Positions 1-64,000 of a stretch of 64,000 bases of DNA are shown here, piece after piece. The DNA is taken from positions 1 through 64,000 of the forward strand of contig JACQZQ010000121.1 in assembly GCA_016213785.1 (NCBI GenBank), given 5' to 3'. The stretch is from Acidobacteriota bacterium (GTDB lineage Bacteria; Acidobacteriota; Blastocatellia; Chloracidobacteriales; JADJPF01). Each line of letters begins with the position of its first letter. Position 1 is the first letter of the stretch. Both the position numbers and the translations under genes were made by a program. Under the pieces are notes generated by a model. That model saw only the letters and a list, made by a program, of their open reading frames with translations, was not told where the DNA came from and did not search any database.

Positions 1-139
1 ATTGTTGACAAATATACAAATACACGTTAATCAATTCCCATTCCCAGTTCATTTTTTCTCTCCTTGTCGATTTCTCGAATCTTTTTCATCCGATTATCTT
101 TCAAGGAAAGCTGGGATTTTTTCAACTCTTAATTCGCAT

Positions 140-1093
140 TTATAAATTTAGTCTAGCACAAATTTCTTCAACAATTGAATAAGGATCACGATGACCTAAA
201 GCAACTTCTTGAGCAAAAATATCTAGTTCATTATCTGAAAGTGCTTTAGATAGAGCTTTAGTAAGAAGCCTATCTTTTAATATTTCTATAATTCTTTGTT
301 GAGAGAGATGCTTACGCCGTTCATTTAATGCACTAGCGCGGTTTTGTTGAAATTCTATATATTGTAAAATTGCTTTTTCAAGTTCAGGAATTCCTACTGA
401 TTCTATTGCGATAGTTTTGATAATTGGGACTTGCCAACCATCGCTACGCTCAGAAATACTTAGTAGAGATTCTAGCTCTTTTTCTGTACGATAAACACCT
501 TCGTGGTCAGCTTTATTGATAACAAAGATATCTGCAATTTCCATAATACCAGCTTTAACAGCTTGTATATCATCGCCCATTCCTGGCATTAATACTACAA
601 TAGAAACATCAGCTGTTTTAACAATATCAATTTCATCTTGACCAACACCTACAGTCTCAACAATAATTTTTTCAAAACCCGCCGCATCTAAAATTGCAAC
701 AGCATCAGTAGTTGCTCTTGCAAGCCCTCCTAAATTACCACGAGTTGCCATACTACGAATAAACACCTTAGGATCTAGTCCTAGAGTTTGCATCCGAATA
801 CGATCGCCTAGGATTGCTCCTCCAGAAAATGGACTAGAAGGGTCAACAGCAATTATTCCAACATAGCTATCAAAAGTTTTGCGATAGTAAATAGCAAGTT
901 TATCAACTAAAGAGCTTTTGCCAGCACCAGGTGAGCCAGTAATACCAATAGTTAAAGCCTTACCAGTGTGGGAAAAAACCGATTGTAGTAAGGGAAGTGC
1001 AGTGTTAGAACGATTTTCTACTATAGAGATAGCCCGCGCAATTGCCCGAGGTTGTTTTTGAAGAATACCAGTAATTAATTGTTCTGAGTTCAA
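140..1093 (-). CDS. meaB: Methylmalonyl-CoA mutase-associated GTPase MeaB (ArgK family)
   Basis: P-loop GITGSPGAGKSSL, VETVGVGQDE and NKADHEG motifs typical of MeaB/ArgK. Confidence 0.93.
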   Translation of the reverse strand: MNSEQLITGILQKQPRAIARAISIVENRSNTALPLLQSVFSHTGKALTIGITGSPGAGKSSLVDKLAIYYRKTFDSYVGIIAVDPSSPFSGGAILGDRIRMQTLGLDPKVFIRSMATRGNLGGLARATTDAVAILDAAGFEKIIVETVGVGQDEIDIVKTADVSIVVLMPGMGDDIQAVKAGIMEIADIFVINKADHEGVYRTEKELESLLSISERSDGWQVPIIKTIAIESVGIPELEKAILQYIEFQQNRASALNERRKHLSQQRIIEILKDRLLTKALSKALSDNELDIFAQEVALGHRDPYSIVEEICARLNL

Positions 1094-1213
1094 TTGCTAA
1101 AACGCCTTACAAATTATTTTTCCTTAATTGTGCGGGCATTAAACCTTTAACTAAGTTAATTAAACCAGGTTTAATTATATTCTTTTAGAAAACCCTATAA
1201 TTATACTTAATAA

Positions 1214-2359
1214 TTATAAATTTTTAAGTAATTCTCTAGAAATCACCATTCGCTGAATTTCACTAGTTCCTTCGCCAATAGTACAAAGTTTAGAGTCTCG
1301 CCAATATTTTTCTGCTGGATAATCTTTAGTAAATCCATAACCGCCATGAATTTGAACAGATTCTTCAGATACTTTAACTGCAACTTCAGAAGCATAAAGC
1401 TTAGCCATAGCTGATTCTTTAGTTACTGCCCTACCTTCATCTTTATGTGCTGCTGCACGCATTACAAGAAGTCTTGCTGCATCAATTTGAGTTGCCATAT
1501 CAGCTAACTTCCATTGAATTGCTTGATATTCAGAGATAGGACGACCAAAAGCTTTACGCTCTTTTGAATATTTTATTGCTGCCTCATAAGCTCCTTGGGC
1601 AATACCTAAAGCCATTGCAGCAATAGAAATACGTCCACCATCAAGAATTTTTAATGCATCAACAAAACCTTCGCCTTCTTTGCCAAGCATATTAGTAGCA
1701 GGAACTCGACAATCCTCTAAAATTAACGAAGCTGTATCTGATGCACGACACCCTAGTTTATTTTCTTTTTTACCAGGGGTTAAACCAGGAGTTCCTCGCT
1801 CAACAATAAATGCTGATGCTCCATGATTTCCTTTACTACGATCAGTTAATGCCATCACTACATAAGTGTTTGCATAAGTAGCATGAGTAATAAAATTTTT
1901 TGAGCCATTAATTATCCAATGATCACCATCTTTTACGGCTGTAGTCCGCATTCCAGCAGCATCTGAACCTGAGCTAGGTTCAGTCAGTGCCCATGCTCCT
2001 AAATGATCACCTTTAGCAAGAGGGGTAACATATTTTTCTTTATGTTCTTGACTACCAAATTGATAGATATGATTAGTGCATAAAGAGTTATGTGCTGCAA
2101 CTCCTAAAGCTATTGAGCCATCAACACGTGCCAACTCTTCAATAATGGTAGCATAAGAAATATAACCCATTCCTGCACCACCATATTCTTCTGGAAAAAT
2201 AATTCCTGTTAAATTTAACTCTGCTAATTTAGGTAGTAATTCAGTGGGAAAATGTTGTGCTTCATCCCATTCCATAACGTGTGGGGCTATTTCACTTTCA
2301 GCAAATTGGCGAACAGAACGCTTAACTTGAAGTTGCTCTTCGGTCAACTCAAAATCCAT
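1214..2359 (-). CDS. Acyl-CoA dehydrogenase
   Basis: MDFELTEEQ.., [45 protein letters not shown] signatures. Confidence 0.95.
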
Positions 2360-2511
2360 TTTTTCCTCCAGAAGGTTTTTTATTTTATGGGATTAAAGCG
2401 ATAGTGTAAGCGATTATAACGCGAAATTATGTTTAGAAAAAAGTCAAAGTTCTCTAATGGTTTTTCTAGTTAATGATATTAAAAGAGGGTTTTAATATAG
2501 AAGTTTTTTAG

Positions 2512-2549
2512 CTAATGGAAAATAAATCAAATAATTTATTTTCCATTAG
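2512..2549. terminator. 16-bp perfect inverted repeat downstream of the TonB receptor gene
   Basis: CTAATGGAAAATAAAT-CAAATA-ATTTATTTTCCATTAG; AT-rich, no strong U-tract. Confidence 0.5.
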
Positions 2550-2565
2550 AAAACTTTGTAGAAAA

Positions 2566-5500
2566 TTAGAAGGCTAATTTAACTGCAAATTGCATATTAC
2601 GAGGCCCTCCGCCTCCAAGAAATGGATTACCAATTCCAACATCAGGAGTAACAGTTAAAGGTAAAAATCCAATACCTCGACCTGTTTGAGGATCGATTCC
2701 ATTAAAGCCTGCATCAGCAGCAAAGCTTGGAACCAAAGGCGATCCAAAGTTTGGATGATTAAAAATATTATAAAACTCTGCACGAAACTCAAGCCTTACT
2801 TTTTCAGTTAAAGGAGTAATTTTTCCAATAGAAAAATCAAAGTTTTTATACTCTGGGCCAAGTAAAGAATTTCGTCCTAAAGTTCCAAAACGTTGTGTCC
2901 CAGCAATACAATCACCAGCGCTTCCAGATCCATTAGGATTTAATCCACAAGGAACACGAAAAGCTGAAAGATTAAGAAATCTATCAGGCCCACTTGTCCC
3001 TGCAAAAGGATCACCTACTAGATCAGGTCTAGGAAAAAACTCCCCTGTTCCATTAAAGTCATCAAAAAAGTTAACAGTAAATGGATTACCGCTACGCAGA
3101 GTAAGTAGCCCACCTATTTGCCAACCGCTAGAGAGCTTCTTAAAGCGTTTAGTAAATGTAGGTAACTCATAAGTAAAATTCAAAATAAAACGATGTCGGC
3201 TATCAAAATTTGAATTGCCTTTTTCTAAATCTGGTCGGTTGCTATCATCGGGTTGACTAGCATTAGGAACATAGTCTTGACCATCGCTAGAATTATCAAT
3301 TGAGTGTGAGTAAGTGTAATTAGCAGATAAAGTTAAACCTCGTAAATTACGAGTCCCAATACTAAGTTGTAGAGAGTTATAGTTAGAAGCAGCGGTAGTT
3401 TCTAATTGATTTACATAAAAAAATGTTCCACCTGAAGGAGCAAAAGGGCCATTATCAAAAGGTCGTGCTAAAGAAACTAGCGGATTAGGTTGATTAATAT
3501 CACGATAGCGGTAAAGTTTACGACCTTGAGAACCAACATAAGCGGCCTCTATTACAACATTCTTAAATAAAGCATGTTGTATAGTAAAGTTATAGTTTTG
3601 TACATAAGGAGTTCGTGAACGAGTATCTACAGCAAAAACATCTGAGTCGGTAAAGCTGTTAAAAACAGGCGCTCCAGGTACTAGTTTATTTGTTACAGAA
3701 AAAGAAAATAGTATTGGAGATTCTCCTATAGGATTATAAGCAGGCCCAGGATTTAATGTATTAAATGGGAGTTGTCCAACAAAAAAATCTTGTGAAAATG
3801 TATCATAGAAAAGCCCCCAACCAGCACGAACAACGGTTCTGCCCTTTCCTTTAACATCCCAGCTAATACCAACACGAGGAGCAAAATTATTTAGATCTCT
3901 TTCATAAAGGCGTTCTAAGCCATTTTTTCCAACTTGTACTAATCCTCTTTGAGAATCAAAATTACTTAAGCGATCACGTTCTTCACCAATAACACCAAAG
4001 TAGTCATAACGCAAACCATAATTAAGCGTAACAGTTGGTTTAAGACGAAAACTATCTTGGAAATAAAAACCTGTAGAGTTTTGAAAAGTCCCTCTTTGAG
4101 AGTCTCCAAAAGCGCTACGGCCTCCGCTAGGGTTGCCTGAGAGAAAGTCACTTAAAGAAGCAAAATCTATACGACCACGATAACCAGCATCAAAAAATGC
4201 ATTAACAAAAGTTCTACGAAACTCAAATCCAATCTTAAAGTCATGTTTATTGGTCTTAAAAGAAAAGTTATCAATAAGCTGATTATTAGTAGCAATACGC
4301 CCACGAGGTAAAGAAAGATTTGAGCCTATTGGCTCAATTGATGAACCTAAAGCTGGATCAGTACGAATACGAATTACTGGTAAGCCAAAATCACGCGAAT
4401 TAGTAACACCTGTGTTAAGCCCTATGGATGCAGGGTTAAAGTCTCTATCTTCAGAAAAGAAGCTTTGCCTAAAGCGGTTAAAACCATAGCGTAACTCATT
4501 AACTTTAGTACTTGAAATTACTTTTACATAAGAGAGCGAAGCAATTTGTACTCTAGTAGGTGTAATAGTATTAAAACCAGGAAGTTTACTTCCTCCAACA
4601 AGTGCTAAAGGAAAACTTTGATCACTATCTCCAAAATAATAACGTCCGCTTATTAAATCCCCTTTTGAAAACGAATGATCGATTTTTATTGTAGTTGTAT
4701 CAATATCATTACTAGCATTTGTAGTTACAGAAACATTTGGCGATGGATCAAAAAGAGGAACTGATATGTTAGGAGTTGGATAAGGATTACGTTGTAGGAT
4801 TTGAGCAATAATCGGATTTTTAGGCCCTCCTAAAATTGCTATTTCTTGTGGATCTGGCACACGAGCTATACTATTAACCCCTACACGCTCTCTTTGGCCT
4901 TCATAATTAAAAAAGAAAAATGTACGGTTTTTAACAATTGGCCCACCTAAAGCAACACCAAATTGGTTATTACGAAAAGCTGTTTGTGGACTAGGTTTAA
5001 TATTAAAAAAATTCCTAGCATCTAGTTTATCATTACGGAAAAATTCTAGTACTGAGCCATGAAATTCATTTGTACCAGATTTAGTAACAATACTAACTAT
5101 TGCTCCTGAATTACGACCATACTCAGGTGGAAAGTTAGAGATAACAGCTAATTCTGCTACTGCTTCTAAAGGTAAGATAGTTGCTGGAGTACCAAAAACT
5201 CCTGCTTCATTTATTGCTGGTAAGTTACGATAACCATCATTCATATCTGTACCATCAAGCAAGTAGTTATTTGCGCGGCCACGATTACCATTAACGCTAA
5301 ATAACCCAAAAGACCCTGGAGAATCTGTTACTCCACTAGGATCGCCTGTAGCGCCTGGTATAAGCACTAGGAATTTAGTAAAGTCTCTACCATTTATGGG
5401 TAAACGCTCAACTCTTTTATTTTCAAAAACTTGGCCTAACTGATTACTACTAGTATCAACTAAAGGAATTTTTGCTTCAACAACAATTGCTTGTTCTACT

Positions 5501-5895
5501 GAACCAAGTTGAAGAATTACATCAACTCGCCTTTCAGAAGCTACTTCAACAATAACTCCTTTAACTATTGCAGATTGAAAACCTTGTTGTTCAATTAAAA
5601 GTTCATAATTACCTGCTGGTAGTTCTGGCGCTGAAAAACTACCATCTTCTCTGCTAACAACAGTTCTTGTAATTGCTGTATCAACATTTTTTATTGTTAT
5701 ATTTGCGCCACCAATTACAGCACCTTCTTGATCAGTTACAGTGCCAAGTACTGTGCCTCGAAAAGTTTGAGCCTCTATTGATAAAGGCGCTAAAAGAAGC
5801 GCTGGTGGAAGCATTAGCCAAGACGCTTTTCTAAAAAAACAATAAAGCGATATTTTTGATAAATTTTTCATTAGACTAGCAGTTTTTTGTTCCAT
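2566..5895 (-). CDS. TonB-dependent receptor, Oar-like, with N-terminal carboxypeptidase regulatory-like domain
   Basis: GTVLGTVTDQEGAVIGGANITIKN...(CarboxypepD_reg), plug NGRDFTKFLVLIPGATGD, long beta-barrel, C-terminal aromatic residue. Confidence 0.92.
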   Translation of the reverse strand: MEQKTASLMKNLSKISLYCFFRKASWLMLPPALLLAPLSIEAQTFRGTVLGTVTDQEGAVIGGANITIKNVDTAITRTVVSREDGSFSAPELPAGNYELLIEQQGFQSAIVKGVIVEVASERRVDVILQLGSVEQAIVVEAKIPLVDTSSNQLGQVFENKRVERLPINGRDFTKFLVLIPGATGDPSGVTDSPGSFGLFSVNGNRGRANNYLLDGTDMNDGYRNLPAINEAGVFGTPATILPLEAVAELAVISNFPPEYGRNSGAIVSIVTKSGTNEFHGSVLEFFRNDKLDARNFFNIKPSPQTAFRNNQFGVALGGPIVKNRTFFFFNYEGQRERVGVNSIARVPDPQEIAILGGPKNPIIAQILQRNPYPTPNISVPLFDPSPNVSVTTNASNDIDTTTIKIDHSFSKGDLISGRYYFGDSDQSFPLALVGGSKLPGFNTITPTRVQIASLSYVKVISSTKVNELRYGFNRFRQSFFSEDRDFNPASIGLNTGVTNSRDFGLPVIRIRTDPALGSSIEPIGSNLSLPRGRIATNNQLIDNFSFKTNKHDFKIGFEFRRTFVNAFFDAGYRGRIDFASLSDFLSGNPSGGRSAFGDSQRGTFQNSTGFYFQDSFRLKPTVTLNYGLRYDYFGVIGEERDRLSNFDSQRGLVQVGKNGLERLYERDLNNFAPRVGISWDVKGKGRTVVRAGWGLFYDTFSQDFFVGQLPFNTLNPGPAYNPIGESPILFSFSVTNKLVPGAPVFNSFTDSDVFAVDTRSRTPYVQNYNFTIQHALFKNVVIEAAYVGSQGRKLYRYRDINQPNPLVSLARPFDNGPFAPSGGTFFYVNQLETTAASNYNSLQLSIGTRNLRGLTLSANYTYSHSIDNSSDGQDYVPNASQPDDSNRPDLEKGNSNFDSRHRFILNFTYELPTFTKRFKKLSSGWQIGGLLTLRSGNPFTVNFFDDFNGTGEFFPRPDLVGDPFAGTSGPDRFLNLSAFRVPCGLNPNGSGSAGDCIAGTQRFGTLGRNSLLGPEYKNFDFSIGKITPLTEKVRLEFRAEFYNIFNHPNFGSPLVPSFAADAGFNGIDPQTGRGIGFLPLTVTPDVGIGNPFLGGGGPRNMQFAVKLAF

Positions 5896-6272
5896 ATATT
5901 TTCCTTTGAATGCTTTTGAATGCTAATGAGTTATAAAGATTCTTAACCATTTAATCACAGCATAAGTGGCTAACACAAGCTAGTACAATAGAAAGCCACC
6001 ATTTTTTGCTTAGTATTTTATCGTAGCTGTGTAGGAATGAATTTAAGAAATACTCTTGCTAAAATAAAGTATTTTAAGCAAAAAATATTTTGCAAAATCA
6101 GGTTATAGTTTTATTGCCTTAATAACTCTGGGCTAATAAAATATTAATACTTTTTCTATAATTTAATTATGTATAAAATTTTTCTGCCTTAATGGAACTT
6201 TTTTTTTCAACACACGTCCACAGGCTTAAGAATTTATCAATAGCTTAAAAATGACGACTAAAGCCTTATTAA

Positions 6273-6306
6273 ATAAAGCTTGACACTACTAAAAGTCAAA
6301 CTTTAT
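6273..6306. promoter_or_regulatory. Inverted repeat overlapping a TTGACA -35-like box upstream of the caspase-FGE gene
   Basis: ATAAAGCTTGAC-N10-GTCAAACTTTAT (11/12 pairing); TTGACA at 6280-6285. Confidence 0.35.
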
Positions 6307-6341
6307 GGTTAATAACCTAAGTGAGAGGTATTACAATATTT

Positions 6342-8285
6342 ATGGTAACTACAAATAAAAAGCTCTTATTATCTTTTGCAATTTGCTTATTAATTTCATT
6401 AATCAGTTTATCTTTAGAAACTTTTGCACAAAAATCATCATCTAGTAATAGCAATAAACAAACAACCGAGCGTGGTTTAGGTTTGCCTACAGTAGCCCAA
6501 TGGCCTACTAGTGCTAAGCGCTATGCCTTAGTTATTGGAGTAGAACAATATCAAGATAAACAAATTACACCTCTTACAGCAGCAGCAAATGATGCAAAAC
6601 TCCTAGCCGATGCTTTAGTAAAATATGCTGGATTTCCTGCTGAGCAAGTTGTTTTACTTGCTTCTGATCAACCTACAGAAAGACAGCCTACTAGAGAAAA
6701 TATCTTAAGAAGATTATCAAATTTACGTGCTGCAATTCCTTCAGATGGATTACTTTTAGTTTCATTTGCAGGTCATGGTATAGAAAGAGAAGGACGCGCC
6801 TTTTTACTACCTTCAAATGCCCAAGTTAGCGGAGATATTTCCTTATTAGAAGATACAGCAGTTAGTGTTGATACCATTAAAGAGCGTATTCGCCAAACTG
6901 GGGTTAAGCAGGTAGTAATGGTTTTAGATGCTTGCCGCAATGACCCTACAGCAGGCCGAGCAGACGCGCCAAATAATTTAACTGAAGCTTATACTCGTGG
7001 ATTTAATTTTGATGTCCGTAACAAGGAAGTATCTGCATTTGCTACACTTTATGCAACTAGTGTAGGTTCAAGAGCTTATGAAAACACAGAGAAAAAAAAT
7101 GGTTATTTTACTCTAGCCATAGTTGATGGACTAAAAGGTGGGGCGGCAAACTCAAAAGGTGAAGTAACTTTAGATGCCCTTAAGCAATATGTACAAGATG
7201 AAGTACCTAAACGAGTAAAAATTGACCTTGGTGTAGGTAAAAAACAAGATCCTCAAATTGTTTTGGATGGCTATAAAGCCAATGAGTTAGTAATTTCTAT
7301 TACTGTTAGCGTTAAAACAGCAGAAAACAATTCAATAAACAGCTCTAGTAATTCTAACAGCTCTAGTCCTAGTGGTGCTTTATCTAGCGCTACTACTGTA
7401 GGTGCTGGAGGACTGCCGCTAAGAGCTTATGAATTTAAGACTGTGGACATTAATGCTACTGGCAAAGTCCTTAAAGAAGAAACTAAACAAGCTAAAAGCT
7501 ATTTAGAAAAACTAGGTGATGTTAATTTAGAAATGGTAGAAATTCCTGCTGGAAGTTTTCTTATGGGGTCCGAACAAACAGAAAAAGGCTATGGTTATAC
7601 TTATGATAGTGAAGAACTACCTCAACATAAAGTCTCTGTTAAAGGCTTTTATTTAGGAAAATTTGAAGTAACACAGGCTCAATGGAGATTTATAGCTAAT
7701 TTACCTAAGATAAATATAGATCTTAAGCCTAAAGTTTCTTGGTTTCGAGATGACAGTAACCCTGTTGAGCAAATAACCTGGGAAGAGGCTGTAGAATTTT
7801 GCGCTAGACTTTCAAAACACACTGGTAAAGAGTATCGATTACCAACAGAAGCAGAATGGGAATATGCTGCTCGCGCTGGTACAGATTCAGCCTTTGGTTT
7901 TGGTGATGAGATAACTCTTAAGCAGGTTAACTATAAAGGGTATTTTAATTATCGTTATCAAGGCCCATCACCTGAAGGCTTTTTAAATGCCACTTTTATT
8001 GTAGGGTCTTCAAATGTTGCTAACTCTTTTGGCCTCTATGATATGCACGGAAATGTTTGGGAATACTGTCAAGATGTTTGGCATGAAAATTATGAAGGTG
8101 CGCCAACAGATGGTAGCGCTTGGCTAACAGGAGCCGATGAAAAGAAACGTACGGCTCGCGGAGGTGGCTGGCTTAATGCAGGGTTTGCTTGTCGTTCTGC
8201 ATTCCGAACTCATGTTGATTTAACCACCTGGAAACATAACGCCTATGGTTTTAGAGTTGCTATGACCGTTCCCAAAAATAATTAA
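6342..8285 (+). CDS. Secreted/anchored caspase-like (peptidase C14) protein with C-terminal formylglycine-generating-enzyme/SUMF1 domain
   Basis: Caspase His/Cys: SFAGHGIEREG and VVMVLDACRNDP; FGE: EIPAGSFLMGSEQTE..YRLPTEAEWEYAARAG..GLYDMHGNVWEYCQD..RGGGW.. GFR. Start moved from 6321 GTG to 6342 ATG because GAGAGG lies about 10 nt upstream of the ATG. Confidence 0.93.
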   Translation: MVTTNKKLLLSFAICLLISLISLSLETFAQKSSSSNSNKQTTERGLGLPTVAQWPTSAKRYALVIGVEQYQDKQITPLTAAANDAKLLADALVKYAGFPAEQVVLLASDQPTERQPTRENILRRLSNLRAAIPSDGLLLVSFAGHGIEREGRAFLLPSNAQVSGDISLLEDTAVSVDTIKERIRQTGVKQVVMVLDACRNDPTAGRADAPNNLTEAYTRGFNFDVRNKEVSAFATLYATSVGSRAYENTEKKNGYFTLAIVDGLKGGAANSKGEVTLDALKQYVQDEVPKRVKIDLGVGKKQDPQIVLDGYKANELVISITVSVKTAENNSINSSSNSNSSSPSGALSSATTVGAGGLPLRAYEFKTVDINATGKVLKEETKQAKSYLEKLGDVNLEMVEIPAGSFLMGSEQTEKGYGYTYDSEELPQHKVSVKGFYLGKFEVTQAQWRFIANLPKINIDLKPKVSWFRDDSNPVEQITWEEAVEFCARLSKHTGKEYRLPTEAEWEYAARAGTDSAFGFGDEITLKQVNYKGYFNYRYQGPSPEGFLNATFIVGSSNVANSFGLYDMHGNVWEYCQDVWHENYEGAPTDGSAWLTGADEKKRTARGGGWLNAGFACRSAFRTHVDLTTWKHNAYGFRVAMTVPKNN

Positions 8286-8344
8286 TTTTTCCCTATTTAA
8301 GAAAATTTTTTTGTAAAAAATTTTCGGCAAAAATCTTTTCTTTC

Positions 8345-8371
8345 TGTCACACTTTATTAAACTCAATCGTC
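8345..8371 (+). promoter_or_regulatory. Putative ECF41-type sigma promoter (TGTCACA-N16-CGTC)
   Basis: TGTCACA at 8345-8351, CGTC at 8368-8371, 16-nt spacer, directly upstream of an oxidoreductase-ECF41 gene pair. Confidence 0.75.
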
Positions 8372-8414
8372 TCCTTTAGTGAAAAGAGCTTTTACTAAAG
8401 GAGACTTTTTATTT

Positions 8415-9620
8415 ATGACAAATGAGCCAAAACAAATTGTAATTTTAGGTGGTGGTTATGCTGGGGTTATGGCAGCAGTACGCCTAGCACATCAAAGTCA
8501 AAAACTAAATATTAAAATTGTTCTTGTTGATGCTAGTGATGGAATGGTTGAAAGAATCCGACTACATCAATTAGCCGCAGGACAAAAAATTAATAAAATC
8601 CCTTATCAAGAGCTACTTAAAAACACTCAAGTTCAGTTTTTACAAGGCTTTGTTACAGCAATTAAACCTAATGAAAGAAAAATTATTATTAAAAAAAATC
8701 AAAATTTTATAGGACTTGATTATAGCCGCTTAGTCTATGCCTTAGGTAGTTCTGTTGATTTAGATTCTGTTTTAGGAGTACGAGAAAATACTTATAGTCT
8801 AGGGTCTTATGATGCAACTTTGTTATTAAAAGAACAGCTAGCTAAAAATCCCAAAAGTCATTTGTTAATATGTGGTGGAGGATTAACGGGAATTGAGTCA
8901 GCAACAGAAATGGCGGAAACTTATCCAAATCTTAAAATTACTCTTGTAACTAGTAGTAATTTTGCTAGCGATCTATCACAAAAAGCACAAGAATATTTAC
9001 AAAAAGTTTTTAAGAAACGTAATATTTTAATCAAAGATAACTCTAAAGTAGTTCAAGTAAATGCTCAAAGCGTTTTACTTAAAGATGGAAGTGAAATAGG
9101 TTTTGATTTTTGCCTTTGGGCAGGCGCACTCACACCACCTAAACTTGCACGCCAAGCAGGTCTAGAAGTTAACGAAATTGGGCAAATAATTGTAGATAAA
9201 ACTCTAAGGTCTATATCACATAAAGAAATTTATGGGGTTGGTGATTCTGCTATACTTGAGCCAAGCGCAGAGATCTACTTACGAATGTCTTGTGCTTCAG
9301 CAATGCCTATGGGCGCACATGCAGCAGATAATATTTTAGCTGAGGTAGAAAACACTAAGATAAAGAATTTTCGTTTTGGTTTTAATGGTAGGTGTATCAG
9401 CCTTGGCCGTAGTGATGCTTTAATCCAAATGGCTGAACACGATGACACCCCCAAAAACAGTATTATTACAGGGCGTTTAGGAGTGTTTGTTAAAGAATTT
9501 ATTTGCCGCTATACTATTTGGTCATTAAATTTAGAGCGTTCAGGCTGGTTTGTTTATCGCTGGCCCAGACCTTATAAACAAAAGTTAATTTCTGGAGTAA
9601 ACCAACATAGTACAGTTTAA
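8415..9620 (+). CDS. NAD(P)/FAD-dependent oxidoreductase (NDH-2-like)
   Basis: KQIVILGGGYAGVMAA dinucleotide-binding motif, LLICGGGLTGIESATEMAE second Rossmann motif, GVGDSA. Start moved from 8379 GTG to 8415 ATG: AAAGGAGAC RBS, and the 8379 start would sit on the predicted TSS. Confidence 0.88.
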   Translation: MTNEPKQIVILGGGYAGVMAAVRLAHQSQKLNIKIVLVDASDGMVERIRLHQLAAGQKINKIPYQELLKNTQVQFLQGFVTAIKPNERKIIIKKNQNFIGLDYSRLVYALGSSVDLDSVLGVRENTYSLGSYDATLLLKEQLAKNPKSHLLICGGGLTGIESATEMAETYPNLKITLVTSSNFASDLSQKAQEYLQKVFKKRNILIKDNSKVVQVNAQSVLLKDGSEIGFDFCLWAGALTPPKLARQAGLEVNEIGQIIVDKTLRSISHKEIYGVGDSAILEPSAEIYLRMSCASAMPMGAHAADNILAEVENTKIKNFRFGFNGRCISLGRSDALIQMAEHDDTPKNSIITGRLGVFVKEFICRYTIWSLNLERSGWFVYRWPRPYKQKLISGVNQHSTV

Positions 9621-9632
9621 GGAACTTTCTTA

Positions 9633-10544
9633 ATGGAAGATTTTCAAACTTACCGCCCGCTACTCTTTTCAATAGCTTATCGGATGCTAGGTTGTGCTAG
9701 TGTAGCAGAAGATATTGTCCAAGATGCTTATTTACGTTACTCTAGCGCAACAATAGCAGAAGTCCGTTCGCTAAAATCCTACCTAAGCACCATCGTAACA
9801 AATCTTTGCCTTGATTATCTTAAATCTGTAAAAGTAGAACGCGAAAACTATATAGGTTTATGGCTACCAGAACCCCTACTTACATCAGAAGACGATTTTT
9901 CACCTGTTATAGGAAATACCTTAGAACAACATGAATCTTTATCTATTGCTTTTTTAGCGCTACTCGAAAGGCTTACACCCCAGGAAAGAGCCGTTTTTCT
10001 ACTCTATGAAGTCTTTGAATATAACTACAAAGAAATAGCAGAAATTTTAAGTAAAACTGAAGCAAGTTGTCGTCAATTATTTCACCGAGCTAAAGAACGA
10101 GTTGAAGAAAAACGCCCACGATTTGAGCCTTCTAGAGAAATCCAAGAACGCTTAATGATGAGCTTTTTAGTTGCCTGCCAAGAGGGTAATTTAGAGATGC
10201 TAACTGCTCTATTAAAAGAAGATGTAGTAATGCAGTCTGATAGCGGAGGAAAAGTTACTGCTGCTCGTCGTCCTATTTTAGGACGTGATTTTGTAATAAA
10301 GTTTTACTTTGGTATAGTAAAAAAAGCTGCCTTCTCAAAAGAAAATTTTTATGTAACTTGTGAAGAAATAAACGGTCTACCTTCTATTCTAACTTGGTCA
10401 GGAGAAAAACTACTTACTATTACTAGCTTTGAAATTGATGATGAGAAAATCCAAAATATCTATGCAATTGCAAACCCTGAAAAAGTAACCTATTTAAGTA
10501 AGCAGTTAAATAGAGTTAATCAAAAGAGAGAAATCAATGCTTAA
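9633..10544 (+). CDS. ECF41-type RNA polymerase sigma factor with SnoaL-like C-terminal extension (SigJ-like)
   Basis: Sigma2 (RPLLFSIAYRMLGCASVAEDIVQDAYLR) and sigma4 (LTPQERAVFLLYEVFEYNYKEIAEIL); WLPEPL linker; DSGGK (cf. DGGGK) and NPEKV (cf. NPDKL) motifs in the C-terminal extension. Confidence 0.93.
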   Translation: MEDFQTYRPLLFSIAYRMLGCASVAEDIVQDAYLRYSSATIAEVRSLKSYLSTIVTNLCLDYLKSVKVERENYIGLWLPEPLLTSEDDFSPVIGNTLEQHESLSIAFLALLERLTPQERAVFLLYEVFEYNYKEIAEILSKTEASCRQLFHRAKERVEEKRPRFEPSREIQERLMMSFLVACQEGNLEMLTALLKEDVVMQSDSGGKVTAARRPILGRDFVIKFYFGIVKKAAFSKENFYVTCEEINGLPSILTWSGEKLLTITSFEIDDEKIQNIYAIANPEKVTYLSKQLNRVNQKREINA

Positions 10545-10785
10545 TAGCACTAAATCTTGGGTAATATCTTTACTATACACTAAGTTTATAATTTTTCTTG
10601 TCTAAAAAATACAATCTGTAATTTATAAACTACCTACTACTACATACTAAAAAGTTAATTGGATAAAGTTCTTTATTCAATGGCTTAAGGCGCAATTAGC
10701 AGGTGACGTAGAAAGCATTTATGTGTTAGAAAATAAATAACAATATGCTTAACTCTAATAAGCTAAAGCTTACAAAAATAGAACT

Positions 10786-12657
10786 ATGATTAATAAAATT
10801 ATTGGTAATATTTATCAGATACAGCAAAAAATAGGGGAAGGCGGAATGGGGTCTGTTTACAAAGCTATAGACCTTAATTTACAGCGCCCTGTTGCAATAA
10901 AGGTATTGCGAACAGATTTTGCCAATAATCCTGCCTTAGCCGAGCGTTTTCGTAGCGAAGCAATTACTTTAGCAAAATTAAACCATCCTAATATTGCTAC
11001 TCTTTTTAGTTTTATTCCCCAAGATGGTCAATTTTTTATGGTCATGGAATTTGTATCTGGAGAGACTTTAGAAAATATAATTCGTCGTTGTGGGGCCATA
11101 CCCTATCAAGAAGCTATTGTACTTTTTTCTCAAGCATTAGAAGGTATTGGACATGCTCATAAAATGGGAATAATTCACCGTGATATTAAACCTGCTAACC
11201 TTATGGTAGTAGAAGATGATTTAGAAGAAAAAAAAGTTAAAGTGATGGATTTTGGAATTGCTCGTATTTTAGGAGGAAATCGCTTAACTCGTCCTGGTGG
11301 TATGGTTGGGACTCTACATTATATGTCACCTGAACAAGCACGTGCCCTAGATACAGATAATCGTTCTGATATATATTCATTAGGTGTAGTTCTTTATGAA
11401 ATGCTTACAGGAAGAGTTCCTTTTGATGCTCCTAGCGAGTATGACTTAATTGATTTACACATTAAGCAAGCCCCTACTCCACCACGAAGTTTTAATCCTA
11501 ATATTCCAGAAGAAGTTGAAAATGCTGTGCTTAAAGCAATGGCTAAACAACCTTCTGAAAGATTTCAAAATGTAACAGACTTTAGGGCTTTCTTACTTAA
11601 TCAAATAGGGATTTCTATATCAAGTAAAATTCAAAGCGCACCATTAATTAAAGAAACTAGAATAGAAAGTGCTACTAATCCCCCTTCCAGTGTCCCTCTA
11701 ACTAAAGTAGAAACTAACCCTAACTTAGGTATTATTCCTGGTACTCGTGTAGAAACTAATCCTGAAATTAATCCAGTAACGTCTGAGAATAAAGGGCAAG
11801 TTATTAGTGAGCAAAGACAATTTATTCCACCTATGACAGGGCCCTTTGTTCCAGTTCCTACTCCGCCTACTCCACCACATACACAAAGAAGTTTTTTAGA
11901 CCAACATGGGGTTAAAATAGTAATTGGAATGGTGATTTTGCTTGTTGCTGTAGGTGGAACTTATGTTGGTGTTTTAGTAACTAAAAATATAAATAATAAT
12001 TCCACGCCAACCCCAAGCCCTACACAGATTGTGATTTCACCTACTCCTATGGTTTCGCCCACTCCTGAGCCTATCTTAAAATCTGGGCCAGTGGGCAAAG
12101 ATATGCTATTAAACCTCCTCCAAACTACCCCTAGACTAAATCAACAGCAATTATTAAAAGAAATTGTTAAGCTTAAAGTTGATTTTGAAATGACAGAGAC
12201 ACTAGAAAAAGAATTTTTGGTTGCAGGAGCAACAGAAGAGTTAATTGCTTCTATTCGTGGAAGTTTCTTAGCACCTAAAGATCTGCCTTCGCCTACACCA
12301 ATAGAAACCCCATCACCTAAGCCTACTCAAAGCCCTGAGATCTCTAGCGGTGGATTTCCTGGAGGTAATAACAGTAATGACCAAACAAATACTCCTAAAC
12401 CAACACCAACTGTTAAATTACCAACTATTATTAAACCAACTATTAAACCAACTCCTAAGCCAACACCTAAACTTGTTGAAGTAAAACCAACACCTAAAGC
12501 TCTTAGCCTGTTTGAAAAACAAGCTAAGAGAGCTATGCTTGAAAAAAAACTCAAAGATTTGGCGCTTGAAACAGCTAGAGGCCCAAATCTAGAACGAAGA
12601 AACCAAATAGCCCGTGAAAAAGAACAAATTCAAAAAGAACTTGATAAATTAAAGTAG
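10786..12657 (+). CDS. Transmembrane Ser/Thr protein kinase (PknB-like) with Pro-rich extracytoplasmic tail
   Basis: IGEGGMGSVYKA, VAIKVL, IIHRDIKPANLMV, DFGIARI, GTLHYMSPEQA; TM helix VKIVIGMVILLVAVGGTYVGVLV. Confidence 0.95.
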   Translation: MINKIIGNIYQIQQKIGEGGMGSVYKAIDLNLQRPVAIKVLRTDFANNPALAERFRSEAITLAKLNHPNIATLFSFIPQDGQFFMVMEFVSGETLENIIRRCGAIPYQEAIVLFSQALEGIGHAHKMGIIHRDIKPANLMVVEDDLEEKKVKVMDFGIARILGGNRLTRPGGMVGTLHYMSPEQARALDTDNRSDIYSLGVVLYEMLTGRVPFDAPSEYDLIDLHIKQAPTPPRSFNPNIPEEVENAVLKAMAKQPSERFQNVTDFRAFLLNQIGISISSKIQSAPLIKETRIESATNPPSSVPLTKVETNPNLGIIPGTRVETNPEINPVTSENKGQVISEQRQFIPPMTGPFVPVPTPPTPPHTQRSFLDQHGVKIVIGMVILLVAVGGTYVGVLVTKNINNNSTPTPSPTQIVISPTPMVSPTPEPILKSGPVGKDMLLNLLQTTPRLNQQQLLKEIVKLKVDFEMTETLEKEFLVAGATEELIASIRGSFLAPKDLPSPTPIETPSPKPTQSPEISSGGFPGGNNSNDQTNTPKPTPTVKLPTIIKPTIKPTPKPTPKLVEVKPTPKALSLFEKQAKRAMLEKKLKDLALETARGPNLERRNQIAREKEQIQKELDKLK

Positions 12658-12679
12658 TCCAAAAACATTGGAGGTATCT

Positions 12680-14200
12680 ATGTTTTTCCGCAGTCAATTA
12701 AAAATCACCCCTCTAAAAACACTAAGAGTTGTGCTTGTGCTAGCTTTGCTACTATCAACAATGTCCTTAAGTGTTTTATCTATATCATCTACTTCACCTA
12801 CTTCACCTACTTCACCTCAAGCAACAAATGATGCTTTCCCAAAACAGGCTATTTTAAATTTAGTACAAAAACCCCCTGGATTTTCTGATGAAGAAATAGT
12901 AAAACTCATTAAGGAATACAAAGTTAGCTTTGAAACAAGTTCAACAGTAGAAAGCGAACTTATTTCTGGTGGTGTAACACCTGCAATAATTTTAGCTTGC
13001 AAGGAAAATTATTTAGCTCCAAAGAAAATTATTCCATCTCCTGTTCCAACATCCCAGCCTAGCCCAAACCTGAGTATTGAAGGAGATAGCCCGCTTTCTA
13101 AAGAAGAAATTTTTGATTTACTTAAGAAAAAAGTCCTTACTGCAAAAATTGAAAAAGCCGTAGAAGATCGCGGAGTTAGTTTTGTACTAGATACCCCTAT
13201 TACAGCAGAAATTAAACGTTTAGGAGGTACAAATGCTTTAATTGGCGCTATTGCTTCTAATCATGTAGTTGTAAATACTAACCCTTTAACTAAAGATGAA
13301 ATTTTAGATATGCTAAAGAAAAAAGTAGCTTTAGCTAAAATTGAAAGCACAATAGAAAAACGAGGAGTTAGTTTTAATCTTGATCCACCAACTACTAATG
13401 AGATCAAGCAAGCAGGAGGCTCAAATTCTTTATTAGGCGCTATTGCTTCTCGTTATAGTGCCCCTGCTAGTAATGCTAGTAATAGTTCTAGTAACTCGTC
13501 TAAAACAGTTAGTGCTGCTACTGAGTCTGTTGCTAATTATTTTCGCTTTGTTGATCAAGCAATTGTAGCCTTAAGAGCTAAAAACTTTCCTATTGCAACT
13601 GCTGAAGCACAAAAAGCACTTGCAATAAATGATAAATTGCCTCAAGCCCATTATATACTTGGTTATGCAAACCTTTATTTAGCTGGTAATGTAGTTGATG
13701 CTGCTAGGCATTTTAGAAACACTATTGATCGAGGTGGCGAAGTATCTTTTGTAGTAATAAATGACCGCAAAGATGTATCAGATAAAACCTTTATGGCACT
13801 AGAAGGAGCCGGAATGTCAGGAGTCTTAAATAAAATTCCTGGTATGGGAAGAAATAATCCCCCTCGTTCATCAACTGCTAGCACTGCATTTATAGATTCT
13901 TGTAAAGGACTTCTTTTTATTTCTAAAAACCGAGTAAAATTCCAAGCTGATGACAACAAAAACTCTTTTGATGTAGTAACCCCTTTAATTCTAGAAGCAG
14001 ACTTAAATAAATCCTATGGAAAAGATAAATTTGCTTTTCATGTAAAAGTTAAAGATAAAGGGGAAGAAAAGAAAAATTATAATTTTGCTATGAATTCTGG
14101 ATTTAATTCAGGCGGTCGTGTAAATCAATTTACTATTGATGAAACAAATTTAGCTATTAATTTAATTACTACTGAAAAAATCCGCTCAACAGGTAAATAA
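12680..14200 (+). CDS. Secreted protein with three helical repeat modules and a TPR-like C-terminal region
   Basis: Signal-peptide-like N-terminus; repeats SPLSKEEIFDLLKKKV../NPLTKDEILDMLKKKV.. plus a divergent first copy. Start ATG 12680 follows a GGAGGT RBS (track starts at TTG 12668). Confidence 0.7.
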   Translation: MFFRSQLKITPLKTLRVVLVLALLLSTMSLSVLSISSTSPTSPTSPQATNDAFPKQAILNLVQKPPGFSDEEIVKLIKEYKVSFETSSTVESELISGGVTPAIILACKENYLAPKKIIPSPVPTSQPSPNLSIEGDSPLSKEEIFDLLKKKVLTAKIEKAVEDRGVSFVLDTPITAEIKRLGGTNALIGAIASNHVVVNTNPLTKDEILDMLKKKVALAKIESTIEKRGVSFNLDPPTTNEIKQAGGSNSLLGAIASRYSAPASNASNSSSNSSKTVSAATESVANYFRFVDQAIVALRAKNFPIATAEAQKALAINDKLPQAHYILGYANLYLAGNVVDAARHFRNTIDRGGEVSFVVINDRKDVSDKTFMALEGAGMSGVLNKIPGMGRNNPPRSSTASTAFIDSCKGLLFISKNRVKFQADDNKNSFDVVTPLILEADLNKSYGKDKFAFHVKVKDKGEEKKNYNFAMNSGFNSGGRVNQFTIDETNLAINLITTEKIRSTGK

Positions 14201-14244
14201 ATTTTATTTGGTATAAATCTTAGCCCTCAAACTAAAGGAAAAAT

Positions 14245-14808
14245 ATGAATTCTGCCACTCAAAAAAAATTTGCTGATTATATTCGTGATGAAGTAGTAAC
14301 AATTGGAGATCCATTTTTAAGTGAAGCAACTAGACAAGTTACAAATCTAGAAGAAGTAGCTCCACTTTGTGATTTAATGGTTAAAAAGCTTCGAGAAGAG
14401 CTAAAAGGCGCAGGTCTTGCAGCAAATCAAATTGGTGTACCTGCTAGAATTTTAGTTGCAGAACTTCGTAAAAATGAACTTTTTCCCACTCGTCCTGAAT
14501 CTCCTTTATATATAATGATTAACCCTGAAATTCTTAGCTATTCTGATGAAATGATAGATGATTGGGAAGGTTGTTTTAGTATTCCTAACATGGTTGCTTT
14601 AATACCACGCCATAAGTCTATTGTAGTCAAATATATAACATTAGATGGAGTAGAGCATAAGGAAACTTTTTCAGAACATATTGCTCGTACCATTCAACAC
14701 GAAGTAGACCATTTAGATGGGATTTTATATTTTGAGCGAATAAAAGACTTATCTAAGATAGTAACACGAGATAACTTTATGAAATATGTCCTAAAAAAGG
14801 ATTTGTAG
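14245..14808 (+). CDS. def: Peptide deformylase
   Basis: GLAANQIGV, EGCFSIP, QHEVDHLDGILYFER motifs. Confidence 0.95.
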   Translation: MNSATQKKFADYIRDEVVTIGDPFLSEATRQVTNLEEVAPLCDLMVKKLREELKGAGLAANQIGVPARILVAELRKNELFPTRPESPLYIMINPEILSYSDEMIDDWEGCFSIPNMVALIPRHKSIVVKYITLDGVEHKETFSEHIARTIQHEVDHLDGILYFERIKDLSKIVTRDNFMKYVLKKDL

Positions 14809-14827
14809 GGATAAACACATAGTCTGT

Positions 14828-15238
14828 TTATGTTCCAACGGTTAAACCAACTTCTTGACCATAAGAAATTTCTAGAGTATGACCATCAGGATCTTGCAAA
14901 AATGCCCAATAGCCTACAGGATAAAGAGAATCTGTAGGCCCATCTATTAATATACCTTCCGCTCTAGCCTCTTGGCATAAGCGATCTACTTCATCACAAC
15001 TCTTACAACCAACTCCTAAATGGGCAAAGGGAGATAAAACAGCAGTAATTTCTTTAGATTCAATTAAAACAATAACAAAAGGCCGAGTTTTATCTGAAAT
15101 CCAAACTACATGCGAGCCTGTTGATTCATCTTTACGCTCATGGACTATTTCCATAGCAGCATAATGTTTATAAAAAGCTACGCTTTTCTCAATATTTCTA
15201 ACTTGCAGAGCAATATGTGTAAGGCCTATGTCTTTCAT
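14828..15238 (-). CDS. VOC/glyoxalase family protein
   Basis: HIALQVRNIEKSVAFYKHY... WAFLQDPDGHTLEISYGQ. Confidence 0.9.
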   Translation of the reverse strand: MKDIGLTHIALQVRNIEKSVAFYKHYAAMEIVHERKDESTGSHVVWISDKTRPFVIVLIESKEITAVLSPFAHLGVGCKSCDEVDRLCQEARAEGILIDGPTDSLYPVGYWAFLQDPDGHTLEISYGQEVGLTVGT

Positions 15239-15259
15239 AAAATTCTCTAGAAAAAGGTT

Positions 15260-17059
15260 TTAACCAATATTAAATTCAAACTCTGGCCCATTAGCGCCTA
15301 GTTGAATTTTATCCCCAAATTTTATAGGCATTCTATTAATAACCCTTTGTTTATTAACAAAAGTCCCATTTCGGCTATTTAAGTCAATTATTATAAAACG
15401 CATATTTAAGCCTGGTTCTGGACAGATTTTTGCGTGTTTTGTACTAACCAAATCATCCTTTAATGAATCGTACTTAATCAAGGATAAAGGATCACGTCCA
15501 ATAGTTATTTCTTGTGCGTCTCGTGCTGGAAAATAATCTATTAACCCAGTTTTTGATCCAGAAAGATGCTTAATCATTAGTCTTTCTGTTAGAGTGGCAT
15601 TTAGTAGATCTGTAGCAGCTTTTGTAAGAGGTAAAGCGCCTGAAACACGCGTTCCAGGTATTTCTGGTATGCGTGTTGGAGGAATAGTTTTAGGCTCTAC
15701 ATCTATTTGAAATTCTGGCCCATTAGATCCAAACCTAATAGTATCCCCTGCTTTTACCTTTATTGTTCCTGTAATTCTCTGGCTATTAACAAAAGTCCCA
15801 TTTCGGCTATTATTATCAACAATAACAAACTGTAATGGATCGCGAAAATCTTTAACTAATTTAGCTTGTTGACGAGCAACAATATCATCTTTATAAGGAT
15901 CATAGGCAATTGTATTTGATGGCTCTCTACCAAAAGTTAATTCCTGAAATGCACCTAAGGGAAATCTTTCTTCTTGTCCTGCTTTTGATCCTGATAAATG
16001 TTTAATAATTAGTTTTTTATCTCCTAAAAGATCAGAATATTTAGCTGTACTATCTCCAGTAATACTACCTCTAGATAACCCACTAAAATGTTGTGTTTCA
16101 AGCTCTTCTATATCAATTGGTGGTATAGAAGGAGGTGGTGTAGAAACTATAGGACTATTAAGAGTAGACAAAGAATTTTTTAACTGAGAAAAGAGCGTAG
16201 CAATGCTTTGTTGTCGGTTTTGAGCTTCTTTTGACATTGCTTTAGCAATTGCATCACTAAATTTTTTAGGTATATTTGCATCAAGTTCGTGTAAAGCAGT
16301 AGGAGTAAGATAAGTATGTTGATAGGAAAGGTATTCTATAGTCTTGCCACTAAAAGGTTTTTGACCAGAAACTAGCTCATAAATAACAGTAGCTAAACTA
16401 TAAATATCGCTTCTTGCATCAATGTTTGTATCATCACTAAAAGACTTTGGTAGCCATTGTTCAGGAGACATATAATAAGGAGTACCTAAGATTTGTCCAA
16501 CCATAGTTAATTGAGTAGCTTTATTTTCCTCTGAATCCATAGTTGTACGTATTTTAGCTAGCCCTAAATCTAATAATTTAACTTGATATTTACCTTGACC
16601 TATTTCTTTAACCATTACATTAGAAGGGTGTAAATCACGATGAATTATGCCTTTAGCGTGAGCTACCTCTAAGGCACTAGCTATTGGCTCAAGTATTTCT
16701 ATTGCCTGAGCAGGAGAAAATTTTCCTCTTTTTTCTAACTCTTTAGCTAAAGTGTAGCCATCAAAATATTCCATCACCATATAGATAATGCCTTCAGTAG
16801 TGATCCGTAAGTCGTGAATTGCAATTATATTTGGATGGCTAATTTGACGAGCTACTTTTCCTTCGCGTAAAAACCTATGAATATATTGTTCAGTAGCTAA
16901 GTGAGGAAGAACTAATTTAATTGCTACTAGATCATCAAGCAGAGTATGGCGAGCTAAGTAAACAACCCCCATTCCACCTTTACCTAAAACTTTTTCAATT
17001 CTGTACTGTCCATCTAAGATCGCGCCTGGAGATAAAATAAAGAAATTTTCTGTACTCAT
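15260..17059 (-). CDS. Ser/Thr protein kinase with two C-terminal FHA domains
   Basis: Kinase GKGGMGVVYLA, IIHRDLHPSNVMV, DLGLAKI, GTPYYMSPEQ; two FHA blocks FGREPSNTIAYDPYKDDIVARQQAKL..NNSRNGTFVN and IGRDPLSLIKYDSLKDDLVSTKHAKI..LNSRNGTFVN. Confidence 0.94.
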   Translation of the reverse strand: MSTENFFILSPGAILDGQYRIEKVLGKGGMGVVYLARHTLLDDLVAIKLVLPHLATEQYIHRFLREGKVARQISHPNIIAIHDLRITTEGIIYMVMEYFDGYTLAKELEKRGKFSPAQAIEILEPIASALEVAHAKGIIHRDLHPSNVMVKEIGQGKYQVKLLDLGLAKIRTTMDSEENKATQLTMVGQILGTPYYMSPEQWLPKSFSDDTNIDARSDIYSLATVIYELVSGQKPFSGKTIEYLSYQHTYLTPTALHELDANIPKKFSDAIAKAMSKEAQNRQQSIATLFSQLKNSLSTLNSPIVSTPPPSIPPIDIEELETQHFSGLSRGSITGDSTAKYSDLLGDKKLIIKHLSGSKAGQEERFPLGAFQELTFGREPSNTIAYDPYKDDIVARQQAKLVKDFRDPLQFVIVDNNSRNGTFVNSQRITGTIKVKAGDTIRFGSNGPEFQIDVEPKTIPPTRIPEIPGTRVSGALPLTKAATDLLNATLTERLMIKHLSGSKTGLIDYFPARDAQEITIGRDPLSLIKYDSLKDDLVSTKHAKICPEPGLNMRFIIIDLNSRNGTFVNKQRVINRMPIKFGDKIQLGANGPEFEFNIG

Positions 17060-17237
17060 AGCAATATCAACTTATTATTTGGTGTTAGGACTATTAAAAA
17101 AAGTGATTTTCTTTTTAAGGCAAACTGCTGAGATTTTAGCTGTTTAACCATACTGAATCAAGCATCATATCTAACAAATTAATAGTTCTTTTATAAGTAA
17201 TTATAAGTTATTACAAGCTTAATATTTTAGGAGAGTT

Positions 17238-17261
17238 AGCCCAGCCATAAATGGCTGGGCT
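17238..17261. terminator. Perfect 9-bp GC-rich hairpin (AGCCCAGCC-ATAAAT-GGCTGGGCT)
   Basis: Intergenic, downstream of the CII-like gene on the minus strand. Confidence 0.7.
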
Positions 17262-17318
17262 ATTATAAATTACCATTGCAGGGCTTATAAATTATTAAAC
17301 TATTTAACCTACAATATA

Positions 17319-17813
17319 TTAAGTAGCTTTAATAACAAGGTGGCGTATTTTTTCTAATTCATGTTGAGATTTTTCTATGGCATCAAGAATTTGTCTTCTT
17401 TCAACTTCGCTAATTCTAGAATCAGCTACAGCAGATTTAATTACGGCTGAGAGTTCGCCAATACTAGAAGAAATAGCTAAGGTTTCTTTCATTAATTCAT
17501 CACAACCAACTTTTCTTGGGATTTCTTCTTGCCAACGGCGAGGAGTCTCAAAACCCAGTTCAGCACATACAGCAAAAAGTACAGAATAATCTTCTGCTGC
17601 TTCCATTACACGTAATGCTTCGACTAAAGAAATATCCCTACCCTCTCTAGTAGTCTCAACATCACTAGTAGCCCTACGTAAGCGATCATAATTTATCCCT
17701 GCATATTCAGCTAATTCTTTCATTTGTCCAGCGTGTTGGCGTGGGAGTTGAAAAAGCGCTCGCCTAACATTTTCATAGTTTTTATATTTTATTTTTTCTT
17801 TTTCCCTTTTCAT
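17319..17813 (-). CDS. Phage CII/CP76-like regulatory protein
   Basis: Resembles Phage_CP76: ELAEYAGINYDRLRRATSD...ISLVEALRVMEAAEDYSVLFAVCAELGF. Confidence 0.6.
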   Translation of the reverse strand: MKREKEKIKYKNYENVRRALFQLPRQHAGQMKELAEYAGINYDRLRRATSDVETTREGRDISLVEALRVMEAAEDYSVLFAVCAELGFETPRRWQEEIPRKVGCDELMKETLAISSSIGELSAVIKSAVADSRISEVERRQILDAIEKSQHELEKIRHLVIKAT

Positions 17814-17845
17814 AAAAACCTTTCTTTTTAAACATTTAACAATTT

Positions 17846-19249
17846 CTAAAATCTAATATTATAAGTTTTAATTTTACTATTTAAGGTAGTAGCATTTAAG
17901 CCTAAGAGTTTAGCAGCACGGCTTTGATGGCCTCCTGTATATTCTAGGGCTTGTTTAATTAATGAGACTTCAAAACGGGCAACCTCATCATAAAAAGAGA
18001 CTCCATGCACCATATCAAATTGCCCAAAAAAGCCCCGTCCCCCATTATTAGCAAGAGAGAGTTGAGGGTTAAGAATTTCTGGCCTAAGACATTCTAGCTC
18101 TAAAATAGTCCCTCTAGATAAAACTACGGCTCTTTCAATAGCATGTTCTAATTCTCTAACATTACCAGGCCAATAATAAGCTTCTAGTGCGGCTAAAACT
18201 TCAGGTTTAATTTCTTCATTAAGATTTCTTTGATTTTCCTTATTATATTTATTAATAAAGTATTGTGCTAAAGGTAAAACATCCTCTGTACGTTCACGTA
18301 GAGGAGGAAGGTCTATAGAAATAACATTTAGCCGATAATAAAGATCTTCACGAAAACGGCCATCAGCCACAGCTTGACGTAAATCTATATTGGTTGCAGC
18401 TATAATACGTATATCTACTTTACGTGTATGAGTGTCACCTAAAGGAATAAATTCCTTTTCTTGGATTACTCTTAAGAGTTTAGACTGGATTTCTAAAGAG
18501 ATATTGCCTATTTCATCTAAAAAAATAGAGCCTCCATCAGCAACATCAAAGAGTCCCTTTTTAGCTGCAACAGCGCCAGTAAAAGCACCTCGGACATGTC
18601 CAAAAAGTTCTGACTCTAATAATTCGCTAGGAATATTACCAGAGTTTACAGTAACAAACTGACCATGTTCTGCTCTTGGGCTTGCAAAATGAATTGCACG
18701 GGCTACTAGTTCTTTACCTGTTCCAGATTCGCCTTGAACAAGTACAGTAGTTCGAGCAGGAGCAACAAGTTCAATTTGTTCTAAAACTGACTGCATTTTT
18801 TTGCTACGAGCAATAATTTCGCTTTTTTGAGAAGTACGTTTTAGGGTTTTCTTTAATTCTCGTCGCTCTTCATCTTTTCGCCTACGAGCAATGCCACTAG
18901 CAACAGTTCGTAATATATGCTCGTTATCAAAAGGTTTACGAATACAACTAAAAGCACCTTGTTGCCAAGCGCTTACAGCAGTTTCAAAAGTAGCATAAGC
19001 AGTAATCATTATTACTACAGCTTCTGCATCAGTTTTTAGTAAAGCCTCTAGAGTTTTTATTCCCCCCATTCCAGGCATAGAAACGTCTAAAAGCACTGTG
19101 TCATAAGGTTTTTGTTGATAGCGTTCTAGCCCTTCCTCCCCAGTTTTTGCTAAATCTATGCGATAGCCTTCTTGGAAAAGAAGACTCTCTAGCACATCTC
19201 GCATAATTTCTTCATCATCAATAACTAAGATATTACCTTTTTTTGCCAT
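17846..19249 (-). CDS. Sigma-54-dependent response regulator (NtrC family)
   Basis: Receiver VIDDEEIMRDVL / LLDVSMPGMGG; AAA+ GESGTGKELVARAIH, ELFGHVRGAFTGA; Fis-type C-terminus HQSRAAKLLGLNATTLNSKI. Confidence 0.95.
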   Translation of the reverse strand: MAKKGNILVIDDEEIMRDVLESLLFQEGYRIDLAKTGEEGLERYQQKPYDTVLLDVSMPGMGGIKTLEALLKTDAEAVVIMITAYATFETAVSAWQQGAFSCIRKPFDNEHILRTVASGIARRRKDEERRELKKTLKRTSQKSEIIARSKKMQSVLEQIELVAPARTTVLVQGESGTGKELVARAIHFASPRAEHGQFVTVNSGNIPSELLESELFGHVRGAFTGAVAAKKGLFDVADGGSIFLDEIGNISLEIQSKLLRVIQEKEFIPLGDTHTRKVDIRIIAATNIDLRQAVADGRFREDLYYRLNVISIDLPPLRERTEDVLPLAQYFINKYNKENQRNLNEEIKPEVLAALEAYYWPGNVRELEHAIERAVVLSRGTILELECLRPEILNPQLSLANNGGRGFFGQFDMVHGVSFYDEVARFEVSLIKQALEYTGGHQSRAAKLLGLNATTLNSKIKTYNIRF

Positions 19250-19270
19250 AATTTATTTCCAACATATTAA

Positions 19271-20308
19271 CTAAAAGTTATTTTCCTTCATTCTTTTTTT
19301 AGCAAAATACCCTGTTCTTGTTCTAATAGTATATTTGCTTTTTTTATCTGTTAATTTAACTTCTAAGCTATGAAAACGCCCATCATTGGCATCTTTTGGC
19401 TCATAGCCTATTGTGTATTGAGTTCTTAAGTCTATACAAATCCTATCTAAAATAGGGAAAATTTCTGTCATTGAAGTAGGAAAAAAAGTTTCGCCTCCTG
19501 ATTCTTGGGCTATTTTTTCAAGTAACTTTTTAGCTTTAGGTAAAGTGTAGTCTATAAACTTACCATCAGGAGTAGTAAAACCTTCTGGAAAACCTAATAA
19601 ATAGACTTGAGCATTAGAAGCTCTTAACTCATTAATTAGTTTATCTCTATCAATTGAACTACTACGATCATCACCATCAGACATTATAACTAAGGCTTTA
19701 CGACGGTTCTTAGCTTTTATTTGAGCATATTCTGTAGCATCTAAAATCCCATCTAATAAGGCAGTTCCACCGCCGGGGGTAAATTTATTTAAGGCTTTTG
19801 TAGCGCTTAAAAAATCTTCTGTAAAGGGCTGGATTAGCTCAATATTTTGAGCATCCTTCATACTTATAATAAAAACTTCATCGCCCTTTTTACAGCGATT
19901 AAGCATTTCTTTAGCAGCATTTACAACCATAGGAAGCTTAAAACGCATAGAGCCTGAGGTGTCTATAACAAGACCAAAGCTTATTGGCACACTTTCTTGA
20001 GTAAAAACTTCTATTTTTTGCTCTACTTTATCCTCATAAACTTTTAAGCTTTCGGCCTTTAACCCAGAAACAAAATTCCCATTTTTATCTAACACAGTTA
20101 AATCTAAAACTACTAAATTAGTATCTAGCGGTATTACTAAATCATCTGTTTTGCCATTATTGATTGGGTCTTGGGCAAATAGAGTACTAATAAGCAAAAA
20201 AATTATTAAGCTTATAGATAGGGAAATTTTTCTCATTTTATTTGGCTCTAAAAAAAGGTTTTTCCTATTGTGGCGTAAAGCTCCCATTAGTGGCAAGGAA
20301 TAAAGCAT
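19271..20308 (-). CDS. VWA domain protein of the 'VWFA-related Acidobacterial domain' type
   Basis: FGLVIDTSGSMRFKLPMV, ALVIMSDGDDRSS, C-terminal RTRTGYFA. The signal-peptide-bearing start is probably 20236 (MRKISLSI). Confidence 0.88.
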   Translation of the reverse strand: MLYSLPLMGALRHNRKNLFLEPNKMRKISLSISLIIFLLISTLFAQDPINNGKTDDLVIPLDTNLVVLDLTVLDKNGNFVSGLKAESLKVYEDKVEQKIEVFTQESVPISFGLVIDTSGSMRFKLPMVVNAAKEMLNRCKKGDEVFIISMKDAQNIELIQPFTEDFLSATKALNKFTPGGGTALLDGILDATEYAQIKAKNRRKALVIMSDGDDRSSSIDRDKLINELRASNAQVYLLGFPEGFTTPDGKFIDYTLPKAKKLLEKIAQESGGETFFPTSMTEIFPILDRICIDLRTQYTIGYEPKDANDGRFHSLEVKLTDKKSKYTIRTRTGYFAKKRMKENNF

Positions 20309-20363
20309 ATAATATTAGGAAAATAGATAGTAGCTTAAGAAATATTTTTTTCTTATAAAATGT

Positions 20364-20389
20364 AAAACCCCTGCCAAAACAGGGGTTTT
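20364..20389. terminator. Hairpin with flanking A/T tracts (AAAACCCCTG-CCAAAA-CAGGGGTTTT)
   Basis: Perfect 10-bp stem, intergenic between minus-strand genes; works in either orientation. Confidence 0.85.
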
Positions 20390-20422
20390 AAGAGTTTTTA
20401 AGAGTTAAGGTTAAAAACATTA

Positions 20423-22333
20423 CTATTGAACTACAGTTAAAAACATTTCTGCGCTATGCATAAGCCCATTGTCCGTTGTTGCAGCAAATATAATCCTATG
20501 TCTACCAAGAGGCGTTTTAACCCTAGTTTTTAGGTTAAAATCAACCATTGCTGCTGAAGTTGAAACATTAGGAGGACTAACCTTTATTTTTAAGCCTTTA
20601 GTATCAACAACCCAAACTGTTACATCATCGCTAAAATCACCAAGACGCTCAATTCCAACCATTACTTTTGCGCTATCACCTCGTTTAATTACCATTGATG
20701 AAGGATGAATGCGTAAGTTAAACTCTTGCTGAGTTTTATTTATAGTAACTAAAGCTCCTGCAAAATGCATTTTATCTTGAGTTTTACCTATTACTTGTAT
20801 TAAGTATCTTCCTGTTTCTACGGCATTTGTAGCTATTATCCAGGCTTTGGTCTTTCCAGTTCCATTAATTGGGGTGGTAAAAAAGACTCTAAAATATTCT
20901 GGATTAGGACTTATAGTTAAATCTAAGTCTACAAAATCCGTAAACTTCCCTATACGATTAATATCTATTTCTATTTCAGCACTTTGACCTTTTTTAAGGC
21001 TAATAGTTTCAGGATTTAGAGTTAAACGAAAGTCTCTTAGAGGTATGCCACGTAAATCAATAACATAAGCATCTATACTAGCGGCATTTGCTATATTTTC
21101 ACGCCAATTGCTAGCAAATAAAACTCTATTAGCATTACGACTTAGCACAGCTTGAGGCTCAGCAAAAGCAATGCTACTAACTAGACTTGGGGTAGTAGGC
21201 GAAAACCTACGGCTACGATGATGAGCTAAACGCTCTACATCTTGGCTACCATCCATTTTTAGTAAAAATATTTCATCTTCAAATGGAAGCCAATTTTCTA
21301 GACTATCAGTAAGTCTAGATTCGCTATCATAAGTACTAACTAAACACCAACCAAATCTAGTTAGGTTACGAGTAGAAATATTTGTATAAAAGTCTTTGGA
21401 GTGTTCTAGAAGTATGGTTGAGTATCCATCAAACAAGCGGTATTTTTCAATAAATCGGCTATCGGTTTGGTTATCATAACGATCAACTATCATTACTTCA
21501 TCGCCATTAGCATCAATAGCTAGGTCACTGCTATCACCTTTACCTAAGAATTGTTGCCAAATTAAATTAAACCCTTTGTCATAAATATCCATACTGTTTA
21601 GAAAATCATCTCGCTCTGATTTGTAATTGACAACAATGTAATAACCATCTGGAGACATTGAAATCCAGTTAACATCATTAAACCTTGTTATTACAACTTT
21701 TTCACTAATTACTTGATCTGTCCAAATATCAAAAAGAACTAGTTTTTCATATTTAACTTTTTGAGCAATTGATTTACTACTATCAACTTGAAGTAGTGGA
21801 AACTCACCAATAAAAGCATAATAGCGGCCATCATTAGATAAATTTCCTCCACGAGAACTAGCAAAAGAATATTCTGAAAAAGAATGAATAAGTCTAACTT
21901 CATCAGTAATTACATTATATGAGTAAAGTGTATTAAGTGGGTTATAAATGACTGTAAAAGGGTCTGTTGGGTGCCAAAATATGTCTTCGCCTGATACACT
22001 ATTAAGGGCTTTTTTAAATTTATAAGTCTGTCCATCATAGAGTAAAGTTTTTCCTTCACCAGTATTTATTAACATTAGACTTTCATCTACATTCCAAGCT
22101 TGTCTTTTTGCGCTATTTGGAAAAGCTCCTTCTTTATTTCCAAGGCTAGTGTTTGTTATACGAACTAGGTTAGTATTAAATACTGGTTCTTTTATAATTT
22201 CTCCAACATTTGGTTTTGACATCTCAGGTTGTGGTATTAACCCGTGTCCACTAATAATTTGGGCAAGAGTAGCAGAGGGGAAAACTATAATCATAAAAAC
22301 AACTAATAGAATAGAAATTAATGCCCGTTTCAT
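20423..22333 (-). CDS. Secreted protein with WD40/TolB-like propeller and C-terminal Ig-like repeats
   Basis: Signal peptide MKRALISILLVVFMIIVFPSATLAQ; repeated PEY/LTISPNPEYF and HPSSMVIKRGDSAKVMVGIERLGDFSDDVT modules. Confidence 0.55.
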   Translation of the reverse strand: MKRALISILLVVFMIIVFPSATLAQIISGHGLIPQPEMSKPNVGEIIKEPVFNTNLVRITNTSLGNKEGAFPNSAKRQAWNVDESLMLINTGEGKTLLYDGQTYKFKKALNSVSGEDIFWHPTDPFTVIYNPLNTLYSYNVITDEVRLIHSFSEYSFASSRGGNLSNDGRYYAFIGEFPLLQVDSSKSIAQKVKYEKLVLFDIWTDQVISEKVVITRFNDVNWISMSPDGYYIVVNYKSERDDFLNSMDIYDKGFNLIWQQFLGKGDSSDLAIDANGDEVMIVDRYDNQTDSRFIEKYRLFDGYSTILLEHSKDFYTNISTRNLTRFGWCLVSTYDSESRLTDSLENWLPFEDEIFLLKMDGSQDVERLAHHRSRRFSPTTPSLVSSIAFAEPQAVLSRNANRVLFASNWRENIANAASIDAYVIDLRGIPLRDFRLTLNPETISLKKGQSAEIEIDINRIGKFTDFVDLDLTISPNPEYFRVFFTTPINGTGKTKAWIIATNAVETGRYLIQVIGKTQDKMHFAGALVTINKTQQEFNLRIHPSSMVIKRGDSAKVMVGIERLGDFSDDVTVWVVDTKGLKIKVSPPNVSTSAAMVDFNLKTRVKTPLGRHRIIFAATTDNGLMHSAEMFLTVVQ

Positions 22334-22662
22334 AACTGCCTCCTTTACCCTACTCTTAAGTAGTTTTTGTAGCTCTTTGTAGTTTTTTGTAGCTTTAGCA
22401 AAATTTATTATTTTGCCAGCTTTATTAGCGGTTAACGCAATATCTATTCCATTGTGTTTAGAGTTTCATAAAAATAGCCCAAGCCCATTATTTATAGTGA
22501 GTTGAAGATTATTTTATTAGAGACTAAATTTATTTTATTAAAAGCAGGTTGTTAAAAGGCTCTTATTTACTCTATTTTTACTCTATTTTTACTCTAGGGA
22601 CTTGGGGGAAATTCCGCTTAAGTTATAGAGAGGATTTATAAAGAGGATTTAGGGAAAAGACT

Positions 22663-23643
22663 CTAAAGATTTAGAAAAATTTTCTCTAAGGCCATTTGTC
22701 TATTTATATTTCGTGGTAAATCACGTTCCAGCGCCATAAGACTATTAGATAGATTTATAAATAAATCTCTACTACTATGATTAACAAGAGTTACTAAATA
22801 ATCAGTAATATCAAAATTAATAATTTTCATATCAAGAGATATTTGTAAGTAAGATAAATCGCTAAGTAGTAAAAATAGTGTTTCTAAAAATAAGTCAAAT
22901 TCTTTACGCTCTTTACGTCCTAAACTTTCTGCTAGTTTTAAGAGTCTAGTTTTTTGACTTTTTTGTTTTACAATAGCTTCTAGAATTTCTAAAGAGTATT
23001 TGCGACGCTCTAAATACTCAGTAATATCAATGCTTAAGGCTTTTCCAATGCTGCCTTGAGCAAGATTAACTAGTAGGTTTTGTTCTTTTTCTGGTCTAGT
23101 ATAATTAGCATCCAAATAATTTTTTAATGTATTTGATGGTATTGGAGAAAAGGCTAATTTTATAGTACGAGATTGAATGGTAGGTAGTAGAGAATCTAGA
23201 CTAGAAGTAATTAAGATTATAATAGAAGTAGAGGGTGGTTCTTCTAGGGTTTTAAGTAGCGCATTAGCTGCTTGTTCTCGCATTCGTTCAGCATTTTCAA
23301 ATATATAAATGCGATAATTTCCTTCAAAAGGGCGATAATAGACTTCTTCTATTACTGAGCGGACTTGCTCGATTTTTATAAATTGTCCATCAGGGGTAAT
23401 AATACGAGTGTCAGCAAATTGTCCAGTTGTGATTCTTTGGCAATTAACACATTTATCACAGCTATTAAGCTCAGAGTCTAAGAGTTTACAGTTTAATGTT
23501 TTAGCAAACTCTAGAGCAAAAGTTTGTTTACCTACACCTCTTTGGCCTGTAAAAACTAGAGAATGTGGAATACGCTTTTGTCGAATTGCTTTTTGGATCC
23601 ACTCTTTAATTACTTGATTACCAACTAATTTAGCAAAAGACAT
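22663..23643 (-). CDS. holB: DNA polymerase III subunit delta'
   Basis: GNQVIKEWIQKAIRQKRIPHSLVFTGQRGVGKQTFALEFAKTLNC, Cys cluster CDKCVNCQR, LLKTLEEPPSTSIIILITSSLDSLLPTIQSR. Confidence 0.92.
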   Translation of the reverse strand: MSFAKLVGNQVIKEWIQKAIRQKRIPHSLVFTGQRGVGKQTFALEFAKTLNCKLLDSELNSCDKCVNCQRITTGQFADTRIITPDGQFIKIEQVRSVIEEVYYRPFEGNYRIYIFENAERMREQAANALLKTLEEPPSTSIIILITSSLDSLLPTIQSRTIKLAFSPIPSNTLKNYLDANYTRPEKEQNLLVNLAQGSIGKALSIDITEYLERRKYSLEILEAIVKQKSQKTRLLKLAESLGRKERKEFDLFLETLFLLLSDLSYLQISLDMKIINFDITDYLVTLVNHSSRDLFINLSNSLMALERDLPRNINRQMALEKIFLNL

Positions 23644-24295
23644 AATTATTTAAACTAGGGTATAAACTTTTAATCTTAGGAATTACTACCTGAGAAACTT
23701 GATAAAAAATTTCTTGAGAAGTTCCAAGTGCAGATATAGTTCTAAAACGATCAGGAAATTTTTCTGCTAAGGCTAAGTAAGCTTGTCTTACCCTTTGATG
23801 AAAATCTCTTTGTTCTTGTTCTAAACGGTCTTTGCTACGTAAAGAATTAGGGTTAGACATTCTTTTTTCAGCTTCTTCTACTGGAAGATCAAAAAGCAGG
23901 GTTAGGTCAGGAGCCAATCCATCAGTAGCAATTAAATTAAGTTGATTAATTAATTTTACTGGCAATTTACGACCATAAGCTTGATAAGCAATTGTTGCAT
24001 CAGTATAGCGATCGCAAAGAATAATTTCTCCTTTCTCTAAAGAGGGCTTTAATTCTTCAAAAACATGCTGAGCACGATCTGCTGCATAAAGTAATAGTTC
24101 GGTTTTTGAGGATAATTTATTGTGGGTTGGGTCTAAAATGATCTCTCGAATTTTATTGCCTACTAGGGTTCCGCCAGGTTCACGAGTTATTAGATGCGGG
24201 ATAGAATGGGCTGCTAGTAAAGCAGCCAACATTCCTAGCTGAGTAGTTTTGCCACAACCATCTATACCTTCAAAAGTAATAAATATTCCGGCCAT
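23630..24295 (-). CDS. tmk: Thymidylate kinase
   Basis: FITFEGIDGCGKTTQ, TREPGGTLVGNKIREI, LCDRYTDATIAYQAYGR. Confidence 0.96.
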   Translation of the reverse strand: MAGIFITFEGIDGCGKTTQLGMLAALLAAHSIPHLITREPGGTLVGNKIREIILDPTHNKLSSKTELLLYAADRAQHVFEELKPSLEKGEIILCDRYTDATIAYQAYGRKLPVKLINQLNLIATDGLAPDLTLLFDLPVEEAEKRMSNPNSLRSKDRLEQEQRDFHQRVRQAYLALAEKFPDRFRTISALGTSQEIFYQVSQVVIPKIKSLYPSLNNYVFC

Positions 24296-24310
24296 TATTG
24301 GGGTAGTTTA

Positions 24311-24604
24311 TTATTTAGCTGGACTAGCAGTAGTAGTAGCTTGAGCAACTTCTTCTTTTGCTTCATCTTCATTTAGAGGTAATTTTGAGACTACTCCCTT
24401 AGGTAAAGCAACTGTTGAAATAGCATGTTTAAAGATCAATTGTTCTTGGCTTCCTCCATCCATAATTACACAATATTTATCAAAACCTTTAATTCTACCT
24501 GTTAACTTAATTCCACTCAGTAAGTAAATTGTTACTTGTAATCTTTCGCGACGTGATTGATTAAGAAAAGCATCTTGAAGATTGGGTAATACAGTTTTTT
24601 CCAT
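24311..24604 (-). CDS. hfq: RNA chaperone Hfq
   Basis: NLQDAFLNQSRRERLQVTIYLLSGIKLTGRIKGFDKYCVIMD...QLIFKHAISTV. Confidence 0.93.
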   Translation of the reverse strand: MEKTVLPNLQDAFLNQSRRERLQVTIYLLSGIKLTGRIKGFDKYCVIMDGGSQEQLIFKHAISTVALPKGVVSKLPLNEDEAKEEVAQATTTASPAK

Positions 24605-24972
24605 TATTTGTTCCCCTTAGGTTTATTTATTAGTTTATTTATTGGGAAATTTGACTTCACTCTAGAGCATCCGATAAATTCGGTTAAAGCTATCTCTAGA
24701 TCCACTGGGAAAACTAACACAAGCTCTAGGAAATAGGCAACTAATATAGACAGGATAATAGATGAGGATAAAGGCTTTTGAATCTTTAGTTTTAATTGTT
24801 TTTTAGTGATTTTTAATAAACTAAACGGTTCTACTTTATTGTTTAATAGAAAATTTTTAAGCAAAATACTAGGGTTTTTTAGTGATTATAAAAATATTTT
24901 TATGTTAGAATAAGCCAGTTTATAATCCAGCACTTACGCCTAATAAAGTTAATTATAGTTAGTGAGGAACTT

Positions 24973-25905
24973 ATGAGACGTTTCTTTGTGGCCTTATCAC
25001 TAGTTGTTTTGTTACCTTTAATAACAGAAGCTTACACTTTAGTTCTAAAAGATGGGCGACGTGTCGAAGTAAAAGAAAAATACCGTATTGTTAATGACAT
25101 TGGTGTTTTTACTTTACCAGAAGGTAATCGTTTCTCTGTTACATTAGATAAAATTAATATTTCTGCTACAGAGCTAGCAAATGGAGAAAATGAAGGCTCA
25201 TTTATAAAAAATGCTACAGAACCAACAAAAATAACAGATAAGTCTGTCCCAAGTGATAAACCAATTATAGACCAAGACCCTATAGCAGGTTCTCGCCCTA
25301 TAGCACGTAAGATTACTAATAGCGATTTTGAACGCTATAGAGTTCGCCGAGAAGAAATGCTTAAAGACTCTTCTAATAAAGCAAAAAATCAGCCCCAAGC
25401 TAATAACTCTAGCAATTCAACTAACACTAGTGAGAACTCATCCTCTACACCAGCTTTAACTCAAGCTGAGCGAGATGCTGCATTTTTAGCTGAATATCGT
25501 CAGAAAGAGAAAAACAAAGAAGAATATTGGCGTACCAGATCAAGAACACTACTAACAGAAATGAGAGTTCAAGAAGAACAAATTAATTCCCTTCAAGCTC
25601 AAATAGAAGATAGTAGACGTTTTCAACCTCCAGCCTCAACAGTCTCTGTTTATAATGCTCCTGCTCCCTATGTCTACCCCTCTCCAGGAGTTAGAATAGG
25701 AGGAATTCCTATTGGAATAGGTGGTGGATATCCTAATAGTGGAGGAAGCATAGTAGTAATTAATCAAGATCAAGGCAATAGAGGAAGAAGCTTACAAGAA
25801 CGACTAGTTGACATTAGATTAAAATATCAAGAAACAATAGTACGCTATCAAGAAATGTGTGAAGAGGCCCGTAGAGACGGCGCTCTACCAGGGTGGTTAC
25901 GTTAA
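24973..25905 (+). CDS. Secreted hypothetical protein
   Basis: Signal peptide, YTLVLKDGRRVEVKEKYRI N-terminal module, coiled-coil middle, Gly-rich region. Confidence 0.6.
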   Translation: MRRFFVALSLVVLLPLITEAYTLVLKDGRRVEVKEKYRIVNDIGVFTLPEGNRFSVTLDKINISATELANGENEGSFIKNATEPTKITDKSVPSDKPIIDQDPIAGSRPIARKITNSDFERYRVRREEMLKDSSNKAKNQPQANNSSNSTNTSENSSSTPALTQAERDAAFLAEYRQKEKNKEEYWRTRSRTLLTEMRVQEEQINSLQAQIEDSRRFQPPASTVSVYNAPAPYVYPSPGVRIGGIPIGIGGGYPNSGGSIVVINQDQGNRGRSLQERLVDIRLKYQETIVRYQEMCEEARRDGALPGWLR

Positions 25906-25945
25906 AAATAAATTTTTTCTACTCGATTTAATTTAGGAGGAGCAA

Positions 25946-26482
25946 ATGAGATCGCGATTGCAGTTAATCCTAGGATGTTTACTTGTTTTAAGTCTTCAAT
26001 TTACAGTTTTTGCTCAAAAACCTAAACAGCTAACTAATGATGATTTCTCTTCACCCTCTACAACCGCTCCTAGTAATAAAGGAGAAGCACCAGAAGATAA
26101 ATTAAAATCTCTAATAATTTCCTTAGAACGCTCAGGATGTCTAGGCCCTTGTCCTGTTTATAAATTAACAATCTATGGTTCTGGCAAGGTTGTTTATAGA
26201 GGGGAAAAATTTGTTAAAGTAGTAGGGGAAAGAACTACAAACATAGAGAGAGAAAAAATTGAAAAGCTTATAGCAGATTTTGAAAAATCAAGCTACTTTA
26301 ATTTAGAAGATAAATATGAGGGCGGCCCAACAGATGCTACCTCAGTAGTAACTTCCATTACTCTTGGTAACAGAAAAAAAACCATAAATAATTACCATGC
26401 TTCTCCTAGCTCTCCAGCAATTCTTAGAGATTTAGAAAATAAAATAGACGCTATTGCCAATTCTGGACAATGGCTACAATAA
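25946..26482 (+). CDS. DUF6438-like lipoprotein/secreted protein
   Basis: SLERSGCLGPCPVYKLTIYGSGKVVYRGEKFV motif. Confidence 0.7.
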   Translation: MRSRLQLILGCLLVLSLQFTVFAQKPKQLTNDDFSSPSTTAPSNKGEAPEDKLKSLIISLERSGCLGPCPVYKLTIYGSGKVVYRGEKFVKVVGERTTNIEREKIEKLIADFEKSSYFNLEDKYEGGPTDATSVVTSITLGNRKKTINNYHASPSSPAILRDLENKIDAIANSGQWLQ

Positions 26483-26501
26483 CATAATATATTATAATTA
26501 C

Positions 26502-27845
26502 TTAGGCTAATTGATAGGCTAAATCTAGTAACTCTACTGGATGAAGAAGTAAAGTATTTTCCCCTGCAAGTTGAAGTCCTGCGCCAATATGCATTGCACA
26601 ACCTGGATTTCCTGTTACTAGAATTTCTGCTGTAGTTTTCTTTATATTTTCTATTTTCTCTGTTAATAGCTCTCGTGCCATAGTTGGATGAGTTAAATTA
26701 TAAATCCCTGCACTACCACAACAAGTCTCTGCACCAACTAAAGGAATAAATTCCGCACCGGGAATTTTCTTAAGTAAGTCTATAGGTTGCTGGCGAACCC
26801 CTTGACCATGATATAAATGACAAGGTGCATCATAAGTAATTTTTGTATTAATTGGGCTAGCCTTACGTAAGTCTATAGTAGCTAAAAACTCACTTACGTC
26901 TTTAACCCTAGAACTAAAAGCTTTTGCTCGTTCTCTATAAATAGGATCATCTGCTAGAAGTCTTCCATAATCTTTCATCATAGCCCCACAACCAGCGGCA
27001 TTTACAATTATAGGAAAATCATTTTTACTTGTTACAGGCATAAAAGTATCTATATTAGCTTTTGCAAGCATTACAGCCGTTTTATGAAAACCACTATGTG
27101 CATGTAAAGCACCACAACAAACTTGAGTACTTGGGATTTCAACCAAACAACCATTGTTAGATAACACCCTAGTTGTAGCACGGTTAGTCTCAGTAAAAAG
27201 CCCTTCCATTATACAACCAGTAAATTGAGCTACTTGATATGCAAGCTTAAAATCTTCATCATTATCATAACCTTTTCTAAGCTCGTTAATTAACTCATTT
27301 TTGTCTGTAAATAGCTCTTTTGCTTTTGGCAATTGGCTTTCAGCTTTATCTAGTAAGCTTAGAGCAAACTCAATTGCAGGCAAATACTTAAAAAGCCCTG
27401 ATTTTAGGAGTAAAGAAACAAGTCCGCTACGTTGAAGAGCTTTTAATGTAGCCCAAACTAAATTAAGCAACCATTTGCGAGTAAAAACTTGTTTTAAGAC
27501 CAGCCCAACAAAAAAATTTTTTACTCTTGTCCACCAATCTAGTTTTTCTGGTTTTGTTTCAACCATTTCGGCTCTAGCGCTTTCTAGCAGATGACCAAAG
27601 TTAACCCCTGATGGACAAACAGTTTCACAAGCACGACAGCCTAAACAAAGGTCTAAATGTTTATGATAAGTAGGAGAAATATCAATTTTTTCCTCAGCCA
27701 CCGCACGCATTAAATAAAGCCTCCCACGAGGTGAATCATTTTCATTGCCTAATTGACGATACGTAGGACAAGTAGGAAGACATAAACCACAATGAACACA
27801 GGCAAGTAGTTTATCAGACTCTTTATCTAAAGTAGTTTTTAGCAT
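26502..27845 (-). CDS. glcF: Glycolate oxidase iron-sulfur subunit
   Basis: Two 4Fe-4S motifs (CVHCGLCLPTCP, CLGCRACETVCP) and CCG domains (VCCGALHAHSG, ETCCGSAGIYN). Confidence 0.92.
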   Translation of the reverse strand: MLKTTLDKESDKLLACVHCGLCLPTCPTYRQLGNENDSPRGRLYLMRAVAEEKIDISPTYHKHLDLCLGCRACETVCPSGVNFGHLLESARAEMVETKPEKLDWWTRVKNFFVGLVLKQVFTRKWLLNLVWATLKALQRSGLVSLLLKSGLFKYLPAIEFALSLLDKAESQLPKAKELFTDKNELINELRKGYDNDEDFKLAYQVAQFTGCIMEGLFTETNRATTRVLSNNGCLVEIPSTQVCCGALHAHSGFHKTAVMLAKANIDTFMPVTSKNDFPIIVNAAGCGAMMKDYGRLLADDPIYRERAKAFSSRVKDVSEFLATIDLRKASPINTKITYDAPCHLYHGQGVRQQPIDLLKKIPGAEFIPLVGAETCCGSAGIYNLTHPTMARELLTEKIENIKKTTAEILVTGNPGCAMHIGAGLQLAGENTLLLHPVELLDLAYQLA

Positions 27846-27871
27846 ATAGTTTTATTTTTTAATTTCCTTTC

Positions 27872-28672
27872 CTAACGCTTATTATCTAGTGAAGATAAGC
27901 GATAAACACCTACAGCTAAGCGATTAGCATAGCCTTCATTAACCAAAGCATGATTACCAATACCAGCATCTACTCTTGAAAGACCAGTAATACGGGCTAG
28001 ATCACCACGTTTGCTTTCGCCTACAGCATCAAGATAGGTTTTAGCTATTTCTTTTAAGGCTTGTTCTTGTGTTATTGGTTCTAATAAATTTTTTTCAAAC
28101 CGGCTCTCTAAAAGCGACCAAATATAAGTAAATTTTGGTGTATAGATTACATCTGATGGAATGACCTTAAAACAAGCTTGGAGTTCGTCTATTGCCTTTG
28201 AAAAGTCTTTACGATCAGCAATTTTAGCGGCTTGTCTTAAATCACTGCTAGCCATTTCCCATTCTTTATAAAGAACTTCAAGAATTGCTAAAGCATTTTT
28301 AGAAAGTTTTTTGCTCTTATTACTATTTCCAAAAACAGTACAAAAAGCAGGAAGCAACCGTTTAGCTAAAAAAGTAGCCCGACCATTGCCAAGTTTTCCA
28401 TAAAATACCCTACCTCGTCTTAAGATTTCATCCTTAAGTACCCAAGTGTGAGAGGATTCTGGATCTTTTTGTACATTTCTTGGCATTCTTGCATCACGTC
28501 TGGCACATACTGCTATGTAGAGAGAAGGACAAGTTGAGCGCATATCTGTTAAAGCATAAGCCATTCCTACTAATTCAATAAAAAGCTCTGCATCTGTAAC
28601 AGTCTCGACCTGATATTCTGGGTCACGTCTCCACATTTTATCACGATGGTTTTCTATTATTTCGTCTATCAT
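27872..28672 (-). CDS. Hypothetical protein, possible winged-helix fold
   Basis: Intact ORF; C-terminal LARITGLSRVDAGIGNHALVNEGYANRLAVGVYRL resembles a winged-helix module. Confidence 0.45.
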   Translation of the reverse strand: MIDEIIENHRDKMWRRDPEYQVETVTDAELFIELVGMAYALTDMRSTCPSLYIAVCARRDARMPRNVQKDPESSHTWVLKDEILRRGRVFYGKLGNGRATFLAKRLLPAFCTVFGNSNKSKKLSKNALAILEVLYKEWEMASSDLRQAAKIADRKDFSKAIDELQACFKVIPSDVIYTPKFTYIWSLLESRFEKNLLEPITQEQALKEIAKTYLDAVGESKRGDLARITGLSRVDAGIGNHALVNEGYANRLAVGVYRLSSLDNKR

Positions 28673-28690
28673 AAAATATTGCTCTTTAAG

Positions 28691-29494
28691 TTATTTTTGG
28701 CTACTAAGAAAATCGCTTATAGCTTTATTAACAGCTTCTGGTTCTTCAAGAGTAGCACTATGACCTGCACCAGGGATTAATATAAGCTTTGAACCTTCTA
28801 TTTGAGAATGAATTCTTTCTGATTTTGATGGAACTGTTGCAACATCTTGATCTCCAACAATTACTAGTGTAGGGGCTTTTATTTTCTTAATCTCTTCAAA
28901 AACTCCTTCGCGTTCAATCACTCCTTTTATTGCTTTAGTGATACCTATACGGTGATTTGAAGCTATTCTTGACTTAAATTCTCTTTTAAGCTCTTTTCGT
29001 AAAGGATCAGTTAAAAATTTTTTTCCAAACATAATAGGCATAACTTGGCTACTAACAACACCTAGTCCAAAACAACGAGCAACTAAGTTAAGCAATTTGT
29101 AACGGCCTAGTTTCTCTTTTACTTCTGCATCGGCTGAGGTTGCAAGTAAGATAAGTGATTTAAGCAGTTCTGGATGGCGAAAAGCTACTCTCATACCAAC
29201 AAAGCCACCCATTGAAAGACCTGCAAAATGGCAAGGAGCACAGTTTAGAGCTTTTATTAAAGCTGCTGCATCTTCGGCTAAAGTGTCCATATCATAACCT
29301 GATTCTGTTGCTTCACTCCTACCTTGTCCACGAAAATCAAATGTTATACAACGATAATGACTCTTAAGTGCTGCAACTTGGTTTTCATAAAGTTGCCCAC
29401 TCCATAGTAGGCCATGAGAAAAGACTATAGTTTCTGCCCCTGTTCCCTGTTCTTCATAATAAATATTTGCTCCATTAACTTTAATATGTGGCAT
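28691..29494 (-). CDS. Alpha/beta hydrolase
   Basis: FDFRGQGRSE, AGLSMGGFVGM nucleophile elbow, GDQDVATVP, GAGHSATLEEPEAVN. Confidence 0.92.
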   Translation of the reverse strand: MPHIKVNGANIYYEEQGTGAETIVFSHGLLWSGQLYENQVAALKSHYRCITFDFRGQGRSEATESGYDMDTLAEDAAALIKALNCAPCHFAGLSMGGFVGMRVAFRHPELLKSLILLATSADAEVKEKLGRYKLLNLVARCFGLGVVSSQVMPIMFGKKFLTDPLRKELKREFKSRIASNHRIGITKAIKGVIEREGVFEEIKKIKAPTLVIVGDQDVATVPSKSERIHSQIEGSKLILIPGAGHSATLEEPEAVNKAISDFLSSQK

Positions 29495-29592
29495 AAATTG
29501 TCCTTTATATTCTTATTTGCAACTATTTTACCTTGACGCTTAGGTTTAGCTAACATTATCCTGAAAAAAATTTCCTTTTAAGAAAACTATTT

Positions 29593-30624
29593 ATGATTGT
29601 ATCAGAACGCTATTCTAGGCAAATCCTTTTTGATGGAATTGGTCAAAAAGGGCAAGAAAAATTACTTAATAGCAAAGTTGCAGTGATTGGTTGTGGTGCT
29701 CTTGGGGCAATGCAGCTAGAAATGTTAGCACGTGCAGGGGTAAAAAAAATACGTGCAATTGATAGAGATTTTGTAGAATTTTCTAATCTACACCGTCAAG
29801 TAATGTTTGATGAAAAAATGGCTGAAAACCAACTCCCAAAAGCAATTGCAGCATGTGAGAGAATAAATCAAATTAACTCAGATATTGAAGTTGAACCTAT
29901 TGTTACTGATGTTAATTATACTAATATTGAAAAGCTTATTGCTGATGTAGATCTGGTTTTAGATGGTACAGATAATTTTGAGACAAGGTTTTTAATTAAT
30001 GATGCTTGTATAAAGTTAAATAAATCTTGGATTTATGGTGCTGCGGTTAGTTCTTATGGTTTAACAATGGTTATTTTACCTACAAAAACTCCTTGTCTTC
30101 GTTGTGTTTTTGAAAATATACCTCCGCCAGGAAGCGCTCCAACTTGTGATACAGCAGGAGTAATTTTACCAATAATTGCAATGATTGCGTCTTGGCAAGT
30201 AGTCGAGGCCCTAAAGATTTTGACAGGAAATCTAGACAATCTACATAAAGGGCTAATTCAAGTAGACCTTTGGCAATCAACTTATACAAAAGTAAATCTT
30301 CAAGGGCTATTAGAACGTTCTGATTGTCGTGCTTGTAAAGAGCATAAGTTTGATTTTCTAGCAGCAGAAAAGCGTCAAATTATGACTACACTTTGTGGTC
30401 GTAATTCTGTGCAAATAGTTCCATCTCAAAGTACAAAGCTTAATTTAGTAGAAATGGCAGAAAAATTAAAACCTAGCGCAGAAATTACTGTTAATAAGTT
30501 TTTGCTTAGAATGAAAATTCCTAACTATGAAATTACCGTATTTTCTGATGCACGTAGTATTATTCATGGGACAAAAGATGAATCTCTTGCTCGTAGTCTT
30601 TACGCTAAATATATAGGAGTATAA
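29593..30624 (+). CDS. ThiF/MoeB/HesA-family adenylyltransferase (E1-like)
   Basis: [63 protein letters not shown]. Confidence 0.92.
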
Positions 30625-30627
30625 AAA

Positions 30628-31209
30628 ATGGAAGCAGCAAAAGAACGTACAGACCTTGGCTTTTTTGTTGTTGGGGCTGAAATAGTTGAAAATGAATGGC
30701 ATAAGGGAGAAATTTTAGTTGAAAAAAAAGGACTTACTCGCCCTAAATACTCTTTTTGGCACGATAATAAAGAGTTTGCAACACTTTGTTGGTATCGCTC
30801 ACGCTTAGGAGGTTATGATGCTAAAGACTTTCACCTTGATTTAGAAATAACCTCAATGGGTAGAGTAATTACAGCTAAAGATAAAATGAGCAATCTCTCT
30901 TCTATTAAAAGCAAATCTCTTAGCCAAAGCAATACTAAATTATCTATACAACTTTCTAATGGTGATAATTTTACAATTAAACAAAATACCTTAAAAGCAG
31001 GTAAATATAAGTATTCCTTAGCGGTTACTAAAACACATTACATCCATCATTTAGCAAAGTTTCAATTTAATTTACAAAAAACTAATTCTCATACCATTGC
31101 TTGTATTGATGTAGAACCTATTATGCGTTGGGAAGCAGAACATTTTCACCATTTAATGGCGCTAGTTATGGGAAGAATTGCTTTCTTACAAGAACATAGC
31201 AAGGCTTAG
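30628..31209 (+). CDS. Hypothetical protein between ThiF-like and cysteine desulfurase genes
   Basis: ORF starts 4 nt after the thiF-like gene, same strand. No recognised family. Confidence 0.55.
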   Translation: MEAAKERTDLGFFVVGAEIVENEWHKGEILVEKKGLTRPKYSFWHDNKEFATLCWYRSRLGGYDAKDFHLDLEITSMGRVITAKDKMSNLSSIKSKSLSQSNTKLSIQLSNGDNFTIKQNTLKAGKYKYSLAVTKTHYIHHLAKFQFNLQKTNSHTIACIDVEPIMRWEAEHFHHLMALVMGRIAFLQEHSKA

Positions 31210-31253
31210 AAAACAAATAAAGTTAAAGAGTTAAGGGGCAGGCAATTAGCTTA

Positions 31254-32393
31254 ATGACAATTTATCTTGATAATGCGGCTACCAGTCATCCTAAACCACC
31301 TAAAGTTTATGAAACTTTAGCTAGTTGTCTGCAAGTTGCTGGGGCAAATCCTGGGCGTGCTGGTCATAAAATGGCACGCTTAGCCCAACAAATTATAGAA
31401 AATACTAGGTTTAAGCTAACAAAATTAATTAGTGCTAGTAGCTTAGAGCAAATTATTTTTACTTTTAATGCTACAGATGCCTTAAATATGGCAATTAAAG
31501 GCATTTTAGAACCAGGCGATCATGTTATAACCTCATATTTAGAACATAATTCTGTACTTAGACCTTTGCAAAATCTTGCTCAAAAGCAAATTACTTTAAC
31601 TTTAATTAAGCCTTCTGCTGAAGGCTTAATTAGCCCTAAAGATATAGAAAAAGCCATTAGACCTGAAACAAAATTAATCGCTATTACAGGAGCATCTAAT
31701 GTCTTAGGAACACTGCAACCTATTGAAGAAATAGGAGATATTGCACATCAAAACAATAAACTTTTTCTAGTTGATGCTTCTCAAGTCCTAGGTGTAATAC
31801 CAATAGATGTAGAGCAAATGCATATAGATTTACTAGCGGGCAGCGGTCATAAGGCTTTAATGGGGCCACCTGGAACAGGATTTCTTTATACAAGCCTTAA
31901 AAACCCAATAAAAAATTGGAGAGAAGGCGGAACAGGAGGAGATTCTCTTTCCCCATTACAACCAACTAACTTACCTCATCAACTTGAAGCAGGAACACAT
32001 AATTTTTTAGGTATAGCTGGTCTAGAAACAGCCCTAGATTTTATTGAAGAAAAAACCATTAAAAAAATCAAAGAACAAGAGCTTTTTTTACTAGAAAACT
32101 TGATAGCAAAATTAAAAGAAATTCCAGAAGTTACTCTTTATGGGACATTTGATTTAACAAAAAGAGTTGGAGTCCAAAGCCTTTCTCTTAAAGGATATAG
32201 CTCTGATGAAGTGGCTACAATTTTAGATGAGCATTTTGATATTGCAGTTCGTGGTGGACTACATTGTGCACCGCTACTGCATCAAGCTCTAGGAACTGTA
32301 CCTAATGGCCTAGTTCGTGTTAGCTTGGGAGCTTTTAATACTTTAGAGGATATAGAAGCTTTTATTTTTGCGATTAAAGAAATTATTAGTTAA
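31254..32393 (+). CDS. Aminotransferase class V / cysteine desulfurase family (TIGR01977-like)
   Basis: IYLDNAATSHPKPPKVYE...GANPGRAGHKMA..FTFNATDALNMAIKG..YLEHNSVLRPL, GSGHKALMGPPGTGFLY, RGGLHCAPLLH. Confidence 0.9.
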   Translation: MTIYLDNAATSHPKPPKVYETLASCLQVAGANPGRAGHKMARLAQQIIENTRFKLTKLISASSLEQIIFTFNATDALNMAIKGILEPGDHVITSYLEHNSVLRPLQNLAQKQITLTLIKPSAEGLISPKDIEKAIRPETKLIAITGASNVLGTLQPIEEIGDIAHQNNKLFLVDASQVLGVIPIDVEQMHIDLLAGSGHKALMGPPGTGFLYTSLKNPIKNWREGGTGGDSLSPLQPTNLPHQLEAGTHNFLGIAGLETALDFIEEKTIKKIKEQELFLLENLIAKLKEIPEVTLYGTFDLTKRVGVQSLSLKGYSSDEVATILDEHFDIAVRGGLHCAPLLHQALGTVPNGLVRVSLGAFNTLEDIEAFIFAIKEIIS

Positions 32394-32431
32394 GCTCTAA
32401 AATAAATCTAAAAACTTTTTTTATTTCCACT

Positions 32432-34177
32432 ATGCTTAAATCCCTAATTGACGAATCTGAAATATCAAAAAAAGTTTATCTCGTAGCATTTTTAGTAATT
32501 TCACTAGCGTCTTTCCTTAGCTTTAGTAATGTAATTTCTGGAGATTTTGTTGCTGATGATATTTTTTATGTTGTAGAAAATGAAAGTATTAAGTCCTTAT
32601 TTAATCCTGATATATTTTTTTCTAAAGAACACCTTACAAGAAACTTTGTTAATTTTAATAATTACCGCCCTATATATTTTTTTGCCTTATCAATAGAATA
32701 TGCTTTATTTGGTTTAGACCCTAGAGGCTATCACTTAGTTAATATTTTCCTTCATATAGTAAACAGCTTTTTACTCTATAGTTTAACTATTAAATACACA
32801 AACAAGAAAATACTAGCTCTATTAACAGCATTAATTTTTGTAGTCCATCCAATTCATACAGAAGCAGTTAGTAATATAACGGGTCTTTCAGAGGTTCTAA
32901 CAGCTTTTTTCCTACTTTTAGCTACTTGGAGTTACTCTAAAAGCAAATCTTTAGATTTCTATTACTTATCTTCACTAGCTTGCTATCTACTAGCAATAAT
33001 GTCTAAAGAAAGTGGAGTAGTGTTATTAGGAGTAATTATTTTACTAGATATATGTAGTAACTCATTAAATATCAATGAGTTAAAAAGAAAATCAGTTTAT
33101 TATCTTGGATATTTATTTACTTTTCTAGCCTATCTAGCATTTAAGCTTAGTATTAGAGGAGCAATTCTTAATAGTAAAACTTCAGTATTTGCTGAAGGTC
33201 AAGTAAGAGAACGGCTATATACAATGAGTTTAGCCTTTATAGAGTATTTTCGCTTACTTGTTTGGCCGAGTAAGTTAATTGCTTTTTATGATATTTTTAT
33301 TATTCCAATAGTCAAAGAACCTACAATATTTGTAGTTGGCGCACTTTGTTTAATTTTTGGGCTTTTAATAACAGGAATTGTGCTACTTAAATATGAAAGG
33401 GGACTAGCTTTTTCAATACTCTTCTTTTTTGGGACAATAAGTGTAGTTTCAAACATATTTTTTGATGTTGGCGTAATAATGGCAGAACGTTTTTTATATT
33501 TTCCTTCAATAAGTATTTGTTTAATAACTGCTTTAGGGTTCTATTTCCTTATAAATAAAGAAAATAACTTAAAATTTATAGCTATAGGACTATTTATCTT
33601 AGTTTTCTTTTCTCTAATAATACGTACCTATATAAGAAACTTAGATTGGTTAACTCAAGAGTCTGTTAGAGTAGCTTTTCTTAGAGATGCTCCTGAAAGC
33701 CCTAGGGTAGCAGTAATGCAATATGATAAGGTGATAGAGTTATTTAATCTTGGTCAAGTACAAGCAGCAATTGACTTAGCTAAAGAAGTTGTTAAGAAAA
33801 ACCCTAATTATGCTTTGGTTCATTATAAACTTGGGACAATGTTAGAGAGTCAAGGAAACCAACAAGAAGCGCTAAGCTCATTTGCTAGAGCAAAAGAACT
33901 TAGACCAAATAATTTAGAAATGCGTAATGCTTATGCAATGAGTTTATTAAATAATGGAGCATTTCTAGAAGCAAAAGCAGAGCTAGAAAGCATTATTCAA
34001 GAAGATCCTAAAATCGCAGAGCCTCATAATTACCTAGGAGTTATTTATATTAATCTAGAGCTTTATTCTCAAGCAGAAAAAGAATTTGAAAAGGCTTTAG
34101 CAATTAACCCAAATTATAAAGCGGCAGAATTTAATTTATTTAAGTTAAAAGAAATTATGCAAAAAAAATCAAAATAG
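32432..34177 (+). CDS. TMTC-like (DUF1736-type) multispanning GT-C protein with C-terminal TPRs
   Basis: FVADDIFYVVEN, NYRPIYFFALSIEYALFG.PRGYHLVNIFLHIVN, FVVHPIHTEAVSNITGLSEVL, SKESG; C-terminal TPR units. Confidence 0.85.
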   Translation: MLKSLIDESEISKKVYLVAFLVISLASFLSFSNVISGDFVADDIFYVVENESIKSLFNPDIFFSKEHLTRNFVNFNNYRPIYFFALSIEYALFGLDPRGYHLVNIFLHIVNSFLLYSLTIKYTNKKILALLTALIFVVHPIHTEAVSNITGLSEVLTAFFLLLATWSYSKSKSLDFYYLSSLACYLLAIMSKESGVVLLGVIILLDICSNSLNINELKRKSVYYLGYLFTFLAYLAFKLSIRGAILNSKTSVFAEGQVRERLYTMSLAFIEYFRLLVWPSKLIAFYDIFIIPIVKEPTIFVVGALCLIFGLLITGIVLLKYERGLAFSILFFFGTISVVSNIFFDVGVIMAERFLYFPSISICLITALGFYFLINKENNLKFIAIGLFILVFFSLIIRTYIRNLDWLTQESVRVAFLRDAPESPRVAVMQYDKVIELFNLGQVQAAIDLAKEVVKKNPNYALVHYKLGTMLESQGNQQEALSSFARAKELRPNNLEMRNAYAMSLLNNGAFLEAKAELESIIQEDPKIAEPHNYLGVIYINLELYSQAEKEFEKALAINPNYKAAEFNLFKLKEIMQKKSK

Positions 34178-34373
34178 TTTGTTCGAGAACTATTTCCGCA
34201 CCTAACCAAAAGGGTTGAGTCAAAATTCCGCAATTAAGAATATTAATTAAAAATAATTATTTACAAACGTAGGATAACTTATTGAAAATAAAAAACTAAT
34301 AATATTTTTCTATAAGTTAGATTTGTGGACTAATAAATGCAATAGAGTTAATCGAGTTTTTGCAAGAATCCTG

Positions 34374-34401
34374 GGGGTACGGAGAATCCTACCCGTATCC
34401 C
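34374..34401. terminator. Hairpin GGGGTACGG-N10-CCGTATCCC between TMTC-like and response-regulator genes
   Basis: 9-bp stem with one G.U pair; no long U-tract, so it could be a leader structure rather than a terminator. Confidence 0.45.
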
Positions 34402-34521
34402 TAATGTTTTAATTATAAGTAATCTATAAAAAACTAAAAAAATTAGGGGTAAATTAAGTTTTAGATTTCTCTAAAATTCTAATAATTTTTTAGACTAAGA
34501 ACAATCACGAAGGATAAAGTT

Positions 34522-34983
34522 ATGAACTTAAATCTAGAAGAAGTAAAAACCCCCGCAAAAACCTCTCAAACAAACCCAACAGCTAAACAACATGTTCTTT
34601 TAGTTGAAGATAGTAAAGTTAGTCAAAAAGTTACTGCCTTTCAATTAAAATGTCTTGGTTACACTGTAGATATAGTAGAAAATGGCTATCAAGCCCTACA
34701 AGCTCTAAACAAAAATTCTTATGGATTAATTTTGATGGATTGTTTAATGCCTGAAATGGACGGCTATCAAGCTACTAAAGAAATCCGTCAAAATGAAAGA
34801 GCTACAGGAAACCATATTCCAATTATTGGACTTACTGGTCATGAATTAGTAGATGATCGTAATAAGTGTTTATCCGTAGGTATGGACGGTTACTTATCAA
34901 AACCTGCTGAAGTTAGCACACTAGTAGATACTCTTAATTATTGGTATCCATCAGAAAAAACAAGAAAATTAGTAGAGTTTTAA
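34522..34983 (+). CDS. Single-domain response regulator (CheY-like)
   Basis: VLLVEDSKVSQKVTAFQL, LILMDCLMPEMDGYQATKEIR, LTGHE, SKP. Confidence 0.93.
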   Translation: MNLNLEEVKTPAKTSQTNPTAKQHVLLVEDSKVSQKVTAFQLKCLGYTVDIVENGYQALQALNKNSYGLILMDCLMPEMDGYQATKEIRQNERATGNHIPIIGLTGHELVDDRNKCLSVGMDGYLSKPAEVSTLVDTLNYWYPSEKTRKLVEF

Positions 34984-34984
34984 G

Positions 34985-35833
34985 TTAAATTTCTGCACCC
35001 TTAAAAACTTGAGACTTAATTATTGAAAAGAATAGATTTTCAGGAACCAATTTCCTTAAAGCAAGAATTAATTTAGCATCACTACCAGCTTTATATCTTA
35101 ATTGTGAGGAATTTGAAGTTGCTGCTTGAAAAATAACTTTAGCAACTTCAATAGGTTCAGAAGATCTTTCTACTGCCTTTTTTATATTATCTCTAGCTAT
35201 TTTTAAGATAGATTGATATTCCCTAGGTGCATTTTCATCAGTATGATCTGCTGAGCGGCCACCAAAATCTGTTCTAATAGCACCTGGCTCAACAAGTTTA
35301 ACTTTTATCCCTAAGGGTGCAACTTCATAGTTAAGACTTTCAGTAAATCCTTCAACAGCCCATTTTGTTGAATGATAAAGGCTATAGTAAGGAAATGTTA
35401 CTCTACCACCTACAGATGTTATATTAATTAATATTCCTTTTTCTTTCTTAGTTCTCCAAACAGAAATAGCTTCTTTACAAAGCGCCATAAGGCCAAAAAC
35501 ATTAGTATCAAATTGACGTTTAATTTGTTCAGTTGTTGCACCTTCAAAGGGGCCTGTTAAACCATATCCAGCATTATTAACTACAACATCTATCTTACCA
35601 AATTTCCTAGTAATTTCTGCCCAAGCAGATTTTATAGATTCTTCTTTTGTAACGTCTAAGGCTACGGCTAAAAGTCGGCTATTTGAGCCTAGATCGCTTT
35701 TTTCTGGTGTGCGCATTGTAGCAGCAACATTCCATCCTTTTTCTAAAAAATAAAGGGCTGTGACTTTGCCTATTCCGGTTGAACTTCCTGTTATTAAAAC
35801 GGTTTTGGTTGACATAAATTTCCTCTTTTCCAA
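34985..35833 (-). CDS. Short-chain dehydrogenase/reductase
   Basis: VLITGSSTGIGKVTA, NNAGYG, YSLYHSTKWAVEGF. Confidence 0.94.
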   Translation of the reverse strand: MEKRKFMSTKTVLITGSSTGIGKVTALYFLEKGWNVAATMRTPEKSDLGSNSRLLAVALDVTKEESIKSAWAEITRKFGKIDVVVNNAGYGLTGPFEGATTEQIKRQFDTNVFGLMALCKEAISVWRTKKEKGILINITSVGGRVTFPYYSLYHSTKWAVEGFTESLNYEVAPLGIKVKLVEPGAIRTDFGGRSADHTDENAPREYQSILKIARDNIKKAVERSSEPIEVAKVIFQAATSNSSQLRYKAGSDAKLILALRKLVPENLFFSIIKSQVFKGAEI

Positions 35834-35972
35834 ATTAAAATTAGTTTCTAATAATTTATAAAAACCTTTTCTATAAATTAATTGGTTGATTAAAAACTAT
35901 TTTTGCTGCTATAAATAGATATCAGTTTTATAATTCTTACCAATATCTAAGTAAAAATAAATTACTTATAAC

Positions 35973-36009
35973 TGACTCACAGTCATTAGTTATAACTGAC
36001 TTGTAGTCA
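35973..36009. promoter_or_regulatory. Two tandem palindromic operators (probable TetR-family binding sites) between divergent SDR and TetR genes
   Basis: TGACT-CAC-AGTCA (35973-35985) and TGACT-TGT-AGTCA (35997-36009), centres 24 bp apart within a 24-bp direct repeat TTATAACTGACTnnnAGTCATTnG. Confidence 0.8.
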
Positions 36010-36020
36010 TTTGTCAACAA

Positions 36021-36683
36021 ATGAAATCATTTAAACCACCTAAATTAGAAAAAAAGCGTGCTATTAGCGATGACCTAAAAGATATACGACGAGAATCAAT
36101 ATTAAATGCTGTAGACTTTTTACTTACTAAGCATTCTATGCAAGAAATATCTATGGAAAATGTAGCTGAGACAATAAAGCTAGCTAAAGGTACATTATAT
36201 CTTTATTTTAAGACAAAAGAAGAGCTTTTTCTTTCTTTGCTAGAACGAGCATATTTAAGTTGGTTTGAGGAGATAGAGATTTGGGTAAGTGCTCAAGAGA
36301 AAGTAGACATAGCTAATTTTGCTGAATTTATTGCTGAGTCATTTTCTAAAAAATCTACATTACTTTTACTAGCGCCTTATTCAGAATCAATTCTTGAAAA
36401 AAACATTCTCTTAGAGCGAATTATTGAATATAAAAGGACAATGAATTTAAGACTTATAGCCTTAAGTCTTAAGATTTCCGAAAAAATGCCTTCTGTAGAT
36501 GTAGAAAAAATTACACTTAGTTTTATGTTTGTTCATGCTGCAATAGTTGGGCTTTATTTTAAGGCTTTTCCTAGCAAAATAATGCTTGAAGCATTAAAAC
36601 AACCTGATTTATCAAAACTAAAACTTGATTTTAAGCCAAGTCTACAAATAATGCTTGAAGGGATATTCTTAAAACTGTTTTAA
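36021..36683 (+). CDS. TetR/AcrR family transcriptional regulator
   Basis: N-terminal HTH SILNAVDFLLTKHSMQEISMENVAETIKLAKGTLYLYFKTKEELF. Confidence 0.93.
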   Translation: MKSFKPPKLEKKRAISDDLKDIRRESILNAVDFLLTKHSMQEISMENVAETIKLAKGTLYLYFKTKEELFLSLLERAYLSWFEEIEIWVSAQEKVDIANFAEFIAESFSKKSTLLLLAPYSESILEKNILLERIIEYKRTMNLRLIALSLKISEKMPSVDVEKITLSFMFVHAAIVGLYFKAFPSKIMLEALKQPDLSKLKLDFKPSLQIMLEGIFLKLF

Positions 36684-36694
36684 TGTTCTAAATA

Positions 36695-37570
36695 TTATAG
36701 CCTAGGAAATATGTCTAGTTTAATTTCTTTGCGGATTTCAGCAAATCTAGCCTTTTCTTCAATATCTGGAAGATAAGCAAGACCTTCAGAAATCAAATCA
36801 TATTCCTTCATAATTCTTGCACCTGGAAGTGCTTCACCTTTTTCATCTACCTCACGTCCCAACAAATAAATAGTGTCTGAAACCGTTAAGGCAGATGTAA
36901 TATCATGGGTAATTATAATAAAGGTGTTAAGAGTATGTTGGTTAGCAATGTTTTTAATTAGATTAATAACATTAGTAATACTAACAGGATCTAAGCCTGA
37001 AAAAGGCTCATCTAGAATAATAAAATGTTTGTTAGTCATTAATTGCTGCAAGATAGCAACTCTTTGGCGTTGGCCTCCAGAGAGTTGTACAGGCCAATAT
37101 AGGCTTTGTTTAAAGAGTTCAAATTTATCTAGATATTGAAGTGCTTGCTCACGTGCTACTTTAGCATCAAGCTTTGCAATTCTTATCCCTGGTTGAACTA
37201 AATTATCTAAAACCGATAAATCGTCAAAAAGAGGATATTTTTGAAAAACTACGCCTACATCGCCTAATTTAACATCCCGCATTTTATTAGGCTCATCTTC
37301 TGTAATTAAAATGTGTCCGCTTGTAGGGCGCTCAAGTGCTGCAATAATTCTAAGAATTGTAGTTTTCCCAATGCCTGAAGGCCCTAAAATACTTACAATT
37401 TGGGGCTTGTTTTGGATGTTTTTTATTGAAAAAGATAAGTTTTTAAGTACAGGAAACTTTTTTCCATCATTTAAGGAAAAATCTTTGCAAACATTATCTA
37501 CTGTAAGAAGTGGTTCTAGTAAATTTACTTGTGAAAGCGGGCCTGTAACTACTTTTTCTCGTTCTGTCAT
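36695..37570 (-). CDS. ABC transporter ATP-binding protein (NitT/TauT-like)
   Basis: Walker A GPSGIGKTT, signature LSGGQRQRVAILQ, Walker B FIILDEPFSGLD. Confidence 0.94.
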   Translation of the reverse strand: MTEREKVVTGPLSQVNLLEPLLTVDNVCKDFSLNDGKKFPVLKNLSFSIKNIQNKPQIVSILGPSGIGKTTILRIIAALERPTSGHILITEDEPNKMRDVKLGDVGVVFQKYPLFDDLSVLDNLVQPGIRIAKLDAKVAREQALQYLDKFELFKQSLYWPVQLSGGQRQRVAILQQLMTNKHFIILDEPFSGLDPVSITNVINLIKNIANQHTLNTFIIITHDITSALTVSDTIYLLGREVDEKGEALPGARIMKEYDLISEGLAYLPDIEEKARFAEIRKEIKLDIFPRL

Positions 37571-37576
37571 AGATCT

Positions 37577-38470
37577 TTAACCTCGTTCTGCTATTACACT
37601 ATAAGGAAATAAAAAGCGCTTAAGAAAAGAAAATAAACTATCTTCAAGTAAAGCGATAAAGCCTATAATTAGAAGCAGTGCATATACTTCTGGCAAATTA
37701 TTGGTCGAATAATAAGCATAAAGCTGTGTTCCTATTCCTTTTTCATTACGGCTATAGGTTTCAATAGATGTAATCATAATCCAGCCTATTGCAGCGTTTT
37801 GCGCTACCATATCTATCATTTGTGGTAGAGTTGGTCTGACTACAACATTATAAAAAACTTGCCAGTCATTATACCCTAAGACTTTTGCTAGTTCGTATTT
37901 CATTCTAGGGATTGAGTTTATTACATCTGTCATACTAGTAACCAAGAAAAAAGTCATACCCGTTGTAAGCATTGCTACTTTTGTAGGCCAGCCAATAGTA
38001 AATAGCGAGAAAAAAATTAAAGTAAACCCAATAAAAGGAATATATCGAAGTAACTTAACAAAACTATTAAATGGCTTAAATATTGGAATTACACTTAGAT
38101 ATGAGATTACTAAGGAAATAATGGATGAATAAATTAAGCCTATAACATTTAGTTTAAGAGTTGACCAAACATGGCTAAGAAGCTGGTGTTTAGCCCACAT
38201 ATTATAAAGTGCTGTTGTTACTTCAGAAGGCGATGGAAAGGGGCGAACTAGATTATAAAGCCAGTTATCTAGTAGTTCTGTAGAGGTCATAGTTTCAGCC
38301 ATACTTTTACGTAATGCAACGCTTAGTAACCATAAGCCTAAAAAAAGTAGTACCCAGATAGCAATTAAATTTGAGCGAACAAAAGTGCTTACTTCACCAT
38401 AAACACGAAAGGCTTCTAGTAAAGGGCTAGTTTTTTCTTTTGTGCTTGTAATCTCTATGTTTGAATCCAT
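37577..38470 (-). CDS. ABC transporter permease
   Basis: Multispanning protein; EAA-like ...AKVLGYNDWQVFYNVVVRPTLPQMID; abuts the ATPase gene. Confidence 0.9.
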   Translation of the reverse strand: MDSNIEITSTKEKTSPLLEAFRVYGEVSTFVRSNLIAIWVLLFLGLWLLSVALRKSMAETMTSTELLDNWLYNLVRPFPSPSEVTTALYNMWAKHQLLSHVWSTLKLNVIGLIYSSIISLVISYLSVIPIFKPFNSFVKLLRYIPFIGFTLIFFSLFTIGWPTKVAMLTTGMTFFLVTSMTDVINSIPRMKYELAKVLGYNDWQVFYNVVVRPTLPQMIDMVAQNAAIGWIMITSIETYSRNEKGIGTQLYAYYSTNNLPEVYALLLIIGFIALLEDSLFSFLKRFLFPYSVIAERG

Positions 38471-38731
38471 AAATAACCCTTAGAAATTTTTAAAATTTTA
38501 TTGTCTTGCTCTAAATGGACAATTAATAATAATCCAGTACAAAATGTTAGGAATTAGAAATTATTTTCTAATAACGCTCACCATTCTAACAGAAATTCTC
38601 GCGTTTATTGTTAAGCCCACAATAGAAATTTTTAATACATTATTTTCTGAACTTAATAGAACCTTTTGCGTGCAAGCAAAATAGCAGGAAAACCTTCTGC
38701 TTTATTAAATCAAAACAAATTGGAGGTAAAA

Positions 38732-41700
38732 ATGAGGACTAAGAACCTATATTTGTGTTTTTGTCTTCTGTTATTAGCTGCGATATTTATGCCTAGTTTT
38801 TTTGGTAGTAGTCGTGCTTCTCCTTTTCTCCAAAATAATCAGAATAACCAAAATAATCAGAATAACCAGAATAACCAGAATAACCAAAATAGCCAAGATA
38901 ACCAAGATAACCAAGAAGTCGCTCAAGAATCTGCTAGTGCTATTTTACAAAAAGATCCCCCTGGAGAAGGAATATTAATTCGCGAAGCAGATGAAAATAG
39001 TCAGGCTACAGCAATACCTCTTAAGCATACAAATGTAAAAATGTCTATTATAGGTTTTGTTGCGGTAGTTGATGTAGAGCAAATTTTTACTAACCCTTAT
39101 CAGGAAGAAATAAATGCTACTTATATTTTCCCTTTACCTAAAAGTTCAGCAATCCATAAAATGGAAATGCTAATTGGGGAGAGAGAAATTAAAGGGGAAA
39201 TTAAAGAGCGAGATTTTGCAAAAGAGGAAATGAAACGCTTTTCAAAACAAGGAAACAAGGTAGTTTTGCTTGAAGAAGAAAGACCAAACATATTTACAAC
39301 AACAGTTGCAAATATTGAGCCTACAGAAGAAATAAAAGTAAAAATCCATTATACCCAACGTTTAGATTATGATGATGGTATTTTTCGTTTATTTTTTCCA
39401 ATGGTTGTTGGGCATCGTTATATTCCAGGTTTGCCAATAGGTAAATCAGGAAAAGGTGAAGCACTTGATACAACAAAAGTTCCTGATGCTTCTAGAATAA
39501 CTCCTCCAAGATTATCTGTTGGCTCAGGGTTTAGACTAGGAAATGTATCTATAAAAATAGATCTTAATCCTGGGATAAAGATTAAAAATGTTAACTCACC
39601 TTCTCATCAGGTTTTGATAGATAAAGCTAAAGCAGCAGGGCATTTTGATATTAAGTTAACAGAGCTAGAACTAGTTCCTAATCGTGATTTTATGCTAGAG
39701 TATAAAGTAGCAGGAGACTCACCTAGGGCAGCATTTCTTAAAGCTGAAGATCTTGAAAAAGGTTATGGGTACTTTCTCTTGATGTCAGTACCTCCAATAA
39801 AAGTAAATAAAAAAGATATTTTACCTAAAGATCTAGACTTAATACTAGATATTTCTGGTTCAATGTCAGGACAGACTCTAGAGCAAGCTAAAAAAGCCTT
39901 AAAGATGTGTCTAGAAGGGCTAAACCCTCAAGATACTTTTAATATCAGCGTATTTGCTGATGATTTTCGTTCAGTAACAAAAACCCCTATGAAAGCTAGC
40001 AAAGAAAATATTAGGCAAGCTAGTGAGTTTATGGATCAGCTTAAGACTGAAGGTGGGACAATTATGCAGCCTGTCCTAGAATATACACTTAAGCAAAATC
40101 TAGAGAAGTCTTCTGTAAAAATCAATGGATTTACTCTTGACAGAATGCCAATAGTAGTAATGTTTAGTGATGGTGGTGTTGGTAATGAGCAAGAAATACT
40201 TAGTAAAGTAAAAGAGCTTTTAGGTGATACCAGGATTTTTACTTTTGGTATTAGCGATGCTATAAACGAGTATTTTATGAAGGAATTAGCTGAGGTCGGT
40301 AGAGGCACGGCTGAAATGATTCCTTCAAGCCAAAAAGACATTAGACCTAACATCAAACGTTTTATTAAACGTATACAAGCACCAATACTAAGCGATTTTC
40401 AAATAAATTGGCCTGGTAGCGAAAAAGCGGAAATTTCTCCTTCTCCTATTCCAGATCTTTTCTTTAACCAACCAGTTTTTATTAATGGCAGATATCCTCT
40501 TGGGCTAAACCCTGAAAACATTAGGATTACAGCCGAAAGTAGTCAGGGCGATAAGGCCATACCAATTAACTTTGATATTGATTCTTCAGAATTTAACCTA
40601 GAAATCCTTTCTATTCTTTGGGCACGTTCAAAAATGGAAGATTTAACTGACAAAATCCTTCTTAATCCCAATGAAGAACTCTATAGAAGAGAAATTTTAG
40701 CACTTGCTCTAGAATATCAACTGCTCTCACCTGTAACAGCTTTTATTGCAGTAGATAGCACAGCTAGCACAAACATAGCAACTAGAGATGTTACTGTGCC
40801 TGTACTAGTTCCTAGAAGTTGGGAGGCCGCACCACTACTTTTAAGTGCAAGTTTATCTTCTAAAAACCCTGCTTTAGCCCTTAGTAATAAAGGGCTTGCT
40901 CCAAAGTTTGCTAAATTAAAAGGTAAAATTTCTATCCCAGGCAAAGCTAAAGCAAATAAACCTCTTAAAAGGCATAAAGGTAAAAAAGACTTTGAAGGTA
41001 AGGCAAAATCTTTTTCTCCAAAAGATAAGCTAGATAAAATAGCTGAGCCTACTTTTGAGCTACCACCTGTTTCTGAAACCGACAAAGCTATTCTTAATAG
41101 TGATGCTAATAATAAGGACAAGATCTTAGCTAAAATCCTAGAACAACAACTTCCTACAGGAGAATGGCAGGGATTACGCTCGTTAGATACTATTAGAAAT
41201 ACAGCACTTGCTACACTTGTGCTTATAGAAAATGACCCTTCAGCTAATAAATATAAGTTAGAACTACTGCTTGCTACTGATTTTCTTATCTCAAATGTAG
41301 ATGGATTTGGGCAAATTTACATTATTGAAGATACACAACAGCAAACAGAAACCTATGCCTTAGTGATTCTAGCTTTATCTGAATATCTAAAAACTATTCA
41401 AAATAAAGAAGATCCCCTATTTTTAGGAAAAATAGAGCTAACTAAACTAGTGCTAGATAAATTACTATCCTTAAGAAAACCTAATAATATTTGGTTAAAT
41501 AAGGAAAATGGTAAAGAAGATCTTAATGCCACAATTTGGTCAGCAATAGCTATTAAACGTGATTCTTCTGAACAAAAAGTACTAACTGAAGTGGCTAATT
41601 TATTAGCAAATGATAAAAACTCTGATCAAGTAAGAGCTACCTTAACAATGCTCTTAGGTGGTTTAAAGGTAGGAGAACAACATCAGTTAGAGTTTAAAAA

Positions 41701-41914
41701 GCATATGGCTATAGCTCTTTTACAAAACCCTAGTTTTACTAATGAAGATGCTTTATTTGCTATGATGTTGGCAAAGAAAATTAACTCTAAAGATGTAGCT
41801 AAACTTAAGGTTCATTTACTAAAGAACCTTCCTGTTTTACCATCAACTAGTTTTCTTGCTACTCGTTATTTGATTGTTACAATTGATAGTACAAAACTAG
41901 AGGGTTTCCGCTAA
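38732..41914 (+). CDS. Secreted VIT + VWA domain protein
   Basis: VIT: VDVEQIFTNPYQEEINATYIFPLPKSSAIHKMEMLIGEREIKGEIKER; VWA: DLDLILDISGSMSG. Start moved from TTG 38666 to ATG 38732 with TTGGAGGT RBS. Confidence 0.9.
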   Translation: MRTKNLYLCFCLLLLAAIFMPSFFGSSRASPFLQNNQNNQNNQNNQNNQNNQNSQDNQDNQEVAQESASAILQKDPPGEGILIREADENSQATAIPLKHTNVKMSIIGFVAVVDVEQIFTNPYQEEINATYIFPLPKSSAIHKMEMLIGEREIKGEIKERDFAKEEMKRFSKQGNKVVLLEEERPNIFTTTVANIEPTEEIKVKIHYTQRLDYDDGIFRLFFPMVVGHRYIPGLPIGKSGKGEALDTTKVPDASRITPPRLSVGSGFRLGNVSIKIDLNPGIKIKNVNSPSHQVLIDKAKAAGHFDIKLTELELVPNRDFMLEYKVAGDSPRAAFLKAEDLEKGYGYFLLMSVPPIKVNKKDILPKDLDLILDISGSMSGQTLEQAKKALKMCLEGLNPQDTFNISVFADDFRSVTKTPMKASKENIRQASEFMDQLKTEGGTIMQPVLEYTLKQNLEKSSVKINGFTLDRMPIVVMFSDGGVGNEQEILSKVKELLGDTRIFTFGISDAINEYFMKELAEVGRGTAEMIPSSQKDIRPNIKRFIKRIQAPILSDFQINWPGSEKAEISPSPIPDLFFNQPVFINGRYPLGLNPENIRITAESSQGDKAIPINFDIDSSEFNLEILSILWARSKMEDLTDKILLNPNEELYRREILALALEYQLLSPVTAFIAVDSTASTNIATRDVTVPVLVPRSWEAAPLLLSASLSSKNPALALSNKGLAPKFAKLKGKISIPGKAKANKPLKRHKGKKDFEGKAKSFSPKDKLDKIAEPTFELPPVSETDKAILNSDANNKDKILAKILEQQLPTGEWQGLRSLDTIRNTALATLVLIENDPSANKYKLELLLATDFLISNVDGFGQIYIIEDTQQQTETYALVILALSEYLKTIQNKEDPLFLGKIELTKLVLDKLLSLRKPNNIWLNKENGKEDLNATIWSAIAIKRDSSEQKVLTEVANLLANDKNSDQVRATLTMLLGGLKVGEQHQLEFKKHMAIALLQNPSFTNEDALFAMMLAKKINSKDVAKLKVHLLKNLPVLPSTSFLATRYLIVTIDSTKLEGFR
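38835..38921 (+). repeat. In-frame 9-bp tandem repeat encoding (NNQ)n/(DNQ)n
   Basis: AATAATCAGAATAACCAAAATAATCAG... encodes NNQNNQNNQNNQNNQNNQNSQDNQDNQ just after the signal peptide. Confidence 0.85.
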
Positions 41915-41927
41915 ATTAACATAAAAT

Positions 41928-41959
41928 AAAACTAGGGTAGCAGCAAGCTACCCTAGTTT
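41928..41959. terminator. Bidirectional terminator between convergent genes
   Basis: AAACTAGGGTAGC-AGCAA-GCTACCCTAGTTT perfect 13-bp stem with flanking A/T tracts. Confidence 0.92.
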
Positions 41960-41991
41960 TTATCAATACTTTAACAAACTAAGCAAATCTA

Positions 41992-42951
41992 TTAAGCTGG
42001 TTTACTTTTTATTGAGCTTATAATACGACCTACAACTGTTACTATCACCAAAGCAATTGCACCTGCAATAACACCTGCTATAGCATCTAGTAGTGTTGGA
42101 GTAAAAGACTCAAGAATTCCACCTATTACAGGAACAATGCTTGTTTTATGAGCTACTGCATGAATTACATCATGTGCTCCTGGTATGCCATGTGTAAGAA
42201 TACCTCCACCTACCATAAACATAGCAGCCGTACCAACAATAGATAATCCCTTCATTAAGAAAGGTGCTGCGCCTAAGATTAAATTGCCAATGTTGCGTTG
42301 AAGCTTTGTTGTTGAATCATCACCTTTTTTTTGATTAAGGTATAGCCCTAGGTCATCGAGTTTAACAATTCCTGCAACTATGCCATAAACTCCAACAGTC
42401 ATAATTACAGCAATTGCTGTTAAGACCGCTACTTGCTTTGTAAATGCTGCTGTTGCTACAGTACCTAAAGTAATAGCAATAATTTCAGCAGATAAAACAA
42501 AGTCTGTACGAATGGCACCAGTGATTTTCTCTTTTTCAAAAGCTACCATATCAACAGATGTATCAGCTACGGCTTCTTTAAGATGAGTTTGATGAGACTC
42601 CTCTTCTTCATCTCCATGTAAAAACTTATGGGCAAGTTTTTCAAAACCTTCAAAACATAAAAATGCACCTCCAAACATTAGCAGTGGAGTTATAGCCCAG
42701 GGAGCAAGTGCACTAATGGCTAGAGCGGTTGGCACCAAAATCACCTTGTTTTTTAGTGAGCCTACGGCTACTGCCCAAACCACAGGAAGTTCTCTATCAG
42801 CATTAACTCCTGTTACTTGTTGAGCATTAAGGGCTAAGTCATCACCTAAGACTCCTGCTGTTTTTTTAGCAGCAATTTTAGTCATTACAGCTAAATCATC
42901 TAGAAGAGTCGCTATATCATCAATTAAAGTCAGTAAATTGCTTCCTGCCAT
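41992..42951 (-). CDS. DUF808 family membrane protein (YedI-like)
   Basis: [47 protein letters not shown] typical N-terminus. Confidence 0.92.
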
Positions 42952-43161
42952 TGATATTTTTCCTTATTTAGATTTTTTAGATTTTAAAGTGTTGGTTAGT
43001 ATTTATAACTTATTATTTTTTATAATCAATACTGCAATTTATTTTTAAGGATAAAAATTCTATAGTTTTTTCTATATCTATTAAACTAAATTGTTATTGC
43101 TATTAAATAGGGATCTACCATAAAATACTTTCTTTAGTAAGAAGAAAGGACTAAAACCATT

Positions 43162-44286
43162 ATGCAACAACCCAAGTATAACTATGTCAAAGATAAACAA
43201 ACCCTATCACCTAATAAACTTCTTCTACTTATAGCTATTCCTATTACTATAGGTATTATGCTAATAGGAGCAAATCAATTATATAGCTATGTTGTGACTA
43301 ATAAAGAAGCTTCTTTTGCCACTCCAACACTAAATAAAACGATTCCTAATACTCCAAAAGGAGTTAATTTTTATGATGAAACAAAAGGTTTTTCAGATGA
43401 TTTACGTAATAAATTAGTAGAGGGTAAATTTGAAGAGTTAGACAAAATTGCTGATGTTTTAAGAAAAGGTAAAGAGACTTTTCCTGGTGGTTGGTGGAAG
43501 TTAGAAAGTTTTTATGATTCGCTTTCCTCTCTAAACCAAGATGGTAATGATGAGTTTTGGCAAATCAATATTAAAACCCTAGAAAAATGGAATGAAGAGC
43601 GCCCCAATTCAATAACTGCCAAAGTAGCCTTAGCTGGCTTATGGGACTGGTATGCATGGAAAGCTAGAGGCAGTGGTTATGCTAGTGAAATTTCAGAAGA
43701 ACAATTTAGGCTTTTTGATGAACGGATAAAAAAAGCCCAAGAAATTCTTGCTCAAGCCAGTAAATTACCTGATAAATGCCCTGGTTGGTATGCTGTAATG
43801 TTATCTACAGCACAAAGCAGTGGATGGAATAAAGAGCGCTATAACCGCTTATTTGAAGAAGCCATTAAAATAGAACCTAAATATCCTCGCTTTTATATTA
43901 GCAAAGCAATATATTTACGACCTCAATGGTATGGAGAAAAAGGCGATTGGGAAAAGTTTGCAGAAGAAACATACAAGCGTTTTCCAGACAAAGAAGGAGC
44001 TATTTTCTATCAACATATCGCTAGTTATATGAGCCGCTATTATGATAATAAACTCTTTAAAGAAACTAATATTTCTTGGGAAAAAGTAAAAGAAGGTTTT
44101 TTAGCTAGAGAAGAAGCTTATAAGACTAATAGCTTGTTAACAAACCAGTTTTGCCGACTTGCAATGTTTGCAGAAGATAAAGAAACGGCTAAAGAATTAC
44201 TTCAAAAAATAGACGATAAATGGGATAAAAATGTTTGGGAAAGCTATAAAGAATTTGAAATAGCTAAAACCAAAATAAATAGCTAA
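43162..44286 (+). CDS. Membrane-anchored TPR-like protein (DUF4034-like)
   Basis: N-terminal TM helix; helical repeats ..KVALAGLWDWYAWKARGSGYA.. and ..YPRFYISKAIYLRPQWYGEKGDWEKFAEE. Confidence 0.5.
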   Translation: MQQPKYNYVKDKQTLSPNKLLLLIAIPITIGIMLIGANQLYSYVVTNKEASFATPTLNKTIPNTPKGVNFYDETKGFSDDLRNKLVEGKFEELDKIADVLRKGKETFPGGWWKLESFYDSLSSLNQDGNDEFWQINIKTLEKWNEERPNSITAKVALAGLWDWYAWKARGSGYASEISEEQFRLFDERIKKAQEILAQASKLPDKCPGWYAVMLSTAQSSGWNKERYNRLFEEAIKIEPKYPRFYISKAIYLRPQWYGEKGDWEKFAEETYKRFPDKEGAIFYQHIASYMSRYYDNKLFKETNISWEKVKEGFLAREEAYKTNSLLTNQFCRLAMFAEDKETAKELLQKIDDKWDKNVWESYKEFEIAKTKINS

Positions 44287-44329
44287 ATAAATAACTAAAA
44301 GATTTTTAGCAGAAAGGTAGAAAAAACTT

Positions 44330-45505
44330 ATGAATAAGACACAAGAAATTTTCTTAGCATTCTTACTTTTAATAGGAAGTCTTTTAGCAGGTAATAATTT
44401 AGCTAAAGCTTTTCTTTCTGTTGCTCCACCCCCACCTACTTTTAATGTTAGTGGACAACTAAATTTTAGTGCTAAAACAGATCAAGGAGTTGAAGACTCT
44501 TTAACAAGTGTTCAAAGTAAATCTTCGGCTTTAGTTTATTTTTTTGCGGCTGATTGTAATCATTGCGCTAATGTTTTAAGGACTAGGGGAAATTTATTTG
44601 AAACACTTTCAACACAAGGCTTTAAGCCTATTGGAGTCTCAGCCTTAGGGCCTAATTTTGGGTCATCACAACTTACATTAATTCGCGATCAATTCCAATT
44701 ACCATCTCCTGTTTTTGGTGATGTTAATGATCAAGTCTGTAAACAATATGGTATCGGTGAATTTACTATTTTTTTAATCGATGAAGACAGAAATGTTTAC
44801 TTAAGACAACAAATCGGCAATAGCCTAAATGAAGTATTGACTGAAGAAACCATAGAACAAGCTAAAAACACCATTTTAGCCAAGAAAAATAGTAGTCCTG
44901 TAGAAGAACCGGATGAATTTTCTGGTACTTTTATTGAAGGAAAAAAGAGTTTATATAGACCTATTGTAGCGACTTTGGCCTTAACAATTTTAATTCTAGC
45001 TTCAATACTATTAGTAAAAACTACAGACTCTTGGCTACCTCCACTTTCTGCAATAACATTACTAATAGTTTGGTTAATATCAGGGATTTGGCTTTACACA
45101 CCTGCTAATATATTAATTATTATTGCTGCACTTGTATTAGCTAAAAAACCAAAACTAGCATCAGTAATTGCTCTAGCGATTTTGTCAATAGCTTGTGCAA
45201 GTTTGCTTTTACCTATTTTTGGCAAAATCCCTAGGCTTGAGTCTTTAGGTTTACAAACGGCTTTTTGGTATTTAATTCCTCAAATATTAGCGAGTTTATT
45301 ACTTTATGAAGTTTCTTTTGCAATGCAAAGACAAAAATATCAGAAACAAGTCTATGATATGGCAAACCCTGCACCTAGTAACTATGATGGTAAAATAGCT
45401 GTTGTTAAAGTCCTAAAAGCAGAAAGGTGCGATATTTGTCATCAAACAGATTTATTTGATGTTGAGTCAGGTTATTGTTCTCGCTGTCAGCAAAAAACAA
45501 TTTAG
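44330..45505 (+). CDS. Thioredoxin-like redoxin domain fused to membrane helices and a C-terminal Zn-ribbon-like Cys4
   Basis: FAADCNHCANVL (CxxC), GDVNDQVCKQYGIGEFTIFLIDEDRNVYLRQ; TM cluster; CDICHQTDLFDVESGYCSRC. Confidence 0.7.
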   Translation: MNKTQEIFLAFLLLIGSLLAGNNLAKAFLSVAPPPPTFNVSGQLNFSAKTDQGVEDSLTSVQSKSSALVYFFAADCNHCANVLRTRGNLFETLSTQGFKPIGVSALGPNFGSSQLTLIRDQFQLPSPVFGDVNDQVCKQYGIGEFTIFLIDEDRNVYLRQQIGNSLNEVLTEETIEQAKNTILAKKNSSPVEEPDEFSGTFIEGKKSLYRPIVATLALTILILASILLVKTTDSWLPPLSAITLLIVWLISGIWLYTPANILIIIAALVLAKKPKLASVIALAILSIACASLLLPIFGKIPRLESLGLQTAFWYLIPQILASLLLYEVSFAMQRQKYQKQVYDMANPAPSNYDGKIAVVKVLKAERCDICHQTDLFDVESGYCSRCQQKTI

Positions 45506-45582
45506 CAAAATTTGGTAAAACAGCAAAAATTTTTCCGCTTTTATGTTATATTGCCAAAAAATTTTTTGTCTTTTGTATTGAA

Positions 45583-45653
45583 GTAGTGTTGAGAGTAGTC
45601 TTTTGGTTATCTCATAGCTAAAATACCTGGTCATTAAATGCTTTCAACACTAC
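45583..45653 (+). promoter_or_regulatory. Long-range 13-bp stem in the leader of the sigma/CHAT operon
   Basis: GTAGTGTTGAGAG (45583-45595) pairs with CTTTCAACACTAC (45641-45653), one G.U, 45-nt internal region. Confidence 0.45.
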
Positions 45654-45737
45654 AAAATACCCTATCTTTTCTTAATTTTAATTTCATTTTTCTTTTAATT
45701 TTTTACTCTTAATTTTTTACCTAGAAGAAAAATACCT

Positions 45738-47114
45738 ATGGGAAACATAATTAATGACCTTAAAAAAATTATCTTTGCCTCTAAAATCGGGCCTTGTCCT
45801 AGTGTAAGCGAGTGGCAAAGCTACTATAAAGAAGCAAGTAGCGATTTACCTATTAAACATTTAACAAGCTGTAGTAATTGTCTAGATATAGTTAATCAAC
45901 TACACTCACTCCCAATGCTTAAGGAGCGCAACCCTTTTGATAGCATTGAACGAGATGGAGGTGATAGCAGTTCTGGTAATTCTACTCCATTTAACTCATC
46001 TAATAATAAAGCTGCTAGTGAAATAGATGCTTCATTAGTTTTAAGAAAGCTAGAAGAAAATAGACAAAAGCATTTTGAGTATTTGCCTCAAGAAGTAACT
46101 CTTTGTGTTAATGGTTGGCCGTTTACCTCTTGTAGAGTTCAAGCAGGAGCAAATTATTTTACTCTTAGGCCAAAGCTTGATGATATGTTTGAGAGCTTAG
46201 AACTGCTTGATGAAAGAGGTATTTTACTTTGTCATATTTTGCTTTCAGAAATAGATGAGAGTAAAAAACAAAACCTAGAAATTAGCTCAAATCAAATGGT
46301 TAGTTTTTCTATAATATGGTTAGATGATTATCCAGAAATTAATTTAGAGTATATAGATAAACGCTTTACTAAAAAGGAAATTAAAGAAAATAGTTTATTT
46401 ACATCTTTTTCTAATTTTATGCTTGAACTACAAAGTTTTTTTTCTCCTAAAAAACTTATTTTTGCTTCGGCTTTAGTAGCTTTATTTGTCATTGGTTTAG
46501 TAACATTACAAATTTTTTGGCAAAAGAAATTTGATAAGTTAGAACAGCAACTTGCTAGAACAAACCAAGAAAAACAATCTGTTCAAGAACGTCTAATAAA
46601 AGCCGAGTCAATAAATCAAACATTAGAAAAAGATCTTGCTCGTAGCCAAGAACAAGCTCAACAAAAACCTTCTAATACCACTACAGTCTTGCCAAATATT
46701 GAGTTACCAAAAGTTGAACTAGTATCTAAAATAAAAATGGCTCTAGCAATCGCTTCTCAAAAAGCTATTACCAATTTGATTTATAATACTCGTGCAGTGA
46801 TCTCTCCAATCCTTTTAGAAAGAGGCTCTCAATCAGTTTTTGGAGTTCGGTTGCCTAAATATGAAGAAAATAGCCAACAAGAATTTACAGCCTACATAGT
46901 CAAAGTTAACTTAGCTAAAGAAAAACCTTTTATTCAACAAATAAAACTTCCTGCTAATTCTCTTAATTCTGCCGATCCTGCCTTTGTCTCTATTGAGATT
47001 AAAATCTATAATACAAATAATCTTCCTGCTAACACCTTAGCTGATGCAGTAATTATTGGGGTTGTGGGAAATCAAGAGGTAAAAATAGATACTATCCCTC
47101 TTAAATTTGAATAG
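45738..47114 (+). CDS. Membrane protein with N-terminal anti-sigma-like HxxxCxxC motif, TM helix and coiled coil
   Basis: HLTSCSNCLDIV, TM KLIFASALVALFVIGLVTLQIFW, coiled coil, C-terminal soluble domain. Confidence 0.6.
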   Translation: MGNIINDLKKIIFASKIGPCPSVSEWQSYYKEASSDLPIKHLTSCSNCLDIVNQLHSLPMLKERNPFDSIERDGGDSSSGNSTPFNSSNNKAASEIDASLVLRKLEENRQKHFEYLPQEVTLCVNGWPFTSCRVQAGANYFTLRPKLDDMFESLELLDERGILLCHILLSEIDESKKQNLEISSNQMVSFSIIWLDDYPEINLEYIDKRFTKKEIKENSLFTSFSNFMLELQSFFSPKKLIFASALVALFVIGLVTLQIFWQKKFDKLEQQLARTNQEKQSVQERLIKAESINQTLEKDLARSQEQAQQKPSNTTTVLPNIELPKVELVSKIKMALAIASQKAITNLIYNTRAVISPILLERGSQSVFGVRLPKYEENSQQEFTAYIVKVNLAKEKPFIQQIKLPANSLNSADPAFVSIEIKIYNTNNLPANTLADAVIIGVVGNQEVKIDTIPLKFE

Positions 47115-47143
47115 AGAAATAAGAAAAATTTAATCAAAACTGG

Positions 47144-47731
47144 ATGAAGCAACAAATAGCCCATCCCAAAACTGAAGAAACTAAAACTCTAAGCTCATCT
47201 AGGCTAGAGAATTTAACTCATGAGCAGATTTTTGTTACTCATTATCAAAAACTACTCTCCTGGGCAGAATATCTTTGTAATCATAATAAAGTCTTAGCTG
47301 AAGACTTAATACAAAATGCTTATATTCAATTTGTTACTAAAAAACCTGAGCTTAATGAGATTGATAATATTTTTGGCTATTTATGCAGAATAGTAAGTAA
47401 TATGTATAAAAATCAACTAGTTAGAATATCTGCTCAAAAACGTGGAGGTACTATGCAAGCTATATCTTTATCTATTATTGAAGAACTTATAGCAATTGAT
47501 ACTAAAAGTAGTGAACAGGCAAAAGAAACATTAATAGAAATTGCTCATTTCACTGTAGGAAATCGGATGCATTCTAAAACTTCTGATGTATTAATTTTAA
47601 GATTTTTGCTAGGCTATTACCCAAAAGAAATTGCTCAACTTTTTATGTCTAGCATTTTTGCAATAAACAACCTTATTATGAGAGGTAGACAGGAGTTAAG
47701 AGAATTTCTTAAACAAAAAATAAATAGGTAA
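47144..47731 (+). CDS. Sigma-70 family (ECF-like) RNA polymerase sigma factor
   Basis: HYQKLLSWAEYLCNHNKVLAEDLIQNAYIQFVTKKPE (region 2) and SDVLILRFLLGYYPKEIAQLFMSSIFAINNLIMRGRQELRE (region 4). Confidence 0.83.
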   Translation: MKQQIAHPKTEETKTLSSSRLENLTHEQIFVTHYQKLLSWAEYLCNHNKVLAEDLIQNAYIQFVTKKPELNEIDNIFGYLCRIVSNMYKNQLVRISAQKRGGTMQAISLSIIEELIAIDTKSSEQAKETLIEIAHFTVGNRMHSKTSDVLILRFLLGYYPKEIAQLFMSSIFAINNLIMRGRQELREFLKQKINR

Positions 47732-47750
47732 TATTTTGTAAAGAGTCGCC

Positions 47751-50726
47751 ATGATTAAAAGTTTTATTATTTCCCTAGTTTTTATTTTTAGCTTTCCCTA
47801 CATTATAACTAAAGCAAATACTATATTTTTACAATCTAAAACTTCAAAAACCTCTACAATAACTACAACAGAAAAAAACAATAAATTAATAGAAAAAGCC
47901 AAACTTGAATTCCAAGAAAAAGACTATAAACAAGCCAGTAAAAGCATATCTCAAGCTCTAATTTACTCTAAAAAAGGAACCTCCCTTTATGCTGATGGTC
48001 TAGTAGTTAAAGCTAGTATTGACCAAGCCCAAAAACAAACAATCAAAGCGACTAACTCTTTAGAACTAGCCTTAAGTATTTACCAAAAACTAGAAAATAA
48101 AGAAAAACAGCTTAACGTTTTATCAGAACTAGTTAAATTATACAGAGAGGCTAATAACAGCCCTAAAGCCATTACTACCTATAATAAAATAATAAAGATT
48201 CAAGAGCTAAATAATGACTCTGAAGGAGTTTTAGCAACTAATTTTCGTTTAGCATCCCTTTATAGCGATATAGGGGATTACTTAAATGCAATTAATCAGT
48301 ATGAAAAAATTATTGGTCATACAAATAAAAACACAGTAATTGGAAGAGCTAAAAGGCTTTTAGGAATTGTTTATAATAGGATGGGAAATTATGACCAAGC
48401 ACTCCTAACCTATAAAGAATGCTTAATGATTTACCAAGAGGCTAAAGACCCTTTTAATATAGGGCTTGTACAAAACAATATAGGAAATGTATTTACTAAT
48501 TTAGGGGATTATAAGCAATCACAAAATTACTATGAGCAAGCGCTAGATAATTTTGAAGTAGCTAAACAAAAAAGTTGGGTAGGTGGAGCACTTCAAAACC
48601 TTGGCTCAATTGCTTATTACCAGGGCGATTATAAAGAAGCCATATCCTATAGCCAACGAGCATTAAATATATTTACAGAATCTAAAGACAGAGAAAAGCT
48701 TTTAATTACATATAATAACTTAAGTCTTTATTTTTCTGCTCAAGCTGATTATAAAACAGCTTTTGATTACTACAAAAAAGCTATTGAACTAGCAGAGGAA
48801 TTAGGAGATAAAAGAGCCGTTGCTACGGCTAAAGCGCGACTCGGAGAAGTTTACTTAGTACAACAAGAGTTTCCCTTAGCATTAGAACATTTTAAGCGTG
48901 CTTTGGAGCTAAGTAGAGCTATTTCTAATAGGGCTGAAATTCGTATTCTATCAACCGAAATTAGCCAATGTTTTATTGAAATGAAAGACTATTATTCGGC
49001 AATAGAATGGGCAAATCAAGCACTACTTGAAGCACGTAAAACCCAAGAGCCTTTAGATATTACTTTTGCCCTAATGACTAAAGCAAAAGCATTACGTGAA
49101 ACAGGAAAAAATCAAAATGCTTTACTTCTTACTGATGAAGCTTTAAGTCTAGCAAAATCATTTAATTTTCCTGCCGTAGAATGGCAAATTTTCTATCTAA
49201 AAGGCTTACTCTTAAGAGATGAATCTAAATTTGATGAAGCAATCTCTTATTTACAACAAGCTGTAAATACATTGCAAAACATTCGTAATCGTCTTTCGGG
49301 CGGAGAAGAAGCAGAAAAATTATTCCTTACTAAAAATAAACAGCAAGTCTACCGCGATCTAGTAGAATTACTAGTTAAAGTGGGTCGCTTTGAAACGGCT
49401 ATTGAATATATAGAACAGGCTAAACAAAGGGACTTGGCTTCCCTTTACCAAAAAGGGGAAAACTTACAATTTACCTTAAAAGAAACTTCTAACTATACAG
49501 AACTAAAAAAATATATAGCCAAAATTCAACTAATAGAGCGTCAACTACTACATTCTAGCGAAAAAAAAGAACGCTTAAACCTTCAACAACAACTAGATAA
49601 ATTAGTCTCTGGTCAAGAGGCTTTTACAAAAGAAGTTTTACAAAAGAACCCCAAAGTTACAGAAATATTAGGCTTAAAGCCTGTTAGTTTTGCTAGCATC
49701 CAAGCCGCTATTCCAAAAGACACTATAGTTTTAGAAACATTTTCACTTCTAGATAAACTTGTCCTAGCTATTTTTGATAGCACAAGTCTAAAAATTAAGA
49801 TTCTACCTATAAGCGATTCTCAGCTAGATCGTAATATACAGCTTTTACTCTCTACTCTAAGTCATAAAAGAGAAATGCCCATAGCAGAAAAATTTAAGCT
49901 TAGCCAAGAACTTTATGAATTGCTAATTTTACCTTTTGAAAATGAAATACTTAAAGCTAAGCATCTTACTATAGTGGTTAATGATAAACTTCAATACCTC
50001 CCTTTCCAAGTTTTGCGCAGTAAAGATAAATACTTAATCGAGTCTATGTCTATTAGCTATCTAGCCTCTGCAAGCTCCTTAATTTATTATACTGAATCAA
50101 TGTCCAAAAAAGGTAGTGGTCAAGTCTTAGGCTATGGAAATCCTTTTCCACAAGATATAGAGTTAAAACTCCCTGAAGCAGAAACAGAAACCAAAGCATT
50201 AAGTAAAATTTTTGGTGATCGCGCTTTGATAAGAACAGGTCAAGAAGCAACTAAAAGCCTATTATTAAAGGAAATTCGTTATGCTTCTTATATTCACCTT
50301 GCAACACACGCACATCTAGAGCCACGAGATCCTAAACGTTCTTTTATTATGCTTGCTGGAAATAGTGAACAAGATAAAAAGCTTTATTACAATGAGCTTT
50401 CAGCATTAGAACTAGAACTTGGAGGAGTTGAACTTATTACACTTTCAGCTTGTGAAACAGCGCTTGGCCGAGATGGGATAGAACTTTTTGGTATTTCTGA
50501 GCAATTTCGCCGTGCTGGGGTAAAGGCCGTTGTAGCTAGTTTGTGGAAAGTTAATGATAAATCTACTAAAGAGCTAGTTATTAAGTTTTATCAATGTTTA
50601 AGTGAGGGTGAAAATAAAAACCAGGCATTAAGACATGCTCAACTACATTTAATCAATAGCCAACAGTCAATTTATTCCGATCCTTTCTATTGGGCACCAT
50701 TTATCTTAATAGGAAAGTTTAACTAA
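47751..50726 (+). CDS. TPR-repeat CHAT-domain (caspase-like) protein with signal peptide
   Basis: N-terminal signal, many TPRs, CHAT core with catalytic His/Cys: YIHLATHAHLEPRDPKRS...LELGGVELITLSACETALG..GISEQFRRAGVKAVVASLWKVND. Confidence 0.94.
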   Translation: MIKSFIISLVFIFSFPYIITKANTIFLQSKTSKTSTITTTEKNNKLIEKAKLEFQEKDYKQASKSISQALIYSKKGTSLYADGLVVKASIDQAQKQTIKATNSLELALSIYQKLENKEKQLNVLSELVKLYREANNSPKAITTYNKIIKIQELNNDSEGVLATNFRLASLYSDIGDYLNAINQYEKIIGHTNKNTVIGRAKRLLGIVYNRMGNYDQALLTYKECLMIYQEAKDPFNIGLVQNNIGNVFTNLGDYKQSQNYYEQALDNFEVAKQKSWVGGALQNLGSIAYYQGDYKEAISYSQRALNIFTESKDREKLLITYNNLSLYFSAQADYKTAFDYYKKAIELAEELGDKRAVATAKARLGEVYLVQQEFPLALEHFKRALELSRAISNRAEIRILSTEISQCFIEMKDYYSAIEWANQALLEARKTQEPLDITFALMTKAKALRETGKNQNALLLTDEALSLAKSFNFPAVEWQIFYLKGLLLRDESKFDEAISYLQQAVNTLQNIRNRLSGGEEAEKLFLTKNKQQVYRDLVELLVKVGRFETAIEYIEQAKQRDLASLYQKGENLQFTLKETSNYTELKKYIAKIQLIERQLLHSSEKKERLNLQQQLDKLVSGQEAFTKEVLQKNPKVTEILGLKPVSFASIQAAIPKDTIVLETFSLLDKLVLAIFDSTSLKIKILPISDSQLDRNIQLLLSTLSHKREMPIAEKFKLSQELYELLILPFENEILKAKHLTIVVNDKLQYLPFQVLRSKDKYLIESMSISYLASASSLIYYTESMSKKGSGQVLGYGNPFPQDIELKLPEAETETKALSKIFGDRALIRTGQEATKSLLLKEIRYASYIHLATHAHLEPRDPKRSFIMLAGNSEQDKKLYYNELSALELELGGVELITLSACETALGRDGIELFGISEQFRRAGVKAVVASLWKVNDKSTKELVIKFYQCLSEGENKNQALRHAQLHLINSQQSIYSDPFYWAPFILIGKFN

Positions 50727-50747
50727 TCGATAATTTAGCTTTTTAAG

Positions 50748-52034
50748 TCATTGTTTTAGCATATTTTCAAAGCAATCTAAACAACCATCATTAGGGGCAG
50801 GTTTTAAGTTTAGTACCCTACTTACTAAATTATAAACATTTAAGTTTTGAAAAGAAGGGATTACTAAATTTTTTTGAAAAGCTGCACCATGTGCGATAAA
50901 AAGCCCTTGCATTGAAGGCAAGTCTGGATCATAACCATGTGTTCCACCACCAGCAAAAGCCCTCTTAAAAGCTCTTGTTAACCCATGAGTTGTTACACAC
51001 CAACCTTCGTCTGCAATAATAATAATAGGTGAAATCCTGAGGTTATTTCTAAAATGATACTTTTCTGGCATTTCCTCTTTAAGGTAGACCTTAAAATTTG
51101 GATGGGCATTTAGGAGTTTTTGATATATCTCCTTGGTGTTATTTTCATTAGGCCAAACCCAAGCTAAAGAAGTCTCCTCTAGTAATCGTACTTCTGATAA
51201 ATCTATGTAATCATCTATGTAAATAACTCTATTTTCAGAAAGACTTGTCATTCCATGGTCAGAAGTAATAACCAAGTTAACTTGTTCAAAAATACCGCGT
51301 TCTCTCAGTCCTTGAATTAGATTTTGAAAAATTTTATCTACTTCTCTTAAAGTTTCTTTTAATTCTGCTGATTCTGGGCCATAGTTATGCCCAACAATAT
51401 CTATTTCTTCAATATATAGAGTAATTAAAGTAGGTCGTTTATCAATTGGAAGTTCTAGCCAAGATAGTATTTGATTAATTCTATCTACATAAGGCATCCC
51501 CTTATTATAAGGAGTCCAATAACTAGGGCGTGTACCTTTAATTTCCGCTTCAGAACCAGGCCAAAACAAAGTAGCGCTTTTTTGGCCTTGTAGTTCTGTA
51601 GTAACCCAAATTGGTTCACCACCCCACCAAAAACTATTTTTAGCCTCTATTTTGCCATCTCCAGGAAATTCTTGCCTTGTTTCTGGGTCATAAATTTTAT
51701 TTGATATCATCCCATGATTTTCTGGATAAAGCCCTGTAACTATTGTGTAATGATTAGGAAAGGTTTTTGTAGGAAAAACAGGCACTAAAGCCTCGCTTCT
51801 TACACCATCATTAGCCAAAGAATATAAGTTTGGCATAAGAGATTGCTTTAAGTAATCACTCCGAAAACCATCTAAAGAAATCATTATTACAGTGGGTTTT
51901 AGGTCTAAAACCTTGCTTGTTGCTGGTTTAATAGCTTTGTCACCACAAGCAAAAGCAGCAGTGATAAAGAAAACTAAACTAAGAAAAAACAAAAATCGTT
52001 TTGTTAAAAAATTTTTTTCTAAACTAAGAAACAC
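50748..52034 (-). CDS. Alkaline phosphatase superfamily / ectonucleotide pyrophosphatase-phosphodiesterase-like lipoprotein
   Basis: VIMISLDGFRSDYL, LVPVFPTKTFPNHYTIVTGLYPENHGM, SDHGMTS, GTHGYDP; lipobox FFITAAFACG. Confidence 0.93.
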   Translation of the reverse strand: MFLSLEKNFLTKRFLFFLSLVFFITAAFACGDKAIKPATSKVLDLKPTVIMISLDGFRSDYLKQSLMPNLYSLANDGVRSEALVPVFPTKTFPNHYTIVTGLYPENHGMISNKIYDPETRQEFPGDGKIEAKNSFWWGGEPIWVTTELQGQKSATLFWPGSEAEIKGTRPSYWTPYNKGMPYVDRINQILSWLELPIDKRPTLITLYIEEIDIVGHNYGPESAELKETLREVDKIFQNLIQGLRERGIFEQVNLVITSDHGMTSLSENRVIYIDDYIDLSEVRLLEETSLAWVWPNENNTKEIYQKLLNAHPNFKVYLKEEMPEKYHFRNNLRISPIIIIADEGWCVTTHGLTRAFKRAFAGGGTHGYDPDLPSMQGLFIAHGAAFQKNLVIPSFQNLNVYNLVSRVLNLKPAPNDGCLDCFENMLKQ

Positions 52035-52279
52035 TTTTTTCTAAACCTTAAAATATTTTCTATAACTTACACCCACTAAAGAATAACATTGATTAGTTAT
52101 CACCCACTAGCTTATTTAGCCTGTAACTCCTACCTATGAAACTACTTAGTAAGTTTTATTTAAATTTATCAGCAATCTCGACAAAGCTGATTTTCTTTTA
52201 TTTAGGTTCTATGCCAATATTTAAAAAATTTAAAAGCTGGTTTTTAACTAATACTTAAATATTTTGGAGGATTTATTTA

Positions 52280-52504
52280 ATGGAATTAGAAATCCGTTAT
52301 TGTGTTATGTGAAACTATAAACCCTATGCTGCCAGTATGGCAGAAAGTATTAAGACCCATCTAGGACTAGAAACTACTCTCACCCCAGGAGGTCGCGGTG
52401 AATTCACAGTTTGGGTTAATGGTAAAACTGTGGTAACTAAACAAGGCGACGACTTCCCCCCAGAAGATGAAATTATCTCCGCTGTTAAAGAAGCAATTCA
52501 TTAG
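52280..52504 (+). CDS. SelW/SelT/Rdx-family selenoprotein with in-frame UGA (CxxU)
   Basis: RBS GGAGG; MELEIRYCVM-U-NYKPYAASMAESIKTHLGLETTLTPGGRGEFTVWVNGKTVVTKQGDDFPPEDEIISAVKEAIH*; UGA at 52310-52312 in the position of the second redox Cys; ends TAG 52502-52504. Absent from the ORF track because of the UGA. Confidence 0.93.
52324..52347 (+). promoter_or_regulatory. Putative bacterial SECIS element
   Basis: CTGCC (52329-52333)-AGTAT-GGCAG (52339-52343) hairpin, loop starts 21 nt after the UGA, G in second loop position; outer pairs U327-A344, U325-A346, C324-G347 possible. Confidence 0.75.
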
Positions 52505-52554
52505 CGTTAGAATTAAGGCTAAATATCTACTTGTACCCATTGTAAGATTTATCA

Positions 52555-53262
52555 CTAAAAACCCAGCTCTGAAAGGCTGGGTTTAGTTAAAACTACTTGA
52601 ATTTGTCTTTTTACTTGAAAATCTTTTTCTAGCTCAAACGCTTTTAATAAAACCACTCTAGCTTCTTTACCCTCAATTAAACTAAGGCATTTAGCAGAAT
52701 TAATTCTAATAATAGGGTTTTTGTTTTCTCTTAATGCTTTACTTAATTTATCAATGCAGGAGAACTTAAATTTAGTTACATTAGCTATACTAGCTATAGC
52801 TTTAATGCTAGGGTAGTAGTTTAGAGAAACATCTTTTTTATCAATAGTATAATCTAAATTCTCTATAAGTAAATCTACTGTTTCGACCGCGTTTAGCTCC
52901 CCTAGTAACTCTACAGCATCATACCAAGTTTGATAGCGAAACTCTTTTTGGGTAATTAAAAGCCTTTTATCTCTTAAAACCCTTGTTAGAGCCTTAATAA
53001 CAGCGTTTCTAAAAAAACTAGATTTCTTAGCTATTTGTAAGAGGTTATTTTTACCAATATCACGAACTTTTTTATCTTGATAATAAAGCTCATCTATAAA
53101 AGGATCTATTTCTTCATATCCTTCATATCCTTCATATCCTTGATAGAAATTATTTTCTATAGCAGTAACGCTAGCTTTATCAATAAAATAAGTAGAGGTA
53201 TTAAAAGTAGGGTTAGAGAAAAACAATAATAAAAATAAATTTGTAATTAACATAAAATGCAT
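52555..53262 (-). CDS. Secreted HEAT-repeat-like protein
   Basis: Signal peptide; ALTRVLRDKRLLITQKEFRYQTWYDAVELLGELNAVETVDLLIENL.. and ..LSKALRENKNPIIRINSAKCLSLIEGKEARVVLLKAFE. Confidence 0.7.
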   Translation of the reverse strand: MHFMLITNLFLLLFFSNPTFNTSTYFIDKASVTAIENNFYQGYEGYEGYEEIDPFIDELYYQDKKVRDIGKNNLLQIAKKSSFFRNAVIKALTRVLRDKRLLITQKEFRYQTWYDAVELLGELNAVETVDLLIENLDYTIDKKDVSLNYYPSIKAIASIANVTKFKFSCIDKLSKALRENKNPIIRINSAKCLSLIEGKEARVVLLKAFELEKDFQVKRQIQVVLTKPSLSELGF

Positions 53263-53335
53263 CTCCCAAAAATCTTATATGTTTTGGTAGATGCGTTTAT
53301 GTAAATTTTTCAGGCTTAGTTAGTGCTAGATTTAA

Positions 53336-54106
53336 CTACCCTTTTCCACTACTTTCCACTAAATTTTTAATAAAACTGCTATATTCGTCTTTCATAGGCA
53401 AATCCAGCTCTATATGAATAGCTCTACGCTTAGCTATAGTAGCTTCACCAGTAAGTTTATTGGTAGCTTTTTTTTCATAAGCTTTCCAAAAGAGTCCTAT
53501 TCCTCGTTTTTGCCAATTAGGAACATCATTAAAGTTAATATTCCTAGCAAAAAGTAGCTCATTTTTTTCTGCTACAGATATTTTTTCTAATGCCTTAGTT
53601 GCTTGAGTAAGAGTTTTTCCTTCTTTTCTAAGTGTCCAGTAGCAATAACTATTAAGAGCATTACGATGAGCATCTTCGTTACGCCAACGAAAATAATCAC
53701 AAACTAAATTAATATTTGGTAGCTCACAAATCCTACAATCAAAAGCAGCTAAACTCCCAAGTAGAAGTGAAAATTTTGCACTCGCCTCTGCTGCTAAAAG
53801 AGAAATATACTTTCTAGTTTTACGGTCAAAAGTTTTTTCCTCAAAATGAAAAAGTAATGAAATTTCATCGCTCTCTGTATAGCCATAAATTACACTAAAG
53901 CCACAATTCATCAAGTGTTTAGTAGTAGCAACCATATAATCTCTAAAACACTCATCAAAAGGAGCATTAAATTTATGTATTTCACGAGTTAGTCGGGTAA
54001 ATGCCCGACCATCAATTCTAGCAACCATATAGATTTCTGGTAAAACCCTATGGTCATACGTAGTTTCAAATACTCGCATTTTTTTATCAAGATCATCAAA
54101 TTTCAC
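53336..54106 (-). CDS. Thg1-like protein (tRNAHis guanylyltransferase family, 3'-5' polymerase)
   Basis: MVARIDGRAFTRLTREIHKFNAPFDECFRDYMVATTKHLM.CGFSVIYGYTESDEISLLF; metal-binding D and DE motifs present. Confidence 0.94.
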   Translation of the reverse strand: MKFDDLDKKMRVFETTYDHRVLPEIYMVARIDGRAFTRLTREIHKFNAPFDECFRDYMVATTKHLMNCGFSVIYGYTESDEISLLFHFEEKTFDRKTRKYISLLAAEASAKFSLLLGSLAAFDCRICELPNINLVCDYFRWRNEDAHRNALNSYCYWTLRKEGKTLTQATKALEKISVAEKNELLFARNINFNDVPNWQKRGIGLFWKAYEKKATNKLTGEATIAKRRAIHIELDLPMKDEYSSFIKNLVESSGKG

Positions 54107-54134
54107 TTATATCACCTAAGTATTTACTAGTGCT

Positions 54135-54635
54135 TTACTTTTTATCTTCAGTTTCTTCTTTAGGAAAAAGCTTTGAGCTAATTAGAGAGTCAAGTGAAAG
54201 TTTGCCTGGCCCACAAGTCATAATAATTACAGAGGCATATAAAAATAAGAAAGGGGCTTCGGCAAGAGCTTTATCAGGATCAGTAAAAAGCTCTTTAAGT
54301 CCTTCACTATGAGCGGTTAAAAAAGCTACTACCATACTAAATGCTAAAGGTATACTTATTAAGCGTGAAGCTAAGCCTAAAATAAGTAACCATCCTCCAA
54401 AACACTCAAGTGAACCTACAAAAATGGCATGAAATTTTGGTGCTGGTATACCAATATCCGTAAAAAATGCAGCCGTTCTATCTAGATTAAGTAATTTCCC
54501 TCTTCCTGCTACATAAAAACCATATCCCCAATAAAGTCTTATAATTAATAAAAAAGGATCCCTAAGATAATCTAAGATTTTAACTAATAAGTCATGCCCT
54601 TTTTTTATTACTGATACTGTGTTATTTTGTACCAT
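54135..54635 (-). CDS. DoxX family membrane protein
   Basis: LIIRLYWGYGFYVAGRGKLLNLDRTAAFFTDIGIPAPKFHAIFVGSLECFGGWLLILGLASRL; AGGAGG RBS before ATG. Confidence 0.92.
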   Translation of the reverse strand: MVQNNTVSVIKKGHDLLVKILDYLRDPFLLIIRLYWGYGFYVAGRGKLLNLDRTAAFFTDIGIPAPKFHAIFVGSLECFGGWLLILGLASRLISIPLAFSMVVAFLTAHSEGLKELFTDPDKALAEAPFLFLYASVIIMTCGPGKLSLDSLISSKLFPKEETEDKK

Positions 54636-54848
54636 AGCCCCTCCTAATGAAAAATACTGTAACTATATTGTGTTTTCTTTGGAATAAAACTCATGTGAAA
54701 CTAGTTATATTCCACAACAAGAACTAAGAACTAAACTTTGGTTAAATACTATAACTTAATTGATCAGCTATATACCATGCATTCATAAACTAGTAAAAGG
54801 TATTAGCCTGTTTAATAAGGCAATCAAATATTAGCTAAAATTTATGGC

Positions 54849-54877
54849 TTGACATATGGCTTTCATTGGAGTATACA
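54849..54877 (+). promoter_or_regulatory. Near-consensus sigma70 promoter TTGACA-N17-TATACA
   Basis: -35 TTGACA 54849-54854, -10 TATACA 54872-54877, about 70-nt leader before the Cys-rich ORF. Confidence 0.75.
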
Positions 54878-54954
54878 CATTGTTTTAGTTCCAATTTTAA
54901 ACCCGCGATTTCATACTATCATAGGGAGTAACAAACAATTAAAGGAGAAATTTA

Positions 54955-55608
54955 ATGGATCGTAGAGATTTTACTAAAGCTGTATTAGGTTTTGCTATTG
55001 CTGGCATGATGTCAGGATGCGGTGGAGAAACAACCCCAACTGAAAGCCCAAAACCTGCTGAGAGTCCAAAACCTGCTGAGAGTCCAAAACCTGTTGAAAC
55101 TGAAAAACCTGCTGAAACTACAGACAAACCTGCTGGTCATGAATGCAAAGGCAAAAATGAATGCAAAGGCAAAGGCGGTTGCAAGACCGGCGATGGCGGT
55201 TGCAAAGGAAAGAACTCTTGTAAAGGTAAAGGCGGTTGCAAAGTAGAAGCTGGTGCTAGTTCTACTCCAGACAAAGGTGCTGGTCACGAATGCAAAGGCA
55301 AAAATGAATGCAAAGGCAAAGGCGGTTGCAAGACCGGCGATGGCGGTTGCAAAGGAAAGAACTCTTGTAAAGGTAAAGGCGGTTGCAAAGTAGAAGCTGG
55401 TGCTAGCGCTACTCCAGACAAAGGTGCTGGTCACGAATGCAAAGGCAAAAATGAATGCAAGGGCAAAGGCGGTTGCAAGACCGGCGATGGCGGTTGCAAA
55501 GGAAAGAACTCTTGTAAAGGTAAAGGCGGTTGTAAAGTAGCTGCTGATAAGAGCAAGAGCAGTTGCGCAGGCAAAGATGGCTGTGGCGCTAAAACTGAAA
55601 AGAAATAA
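54955..55608 (+). CDS. Cys-rich lipoprotein with three BufA2-like (bufferin) repeats
   Basis: MDRRDFTKAVLGFAIAGMMSGCGG (twin-Arg plus lipobox), (ESPKPA)n linker, three copies of HECKGKNECKGKGGCKTGDGGCKGKNSCKGKGGCK. Confidence 0.82.
   Translation: MDRRDFTKAVLGFAIAGMMSGCGGETTPTESPKPAESPKPAESPKPVETEKPAETTDKPAGHECKGKNECKGKGGCKTGDGGCKGKNSCKGKGGCKVEAGASSTPDKGAGHECKGKNECKGKGGCKTGDGGCKGKNSCKGKGGCKVEAGASATPDKGAGHECKGKNECKGKGGCKTGDGGCKGKNSCKGKGGCKVAADKSKSSCAGKDGCGAKTEKK
55135..55536 (+). repeat. Three near-identical 147-bp in-frame tandem repeats (third truncated)
   Basis: Repeat starts GGTCA(T/C)GAATGCAAAGGC at 55135, 55282 and 55429, spacing exactly 147 bp. Confidence 0.95.
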
Positions 55609-55638
55609 ATGATTTAATTTCTATCTCTTAACTTTCTT

Positions 55639-55686
55639 AAAAAGACCTGGTTTCAAGTATTTAAGCTTAAAAACCAGGTCTTTTTT
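55639..55686. terminator. Strong bidirectional terminator after the Cys-rich gene
   Basis: AAAAAGACCTGGTTT ... AAACCAGGTCTTTTTT. Confidence 0.93.
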
Positions 55687-55765
55687 CATTAAAAATTTAT
55701 TCTTTTTTTATTTCTCTTTCGTGCTATCATTAATTCATCCATTCATATTGTTTTGTATTATCTGC

Positions 55766-55798
55766 ATCACCCAACCCTTTATTGGGTGATCTTTTTTT
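55766..55798 (+). terminator. Second terminator with T-tract
   Basis: ATCACCCAA-CCCTTTA-TTGGGTGAT followed by CTTTTTTT. Confidence 0.9.
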
Positions 55799-55862
55799 GT
55801 CAAAAACTAACTATTTATTTTATAACTTTAATAGTGGTTTTATTTAGTTAGGAGATTTGGTT

Positions 55863-56399
55863 ATGCCTCTAGATGACTTGGATGATTTTTTAGCCATGGA
55901 ACTAGGCACATCAACAAAGCAACCTAAGACATCTCAACAGGTAAACTCACTTGAAGCCTTAGTCTTAAGTAGGGTTCAAGAAACTTGCCCTCCTGAAGAA
56001 CGTTATGAAGCCAAAACTCCCTCCCCTAGTAACACAACTCTTAAACCTAATATTGACCCCATTTTTGAGCTTGTAGACTTGCTTATACCTTTAATCAACA
56101 AACTGCAAACATTTCTCTATAATCCAGAAATGCTAGTTGATAGAGAAAACTTATCAAATGAGCGAAGTTTATTAGCCGAGCAATTATTAGCCTTGCCAGA
56201 AATGGACTTTATCGATAAATCTGGAATCTTTGCTGCAATTGCTTCTTGTATAGATGCTGTAAATTCAACAAAAACCGAAAAAAGATATATAGCAAAAATA
56301 AGATTGCAAAATTTATCTCAAGCCCTAATTTCAGCTAAAGAACAAGCTCAAGAGGAAAAACTAAAAGCACTAAATAGCTTTTTACAACATTTTAATTAA
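55863..56399 (+). CDS. Hypothetical protein
   Basis: ORF with RBS TTAGGAGAT; ATG 55863 preferred over TTG 55857. No recognised family. Confidence 0.55.
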   Translation: MPLDDLDDFLAMELGTSTKQPKTSQQVNSLEALVLSRVQETCPPEERYEAKTPSPSNTTLKPNIDPIFELVDLLIPLINKLQTFLYNPEMLVDRENLSNERSLLAEQLLALPEMDFIDKSGIFAAIASCIDAVNSTKTEKRYIAKIRLQNLSQALISAKEQAQEEKLKALNSFLQHFN

Positions 56400-56507
56400 A
56401 ACTCTCCTTGTCCCTAGCGCAAGCTATTATTAAGCCTAGAACAAATTGGTTTATACTCTCATTCTACCGCCAAAATTAGTTAACCTAAAAACTTTAGAAG
56501 GCTACTT

Positions 56508-57998
56508 ATGAAAAACTCTAAAATCTTACTTACTTTATTAATTATTTCTTTGCTTTTACCACTATCTACAGTGGCTCATCAACCTACAACCACAAAAGTT
56601 TCTGTAAATACCACTAATTCAGAACTTCAAGAAACTTCAGCTAAACTTGCTGGTAATATTTTAGTTAATGGTCAAGCTATGAATTATTTACAAACTTTAA
56701 CTGACCGTTTTGGCGCACGTTTAACAACTACAAAAGCTTATCAACGTTCGGCAGAATGGGCAGCAGAAGAATTTCGAGCTATGGGAATTAAGAATGTTCG
56801 TCTAGAAAAATTTACTATGGATGGTTGGGAGCGTGTCCTTTCAGCCCGTGCTCGTATGCTTACACCTATTGATAGACCTATTATTTTGCATTCAATGGGC
56901 TGGACACCATCTACACCTACAAATGGGATTAAAGGCGAAGTAGTTTTATTAAAAGACTTTTCAATAGATAAAATTAAAGCTCAAGCTGATATATTTAAAG
57001 GAAAAATTCTTTTACTTGATCCTAATACCGCTTTTTCTGAAGGTAGGCTTAATGCACTACTTAAAGCCTCAGATGTTTATTTAGCACTTAAAGAAATAGG
57101 CGCTCAGGCTGTTCTTATCCCTGATCAATATGAGAATAATATTGTAAAAGCCCGTAAAGCTTCTTTTGGTACTAAAGTAACAGCCCTACCTGTAGCCGCT
57201 TTAGGCTCAGAAGATAATCAGTTAATTCGCCGCTCTCTTGAAAAAGGCTCTGTCACAATAGAGTTTCAGTATGAAAACCGTACTCCAGGCGATGTTCAAG
57301 TAGATAATGTAATTGCAGAAATTCCTGGTAGAGAAAAACCAGATGAATGGATTTTAATAGGTGCTCACTTAGACTCTTGGGACTTTGGAACAGGAGCACA
57401 AGATAATGGTAGCGGAAGTGCTACTGTCCTAGATGTAGCAAGGGCAATTGCTTCACTTGGTCAAGCACCTCGCCGCTCAATTCGTTTTGCTCTTTGGGGA
57501 GGAGAAGAACAAGGTTTGTTAGGCTCGAAAGCTTATATTGGAGCGCATAAAGGAGAAATGGATAAATGTATTGCTGTTCTTAATACTGATAATGGGGCAG
57601 GCCATCCTAATGGTTGGAAAGTCCAAGGTAGAAATGATGTTTATGAAGCAATGAAGCCTATTAGTAATATGCTTACTAGCTTAAATGGAAATACTCTATC
57701 TTATGAAGTTAGCTTTAATACAGACCATGCTTATTTTGTCTTAGAAGGCGTACCAGCACTAGATTTATTAGTAGATATGGCTCATTATGATGATGTTCAC
57801 CATAAATCTAGCGATACAATAGATAAAGTAAATCCTCATAGTCTAGCTACGGCTACGGCAATTGTAGCAATTACAGGTTATACTCTAGCAGAACAGCCTA
57901 AAACTTTAGCTCCTCGTTTAGGACATGATGCAATTGAAGAAATTTTGAAAAAAGCTAACCTCTTAGATTTTCTTAAAAAATCTGGAGACTGGAAGTAA
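56508..57998 (+). CDS. M28 family metallopeptidase (PA domain-containing aminopeptidase)
   Basis: Signal peptide; IGAHLDSWDFGTGAQDNGSGSATVLDVARA, LWGGEEQGLLGSKAY, NTDHAYFVLEGVPALDLL. Confidence 0.93.
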   Translation: MKNSKILLTLLIISLLLPLSTVAHQPTTTKVSVNTTNSELQETSAKLAGNILVNGQAMNYLQTLTDRFGARLTTTKAYQRSAEWAAEEFRAMGIKNVRLEKFTMDGWERVLSARARMLTPIDRPIILHSMGWTPSTPTNGIKGEVVLLKDFSIDKIKAQADIFKGKILLLDPNTAFSEGRLNALLKASDVYLALKEIGAQAVLIPDQYENNIVKARKASFGTKVTALPVAALGSEDNQLIRRSLEKGSVTIEFQYENRTPGDVQVDNVIAEIPGREKPDEWILIGAHLDSWDFGTGAQDNGSGSATVLDVARAIASLGQAPRRSIRFALWGGEEQGLLGSKAYIGAHKGEMDKCIAVLNTDNGAGHPNGWKVQGRNDVYEAMKPISNMLTSLNGNTLSYEVSFNTDHAYFVLEGVPALDLLVDMAHYDDVHHKSSDTIDKVNPHSLATATAIVAITGYTLAEQPKTLAPRLGHDAIEEILKKANLLDFLKKSGDWK

Positions 57999-58111
57999 AT
58001 AATTTATCTCTTGAGCACAGGAGCATTTCCTGTGCTCTTAGTTAATCTTTCCTAGCAAGACTTAAAAAATAAACAACTTAAAGTCTCTAAACAAAAAATC
58101 CTTTTCCTTTT

Positions 58112-60289
58112 ATGTTAGAAAATAATCCTGAAAACTCATCTACTCAAAATCAACGCTCTGCAATTTGGCTAATACTTTGGCCTCTAGCAATATTACTTAG
58201 GCTATCTAATATTTTTGGAGTTTTTGTTGATGGGCAAGTATTTTTTTATGCTACAGATCCTTACTATCACTTAAGGCGAATAGTCTTAGCATTTAATAAT
58301 TTTCCTCATGTAATAGATAAAGATATTTACTTAAACTTTTCAAATGGTGCTCCTACACATTGGCCTTTTGGTTTTGACATAATAATGGCAGCAATTATTT
58401 CAGTTTTGACTTTTGGGCAAGCTGACAACTGGTGGATAGAAGCAATTGGAGCATTATTACCTGTCTTAATTGGCGGGTTACTGCCACCAGTAATTTACTT
58501 AATAGCTCTTGAGCTAAGTGATCAATTTACAGCTTTACTAGCTGGAATTCTTAGCGCACTACTACCTATGTCAATTCATTATGCTCAAATAGGAAATCTT
58601 GATCACCATTTCTTTGCTGCTCTTTGCCAAGCACTATTTTTACTTACATATTTAAGAGCTAGTCAAAAGGAAAAACCTAATATTTGGTCAATACTTTCTG
58701 GAATAGTTTTGTTAGTAGCTGCCACAGCTACAACAGAATTTCCTTTTATTATAGCAATTCATTGTATTTATTTATTTGTAGTTTGGTTTAGAGTTGATAG
58801 AAAAAGACAAAATGAATTAATCTTAATTAACCTAAAAATATTTCTTACTATAACACTACTACTACTACCCTGTATATTTACCAATTATTTTGAGCCTAAT
58901 GGAGTTAGTCCACTTCTTGCTAGTTCTTGGTTTGGATGTTTTGCTTTTTCTACCTTTTTAGCAGCATTAGCTACAGGAAAAAAGTTAACCCCTTATTCTT
59001 TCTCCATTATTTTCATCACTTTAGCAATTATTGCTACCCTTGTTTTTGATTTTTCTTTAATTAGTAAGCTATTAGCTGAATTTCAAATAAGTCAAGGAAA
59101 TAGTGTTATAGCAAAGCTAATTAGGGAAAATGATCCCATTATATTTGCTGGGCTAAAGGCTTTACTCTATTGGCAATCAGGTTTTCTTTTACTAACCCCT
59201 ATAACAATATTTTTATTATTTCGCCACCGTAGTGAGTCTAACCTACTCATTCTAGTTGCTTTAGTAATTATGCAGCCTCTAACACTGGCTCATGAGCGTT
59301 TTGGTGTTTTGCTTATAGTCCCTTTCTCTCTAGCTAGCGCAATATTAGCTAAAGAAGGCATGGTAATAGTTAAAACATATCTACCTAAACAGCGCCTAGG
59401 AGAATTACTAGGCGCAACCATAATTTTATTGGCACTCTTACCTTGTTTAGTTGGAATTAACTTTGCTAGCCCAACTATAGTAATAAAAAACCGCTCTTTT
59501 GCACCTCTTTATAATGCCTTTACTTGGTTAAAAAATAATAGCCCAAAAGTTAACCCAGAAGCGCCTGAGTATGGAGTAATTGCTAATCAATGGGACTTAG
59601 GCCATTGGATAGTTCATTTTGCTGAACGTCCTACAGTGTCTTCTCCGCTTTTACATACTTCAGAACTGGCACAAGCGGTTTTTGATAGCGCTAAAATCTT
59701 TGTCCAACCCCCTAAAACAGCACTAAAAGCCCTTGAAAATCGCAAACTACAATATTTGATAATTACTCAAGATGATTTTAATAATTTGCTTGAATTAGCA
59801 GGAAATAACATTGATTTAATTAAACAAAATGAAGGGCTTTCAAAAGAGCTACTTTATCAGAGTCTTTATGGTCAGTTGCTTCTTTCCTATGGCTTTGCAC
59901 TAAATGACCCTACAAACTATCAACTAGAAAGATTTCGTCTAGTTTATGAAACAAAAGAAACTTCTAAGGTAAACAATTTAGCTGTACCTGTTTGTATGAT
60001 ATTTGAAATAGTAAAAGGAGCACATTTAATAGGCCAAACTAAGCCAGGATCTTTAGTAACTGCTACAACAGAGCTTAAAACACCTCGCGAGCGCTCAATT
60101 TCTTACTCAACCACTACTAAAGCTGATGAAAATGGTAAATTTGACTTAATTCTTCCTTATGCAACTGGAGGAAATAATAATACAAATATCTTTGCTTCTT
60201 CTTATGTAATAAAAACAGAACAGTCTTTTTCTAGTCTAGTAGTCAAAGAATCTCAAGTAAAAAATGGTGAAACTATTGAGATGAAATAG
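58112..60289 (+). CDS. STT3/PglB/AglB-like GT-C oligosaccharyltransferase family protein
   Basis: YATDPYYHLRRI (first acidic motif), IGNLDHHFFAALC (DHH), VIANQWDLGHWIVHFAERPTVSSPLL (WWDYG-like). Confidence 0.82.
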   Translation: MLENNPENSSTQNQRSAIWLILWPLAILLRLSNIFGVFVDGQVFFYATDPYYHLRRIVLAFNNFPHVIDKDIYLNFSNGAPTHWPFGFDIIMAAIISVLTFGQADNWWIEAIGALLPVLIGGLLPPVIYLIALELSDQFTALLAGILSALLPMSIHYAQIGNLDHHFFAALCQALFLLTYLRASQKEKPNIWSILSGIVLLVAATATTEFPFIIAIHCIYLFVVWFRVDRKRQNELILINLKIFLTITLLLLPCIFTNYFEPNGVSPLLASSWFGCFAFSTFLAALATGKKLTPYSFSIIFITLAIIATLVFDFSLISKLLAEFQISQGNSVIAKLIRENDPIIFAGLKALLYWQSGFLLLTPITIFLLFRHRSESNLLILVALVIMQPLTLAHERFGVLLIVPFSLASAILAKEGMVIVKTYLPKQRLGELLGATIILLALLPCLVGINFASPTIVIKNRSFAPLYNAFTWLKNNSPKVNPEAPEYGVIANQWDLGHWIVHFAERPTVSSPLLHTSELAQAVFDSAKIFVQPPKTALKALENRKLQYLIITQDDFNNLLELAGNNIDLIKQNEGLSKELLYQSLYGQLLLSYGFALNDPTNYQLERFRLVYETKETSKVNNLAVPVCMIFEIVKGAHLIGQTKPGSLVTATTELKTPRERSISYSTTTKADENGKFDLILPYATGGNNNTNIFASSYVIKTEQSFSSLVVKESQVKNGETIEMK

Positions 60290-60404
60290 TCAATTCTCTA
60301 GATCTTTTATGTTTTCAAAAAATGTCTTAGGATTATTTGAAATAGTTGGAGTTATTTAGGTTTGGGGGTTATTTAGATTTGGGGTTATTTAGGTTCGGAG
60401 GTTA

Positions 60405-60440
60405 GTAGTTGGGGTAGACCTACGTGTCTACCCCAACTAC
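60405..60440. terminator. Perfect 15-bp inverted repeat in the convergent intergenic region
   Basis: GTAGTTGGGGTAGAC-CTACGT-GTCTACCCCAACTAC. Confidence 0.65.
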
Positions 60441-60479
60441 CCCAATTACCCCAACTACTAGAATAAGATTAAACTAGAA

Positions 60480-63400
60480 TTAATTTAATCCACTAGGTTG
60501 ATTAAAGCTACCTACAGTAAGACCAGCAGGGCCGCGTAGTAAAGCGCTACCATCAGGTGCTCTACGTTGAATACGGTTATTACCTGTATCACCAATTAAT
60601 AGAGAACCTGTAGAGCTTAGTGCAACACCACGAGGAGCATTAACTGAGCCTAAAGCTGTTCCAGCTAAAAGAATTGTACTCCAACCACCAAGACCACCTA
60701 CATTTACCATAATGCGGTTGTTAGCAGTATCGGCGACAAATACTCTACCTGTAGAGTCAACAAATATGCCACGAGGTTGATTTACTTGACCAGGAGCAAC
60801 ACCACCTGTAGCACCAGCAAATACTTGCCAACCAGTAGCAGTATTATTGGTATTGAATTGTAAACGATTATTTAGAGTATCACAGACATAGAGACGGCCT
60901 TGAGCATCTAGAGCAAGTCCCGTAGGTTGATTAAATTTACCTACAGTATTACCAGCAGTAGCATTAGCATAGATTGAACCAACAGGAGTAGCACTAGTAG
61001 CATTAGCAAAGCTTAAGATACGGTTGTTGTTTGTGTCAGCAACATAGAGAATGTTTGCTAATTGATCAAAAGCAACACCTTGAGGTTGATTTACTTGGTT
61101 AGGAGCAACACCAGCAGAAGCAATTACTGTCCAAGTTGCGCCAGCATCAGTAGAACGTTGAATACGGTTATTAGCTGTATCAGCAGCAAATATGGTTCTA
61201 CCAGTAGCGTCAGCAGTGACAGCGCGAGGTTGATTAAATTGACCAGGAGCAACGCCAGCTCCAAGACTTACAACTGACCAAGTTAGACCATCATCAACAG
61301 AGCGTTGAATACGGTTATTAGCTGTATCAGCAGCATAGATTGTGGCATTTTCTTGACCAAGACCTGCTAAAGCATTGGCAGATAAGCCAAAAGTAATGTC
61401 ACGAATTACTAAAGGAGCAGCGCCACCGATTGGAAGAGCAGTTACTTGAGTAGCAAGACCACTAGCTAAATTAATGGTATAGAGGTTTGAAGAAGCTGCA
61501 CCCATAGGTTGTAGTGCGGCTAAAGCTACACCAGTAATTCCAGAAATATCAAATCCAGCTATATTAGTGATTGTAAGAGCACCAGCAGTTGTAGATAAAG
61601 GAGCAACTGTTACAAGTACGCCAGAGTTTGGCCCACCGGCAGCAGCGCCATTAATTCCACCTTGTGTAGCTAAAATTCCTTGTGCAGTACCACCACGTGA
61701 ATCCATTACATAAAGGGTAGTTAATTGGGTTGGAGCACCTGCACCAGCAAAGTTACGATCATAGGCAGCGGTTACAATTGAAGGTGTAAGACCAGCATTT
61801 GGATCGCCTGCAATATAAGTTAAAAGACCGTCAGTGGCAGCTAAACCACCAGTATTAGGATTAGCGCGTAAATCTTGTCTGGTGTTAGAAACTATTCTGA
61901 TACGGTCTGGAACTGGGTTAAAGTCATAGCCAAAGTCTGTACCTTGGGCAACGCCTTGTGCTGGGAAGGCAAAGCCTGCACCTATTAAAGTAGCAGAAGC
62001 TGCGCTAATTTGGCCTGTTTGAGCATTACCAGTTAAGTTAAGTCTATAGATACGAGCAGTAGTTGCATTTGTAGCTAGAGCAAGAATTTCCCCAGTAGCT
62101 GGACGCATATCCATACCTTGAAGAACATCACCAGCCATTAAACCTGTTACTGCAACGCCTGCTGCACCGCCTGTATTAAGAAGTCTATTAGGAGCAGTAC
62201 TAGCAAAAGTTACTAAGGAGTTAGTGTTATTAATTAAACCTAGAACTACTTCAACATTATTAACTACTGTTAAGCCTCTAATAACCTCACCACCAGCTAT
62301 AGCACCAACTAAAACAGAAGTTCCAGCAGCAAGATTAATTGTATAGAGGTTTGAGACTGTAGGGGTAGCTGTTGGAGTCATGCTGGCAAAAGCAGCTCCT
62401 GTAGTACCAGAAATATCAAAGCCTACATCACCAGTAGTAGTTACATTTAAGAAAGTGCCTGTACCAACAGTTTGGAGTAATCCACCATTGGGGCCAGCAA
62501 CGCCATTAGCAGGATTAACAGCTGTGCCATCGATACCACCTTGTAAAACTAGTCTAGCTGGAGCAGTACCATTACGAGAATCAATATCATAAAGTGTAGT
62601 TAGAGTTCCGCCACTAACATTGCGGTCATAAGCTGAACCAACTATAAAAGGAGGTGCAGGAGTAGGATCACCAGCAGCAAAAACAACACCAGTATCATTA
62701 GCAAGCGTAAGTGTAGCAAGAGGTATACGTGAATTTTGGATATTATCGCCAACAATACGGAAAGCATCTGGAACTGGGTTAAAATCTGTACCAAAATTTA
62801 TAGCAGCAGATGTAGTAAAAGTAGTTGCAACTGTAGCAACACCAGTAAATTGGTTAATAGAATAAAGTCTACTATTGCTTAAACCAAAAAGTTGGCCTGT
62901 AGCGGGACGAAAATCAATACCAACTAAATTATCTAGTAATCCTGTAATTTGGACTGAACGGGTAATGGTGCCAGGAGTAGCACTATTAAAGGAAAGTAGT
63001 TTATTGCTAGCAGTTAAAGCGACTAGGTTTTCACCATTAAATCCTGTGGTTAAACCACGAATTAATAACCCTGCGCCAATTGGGCCAACTAAACTAGCTG
63101 CACCTGTGGTTAGGTTAACAGTGTATAAATTTGAGCTAGGGCTACCAGTTGGATTAAGTGCAGCAAAAGCAGTACCACTAAAATCAGAAATATCTAAAGC
63201 AGCAGTACTAGTAGTATCAACACCTAAAGAACCTACAGTAACAAGTTGACCAGCATTAGGATTACCGTTGTTTTGTGGAGCAACAGCAGCATCACCAACA
63301 GCAAAATTAAGTCCACCTTGTCTAGCTAAAACATCTAAATTAGCATCAACATCATAGAGTGTTGTTCTTGTAGCACCTAAAAAGTTGTTTGTATAAGCAC

Positions 63401-63995
63401 AAGCAACAATTTGAGGTGGAGTAGCCATATTTGCATCTACATAAGCAACGTCAGTATCAGTTCCAAGTAAAGCGCCTGTATTAGGACTTACACGGAAATT
63501 CTTTCTTCCAGTGTCACCAATAACACGAATAGCATCGGGAACAGGATTAAAGTCCATTGCAAAATTTGTAGAATTAGGTGTAGGAAATGCAAAACTACCT
63601 ACAACTGAAGCAACACCAGATGCAGTATTAATACTGTAAACATTACCACTAGCACCTAAACTAAATAAAGTACCTCTAGCAGGGCGAAAATCAATACCTA
63701 TAAGGCTATCGCCACCAGCTAGACCTGTAACACTAATATTTCTTAGTATTACACCTGGGCTATCACTATTAAACATAACTAAACTATTTGTACTAGTAAG
63801 ACCTATAAGCATTTCGCTACCAGAACGAGTAACTGCTTTTGGGCCATCACTACCGCCTTTAGTAATTCTAGCGGCTTCAGTAGAAACAGGGCCGATATTA
63901 AATATTGTTAACATTAAACTTAGGATTGCACAGAAAGATATAGCTCTGTAAATCCAAGATTGCCTGGGATTTTTCATTAGAAAAAGCCTCCTCAT
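60480..63995 (-). CDS. Secreted protein with about three DUF4394 repeats and an NHL-type beta-propeller
   Basis: Repeated LxGIDFRPATGxL...DFNPVPDxIRIVxDTxxNxR; C-terminal YAADTANNRIQRS..FNQPRGV NHL repeats. Start probably 63977 (MKNPRQSW). Confidence 0.88.
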   Translation of the reverse strand: MRRLFLMKNPRQSWIYRAISFCAILSLMLTIFNIGPVSTEAARITKGGSDGPKAVTRSGSEMLIGLTSTNSLVMFNSDSPGVILRNISVTGLAGGDSLIGIDFRPARGTLFSLGASGNVYSINTASGVASVVGSFAFPTPNSTNFAMDFNPVPDAIRVIGDTGRKNFRVSPNTGALLGTDTDVAYVDANMATPPQIVACAYTNNFLGATRTTLYDVDANLDVLARQGGLNFAVGDAAVAPQNNGNPNAGQLVTVGSLGVDTTSTAALDISDFSGTAFAALNPTGSPSSNLYTVNLTTGAASLVGPIGAGLLIRGLTTGFNGENLVALTASNKLLSFNSATPGTITRSVQITGLLDNLVGIDFRPATGQLFGLSNSRLYSINQFTGVATVATTFTTSAAINFGTDFNPVPDAFRIVGDNIQNSRIPLATLTLANDTGVVFAAGDPTPAPPFIVGSAYDRNVSGGTLTTLYDIDSRNGTAPARLVLQGGIDGTAVNPANGVAGPNGGLLQTVGTGTFLNVTTTGDVGFDISGTTGAAFASMTPTATPTVSNLYTINLAAGTSVLVGAIAGGEVIRGLTVVNNVEVVLGLINNTNSLVTFASTAPNRLLNTGGAAGVAVTGLMAGDVLQGMDMRPATGEILALATNATTARIYRLNLTGNAQTGQISAASATLIGAGFAFPAQGVAQGTDFGYDFNPVPDRIRIVSNTRQDLRANPNTGGLAATDGLLTYIAGDPNAGLTPSIVTAAYDRNFAGAGAPTQLTTLYVMDSRGGTAQGILATQGGINGAAAGGPNSGVLVTVAPLSTTAGALTITNIAGFDISGITGVALAALQPMGAASSNLYTINLASGLATQVTALPIGGAAPLVIRDITFGLSANALAGLGQENATIYAADTANNRIQRSVDDGLTWSVVSLGAGVAPGQFNQPRAVTADATGRTIFAADTANNRIQRSTDAGATWTVIASAGVAPNQVNQPQGVAFDQLANILYVADTNNNRILSFANATSATPVGSIYANATAGNTVGKFNQPTGLALDAQGRLYVCDTLNNRLQFNTNNTATGWQVFAGATGGVAPGQVNQPRGIFVDSTGRVFVADTANNRIMVNVGGLGGWSTILLAGTALGSVNAPRGVALSSTGSLLIGDTGNNRIQRRAPDGSALLRGPAGLTVGSFNQPSGLN

Positions 63996-64000
63996 AAAAA

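What the first reader, a model, noticed from the sequence alone, without database searches (positions are those of the whole stretch)
54135..55608. Divergent DoxX / triple-repeat BufA2-like bufferin locus without a visible MNIO enzyme
The Cys-rich protein repeats a CxGxNxCxGxGxC core resembling BufA2-type bufferins (copper-binding RiPP-like proteins). DoxX genes are frequent in bufferin operons. Here the core is triplicated in one polypeptide with about 18 core Cys, carries a twin-Arg plus lipobox-like leader, and is divergent from DoxX. No DUF692 (MNIO) or DUF2063 gene is in this window. It may be an unmodified metal buffer, a precursor modified in trans, or a new architecture.
Basis: partly seen in the sequence, partly recalled or inferred. 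Interest (0 to 1): 0.82.

Follow-up and report, generated by a model that had tools for sequence, protein, structure and literature searches.

The report
Orphan triple-module BufA2 bufferin precursor
This is a cysteine-rich, probably membrane-anchored member of the known bufferin family (copper-trapping modified peptides); its modifying enzymes are missing next door but present elsewhere in the same genome, so it is most likely processed at a distance rather than being a new kind of system.

Summary
A 217-aa ORF (54955-55608 +) carries three near-identical 6-Cys modules (C-x5-C-x5-C-x6-C-x5-C-x5-C; 18 core Cys, 21 in all), an RRDF leader and a lipobox, divergent from a DoxX gene. It scores 62.5 bits against NCBIfam BufA2 (cut-off 60). 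'No MNIO' is true only of the window: another contig of the same genome holds a complete bufABC operon (6-Cys precursor, BufB 364 bits vs cut-off 310, the only DUF2063 gene), whose precursor has a closely similar leader. In 65 of 80 related loci elsewhere the same module lies directly before an MNIO gene. Five of these have three modules, one of them with divergent DoxX as well. Among 58 relatives, BufB occurs in exactly the six genomes that have the module protein. Multi-module, lipoprotein and stand-alone Buf2 precursors are already described (PMC12452194). Verdict: an ordinary BufA2 family member in a split arrangement, most likely modified in trans; modification and metal binding are not shown. 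Added here: a leader motif, roughly [AGST]G[LIMV]xxG (74 of 79 bufferin leaders vs 22 of 219 controls), and a frequent twin-Arg (47 of 79 vs about 6%), candidates for a recognition or export signal.

The parts
54135..54635 (-). doxX gene (DoxX membrane protein, HvfX-like), divergent from bufA2
   Evidence: Pfam DoxX 67.3 bits; NCBIfam HvfX 72.5 bits, below its cut-off of 80; ortholog and arrangement kept in same-genus genome G001
54636..54954 (.). divergent intergenic region; its bufA2-proximal part is strongly conserved between G000 and G001
   Evidence: alignment
54849..54877 (+). sigma-70-like promoter TTGACA-17-TATACA of bufA2 (inferred)
   Evidence: read from sequence; both hexamers and the 17-nt spacing conserved in G001. 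Not listed by the scanner, which demands T at the last position of the second hexamer
54942..54947 (+). AAGGAG ribosome-binding site
   Evidence: sequence, conserved in G001
54955..55608 (+). orphan bufA2-type precursor gene, 217 aa, three 6-Cys modules
   Evidence: NF050166 Cu_RiPP_BufA2 62.5 bits vs cut-off 60, three stretches
54955..55020 (+). leader/signal peptide MDRRDFTKAVLGFAIAGMMSG|C: RRDF motif, AGMMSG leader motif, lipobox Cys22
   Evidence: leader similar to that of the C71 operon precursor
55132..55251 (+). 6-Cys module 1
55279..55398 (+). 6-Cys module 2 (1 nt difference from module 1 over 120 nt)
55426..55545 (+). 6-Cys module 3 (4 and 5 nt differences from modules 2 and 1)
55640..55686 (+). 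terminator-like hairpin (AAAAGACCTGGTTT...AAACCAGGTCTTTTTT), inferred
   Evidence: read from sequence; its long loop lies outside the scanner's limits

Best explanation
The gene encodes a triple-module BufA2-type bufferin precursor. Shown by sequence: the family score, the modules, the leader, and a same-genome bufABC operon whose precursor has a closely similar leader. Inferred: BufB (MNIO) and BufC (DUF2063/RRE) from contig C71 recognise the leader in the cytoplasm and oxidise core Cys, presumably to thiooxazoles as in characterised bufferins. The product is then exported, lipidated at Cys22 and held at the cell envelope as a high-capacity buffer for copper or another soft metal. DoxX is an accessory membrane protein, probably in redox or metal-stress protection. 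Multiplying the module raises the number of metal sites per anchored molecule.
For: NF050166 62.5 vs 60. Own-genome BufB 364 bits vs 310, with a DUF2063 partner at 50 vs 27.2. Match to the C71 operon precursor including its leader (E 1.4e-10). In G005 a precursor with two of the same modules lies directly before BufB; in G004 one genome has both an operon-linked and an orphan copy. 65 of 80 homologous loci have MNIO immediately downstream, 61 of these also BufC. BufB above cut-off only in G000, G001, G003, G004 and G005, plus a truncated BufB start at the contig end of G002: exactly the six genomes with the module protein among 58. 8 of 9 genuine orphans in the scan lie in genomes with a BufB above cut-off. 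Leader motif in 74/79 bufferin leaders including this one, vs 22/219 controls. Purifying selection, dN/dS about 0.10. Published: 0 of 864 complete genomes with Buf2 genes lacked MNIO (PMC12452194).
Against: No modification, metal binding, expression or localisation is measured. A single module scores only about 30 bits; the cut-off is passed because three modules add up. The C71 operon has its own substrate with different core spacing (CKGTSSCKGT...), so cross-recognition of the window's cores is inferred. No regulatory motif of 9 or more bases is shared by the two upstream regions. 'Orphan' could in principle mean unmodified.
Confidence: 0.75

Rival explanations
1. Unmodified metal buffer: the orphan works as a plain Cys-thiolate, metallothionein-like periplasmic lipoprotein, and only the C71 precursor is modified.
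For: It is unlinked from MNIO; in Blastocatellia the stand-alone copies have a lipobox while the operon copies examined do not, which suggests divergent roles. PMC12452194 names this option.
Against: Module and leader motif are the same as in MNIO-linked precursors, including triple-module ones; BufB presence matches the protein exactly among relatives.
Confidence: 0.18
2. It is modified in trans, but its main ligand is not copper (Zn, Ag, Au, Hg or other soft metals). This overlaps with the best explanation and differs only in the metal.
For: Gold-induced and mercury-linked bufferin relatives are discussed in PMC12452194; no copper gene was identified among the neighbours checked.
Against: The characterised bufferins act on copper (PMC12452194).
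Confidence: 0.2
3. A new self-contained architecture in which DoxX, or another local protein, replaces the MNIO.
For: DoxX is the only linked bufferin-type gene and the divergent arrangement is kept in G001.
Against: DoxX also sits near BufA2 where MNIO is present (L061, L067, L076, L088), so it is an addition, not a replacement; BufBC exist in the same genome.
Confidence: 0.02
4. A decaying leftover of a former operon.
For: It is unlinked from the enzymes.
Against: dN/dS about 0.10, intact promoter and RBS, relatives kept across genus, family and order.
Confidence: 0.02

Closest known systems
Buf2 / BufA2 bufferins (Buf_6/12Cys; NCBIfam NF050166; PMC12452194)
   Same: 6-Cys module, signal-peptide/lipoprotein-like leader, MNIO and DUF2063 in the genome, DoxX association; stand-alone precursors are described for the family
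   Different: three modules (paper: 6 Cys in 90%, 12 Cys in the rest); MNIO and DUF2063 on another contig
Operon-linked triple-module BufA2 homologs found here (L055, L056, L059, L060, L061)
   Same: three modules with the same spacing; L061 also has divergent DoxX
   Different: MNIO directly downstream
Buf_EGKCG/oxazolins, fontiphorin and other Lys-Cys captophorins (PMC13097082)
   Same: repeat-rich Cys precursors, MNIO + DUF2063-type partner, metal binding
   Different: Lys-Cys (EGKCG) repeats instead of Cys-Lys modules; the closest solved MNIO, 3BWW, reads ERDF where C71 BufB reads EWDD

Membership tests
BufA2 / Buf2 bufferin precursor | match to the family profile above curated cut-off | tested here: met
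   62.5 vs 60 bits, summed over three stretches; about 30 bits for the best single module
BufA2 / Buf2 bufferin precursor | 6-Cys (or multiple of 6) module | tested here: met
   three exact modules
BufA2 / Buf2 bufferin precursor | N-terminal signal peptide/leader | tested here: met
   leader with RRDF, hydrophobic stretch and lipobox, by pattern; no signal-peptide predictor was available
BufA2 / Buf2 bufferin precursor | MNIO and DUF2063 partner in cis (usual, not obligate: stand-alone Buf2 precursors are reported) | tested here: not met
   none in the window; both on contig C71
BufA2 / Buf2 bufferin precursor | MNIO (BufB) and DUF2063 in the genome | tested here: met
   BufB 364 vs 310; DUF2063 50 vs 27.2
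BufA2 / Buf2 bufferin precursor | Cys-derived thiooxazole or equivalent modification | not testable with these tools
   needs MS/UV-vis
BufA2 / Buf2 bufferin precursor | copper binding / copper protection | not testable with these tools
   needs bench work
HvfX family (DoxX of RiPP clusters) | NF050144 curated cut-off | tested here: not met
   72.5 vs 80 bits; it is a DoxX protein by Pfam
Tat substrate | twin-arginine signal recognised by a profile | tested here: inconclusive
   RRDF..K present, TatC in the genome, but no TIGR01409 hit for this protein at E<=10; sub-cut-off hit for relative L024

The most novel reading that the evidence does not exclude
Buf2 leaders carry a conserved motif (about [AGST]G[LIMV]xxG) that serves as the BufB/BufC recognition site for both operon-linked and unlinked precursors. 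In the RRDF-leader clade export goes through Tat, which would hold the precursor in the cytoplasm until all modules are modified. This would answer the open question in PMC12452194 of how premature export is avoided.
Probability: 0.25. Interest if true: 0.55.

Novelty: new member of a known kind. Interest (0 to 1): 0.33.

Why it matters
It is a clear natural case for testing whether one MNIO/partner pair modifies precursors encoded elsewhere, a question left open in the MNIO landscape paper (PMC12452194): two precursors with similar leaders, one BufBC pair, one DUF2063 gene in the genome. It also shows that bufferin modules multiply (1-4 per protein) like cassettes, and it points to a leader motif that can be mutated to find the recognition signal.

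Tried and rejected
AlphaFold2 model of the window protein: mean pLDDT 50.9, pTM 0.19, only the leader helix predicted; not interpreted. PDB sequence search with the precursor: no hit at E<=1. Pfam gives nothing significant for it. A promoter motif shared by the two bufferin loci: no shared 9-mers; each has its own near-consensus promoter. The Asp after the catalytic EWD of BufB as a mark of Cys-Lys MNIOs (PMC13097082): present in all five Blastocatellia BufBs, but only 16 of 65 in the wider set by a simple pattern, so not used as a criterion. The G012 hit is a cytochrome-like CxxCH frame and was dropped. The first paper search with 'bufferin' matched 'buffering' and was useless.

Full report
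Observation. The ORF at 54955-55608 (+) is 217 aa and starts behind an AAGGAG site. It has three copies of a 40-residue module (residues 60-99, 109-148, 158-197) with a period of 147 bp. Over 120 nt the copies differ by 1, 4 and 5 bases. Each module has the spacing C-x5-C-x5-C-x6-C-x5-C-x5-C. With lipobox Cys22 and two tail Cys the protein has 21 Cys. Of 20000 shuffles of the protein, one had the module at all and none had it three times. DoxX (54135-54635, -) is divergent across 319 bp. The same-genus genome G001 keeps bufA2 and the divergent doxX (its bufA2 runs off the contig), with dN 0.056 and dS 0.574 for bufA2. The bufA2-proximal part of the intergenic region is strongly conserved, including a TTGACA-17-TATACA promoter.

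Family. NCBIfam assigns the protein to BufA2 (62.5 bits, cut-off 60). This passes because three stretches add up; the best single module gives about 30 bits, and several relatives, including operon-linked ones, fall below the cut-off. Genetic context is the stronger evidence. A scan of the genome-contig collection with an alignment found 378 relatives and kept 80. In 65 of the 80 the module protein lies directly upstream of an MNIO gene, and 61 of these also have a BufC-like gene. They come from records titled Acidobacteria, Planctomycetota, proteobacterial classes, Candidatus Eremiobacterota and others. Module number varies from 1 to 4; five loci with three modules have MNIO in cis. The top-80 ranking favours multi-module proteins, so these proportions are not frequencies in nature.

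MNIO in the genome. The window lacks MNIO, but the genome has three PF05114 genes. The one on C71 belongs to a complete bufABC operon: a 101-aa 6-Cys precursor (L004 7383-7688), BufB (7770-8621; NF050167 364.4 vs 310) and BufC (8621-9472; DUF2063 50 vs 27.2). This is the only DUF2063 gene found above cut-off. The C71 precursor starts MNRRDFAKLMLSAAIAGMVSG and the window protein MDRRDFTKAVLGFAIAGMMSG; the two proteins match at E 1.4e-10. The C71 precursor itself scores only 18.8 bits against the BufA2 profile, so it is filed by its position before BufB. The second MNIO (C74) follows a TIGR04222 membrane protein with a Cys-rich tail. The third (C130) is a distant member.

Link between orphan and enzyme. 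In the same order, G005 has a precursor with two of these modules directly before BufB, and G004 has both an operon-linked and a stand-alone copy. Of 58 relatives searched, BufB above cut-off occurs in G000, G001, G003, G004 and G005, with a truncated BufB start at the contig end of G002, next to its precursor. These are exactly the six genomes with the module protein (leaving out the cytochrome-like G012 hit). By simple counting the chance of such a match is 1 in C(58,6), about 2.5e-8 (own arithmetic, not corrected for relatedness). Of nine genuine stand-alone copies in the scan, eight lie in genomes with a BufB above cut-off. The published survey found no complete genome with Buf2 but without MNIO (0 of 864; PMC12452194).

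DoxX. DoxX lies near BufA2 in several distant loci. In L061 (Planctomycetota) the order is doxX divergent from a triple-module bufA2, followed by MNIO and BufC. L066 and L088 (Planctomycetota) also have DoxX on the opposite strand at the 5' side of bufA2. The window arrangement is therefore a bufferin arrangement with the enzymes elsewhere, not a new design. PMC12452194 lists DoxX among the core genes of bufferin clusters.

Leader. Among 79 distinct bufferin leaders, 74 contain the pattern [AGSTL]G[LIMVF].[AGSTLFV][GAST], against 22 of 219 hydrophobic N-termini of neighbouring ORFs; the RRxF motif is in 47 of 79 against about 6%. The pattern was read off the same set, so the numbers describe rather than test it. 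The authors of PMC12452194 report preliminary evidence that the signal peptide is part of the BufB-BufC recognition sequence, which fits. Twin-Arg may mean Tat export; the genome has TatC, but no Tat profile matched this protein. The term twin-arginine does not occur in that paper, and the one held paper with both terms is unrelated. The stand-alone copies in G000-G004 have a lipobox; the operon copies in G000, G001, G003 and G005 do not.

Mechanism. Most likely the C71 BufB/BufC pair modifies the window precursor through the similar leader. The product is exported, lipidated and kept at the envelope as a metal buffer with up to 18 core Cys. Modification chemistry, metal and localisation are inferred from characterised relatives. 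The main rival is an unmodified lipoprotein buffer.

Verdict. A sound observation and a largely right family call. It is explained by a known, widespread family, and multi-module, lipoprotein and stand-alone Buf2 precursors were already reported (6 Cys in 90%, 12 Cys in the rest; about 16% lipoproteins). What is added is the three-module form, the in-genome enzyme pair, and a leader motif for testing recognition.

Noticed in passing
L053 about 7940-8400 (G003:C4, same family): The operon-linked precursor before BufB has a long run of near-perfect CKGEKAS heptad repeats (about 15) after an MNRRDF leader: a strongly expanded, low-complexity bufferin substrate.
   Followed up: partly
L002 417-2900 (G000:C74): A second MNIO cluster in the same genome: TIGR04222 membrane protein (82.2 bits vs 43) with a Cys/Gly-rich tail, MNIO, and a 194-aa protein without Pfam match that may be a PME-type 2 partner.
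   Followed up: partly
window 58112-60289 (+): STT3/AglB-type oligosaccharyltransferase with an archaeal AglB_L1 domain (65.2 bits) in a genome whose near relatives are Blastocatellia (bacteria).
   Followed up: no
window 53336-54106 (-): Bacterial Thg1 (tRNAHis guanylyltransferase) with both Thg1 domains, next to doxX here and in G001.
   Followed up: no
L057 6815-7423: A Planctomycetota protein with four 6-Cys modules (24 Cys), no MNIO in the 1.2 kb to the contig end; its genome shows only MNIO matches below the BufB cut-off.
   Followed up: no
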